Below are positions 1 to 21,353 of a DNA stretch of 21,353 nt, piece after piece. The position numbers and the translations under genes are program-made. Below the pieces are notes generated by a model that did not search any database, was not told where the DNA came from, and worked only from the letters and a program-made list of their open reading frames with translations. This DNA is from Ectocarpus siliculosus (lineage: Eukaryota > Sar > Phaeophyceae > Ectocarpales > Ectocarpaceae): contig FN649751.1 of assembly GCA_000310025.1 (NCBI GenBank), forward strand, positions 3,625,901-3,647,253, written 5' to 3'. Position 1 is the stretch's first letter, and every line of letters begins with the position of its first letter.

Positions 1-326
1 GTTTTTTTTTGGGTGGTTCGCCGCCGACGGCATTTTTTTGGAAAACCTTCCCGCCATTGGGGGGGGGGTGGCCATTGCGGGGGCGGCCGCGGCCCCCTTT
101 ATTGGGGCGTTTCCGGCCCTGGCTTTTTTCCTTGAAAGTTTTTTTTTTTTTTGGGGGGGGGTTTTTTCGGGGTCCTTTTGGGGTTTGGGTTTGGCTTTTT
201 GGGCCTTGGGTTCCCCTGAACGTTGGGATTGGGGGTTTTTTTTTTTTTCCCCTTCGGTTCCCTTGTTTTGGGGGCCTTGTGGCCCCAAAAGAAAGATTTT
301 TTAGGGGGGGGGGGGGGGGGGGGGGG
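1..326. other. Low-quality contig end
   Basis: The first ~300 bases are a smear of expanded homopolymers (T, G and GT runs), ending in a run of 23 G at 304-326. Beyond it the sequence abruptly has normal complexity. This is what collapsed base calling past a G homopolymer looks like. ORFs here encode only Gly/Phe/Pro/Lys runs in every frame. I see no gene here and would mask it. Confidence 0.85.
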
Positions 327-539
327 CGATATCAACTTGGCGTTTGACTAACTTTGTTTCGGTTTGGGGGAGGGGGGGAGGGGGACAGCCAAATACACTT
401 GCTAACTGCTTAGCAGGCACGAAGGCACTACATGCCATCAACAACCCCGTCGATCTACATCCAGCACATTCCCTTTGTAAAAGCCCCACCGGCGGCGCCT
501 AGACACTTCGGGTGAAAGAGAAATAAAATCTAAAGAAGG
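327..539. other. Downstream flank / probable 3' UTR of ASF1
   Basis: This normal-complexity sequence lies between the poly-G run and the ASF1 stop codon. It probably contains the ASF1 3' UTR on the minus strand. I see no coding exon or RNA gene in it. Confidence 0.4.
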
Positions 540-3500
540 CTACCGGGGCGTTCTCGAAGTTTTGTGATTCGCCGCCGCTTTTCTCTGCTTTCGGGGGCGG
601 GGATGTTCACAGAGGATACTTCGGTATCCACAAACCACACCAAGTCTCACCTCTCCCTCTCCTCCTGCGCTTGCAACCGCGGCCGCCCCCTCTCCCTCAT
701 CTACCCCGTTGTCCACCCCCATCTCGTCGTCCTCATCCATTGCACCGTCAGCAGCCGCCCCATCAGCACCGGCGGCGGCGGCGGCGGCAGCAGCGGCGGC
801 AGCCCCTGCTTCCCCGGGAGCCGCGTTCCAGTCGATCGGGAAGCGCGTGACGCGGGGCTTGTCTGCCAGAATATTCCTCGTGATGTGCGCCGGGTCCAGC
901 GTATCGGCTGGGGGAATACGTCCCTCCTGTCGATGAATGACACAAAATTGTGACAAGAAAAGGGGGGGGAGGGCAGCAGCGTTAGCGCTTTAGCGACATT
1001 CCGCGGGCCAGTATGTCAACACAAAAAAAACGCCCCTCCTGCCCGGCGGTGGCAACGAAAAAAAATCAAACCGACTACAGTACCAACAGCCAGCGCAATT
1101 GCCGGGAGCCTGCTGGCGAGCGTCGTCGGGGTGGCAAACAAGCGCCTACACAAAAACAAGAGTGCTGCTTCCCTTGTATACCATCACCAGCTTCCCTCTC
1201 TCGCCACAACCGGAAACACGGAGAAACACACACAGGAATGCAGCACAACATCTTACGGAATCCGACAGGAAGCACGGAACACAAAAACGGCAAGCACCGG
1301 CGGGCGGAGGCGCACCTGGATCTCTGCGTTGACGGCGGGGTCGTTGTGCTCGTTGTTGACGTAGTAGCCCACGCGGATGAACTCCCTCTGCTTGTAGCAG
1401 CACGTGATGAGCGTCACCGTCACTCCCACCAGGTCAGTCGGTGGGATCGTGGCCGGGTCGGGCGATTCTGCGGCACACGAGCAAGGGAGCGTGGGGGAGG
1501 GGAGGGGGGCGTACTCTCATGTTTTTCATGCCCTAGCGGTTAGACCATTGACCACGCGTCCTCGAGAGGACGGAGCATTGTTCCCACAGGACCGATCACC
1601 GATGGCCAACCGTTCCTTCCTACTTTGCGGGAGGGGGGCGTTCGTTTTCCGACATCCAAGTTTCCAACATGGAGGGACAAGGGGACAAGATCAAAAGCAG
1701 AAAGCCAATCGCAATTCCACGCCCGGGTCAAATTGGTGGTGATTGGTGGTGGATAGGGGCAGACATACCACCAAATCTCTATCGTCGCAGCAGCAGCCAC
1801 AGCCCTCGTTGGCTTGTCGTCAAGAGCCGGGACAACAGGGTCGTTCGTTGACAGGCCTCTCGACAGGCGCAGCATGTACATGCGTGCACGGCGATATTGC
1901 CCACGCCATTCTACGACCATGCCGCTGGTGCTTCCCCCGGGCACAAAACGAAAAAAATACACAGCAGGGGCAAAACAGTAGTCTTGTCCAGCGCCCTCCC
2001 ACCCCCGTTTCAACCACCCAAACCCCGCCCGCCCCAACTCCGCTCTGTACATCTCGTGACACCTGCTGTGAGGACGAACTTGTTGACGCCGATCGGGATT
2101 GGGCCGACGTCGACTTCCTCGAGCACCTGGTCATACTGAGTGTCCTCCGCGCTTCCGACGTAGATCACTTTCCACTCCAGATCTGTCGCCATGCGACCCG
2201 CGGGGCAAAAACGCATGAAGGTTTGTTGTACGCACACATACATAGCACCGCAAGTGGGGGGGCAGGGCGGGTGAATTGGTTGTGGGGCGACAGGGAAGTG
2301 ACAGGAGGTTTTTTGTAAAATAATTATTTTGGATGATCTCGTCTTCGTCAAAATGTGTGTAGATTTGCTACCACCGCATTGGTTAAAGAATTGCGAGCGC
2401 GTTGGCTGTACAGCAGCAAAAAAAACAGCTGCGTTGTGTCCGGGGCACTCGATCTCTTCCCCGTCGCATGTGCGAATTGATTCGATGAATCGCAGCAATT
2501 TTCTGGTGAGTAAGATTGCCGCACATATGCATCCGCAATGCCAGTGCAGTTTATTCACTCGGGTATGACGGGAAAAGAGGCGAGACAAAACAAACGAAAA
2601 AAAGGGATCGTTATGGGTTCAACCAAGGAGCTTGAAGGGTAAAATCCCGGGTTGAAGACGGATCTGGTAAAAGGGATCACGATTTTTAAAAGACACAATA
2701 CATGCAACGGCCCGTTGTTTCCCCATGCTGAGAGGAGTACAATACAACCGAGTTTTCGGGCCAAGTCGAGGTTGGTAACTGCTGTTGGGCAGGGCATCTC
2801 TTCGACTTCCGCACGCACGACGTCCGCCAACGAAATTTTCACCGCGCATGTAGTATGCATATTGTATGGTACGCCAAAGCCAAAAATCAAGAAAAATGGT
2901 TTTGTTCTCGGTTTGCTCAGGATGCACGACAAATTATTTTTCCCGGAACTAGCTGTTAAGACCGCCAAAAAAGAAAGCTTGGGTGGTCGATCCGTTGTCG
3001 ATTCGATAGGCTAAAAAGCAATTCAATTACATCAGCCACACGCACAAGAAGAGCAAAGTGTCCTGCTCACGAGGCTTTGTTATGTTATATTGTACCGGGG
3101 ACGTCACGATGACGCACAGAGCGGGGGAACAATATCCACGCGCCACAGCAGCACAGCAGCAGTAATTTTATTTTTTTTACACTCTTGTTTCCATGCTCCC
3201 TAAGAAAAGGACACATCACAAATCGTGAATTATCAGCCCTCGGCGTAAGCACCTCCGTGTACTACAGTTGAACATGTCTTATGTTGACTGAAACGACCGC
3301 CTGTTCTTCGACAGGCGGTAACCCATGGAAGCCTGGCAGGGAATGGGGATTCGACTGCTGCATCATCCCTACGATACAACTAGCCCGCTGCTGCTCCCGC
3401 TGCTTGTATCATATGCGCGCTGTCGTCCTCATCGGCAGTCCCAAAGCAAAATCGGTTCCCCATGAAGCGTACCTATCTATTGTACGAAGGAACCAACCTG

Positions 3501-3884
3501 CCGCAGAGAACGCTCCAGAGCATGTACTGCTGTGGTACAATGCCAGAGAGACCAAGAGGGATTTCTCTGAGGGGTGGTACGATCAATAAACTGGCAAGCG
3601 TGAGAGAACCAACCGCACAGCCATTGCGCCGGTCACGCTACGCACAGAACCAAGGGTTGGCGACGAACCAACTGCAGCGCTCCTGCCTCCTGCCGCCTCC
3701 AACAACACCGGCATTCAAAATTTGAAAAAAACATCGCAGAAATAATGGGGGCCAAACCGTCCGCTGCTGTCTTACCAGCATCCAACGCTTCGAGGCATTC
3801 GAAGGTGACCTCGAAAGTGAGAGGGTTCTTGAAGGCGGTGGGGTTGTCCAGGACGACGACGTTGGTGACGTTTACGATAGACAT
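540..3884 (-). CDS. ASF1: Histone chaperone ASF1 (anti-silencing factor 1)
   Basis: ASF1 binds the H3-H4 dimer and hands it to CAF-1 or HIRA during nucleosome assembly in the nucleus. Minus-strand exons are 3884-3776, 2182-2063, 1467-1316 and 926-540, all GT-AG and phase-consistent (1, 1, 0). They give 255 aa. The protein starts MSIVNVTNVVVLDNP, then LEWKVIYVGSAE at 38-49, GVTVTLITC at 91-99, REFIRVGYYVNNE and KPRVTRFPIDW. The core is colinear with human ASF1A. Asp54 and Val94, histone-contact positions in that family, fall at the same numbers. After the ~160-residue core there is a poly-Ala stretch, an acidic Asp/Glu/Gly/Ala tail and a basic C-terminus. The acidic tail recalls fungal ASF1. 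The ATG at 3884 has a purine at -3 and matches the family N-terminus. A 66-base stretch (650-585) in the last exon has a GTGAGA donor and CAG acceptor and may be an optional in-frame intron. Identity is near certain; the exact C-terminus is less so. Confidence 0.96.
927..2062 (-). other. ASF1 introns 2 and 3
   Basis: Intron 2 is 2062-1468 (595 bp) and intron 3 is 1315-927 (389 bp); coding exon 3 lies between them. Both have GT donors and CAG acceptors on the minus strand. I see no further gene in them. Confidence 0.8.
2183..3775 (-). other. ASF1 intron 1 (1593 bp)
   Basis: This is the longest intron in the window. It separates the codons for Ala36 and Leu38 of ASF1, with the Asp37 codon split. 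Its central part (about 2300-3100) is visibly A/T-richer than the flanks and carries overlapping ORFs on both strands (2555-2968 minus, 137 codons; 2652-3014 plus, 120 codons). I recognise neither. I found no terminal inverted repeats or target-site duplication by eye. It could be a decayed inserted element or plain intron. Confidence 0.7.
3296..3319. repeat. Perfect 9-bp hairpin in ASF1 intron 1
   Basis: ACCGCCTGT (3296-3304) and its exact reverse complement ACAGGCGGT (3311-3319) flank a 6-base loop. There is no T-run after it on either strand, so it is not a terminator-type element. Its role is unknown and it may be chance. Confidence 0.55.
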
Positions 3885-4572
3885 GGCGTGCGTTTGTCAC
3901 GGACTCTCTGCCTCTCTCCGGCGCCCTCCTCCTGTCTCCCAGTGTCTCCCACTTCCCTCTCTTTCCCGAAAAGCAAACGCTTTTCAAATTTCAAGCTTGG
4001 CAAGCAACTGGCAAGACTGGATGGGCTTGACGGCAAAGGAAGGCGTGCAGATCGCTAGAAAGAGCGGGGTTGTCGTGTTCTTCTCCCGCGATTCAAAGTC
4101 TTGGCTTACTCGGATGTCCAGTGTAGATCCTGAGCCGTGGTGGTGTTGGAATGTGGTTGCCACTTTCGACATCGTAGAGGGGGGTACACAAACCGCGATA
4201 ATTGTTGAACGGTGGAGGGGGGGGCACCGTGAGGGGGAAATGAAACGGTACCTGTCGACCTCGCGCCTTGTTCTCTCGAGAACAAATATCCCGTTCGACT
4301 GTGGGTATATCTCGAATGGGTAGTTTTTCTGTGTGTGTATTTATTATTCCTTAATTAAGTATGTATGTTGCGGAGCGGGCAGTCTTTCTGTGATGTTGTG
4401 ACTGGTATCACTTTTAGCAAGACATTGACGGGCTCCTCGTCCCTTGGCCGGTTCTATGGAAGCCTGCTTCCTCCCTTCCGAGCAGTGCCGAGAGTCGCGT
4501 TTCAAACTTTTCACGCTTGAAAATTGAAAACGAGGGGACCGAGAGTACGCACCATCCTACGTACCATAGGCC
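3885..4572. promoter_or_regulatory. Divergent intergenic region, ASF1 / MORN gene
   Basis: The 688 bp lie between two start codons that point away from each other, so the region must hold both 5' UTRs and both core promoters. The ASF1-proximal side is a pyrimidine-rich CTCT/CCTC stretch (about 3905-3965). I could not identify a convincing TATA box or initiator. Shared regulation is inferred from layout only. Confidence 0.5.
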
Positions 4573-7500
4573 ATGTCGGCTCACTACACGGGAGAGATTG
4601 ATCTGCAATTCCTGCGCCACGGGCAAGGACAATACCGATATCCCAACAGCGTTTTTAGGTCTGTGATGAATAACTGGCTTGTTGCCTAAGGTACAAATGA
4701 GTTTGGTTACGTGGCGTGCGTGGTATGTATATGGAATGTGCGCATGAAATGTTCATGTACGCGTATGTGTCGTTGATTCTCTGTCTCACACGTAGTGGCT
4801 ACAATAGTGGCTTCGCGCGCTTTGATGCACTGTGGCAGCAAATTTCTCAATCTGTCAAACTAGGATAACGTGCGACGGTTCTCTTCGAGGACTTTTATTT
4901 GCCCACGTCTTCTTGCTCATGATGTGTCTCTCGCTGCTTGATTTCTTCTCTGGGAGCACACAGATACACGGGGAAATGGAACACAGGGATTAAAAGCGGG
5001 CTAGGCGTGTTCGAGGTCGTGGGGGGGAGCACATACGAGGGTACCTTCGTAGACGGGGAGTTAGAAGGGAAGGGTTCGAAACTATGGGCCGATGGACGAC
5101 GTTACGAGGGGGAGTTTAACAGGGGGGAGTCCAGTGGGGAAGGGCATTTTACCTCTCCTGCTGGCGAATCGTACGTCGGAACGTGGGCCCTCAACAAACG
5201 ACATGGGCGAGGCAAGCTAGTTCTGCCCAACGGCGAAGGAAGCTACGTCGGAGAGTTTCAGAGGCATAGGTAAGGAGCCATTTCACAAGCGGCTGAGGGT
5301 TTCTAGGTGAACGTACACGACCACCTGGCCTCGGGAGGTTCCTGTGTGTCTATATGTAGCGCGCCGCAAGGTTGTCTACGCCATATCGTGATTCTTCGAC
5401 GACTCTTGTACACGCAGACCCTCTCATGGTAAACCTCGTCGTGCCAAAATGATGAGCACACAATCAGTGTAATGAATGCTGCACATGCAACAAGGTGCAC
5501 CTTTCCAGCAGGAGGGAAAGTGGCCCCACCAACTCCGATCCGCACTGATGCCAAAAAGGTTTCACGGGGATGGCCAACTTGTTCTCGCGAACGGCTTTCA
5601 GTTCACGGGAACATTCTCCGGCGGCCTCCCACATGGTACTGGCGCTGCTGTGTACCCTGGCGGAAGCTTGTTCCATGGCCCATTCGACAAAGGCCGAAAC
5701 CACGGACGCGGGGGGACGTACGTGTGCGGTGTCACAGGTATCTACTGGATTGGTGAGTGGGTAGAGGGCAAGGCGAAGGGGTTGCCGTCGAAATGGGAAC
5801 TAGAGCTGGACGGCGACAAGAAAACCTTAGGGGGCGGAGGGGACAGCGTCGGCCAGGCAACGCCGGCGAAGCCTCGAGCGAAGGCAGAAAAGGGTGGTGG
5901 TGGGAAGAAAGGCGCCAAGGGTTCCAAGAAACCTGTTGAGGAGCCTGAGACGGATGCTGCCTACAAACCAGTAATCGCCCACGTTAATGACGACGGGGAC
6001 GTCGCTGCTTTATGGTGTCGCTGTGTGCGGGACGTCCAGGTGTGTTGTTTTCATTTGGCGATGTACATACTTCGTACGTGTTTCTCAACGAGTGCTCGAG
6101 ATGCGTAAGAGCGCAATCTAGCTGATGTTGAAGGTAGTGGGTTTCCGCATTATTCGGAGCCTGTGGCGCCTCGAAGAGTTCATTCGTCACTCCAAACACC
6201 ATCATCACGGTTTAACATCTTATTCTTCGAGGTGATCATCAACTACGGTGTTCGCTCATGTTGTCGTCGCTGGTTTTTGTCACCCACGGAAGGACATGCC
6301 CCAACCACCGCCGATACCTTCAGAGCTCCAAGAAGGTGTTGTTGATGAGTTGACACGACCTGCAAAGGAGCACCCGCGAGAAGTCGTGTCCGACGAGAGC
6401 GGGAGGACACTGACCGTCACCCTGCACGAGGTACGCGCCTGTCCCAAGCTGTTGCTCCGCCCTTATCGATCCCAACGAAAATAAAGTGGTGATCAACGTT
6501 GTACCGACGATGGGGTTGCGGTGCGAATGAACGCGTGTATACACGGGGTTGTGCTTTTCAGCTCCGCGACCCTGTGTTGCTAAGCTTGCCGTAAAGTGAC
6601 CGCTTCTACGTCCCGAAAACCAAGATATCACTCCCGATTTTTGTCCCTACCACTTTTTTATGGGACAAGCAATGCAGGTCACGGAGTCTCCGCAACCGGG
6701 TTCGATCAGTGATCCTGTTCCGTTCTTCGTTCGTAGACCTGACGCCACCGACGTTTCGGAGAGTCTCGGCCGGTTCCCAGTACAAGGGCTGGTAGCCCTG
6801 TTTCAGCGCGACGAGCGGTGCTACCCAAAGGGGACGTCCAGCGATGGCACGGCTCTTCTCATCGTGCCCGGAGAAAAGTCGGCGCCTGACACCCCCGCCG
6901 AAGAAGCTGAGGTTTCGCCACCCGCCAAAGGAAGCAAAGCACCGGCTGCGAAGAGCAAGGGGGGCGTCAAGGGCGAGAGCGAGCAAAAACCTTCCGGGGA
7001 CGATGGCATCGAAGGACTATGGCAAGTGATCAGGAGCGAGGTTCAATCGAACCGCTGTCTCGTGATTAGGGCCGAGGAAAACTTCTCGCTTAGGACCCCA
7101 CCGCTGTTTGACTCGGGGCTCGGCAAAACAAAAGCAGAAGAAGATGGAGAGAGGAAAAATAGTGTTCTAGACTCTGAAGAAAACGCAGGTGTCCTTGAAG
7201 GTGGAGTGCCGCCCGAAGAGGAGAATACGAGGGAAGAGGGTGTGCCAGGAGTCGTCCACGGCAGCTCAAAATCGGTGGAATTATTGCAACAGATCGAACA
7301 CGCTGACGATGCGGGAGAGCAGTGCACGATGATGGTCCAGCAGCACTCCCCATTCGCTGTGTGTCTAGATTTCAGATTAGACTTGATGGAAACCCCAAAA
7401 GGAGAGAGCACGGACGGCGAAGGCGGCCAGGAGAAACCTTTGGAAGAAGAAAAGACAATGAGGATCGTCTTGTGCGGCAATGATGTTGAAGTTTCTGCCG

Positions 7501-9276
7501 TAATGCGCCTCTGGATCCCTCCTGCGGAACCGCCCGTTGGTGCTGCAGATAATGTCGGCATGGAGGCAGACCGCCCGACGGAAATGTCCGGAAGTGGTGC
7601 TTCTGGTGCCCTCGCGAAGGCCGGCGATTCGAGGCTTGGTGCAAAGGGTGGAGCCCTCGAAAACGCGTCTCCGACCACGTTGATCTCCCCTCGTAGCGGT
7701 GGAAATGCCATCGACGACTCTAGCAGCCCTCCCACAACCCCTACTTGGTACCTCCACGCAATATCGATTCGCTGTGGATCTTTCGTTGGGACGGTGCCGT
7801 GTGCGAATCCAGAAGAGATCGCCTTACGACGAAAAGGGTCGACTGCCTCTGCGTCGGAGTCATTGCCTTCGGCAGGAACCGCACCTCATCCGTCAAGAAC
7901 AGGCTTCGACTGCGACTTGGCCGAGTGGCACGCCCTCGCTCTCGTCGCTAGCCCCGAACGGGTGCTCTCGCTGTGCATCGATGGAGAAGAACTCGAATTG
8001 AAACAAGACGCGGGAGGCACTGCTGCTGCAGCCGGCATCGGTTGCGACGAGTCGGAGCTATCGGCGAGCGATGCCGTGGTTTTGGGAGGTGGGGCGGGTG
8101 GGGAGTGGGCGAGTCTCGCTGTCAAGAACCTTGCTGTGTACAACGAATTCCCTGGCATCGACCAGCTCCGGGCGATAACGCAAGTATTCCGGGTGTGGAG
8201 GGAGCGGAAGGAAGCTGCTAGAGTGGCTGATGTGCAGGAAGATGAGCGCTGGGAGGAGGAGACTAGGAGAGCGGAGGAAGAGGAAAGGGAACCCGGTAAG
8301 TGTTGGGCGTGTCACCCACGCAACGAATCAGACGACCTGTAAAAGCAGCGGTGCTTCTCAAGAATGCGCACGACTATCGCAATGGTTGCTTTCACTCTCG
8401 ATTAGCGACCAAAAATTGAACACATCAGATCGCACAGGGCGCTCTTAAAGAGAATAGTTTTTCTAGCGAGTGCAGGGTTGAAGGCGGACGGCCCAACCTT
8501 TGTTTTGCGTACAACGCCACATGTCTGACGAAGTACGGCGAGTCCCCCATCTAATGTTTGCGAAACGTCCTCCCTGTTGTATGCTTCTCATCCTTTGGGT
8601 GTTGCTTTGTACGCTCGTCACGAGGGGCAGGAGAAAGACCGGAGTGGGTTGTGGGGGCTGATCGCCAAACGATCTTGCATAAGAAAACCGTTCGCGGCGA
8701 GGCGAAAATAGACAAGATCGTGTTGCCAAAGGTGAGAGAGGGGACGAGAGGAAGCGTGGGAGGGAATGGTATCGATGTAAGAAAAATTCTACCTGTTTGT
8801 TTGCAGGGACATTCCGTAGGTGAATGGACGTATGTAGTACCGTCCAGAACAATAGAGCACGACGTTCACAACGTGTGCCACTTTCCAACCACGTCGGTGT
8901 CCCTCCGCATAGCTCCTCGAACAGCGAGCCAGCAACAAAGGACGAAGCTACCGCATCCCATTATCTCGCATGCGTTGGATCTCAGCCGTTCTCAAAACGG
9001 ATCTGGAGCACGGCTGTCAACAACGAACCGAACGACCCTCCAACGCCATGTTGCTAGCAGGTGGCACTAGAGGGAGGAGACTGGGTCCTGAGGGTGGAGG
9101 ACGTGTCGCATGGCGAAGGGCCAGACGAATATGGGAGCACCGGCAGGGCAAGATCGGCGGCATCAGCGGAATCGTTCGTGTCGCAAGTCGTGGTGCCCGC
9201 CACGACGGCCACGGACGAAGAGCGCAACACGTTCCCTCCGCTACCCGTGGAGACGGTGAAGCTGGAGCGGGTTTAG
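4573..9276 (+). CDS. MORN-repeat protein with C-terminal LamG-like domain
   Basis: I read seven exons: 4573-4658, 4964-5269, 5559-6039, 6293-6430, 6678-8295, 8631-8731 and 9061-9276. Donors are GT, acceptors AG, and phases match throughout (2,2,0,0,1,0), giving 981 aa. Residues 5-185 carry about eight MORN repeats (YxGxF...GxGxL...G pattern, e.g. YTGKW, YEGTF, YEGEF, YVGTW, YVGEF, FTGTF), plus a degenerate ninth near 193-216. Splicing of exons 2 and 3 restores a perfect repeat across the junction (YVGEFQRHRFHGDG). Residues ~225-260 are a Lys/Gly/Ala low-complexity linker. Residues ~460-840 look like a concanavalin-A/LamG fold, with WHALALV, LSLCIDGEEL and SLAVKNLAVYNE, interrupted by acidic and Ser-rich inserts. 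Residues ~845-877 are a charged, probably helical, segment. MORN repeats in known proteins bind membranes or link to the cytoskeleton; the LamG-like part may bind ligand or protein. The specific role is unknown. No signal peptide or membrane segment is seen. The last exon is the least certain. Confidence 0.85.
4659..9060 (+). other. Introns of the MORN/LamG gene
   Basis: Introns are 4659-4963, 5270-5558, 6040-6292, 6431-6677, 8296-8630 and 8732-9060 (247-335 bp), with coding exons between them. They are shorter and more uniform than the NPL4 introns. Intron 5 has the strong donor GTAAGT. No internal gene is seen in them. Confidence 0.75.
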
Positions 9277-9864
9277 CTTTCGGCGGGGGCTTGGCAGGTG
9301 GTGCTGACACCATGGGCTGCGGTCTAGTAGAGGTTATCAGCATTTGACTTGAATGCGGAGAGATTCGGACTGAAACAATAGAAACAAAAAAATGATTCCA
9401 TCTGGATACGGTTAGTGTGCGAATAAAGATCTAGAAACTCGGGGTTCCTCACGCGGGCAGAAGTATTTGATTCGAGAACCCTGCTTCCAGCTAAAAAAAA
9501 CAATACATCGCCCGCAGCGACGGGAAGCAAGGACAGCCGCTGGCTGAGCTACACGAGGCGACCAGCCATCGAAAACAGCGGTAGAGGCCTCATAACAGAG
9601 CCACGGATGGAAAGATGTTCCCGCGCTTCTTGCCCAGGCATGTTGTTCCGACTGTGTTGCAAGCTTAGGATTACGGTAGGGCATATGAAGCAGCAAATAC
9701 TTTCTCTCGTCTCACGATCGCACAGAAGCCGGGGCCCTCTAACTGACGGCGACACGCAACTGCCCTGTATACACACAAAACTCTATTTACAAGCCGGGCG
9801 TCCGGGAACATCTGCGCGTCGAAGAAGCACGCCAAATCGCCGAAGCTCTCTCTTCCCCGTGCCG
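9277..9864. other. Convergent intergenic region
   Basis: The 588 bp between the stop codons of the plus-strand MORN gene and the minus-strand MsrB-like gene should contain both 3' UTRs and polyadenylation sites. No open frame resembles a protein and no RNA gene is evident. Confidence 0.6.
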
Positions 9865-12800
9865 TCACTCCAGCACCCACGCACGATACTGTCCCTCTGA
9901 GCCCCAGTAGTTTTCCGGTTGGCAGCGCACCGGCAGCGGTTTCCCGAGCGGGTGGAACTCTAGCGCCACGCTGCGAATTAGGTACCTTTTTTTGGTCCCA
10001 CAAGAGGGAGCGGGGGGGACGAGAGCACGACGGTGCGGAAGGATAAGGGCAAGCACAAGCGGGTCCCTATCCTGACCGAACAGCGGGAAGGAAGGCACCG
10101 GCCGTTCACCGGTATATTTGCGCGGAGGAAGCAACACCAAAGTTCTCACCAGTTGAGCGGGGCAACATGGGGAGGTTGGCTGTCCGTAGTTCGAGCGCCC
10201 AAGGTGACAAGCTTAACCATGACGTTTCCATCGTCCGCGGTACCTTGCAAGCACTGTCCCCACCGCCACCGCGCTACTTTCGCTGACTAGCTTGAGCGGC
10301 GAAACGCTCGTCAAGTCAAAGCTGTCGACCGTAAACTGTAACAAGCGGCAGGGGAGGGAAATCTCGCTCCAAAACGGCCATCCACCACCCTCTCACGCGA
10401 CACTCGTTTTCACGAAGAAAGTACCGTTTCACCGCACGAGCTTAAGAACGGCGCCCCTTTGGTCTGATCGGAAGATTGTGGATCCGGACCGCGGTGCCTG
10501 CCACCCCTGTTGTACATCTCTCGCACCTTTTGCCGGAAGGCGACCCCGCATCGCCCACCACTCTGCCAAGGCGCACCCGCGACCGCGCACACGAGACAGC
10601 AGTCACCCCGTTCTCGGCGTCGTGCTCCTCGACCAAGTGCTCGTCGTCGCAGGGCTCCGCAAAGCTGGAAAACGTGAATAATGGATATGTTATCATGCGT
10701 GTGTGAGTGAAAGTGATCAGAAAAAGGACGTGGCGGCGGCGGGCAGCACGGTAAGGCTTTCGGTCAGGCTAGCGGTCAGAAGTGGCACCGCAGAGCAGAC
10801 GCAGCGCCGCGATGACGAGACAACCCAGAGTGGGGTGGTTGGTAAGATCGAAAATCTTGAGTGGCCTCAGATGGTAACAGTAGTGAGGCCAAAGCCTGTA
10901 GAACGCGCCCCGCGGGGGAGCACAGACAGCAAGAAGTTCTCCATCTCATGAACAGCACGCAACTCTTCCCCACGACTATTAGAGGTTCGTGGGTGACTCG
11001 ATCGACCCGAGGCTGTTGCAGTGCTATGAGACATGACGCCTCCTTTTTCACCTTGGACAGTCGTCCTCTGCTCTTGGCTCCAACTTCCAACCGGAGGTGA
11101 AGAGGGGCAGACCTCCCACGGCGCACGCGTAGAGGCCCTTCTCCCTTGTGTCGAAAACAACCCCCCCGAACAAACCGCCCGTCATCAAAAGGGCCGAACG
11201 AGGAGAGGAGGAAAAAACGGCCGTGAGAGGCAAAAATGTTCTTGACATCACGGCATGAACTATTTCCGAGGGCGTTGTATGCGTCGAGTCCCGTACGATT
11301 TCCCCCATCTTTTATCACCACCATGCCGGCCCGCGGAACGTTCAAGCACAAATACACGCACCGCATTGGCCAGGGCTGTGGGACCCTCCCCTGCCCCCGC
11401 CCCCGCCCCCGAACGAAAAAAGTGTTTGCAGCGGCAATCACTGAAAAAGCAAAAAAAAATCTCGGGAACGGCGATCTTGCTCCGAGTCCCTCACGAGATA
11501 TTGCCTACCACTATATATCTAGCCCAGCAGGCTCCTTCGCCCTGCCGATCTTGCCCGCAACACGCCGCCGAAAGTACTGCTGGGGCAACGTGGGAGCGCG
11601 CCTGCACTAAAATTATTTTTCTCTTTTTTCACCTATGGTCGCGCCAGCCTCGACTTTCATCGTCGTCGTCGTCATCATTGTAGTTGTTGCCGTGATCGTG
11701 CCGAGCTTGAGAGCTTTGTCTGTCGTCTTCCATGGCTCCTCCGAACAGCATCGCCTCTTGCCTGGGCGACAGATGAGAGGCCGCCGCTTTCGTCTTTTCG
11801 GATCAACATGGTGTGAAACGCGACGTACGAGGAAGGGACGGCGCGGACAAACCCAAAAAACAGCGTCGGTGAGGACCCCGGTGTAGAGCATGGCACGCGG
11901 GTTGAAGAGTTAGCTGGTGCTCCAGCTACAAAGGCAAAGATAGGACGTGGAGTAGCTGCTGCTGGGCAAGATACTCGCTGCACGAGTACCTCTGACAAAT
12001 AGTGCGGGAGACGGCGAGGTGCTTTCGTATTTATGCACACAACCCTGCAGCTACTCGTTGGTAGGGTAAGGCCATATGGATTCGATCATTGCTGCGAGTA
12101 AATCGGTCGCCGCTTGGATCTTGTGGTGGCCGGCTGGATTAGCAAAAGAGGTACTGATGTTTGGATGCAAGCACGTATATGTACGTGCATACAATCGAAA
12201 TCTGCCTTCGCGCTTAGCAACTTCGCTGAACTTGAAATAAAAAAAGTGTGAACCATCTCACTTCTGACGGGGTGAAAGGCGTCAGGTCATGCTGGCTTTT
12301 GGACAGCTTCGTGAACCTCGTTGCGAGGTACTCGTCTCGAGTTGTGAGCTCCTGGAAGAGAGCGCATCAATCAACGGCGCGTGCGGCAGTGGTCGGCACG
12401 GGTCAAGGGGGGGCGGTGAGGGGGGCGAGATCAGAGAACAAGGTGGAGTAATTCGTGTGGCCGCTCTGCTCTCAAGGGATGTTTCCACAGCAGTTTCCAC
12501 AAGCGACCCGTGCAACGTTCACCCATCATGTTTTTCTCTTCAGATCTGAGACAGAAGCTCTCGTCGTCCGCGAGTCTACCTGCTGTACTGAAGTACTGCT
12601 TGTAGTGCACGCACCGCCTGCTGTTCGATGCGTGTGTAGGAGTACGCTAAACTCATATTCTCTAGGAAGGATTGACTCTTGGCAAAGAAACGATGCGCGG
12701 AAGCGAAGGGAGACCCCCTCGCAATACCCCCTCGCAACCATGGCATCAAAACTGAACGCACAACATCTGTGCTGCAACCCGAAACATGCGCAGAACGCAG

Positions 12801-13144
12801 GGTTCTGGAAAAGCTTGTGCTGGCTGCAATGAAGTTTGAAAACCTTCATGTACATCAACCGGGGCCCAGAAGGATGAGGAAGCACACGGAAAGTATACAG
12901 GAAGCGAAGGCCAATGCGTAGGGTGCATCGGGAGAACTACCTAATAATGGCGTGGGTGGACTCTGCTTGCCTCTTTGATTCCCTTGCGAGCGATCTCGTC
13001 GTCCATGCGCAGCGGGGAGACGCGCCGCCGCCGAGCGACGTGTTGGTGAGATATTCCTTTCGTGGCAGGAGTAAATGTGTATGCACTCGAGTAGAGAAAG
13101 ACGCCCAACAGAAGAACTACGACGAAGGCCTGTGCACGTGCCAT
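9865..13144 (-). CDS. Plastid-targeted MsrB-fold protein lacking catalytic residues (probable pseudoenzyme)
   Basis: Minus-strand exons are 13144-12971, 12351-12262, 11793-11633, 11144-11052, 10664-10527 and 9985-9865. Phases agree (0,0,2,2,2), giving 258 aa. Residues 1-22 are a hydrophobic signal peptide (VVVLLLGVFLYSSAYTF). A basic segment ending RRRRVSPLRM follows, matching the bipartite plastid presequence of stramenopiles, with Tyr22 where Phe is usual. From ~97 the order follows methionine-R-sulfoxide reductase B: LSPRQEAMLFGG, WRDHREKGLYACAVGG, LPLFTS, CPSFAEPCDDEHLVEEHD, CARSRVRLGRVV, GKRYLIRSVALEF. Active MsrB has RYCxNS; here Leu221 replaces the Cys and Arg223 the Asn. HLGHVF has become RLGRVV. 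The zinc pairs CxxC read C149..G152 and C198..S201. About 25 residues, including six Asp (128-133), are inserted before the first Cys motif, and ~29 residues follow the core. Reductase activity is therefore unlikely; it may be a structural or binding protein. The reading frame is intact, so it is not an obvious pseudogene. Intron 1 appears to use a GC donor. Confidence 0.82.
9986..12970 (-). other. Introns of the MsrB-like gene
   Basis: Introns are 12970-12352, 12261-11794, 11632-11145, 11051-10665 and 10526-9986 (387-619 bp), with coding exons between them. Intron 3 ends with a long pyrimidine tract before ACACAAG. I found no additional exon that keeps the frame, and no other gene. Confidence 0.7.
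12969..12970 (-). other. GC splice donor, intron 1 of the MsrB-like gene
   Basis: Exon 1 ends AAAGAG and is followed by GCAAGC, a good match to the GC-AG donor consensus AG|GCAAGT. Phase 0 joins to exon 2 after CTTCCAG. The only nearby GT alternative is AGA|GTCCAC, also phase 0, which would add Ala-Ser-Arg and matches the donor consensus poorly. Confidence 0.6.
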
Positions 13145-13388
13145 CGCGCACCGCACCACTAGGCGGGAGTGCGCCTGTGTGGGAGAGACACACAGCTGGT
13201 CAGGTTGTATGTAGCAGCCGAGATTTGGAGCAAGGGGGCCGGTGGATAGAACTACAGGCTATGCACCAAGACTGCTATGTGCGGAGCCGCTAGTCAGCCC
13301 CGACGGCGAGCCAGTCCCACCTCAATACACTAGCTAGGTTAGTTAGCATTATCGAGAGATAAAAAGAGTGCAACCTGCTGGACAAACG
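13145..13388. promoter_or_regulatory. Compact divergent promoter region, MsrB-like / NPL4
   Basis: Only 244 bp separate the two start codons, which point in opposite directions, so the core promoters probably overlap or are shared. GATAAAAA at about 13358-13365 is TATA-like but lies within ~30 bases of the NPL4 ATG, too close for an ordinary TATA box with a 5' UTR. The NPL4 ATG has A at -3; the MsrB-like ATG has G at -3 and +4. Confidence 0.55.
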
Positions 13389-14224
13389 ATGATCATCCGA
13401 GTACGGACGCATGCAGGGGTTTGGCGGGTGAACGACGTGGCGCCGGACACGACGATCAAGGAGCTGAGGCAGAGGCTGAGCACGGAGCACAACGCCAACC
13501 TGTCGGACGACACTCGGCAACCCTTGACGCTAAAGCCGAACCCCCGGGGGGACCAGGATACGCTGGCCCTGGAGTCGACGCTGCAGTCGCTGGGACTAGG
13601 GCACGGAGACATGATCCACCTCAACCTCGATGAAAGCATACGGGATATGGCGCACGAGGTAGGGATGCTACGACCTCCTGCTGGTTAGTCCGAGTCTGTT
13701 TTGTGTCAGCTCCCGTGTGTCTCCGCAAGAATGCTGTGTGTACTCGTGGCCGCATTGCTGCTGCTGCTCCCTGGGTGCTCTTTGCTGCGTCGTTGCTTTG
13801 GACCGGGCCCCCTTGATGCACTTACATTGCTTACGAATTGTCGGACGTAGCCAGCACCCGCTGTACCAATGGGAATGCCTTTTGTGTTCCTTCTGTCGAA
13901 GACGATTTTTTGAATTCGCGAAGTTGCAGTTCTGCACAAACAGACCGACACATGTCCGTTTCGACGAAGAGTCGTTTTGTTCTTGTGAGGCCGGTTGCTG
14001 ATTGCTAACCATGCCAGTATTTGCCTGCTGCATGTCCCGTAGTCGTGCATGAGTCCGAATCCTACGTGTTTGTTCGTCTGAAACACAATAGTTGATCCAG
14101 AATAGTCGCAGCAGCCACAAAGCTTTCGCCGGGGATGTGCATAATCAATTGTGGATACTATTTCAGTCCCAGCGCCCACCCCCCGCGTCCCGCGTGTGGT
14201 GTGCGTTATTTCCACAGTTGTTGC

Positions 14225-14263
<39 letters not shown>

Positions 14264-16862
14264 TCTTGTGGGTTCGAGAGGGGTTACCTCTCGCTCAACG
14301 TGGTAGAAACCTTTGCACTGTACCACCACACACCACGCACCACACACCCAGAAGTGACAAGACCTACTCCACCTTACCGGATGCAGACGCTCCTGCAGCA
14401 CTGAAGCACCCGCGAACTGCTGCTGTTCCACCCTTTGCTTCACGCAAGGCAGAGTTGTGTAGTCGTTGAAGGTGAACCTCGCGTCGCGAGTGGTGCAGCA
14501 CGGCGCCAACAACGCTTACACGCGAGCGCACGACAACGAAAAAAACAATGTTACTCCTCGCAGGAGGCCGGAGGGCCGAAGCGAATCAACAAGGACGGCA
14601 CCATCGAGCAGCAGTCGTTCGACGAGATCTCCAACAAGACGGGCTTCCGACCAGGAATGATGAGCCTCAGAAGGTGCGTATACCCGCTACCCTAGGCTGC
14701 CTTTTTTGCAGCACCCTTCGCAAGGATGTTGAGCTTGGTTTTAGTTTTGTAGGGGGTGTGGGGTAGGGGTAGGGGTTTGGGGTTGGGGATACGAAACCCC
14801 CTCTCTCTATTTTCAGAATTACTGCTGTAGCGATACCATGCTCGCGAATGCGGCCCGCCTGTCTGCTGTACCTCTGACAGCGGTGCGGGTGCTTGTCTTG
14901 GCTGTAGCTTGGATCCGACGTGTTTGGTGGACCTATGAAGTTTTGAGAGGCGTGCTTGCGTTGGGTTACCGCGTTTTGGGGTGTCTGTCCGGCACGAGAT
15001 GGGGTCTGATGCCGTGAGTTTGATTCTCTTGAGACTGAAGCGTCGATGCTGGTTTTCGAGATCCTACCCCGACTGGCACACAACAGCAGTCGATGAGTAC
15101 TTGTAGAAGACTTTTGTCGTGTGTCGTCGGTTAGCGTCTCAGAGCAGAGAGGGAGCGGAGAGTATGCCCTCGCGGCTCACACACCCAACCTCGGATTACG
15201 CCGTGGGGCGCAACCGTCCGCTCAATCAGGCGTCGCGAATACTCGAACCGACACAAAACCGTCACTTTGGGAGGGACCTACCTCCTAGCCTCCTAGTGGC
15301 TCTCCCCCCCCTCCCTTGTCTGCCCCTCTCATCTCAACGGAGACCATGGAACCCTTCCCCCCCCCCCCCCTCCCCCTCCTGTCCTCAAACGTTCTCTCTG
15401 GTACGCCCGCGTGTCTGTCCACTCTGTCGTGCCTCTGAAATGCTGCCTGTGTGGCTGTTTTTTGTTTCGTTTAGCATGAAGATGAAGTGGACCCTGGCGG
15501 ACTTCACGGAGATGAACGACCAGTTCACCTTCCGCCTCAAGAAGCCCGAGAAGGGTGTGTGCACCAAGGTCAGCCTCGACTCGGCGGCCTGCAACAGCTT
15601 CCAGTCCTTCGTCAGACAGTTCGGCTTCCACCGAGCGAGGTAAAGAACCGCTCTGGGTCCGTTGTGTGTTCTGTGTGTGTGCATGACGCAGGGAAACGCG
15701 GCTGTGGAACGCGCTGGAATGCTGGGAGAGTTGTGCATTGCCTGTCTTCTTTAGTGGGCTCGGTTCCGATAAAGTATCGTGTAACATATTGTTTTGGGTG
15801 CCTCGGCACGCATCGCGATGTTTTTGTTGCTGCTTTGTCTTCTCCATCCACTGAGGCCATCAGTAGGGGGCTGCAGGCCACCGCCGTTTCTCTCGCTTTC
15901 TGGGGAGTTTGCGCTTCTGATCGCCACAGCCGCCGTCTCTCTTGTACTGCTGTATCGTGCGTCTGCCTGCAGCTTCCGTCTCTTTCGAGTGACAACTTTC
16001 CCTTCGCCTTCCTTCCTCTTCTCGTGTCGTGATTTTGTCGCTGTTTTTGGCCTCTGTTGCTGCTTTCTATCCCCCTGGGGTGGCAAACGTGATGTGACAT
16101 GACAGGATGGGTTATCTCTACGGGCACTTCACGGACGACGACACCAAGGTACAGTAGGTCGGCCCATCAAGTCAGTGTCACCCTCAGAGGAAAAAACACG
16201 GAAACGTTCCCAACACGACGCCCGCGTTTCCTATCCATGTCTCCGGGTCGAAGCTGGACACACACTGCTGCCGTGATTCAAGAATGTAGGGTGGCAGCTG
16301 CAAGGGTTGCATAGCAAAATTCGATCGAATCGTATTTCGACGCGGTGGTCAAAAGCATCTGAACTGGCTCAACGCTTGTCGAAAACTTCGCACATCAAAA
16401 CGCACAAGGGGCAAGCAGTCTTCCTCGGTATCCTCAGCTTGATCTCGGTTCTTATGGTTGTTTGTTTGTTCAGGTCCGTGTGGAATGCGTGTACGAGCCC
16501 CCACAGGAGAATTACCCGGAGGGGTTCCAGGTGTCGGAGGACCCAAAGGCCGACACGGTGGAGGCGTTGGCGGGACTGTTGGGTCTCAAGAGGGTGAGTG
16601 GCAGGGACGGACGGGGGAGAGGAAGCGGGACGGGTGAGGGGAAGAGGAAGGGGGAGAAGAAGAGAGGGAGGGAAGGAGAACGAAAGAGGTGTGTACAAAA
16701 AGAGGTGTGTACAAGTACACAGAGGTAGACAGGGAGGGGGGGAGAAATGTTGGTGTGTCTTGCGGGCTTCTAGGGACAAGAGAGAGAGACAGGAGGGCAT
16801 GTTTCACGCGGGGTAGAGTAGGGTAGGGTAGGGGGTGTTGGTTGGCGGCGCTCGGGTGCTGG

Positions 16863-16907
<45 letters not shown>

Positions 16908-19895
16908 ACTTACCACGTAACGAAGTATCCCTGGCCTCCATCACGGGTTGACCTTACCTTGCTATAAAATACCTTGGCTTTGGCCCGGGTTGATTTATGT
17001 TCCATGGAATATTTTCCATGGGACGGCTTACGGCGACGCAGAGCGTGCGAGGGAGACCAGCCCCTACAGCATGCAACACGAGTTGTACCTAGCTTTAGGT
17101 TTTCGTCTTGTCATCGTTTCGTCTGCATGGAAACCAGTAACAATGCAGCAGTAGCTGCCAAATACCCCCCCCAACTGCTTTGGCTTGCCCTTGGCTGCAC
17201 GGACCGCATCGCGTTGCTAGCGCCCCCCCCCCCCCTGTGTCTCCATTGGCAATGTTTGAGTTGGATACACCTCCCGGTGCCTTCAACCCCCTCCGAATGC
17301 TTCCGAAAACCGCCTTTTGCTGCTTGGCACTAAATGTACCAATGCGGTGCGGTACGGTCCCGATACTTTAATGGTTTTGTTTTGCGTCAAGGTGGGGTGG
17401 ATTTTCGCGCACCCCCCAAGGGAAGAGGGCTTCCTGTTCAGCTCCGCGGAAGTGGTCACGGCGGCCACGCTGCAGCTAGAGGCGGCGGACGGGGTCAACG
17501 ACACCCCCTTTGTCACCGTCAAGGCAAGCGAAGAGAGCGGACAGTATAGTTGGCTACTGCCGTTGTCGATGGTGATTTGTGATTGCTTGTCAAGCTTTCG
17601 TTGAGGTGGGCTGGTTGGCTGATGGGAGTTAGATTTGTAGTTCGTCGGAAGTCAGGCTAGCTGTTCAGCCTGTGGTTTCTAGCGCCTACATTTTGCACCT
17701 CGTGTGTGTGTGGGTATTGTAGCGCGATGTGGGTGTGTTCGGCTGCTACGCGGACGTTGCGTACGCCGGGGAGGGCACGGCGCGCCTTTTGCATCGTTTT
17801 GGCGCACCTTATCTGCGCCGCTGACCGCCTTTTGAAGATTCCGAAGCATGACCTGCGTGACTGACGTCTGGTGGTGGAGGGCGAGTGAAGTGAGGAGGGT
17901 GCTCGTTCCTCCCGTAGATGTTGCTGTTGGTGCTGCCGATCCTGCGCTCGTGTCGTTGTTGTTGCTATCGTTGACGATGATGCTTGTTGCTGCTGCTGCT
18001 GCTGCTGTTGTTGTTGTTGTCGACGTTTTTGTCGCTGCTTTTGTTGTCATTGTTGTTGCTGCTGCCGTTGATGATGATGTTCTGCTGTTGCTGACGTTGC
18101 GTTTGATGATGCGTCGGTTGCCGTGCAGGTCACGGCGGAGGAGGACGGTAGCGCACATTTCGACGCCTTCCAGGTGTCTAAGCAGTGCATGGAGATGGTG
18201 GCCGAGGGGGCGTTGGAAGTCGGTGAGAGTTATTGCAGGAGTTAGGGGACACACCGAGGGGCAGCGCAGAGAGGGGGGGAGAGGAGGGGATACGGCTGGA
18301 CGAAGGAAGAATGTTACACATTTCGGTGTCAATGGTTCGGTCGTGCGATATACAAGCCGTGTCGCATTAGAAAACGGTGCAATTGTAGGCAGTGGTATGT
18401 ATACGTCTTCGCCGTTTCGCGCAGCCCGCGCACGGAGTAGGGTGAATGGGAGACACGCGCCTGAGATTTGTCGCTGCTGATTTTCGCCAAGACATGTGGT
18501 ACGTGGTTTTCCGGACTCGGGTGTGTCGTTCTTTTCATCACGCCTTGTCCTGTCGCACGTTTTTCCATCCACAGGCGAGAATCCTGGGCACTGCATGGTG
18601 CCGAAGACGTTCACGGCGATCGTTGAGATGAAGGAAGCGAAAGAGGTCAGAAATGTCCCAGCAATAATCTACCGTTTTTGACCAAGCAGGTCGTCGCAGC
18701 GGGCTTCACGTCGAGCAGAAGTCTAGCTAGTTTGTACCGTTGTTGGGAAACGACTTGAGGATTTTGTTGGCGAATACCGCACAGTTTTGTTAGGGTTTCG
18801 CTGGAGTCGTAACGATAGCGACTTCCAAGAGTCCTGTCATCGTTTGATTTTTGTCTCCGAAATATTTTGACTTCCTGTCCAAGGCCGAAAGTAATCTGGC
18901 GGTCGCCTCCTCCTCCGCTTACTTTTTACAACAACTACGGTGGTCCTGCCCTCATCGCGCACCCCCCCCACCCTTCCCCCCCTGCGATCATTGCCACTAA
19001 CACACACCCGTCCGCGGGGCCCCGTCCTCCGACGGACTGTCAAACCAAAAAAAGGTGGACACGACGATGTTTCTGAACACGGTCCCGATCGAGCAGCACG
19101 AGAGCGCCAAGTTCCTGCACGACTTCCCCCGCGCCAACCGCGACGGCGTCATGCAGACGTGGGACGACGTCAAGCGGCAGCTGGGGAGGGCCGGCGGGCA
19201 GGGGTTCACCTACATGGACGTCCTGTCGGACTTCCACCTCCTCCTGTTCCTCACGGCATTTTTGGACATGGTGAGCATGGAGTTGTGGAGATGCGTGCGG
19301 TGACACGAGGGGAGCGAGACCGATCATGGCAACAAGTACTTGGTACCAAATATTACCCTGTCAACAGGTTTGCGGACCATGGCCGCAAGATCTGCAACAG
19401 CGTTGCAGCAAGCATTAGCAACTTTTTTATGACTGATTATGGATTTACTGATTTGTTGAATCAGTTGATACGGTGGGAGGGGGGGACGTTACAAGGAGCA
19501 CATCGAAGCCGCGCCTACAGGCTCTAGTGGACGGCAGAGCGTCCGTAGATCGCGTGTGTCCCATCCTTCCGTCAAGCACTGTCCTGTAGCCTCGCTGTGG
19601 TGTGTTTTACATGACCCATCCAGCACAAGTGCCAGGGCGATACTTGCGCTCGTTAGGTTTCCTGTCTTCCGTATGCCATCCGAAACCTTCCGTGTACATG
19701 CTGTCCAAATGTTTGTTCCTCCGCCTTTCGTGGTAAATCCGCCCGTCTGCCACCGCTGCTGCTGCTGCTGCTACTTGTGCATGTTTCCAGCAAACCGACA
19801 TGCCAAAGATTTGCGATTCCGTCGTGGACAGAGAGAAGCCGCTAGACGACGGTTTCAAGTTCTTGATCAACAACTTTGCCGGACTAGACGCGTGA
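13389..19895 (+). CDS. NPL4: NPL4, ubiquitin-binding cofactor of Cdc48/p97
   Basis: NPL4 pairs with UFD1 and Cdc48/p97 to unfold ubiquitinated proteins in ERAD and chromatin or ribosome quality control. Ten exons: 13389-13658, 14564-14673, 15475-15639, 16106-16148, 16474-16593, 17392-17523, 18129-18222, 18575-18645, 19055-19270 and 19791-19895. All phases agree, giving 441 aa. Residues 1-~82 form the N-terminal ubiquitin-like/UBX-like domain (MIIRVRTHAGVWRV, HGDMIHLNLDE). The NPL4 core follows: TGFRPGMMSLRSMKMKWTL, MGYLYGHFTDDD, VECVYEPPQENYPEGF, LLGLKRVGWIFAHPP, HFDAFQVSKQCMEMV, MDVLSDFHLLLFLTAFLDM, ending at LINNFAGLDA. Size and ending match the plant form (~413 aa). The C-terminal NZF zinc finger of animal NPL4 is absent. 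Animal GxCTKC appears as GVCTKV, so that zinc site is also reduced. Exon 4 is only 43 nt. Intron 6 appears to start with GC. Confidence 0.95.
14226..14261 (+). repeat. (CAG)12 in NPL4 intron 1
   Basis: Twelve uninterrupted CAG units lie on the NPL4 sense strand, inside intron 1. All-frame ORFs across it (poly-Ser, poly-Ala, poly-Cys) are artefacts of the repeat. Confidence 0.97.
14752..14788 (+). repeat. G-rich tract, possible G-quadruplex, NPL4 intron 2
   Basis: At least five runs of four or more G are separated by TGT, TA, TA, TTT and TT. This is a strong G-quadruplex pattern on the transcribed RNA's sense strand. The TAGGGG units resemble telomere-type repeats but are too few to be telomeric. 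Confidence 0.7.
15357..15376 (+). repeat. Poly-C tract in NPL4 intron 2
   Basis: A run of 14 C, then T and more C, sits about 100 bases before the exon 3 acceptor in a long pyrimidine-rich zone (15295-15395). Confidence 0.85.
16682..16712 (+). repeat. Short tandem duplication in NPL4 intron 5
   Basis: AGAGGTGTGTACAA occurs twice, two bases apart, inside a purine-rich stretch (about 16600-16810). It is probably simple-sequence slippage. Confidence 0.6.
16810..16835 (+). repeat. TAGGG tract in NPL4 intron 5
   Basis: GGGG-TAGA-GTAGGG-TAGGG-TAGGGGG gives four or more G runs, a second candidate G-quadruplex, 30 bases upstream of the CTG repeat. Confidence 0.65.
16865..16903 (+). repeat. (CTG)13 in NPL4 intron 5
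   Basis: Thirteen uninterrupted CTG units lie on the sense strand, i.e. CAG on the antisense strand, the reverse of the repeat in intron 1. The pair could in principle base-pair within the pre-mRNA. Confidence 0.97.
17223..17235 (+). repeat. Poly-C tract in NPL4 intron 5
   Basis: A run of 13 C lies ~155 bases before the exon 6 acceptor. Confidence 0.85.
17524..17525 (+). other. GC splice donor, intron 6 of NPL4
   Basis: Exon 6 ends GTCAAG and is followed by GCAAGC; exon 7 starts after GTGCAG at 18129 in phase 0. The join gives FVTVKVTAEEDGSAHF, the same spacing between FVT and HF as human NPL4. An alternative GT donor six bases earlier (ACC|GTCAAG) also keeps frame but removes two residues and fits the donor consensus poorly. 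Confidence 0.65.
17917..18113 (+). repeat. Degenerate TGC/TGT/GAT triplet tract, NPL4 intron 6
   Basis: About 200 bases are built of imperfect trinucleotides (GTTGCTG, TGCTGCTGCTGC, TTGTTGTTG, GATGATGAT) up to the exon 7 acceptor. It keeps frames open on both strands (poly-Val plus, Thr/Ala/Asn minus), which explains the long ORFs 17848-18480 and 18614-17679. Those are not genes. Confidence 0.85.
19755..19772 (+). repeat. (GCT)6 next to the last NPL4 acceptor
   Basis: Six GCT units lie 18 bases upstream of exon 10 and probably form part of its pyrimidine tract. Confidence 0.85.
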
Positions 19896-20776
19896 AGAGG
19901 ACACCGCTTTTTTTTTTGTAGACGGTAGCGCTCTCCCCGGGGGTGAGGGAAACCAACGCCTTAGCAACGTGAGAGAGATGTCGAGAGTTTGGGAGGCGGC
20001 TAATTGTGTACTAACCTGATCGGCATCTCGATGGAGAATCTGGTAGTAACTTGGACTTCTGTCGGCCGATGTGGAGCTTCGAGGAGTGGAGGATACGCTA
20101 GCTCTCATGTTGTGCAAGGTGCAGACAGTGGCGCGCTGGTGCTATGTCCTCTTGTTTTGGTGCAGGAGACGTGAGACAGGAGAGAACTGCGGAAGACGAA
20201 TGACAACAACAGCAGTGACAACCCGAACGTTCACGAAGTCCATCGATTGCGTTCTTGATATTGAACCCCTCAATCAGACACACTGCTGTATTTGTCACGC
20301 ACGTTTGGTTTGTGGTCTGTGTGTTTTTGTCATGTAAGAGGTGCTTGTGTCAACACATGTTTTTTCTGTGCTTCCTGGTTTGACATCTCTCTGTGGTCCA
20401 TGTCATTCTGTACCGTGTGTAGTCTGCGGTGTTGTAAGGAGAACAATAGGCGGTGTGTCGAGAGGAGACGAACCTGTTCTATCCAGTTTTCCTTCTACGG
20501 CTGTGTCTCGTGTCTGCTTGAATCGTCTCGCGCTGCTATTGCTGCGCTGCTTCCGCTGTTGTTACCGCCGCCCCTGCCGGGGCGAACACGGTTGTTCGGT
20601 GTTGGTCATCTCCGTCGTCTGTACGGCAGCCGCAAGAGTCACACTCTTGTCGACGAAATTGTCCCCACCCCATCTGCTGTGCGCCTTGCTATTACAGCAG
20701 CACCGATCACTTGTAGAAATCATCGATCGGGGGTCTTTAGTAGGTCATTAGCCCATGTCAGTGGTGGCATCAACTA
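19896..20776. other. Downstream of NPL4, no recognised gene
   Basis: About 880 bp after the NPL4 stop should include its 3' UTR. A T-run (19909-19918) lies just after the stop. Plus-strand ORFs at 20292-20777 and 20341-20751 are Cys/Arg/Ser/Leu-rich, overlap each other, and show no family motif. I cannot support a gene here, though an exon of a neighbour beyond the contig end is possible. Confidence 0.5.
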
Positions 20777-21353
20777 GGGGGGGGGGGGGGGGGGGCCCCT
20801 TTAAACGGGTTCCCCTTTCCCCGGGGCCCCCCCAACCCTTGGGAGGGACCCCGGGAAAAAAATCCTACCAAACCCAACCGGGTTTTTGCTTTTTCCCCGG
20901 AAAAAACCCTTTTTTTAACCCCCCTTACCCTTCCAACCGAAAAAAAAAAAAACCCCCCTCCCTCCCCCAATTGTAAAGCCAAAAAAAAACCCCCCCCCCC
21001 AATTTCCCCTTTTCCTTTTGTTGGCCAGGTTTACCGTTCCCCCCCAAAAAAACAAAAAAAAAGTCCAAGGAAGGGGGATTTAAAAAAGGACCGGTTTTAC
21101 CCTCCCCTCCCCCAAGTCTTACCAAAAAAGGAAAAAACCCCCCCGGACTTTCCCCAAAAACATCTCCCCCGGGAAAGGGTTTGGGGTCCCCCCAACCCCT
21201 GCCCCCCAGCTAAACCCAAAAAAAAGGCCTTTCCCACCCCCCCAAAAACCCTTCCTGGGCCTTAAAACCACGGGCCCGCCTTTTGCCCCCCCCAAAAACC
21301 CCAAAAAAACCCCCCCTGGGGACCGGGGTGTTCCACCCAAAACCAAACATACC
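20777..21353. other. Low-quality contig end
   Basis: Nineteen G (20777-20795) are followed by ~560 bases of expanded C, A and T homopolymers with almost no mixed sequence, the mirror of the left end. The Pro/Lys/Gly ORFs here are artefacts. Mask this region. Confidence 0.87.

Follow-up and report, generated by a model that had tools for sequence, protein, structure and literature searches.

A probable non-catalytic MsrB scaffold, putatively plastid-directed, in the brown alga Ectocarpus siliculosus

Almost all organisms have MsrB, whose fold also occurs in several non-enzymatic binding domains. A gene on the minus strand of E. siliculosus contig FN649751.1, spanning 13144-9865 of the 21,353-nucleotide stretch of DNA analysed here (the window), encodes a SelR/MsrB-derived product in which the hallmarks of catalysis are altered. 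The locus raises the question of whether an enzyme has been kept as a protein without its chemistry, or is a gene on its way to decay. Our analysis points to the former: the gene probably encodes a retained, plastid-directed, non-catalytic MsrB scaffold, that is, a pseudoenzyme.

Gene structure and family membership

The exons were read from the minus strand and number five, where six had initially been proposed; they join in frame and end in a TGA stop. Two models, A and B, were carried through the analysis, giving spliced products of 259 and 234 aa, respectively. The products are identical from TFLPLTAVFSSSPRSALLMTGG on, and neither model contains an internal stop.

Exon 1: 12971..13144, minus strand; ATG, signal peptide and basic transit-like stretch (MARAQ...KGIKE), GC donor
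Exon 2: 12262..12351, minus strand; ELTTRDEYL...SQHDLTPFTPSE; model A ends it at 12262 (donor GTGAGA), model B at 12269 (donor GTCAGA)
Exon 3: 11052..11308, minus strand; MsrB N-terminal half (..LLMTGGLFGGVVFDTREKGLYACAVGGLPLF..DDCP); starts at 11308 in model A or 11240 in model B; donor CCAAG/GTGAAA at 11051
Exon 4: 10527..10664, minus strand; SFAEPCDDEHL...SCARSRVRLGRVVGDAGSPSGKR; R/R/V at the H108/H111/F113 positions
Exon 5: 9865..9985, minus strand; YLIRSVALEF... to TGA; the catalytic Cys position is CTA (9981-9979) and the Asn position CGC (9975-9973)

The junction between exons 2 and 3 is uncertain. The exon 3 acceptor is ambiguous between 11309, which goes with a good GTGAGA donor, and 11241, which goes with a weaker GTCAGA donor, and a run of seven G lies inside exon 3. 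With this acceptor and a non-standard GC donor at exon 1 (GAG/GCAAGC), the description of the splice sites as clean in the initial annotation was too strong. An early model with a direct join TPSE/FDTRE was rejected: there is no AG at that point, and the MsrB N-terminus already aligns with the frame upstream of it.

Profile searches confirmed the assignment to the family. The gene product matched Pfam SelR (PF01641) with E-values of 2.8e-13 (model A) and 2.3e-13 (model B), the scores of 50.3-53.2 bits exceeding the gathering cut-off of 24.9 for both models, and SelR was the only Pfam match at E <0.1. TIGR00357 matched the shortened early model at 3.4e-15 and 56.2 bits, below the equivalog cut-off of 113.05. 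In a PF01641 family search of the alga's own genome, the exons of the window gene were absent at E 0.001 or better.

A search against the PDB, run with model B and the shortened model, returned Xanthomonas MsrB (3hcj) as the best solved relative, with 67.3 bits, an E-value of 1.3e-17 and 40% identity for model B, and 58.9 bits for the shortened model. The match of model B is higher because its N-terminus, SQHDLTP in exon 2, and the spacing from there to the LL-G motif fit the bacterial protein. The likeness to X. campestris MsrB (3hcj, 3hci) comprises 40% identity over the domain, with SQxDLTP at the N-terminus and G-PLP in the C-terminal tail. In a tree that included the window gene, bacterial relatives, paralogues and PDB rows, the gene fell within a 10-row set (96/88) together with the rows L019, L079, L030 and L035, the paralogues C22, C3 and C241, and two PDB rows; it had no closer placement, and its terminal branch was 10 changes per column.

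Loss at the active site and in the scaffold

The residue changes that had been read from the letters alone were all borne out. The RYC motif is RYL, with the Leu codon CTA, and the following Asn is Arg, encoded by CGC; HLGHVF has become RLGRVV (starting at 10573), GTGWPSF reads (AE)DDCPSF, and each zinc CxxC has lost one Cys, the pairs reading CAVG and CARS, so that the Cys that remains is the first of each pair. The catalytic position had been numbered Leu221; it is Leu222 in model A and Leu197 in model B. In addition, the GTE Thr and the substrate Arg (R97 in X. campestris) fall in deletions, the pocket Phe (F113) is Val, and the Cys of PFCG, presumably the resolving Cys of this MsrB subtype, is Gly. 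In X. campestris MsrB the resolving Cys sits downstream of the N-terminal helices, according to the relevant passage of PMC7475093.

The active-site set was taken from the literature, independently of the alignment. It combines the functional set of pneumococcal MsrB listed in a passage of PMC2713860 (Thr-192, His-266, His-269, Asn-286 and Cys-284) with the Xanthomonas substrate pocket given in a passage of PMC4287342 (W73, R97, H111 and F113); one His is common to both, leaving eight positions. The numbering of W73, R97, H111 and F113 was verified on 3hcj. All eight positions are changed or deleted in the window protein, reading gap, Cys, gap, Arg, Arg, Val, Leu and Arg. The activating Thr, His, His and Asn are represented by a gap and three Arg, and the pocket residues W73, R97, H111 and F113 by Cys, a gap, Arg and Val. 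X. campestris MsrB, by contrast, retains W73, R97, H108, H111, F113, C125, N127 and four zinc Cys; all seven of the former residues and two of the zinc Cys are missing from the window protein. Methionine sulfoxide reduction by the known mechanism would thus appear to be ruled out by the sequence.

The zinc tetracysteine is optional in the MsrB family, and loss of the pairs, of which the window protein keeps one Cys each, means little by itself, because one paralogue with an intact catalytic site (C3) also lacks them and a passage of PMC4287342 notes that MsrB homologues occasionally lose the zinc site.

How this loss is distributed was examined against relatives. A contig scan yielded 171 relatives among 224 pattern-matching stretches, of which the best 80 were used; their titles assign 73 of these 80 to Xanthomonadales (Lysobacterales) and the other seven to Myxococcota/Deltaproteobacteria or elsewhere. 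The catalytic Cys is present in all of the best 80 of 171 bacterial relatives (79 by script, and L030 by eye). Viral contigs, searched with the shortened model, contributed four pattern-matching stretches, none encoding a relative. After rows at a string-similarity ratio of at least 0.9 had been dropped, 39 remained, which with five paralogues from the alga gave 44 comparison rows.

Among the columns invariant across these 44 rows, 8 of 14 are changed in the window protein. Fifty-six columns are conserved in at least 90% of the rows, a set that leans on Xanthomonadales; the window protein has lost 27 of them, comprising all eight active-site columns and 19 of the 48 others (hypergeometric P 0.0016). 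The result held at conservation thresholds of 0.95 and 0.8 (P 0.0021 and 0.0027), without the two gap columns (P 0.0069) or without all gap columns (P 0.0059), and against a mixed 12-row reference (P 0.0025).

The same test applied to the paralogues gave active-site losses of 0/8 in C22, 0/8 in C3, 1/8 in C241, 1/8 in C1 and 0/7 in C194, the single losses in C241 and C1 being gaps in incomplete joins of those sequences. Their total losses of conserved columns were 12/62, 20/61, 24/62, 24/65 and 18/47, in the same order. By subtraction, the columns kept outside the active site are 42/54 in C22, 33/53 in C3, 31/54 in C241, 34/57 in C1 and 22/40 in C194, compared with 29/48 in the window protein. 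The scaffold of the window protein is therefore about as conserved as that of four of the five paralogues and below that of C22, and the loss is targeted on the active site.

Neutral simulations run until 27 of the 56 conserved positions were lost gave loss of all eight active-site residues in 0.2-0.4% of runs, no stop in 7-9% (P 0.07-0.09), and both together in 0.1% or less. When neutral change was confined to eight conserved positions, about half of the runs had no stop. An open frame alone is therefore a weak sign of retention, since even the longer neutral runs escape a stop in 7-9% of cases.

Paralogues, coding signal and predicted location

The genome contains at least five other MsrB genes, the best-scored candidates being C22, C3, C241, C1 and C194, and all five have the catalytic Cys. 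C22 shares the GKR/Y intron with the window gene and matches it at 38% over an exon (E 0.17); unlike the window gene, it has an intact TWRHHFCN site. Its identity to Xanthomonas MsrB is 60% and 47% by exon, compared with 39% for the window gene. The better-kept scaffold of C22 and its likeness to Xanthomonas suggest that the scaffold of the window gene may once have been better kept as well. At the C3 locus (L013, G000:C3:569600-574600) the zinc pairs read SAVSG and DRKSG beside the intact catalytic site.

The window gene has the properties of coding sequence. Its codon log-odds against base composition were +14.6 in the true frame (234 codons), the best of the six frames, the next being +4.4, and all 267 windows placed over its introns scored below +14.6. 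This value was reached by 1.9% of 2358 stretches of the window in all frames, among them the coding frames on which the score was trained; the training itself comprised 1066 codons, about half of them from one MORN gene of the window. GC content by codon position was 0.617/0.494/0.698 for the gene and 0.612/0.497/0.676 for the training genes.

Two introns coincide with those of paralogues: the one after the P of the GWP motif (P/SF, phase 2) lies at the same place as in the C3 gene, and the one at GKR/Y (phase 2) at the same place as in the C22 gene. These exact matches indicate that the gene is not a processed copy, and it bears no sign of a processed or decayed pseudogene: introns are present, and the homologous region is unbroken by stops or frameshifts. 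A search of the alga's own genome with the shortened model revealed no near duplicate; beyond the gene's own four exons, the matches had E-values of 0.97, 2.45 and 6.28, that at 2.45 being the last exon of the C3 MsrB.

The N-terminus upstream of the domain has the layout of a bipartite presequence.

Putative bipartite plastid presequence: 13007..13144, minus strand; hydrophobic core, SSA/YTFTP cleavage-type motif, then 25 residues

Residues 1-21 of the product are signal-peptide-like, with hydropathy up to 2.6, and YTFTP follows SSA; the 25 residues after this motif include no acidic and eight basic residues (His included). In the passage of PMC2567999 on HECTAR, the residue that follows cleavage in the ASAFAP motif is described as Phe, with Trp, Tyr or Leu as rare substitutes; a passage of PMC5462543 that also treats the motif makes no mention of MsrB. 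For comparison, antenna-protein genes were located in the genome exon by exon (87 PF00504 matches). The stretches upstream of the domain at 12 antenna loci (10 distinct and closely related), taken exclusive of the signal-peptide exons, carry SAF and, about 16 residues on, AMKMS, at places comparable to those in the window protein. The putative presequence and this comparison are in keeping with an ochrophyte host and a plastid destination for the window protein. The light-harvesting antenna genes are clustered on G000:C92, C232, C488 and C16, several copies having identical scores.

Proposed role, competing readings and known relatives

Expression of the window gene, plastid location of its product, a retained fold and a partner-binding role are what we infer from these features. 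In the proposed scheme, the signal peptide and transit-like stretch would route the MsrB-like protein to the complex plastid. There it would carry out no methionine sulfoxide reduction, since nothing is left of the nucleophile, the activating residues (His, His, Asn and Thr) or the pocket (Trp, Arg, His and Phe), and the zinc tetracysteine is incomplete. Its beta-tent (Mss4-like) body would persist for the contacts that its surface makes, the protein serving as a subunit that is structural or binds a partner; such contact is its likeliest role. Counting against a retained scaffold are the loss of 27 of 56 conserved positions overall, the branch of 10, the TIGR00357 score below its cut-off, the non-standard exon 3 boundary and exon 1 donor, the better-kept scaffold of C22 and the absence of the gene's exons from the PF01641 search of the genome.

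The strongest competitor is a recently inactivated gene, which drifts without function after the loss of catalysis and has so far escaped a stop or frameshift. An unbroken frame would not be surprising on this account, with P 0.07-0.09 if all change were neutral and about 0.5 if the eight positions alone had changed, and the weak exon 3 acceptor and GC donor fit it as well. It sits poorly with the concentration of loss on the active site, with an intact codon signal, with exons that each span the homologous region in a single open frame, and with the 19 further conserved positions that were altered while the frame stayed unbroken. We regard recent inactivation as unlikely, though it must be reckoned with. 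The initial annotation preferred a retained non-catalytic protein to decay, and that preference stands in part: the loss concentrated on the active site, the scaffold comparable to that of four of five paralogues, the open coding-type frame and the shared introns favour it, and recent pseudogenisation tempers it.

Changed chemistry is a much poorer account. Here a new redox or metal site would be formed by the Cys that stands in for the substrate Trp (DDC), or by the two Cys that survive from the zinc pairs; the former lies beside the MsrB ligand cradle described in a passage of PMC4287342, and each of the latter is the first of its pair. Since the activating residues (His, His, Asn and Thr) and the remaining pocket residues are missing too, such a site is improbable. 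Least plausible of all, and largely refuted, is a wrong gene model or sequence error masking an intact MsrB: the ambiguous exon 3 start, the seven-G run, a raised homopolymer fraction at 11001-11500 (0.28) and the poor-looking window edges would allow for it, but the altered residues are substitutions across exons 3, 4 and 5 with no frame shift, no alternative exon in the gene has an intact RYC-N, GWP or HxGHV, and the homopolymer fraction of the whole gene span is an ordinary 0.183.

A possible precedent for the retained, non-catalytic scaffold lies in an organelle ribosome. PDB 6z1p chain BL, which we take to be Tetrahymena mS81, was a weak match to the shortened model (E 0.27); this match was absent with the domain alone or with model B. 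A passage of PMC7326499 describes mS81 as a SelR protein and subunit of the Tetrahymena mitoribosome, and calls it a reductase. As a SelR protein that is part of an organelle ribosome, it provides a precedent for SelR as an assembly subunit; it differs in being mitochondrial. We consider it possible, if doubtful, that a brown-algal (ochrophyte) lineage converted an MsrB into a non-catalytic beta-tent subunit that resides in the plastid. This would be a functional family newly and directly derived from MsrB, comparable to CULT, Yippee and Mss4 in its use of the fold, and perhaps belonging to a plastid assembly as SelR does to the ciliate mitoribosome.

According to a passage of PMC4287342, the beta-tent fold is used without MsrB chemistry in CULT, Yippee, Mis18, the RIG-I regulatory domain and Mss4. 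The passage describes an aromatic cage in CULT, whereas the MsrB-equivalent pocket positions read Cys, gap, Arg and Val in the window protein; the passage also states that the zinc site is essentially always kept in these domains, unlike in the window protein.

Pseudoenzymes are a known kind of protein; in the open-licence papers searched, we found no description of an MsrB pseudoenzyme or of a Cys-less MsrB, and the passages on catalytically inactive Msr in a plastid context concern MsrA splice forms. The initial remark that no algal MsrB pseudoenzyme had been described therefore holds for individual descriptions in this literature, and needs qualifying in view of a survey of 42 algal selenoprotein families. 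In its passages, PMC7539508 tallies as 'Other' those homologues whose Sec position carries neither Sec nor Cys, and places MsrB among the families for which nearly 90% of algal genomes have a Cys or Other homologue, with no Cys/Other split, so that nucleophile-less algal MsrB relatives may already have been counted there. These Other homologues lack the nucleophile, like the window protein; loss of a whole MsrB active site is undescribed in those passages. The authors view the SELENOF Other homologues as preserved and functional.

If the retained-scaffold reading is correct, an MsrB that has lost its chemistry and kept its body, beside five MsrB genes with intact sites, would offer a view of an enzyme taking on a structural or binding role. 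The case also cautions against assuming methionine sulfoxide repair wherever SelR is annotated.

Scanning the window for motifs in all six frames revealed neither GWP[SAG] nor H[LQ]GHV. RYC-N-like matches occurred at 13930 (plus strand), 18187 (minus strand) and 1026 (minus strand) only, all outside the gene, and one CxxC pattern in intron 3, at 10931, is not MsrB-like. The edges of the window (1-500 and 20501-21353) are rich in homopolymers, with fractions in runs of at least three of 0.52, 0.42 and 0.68, compared with 0.08-0.28 elsewhere, and look like poor consensus sequence; sequence resembling these edges adjoins a run of N at another locus (L008). The neighbours of the gene lie on the opposite strand.

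Head-to-head intergenic stretch: 13145..13388, no strand assigned; 244 nt between the start codons of the MsrB-like gene and the NPL4-type gene

The head-to-head neighbour, with its ATG at 13389 (plus strand), has a ubiquitin-like N-terminus and is presumably of NPL4 type. Convergent with the MsrB-like gene are the exons of a repeat protein at 4938-8342 (plus strand), which from its repeats we take to be a MORN-repeat protein.
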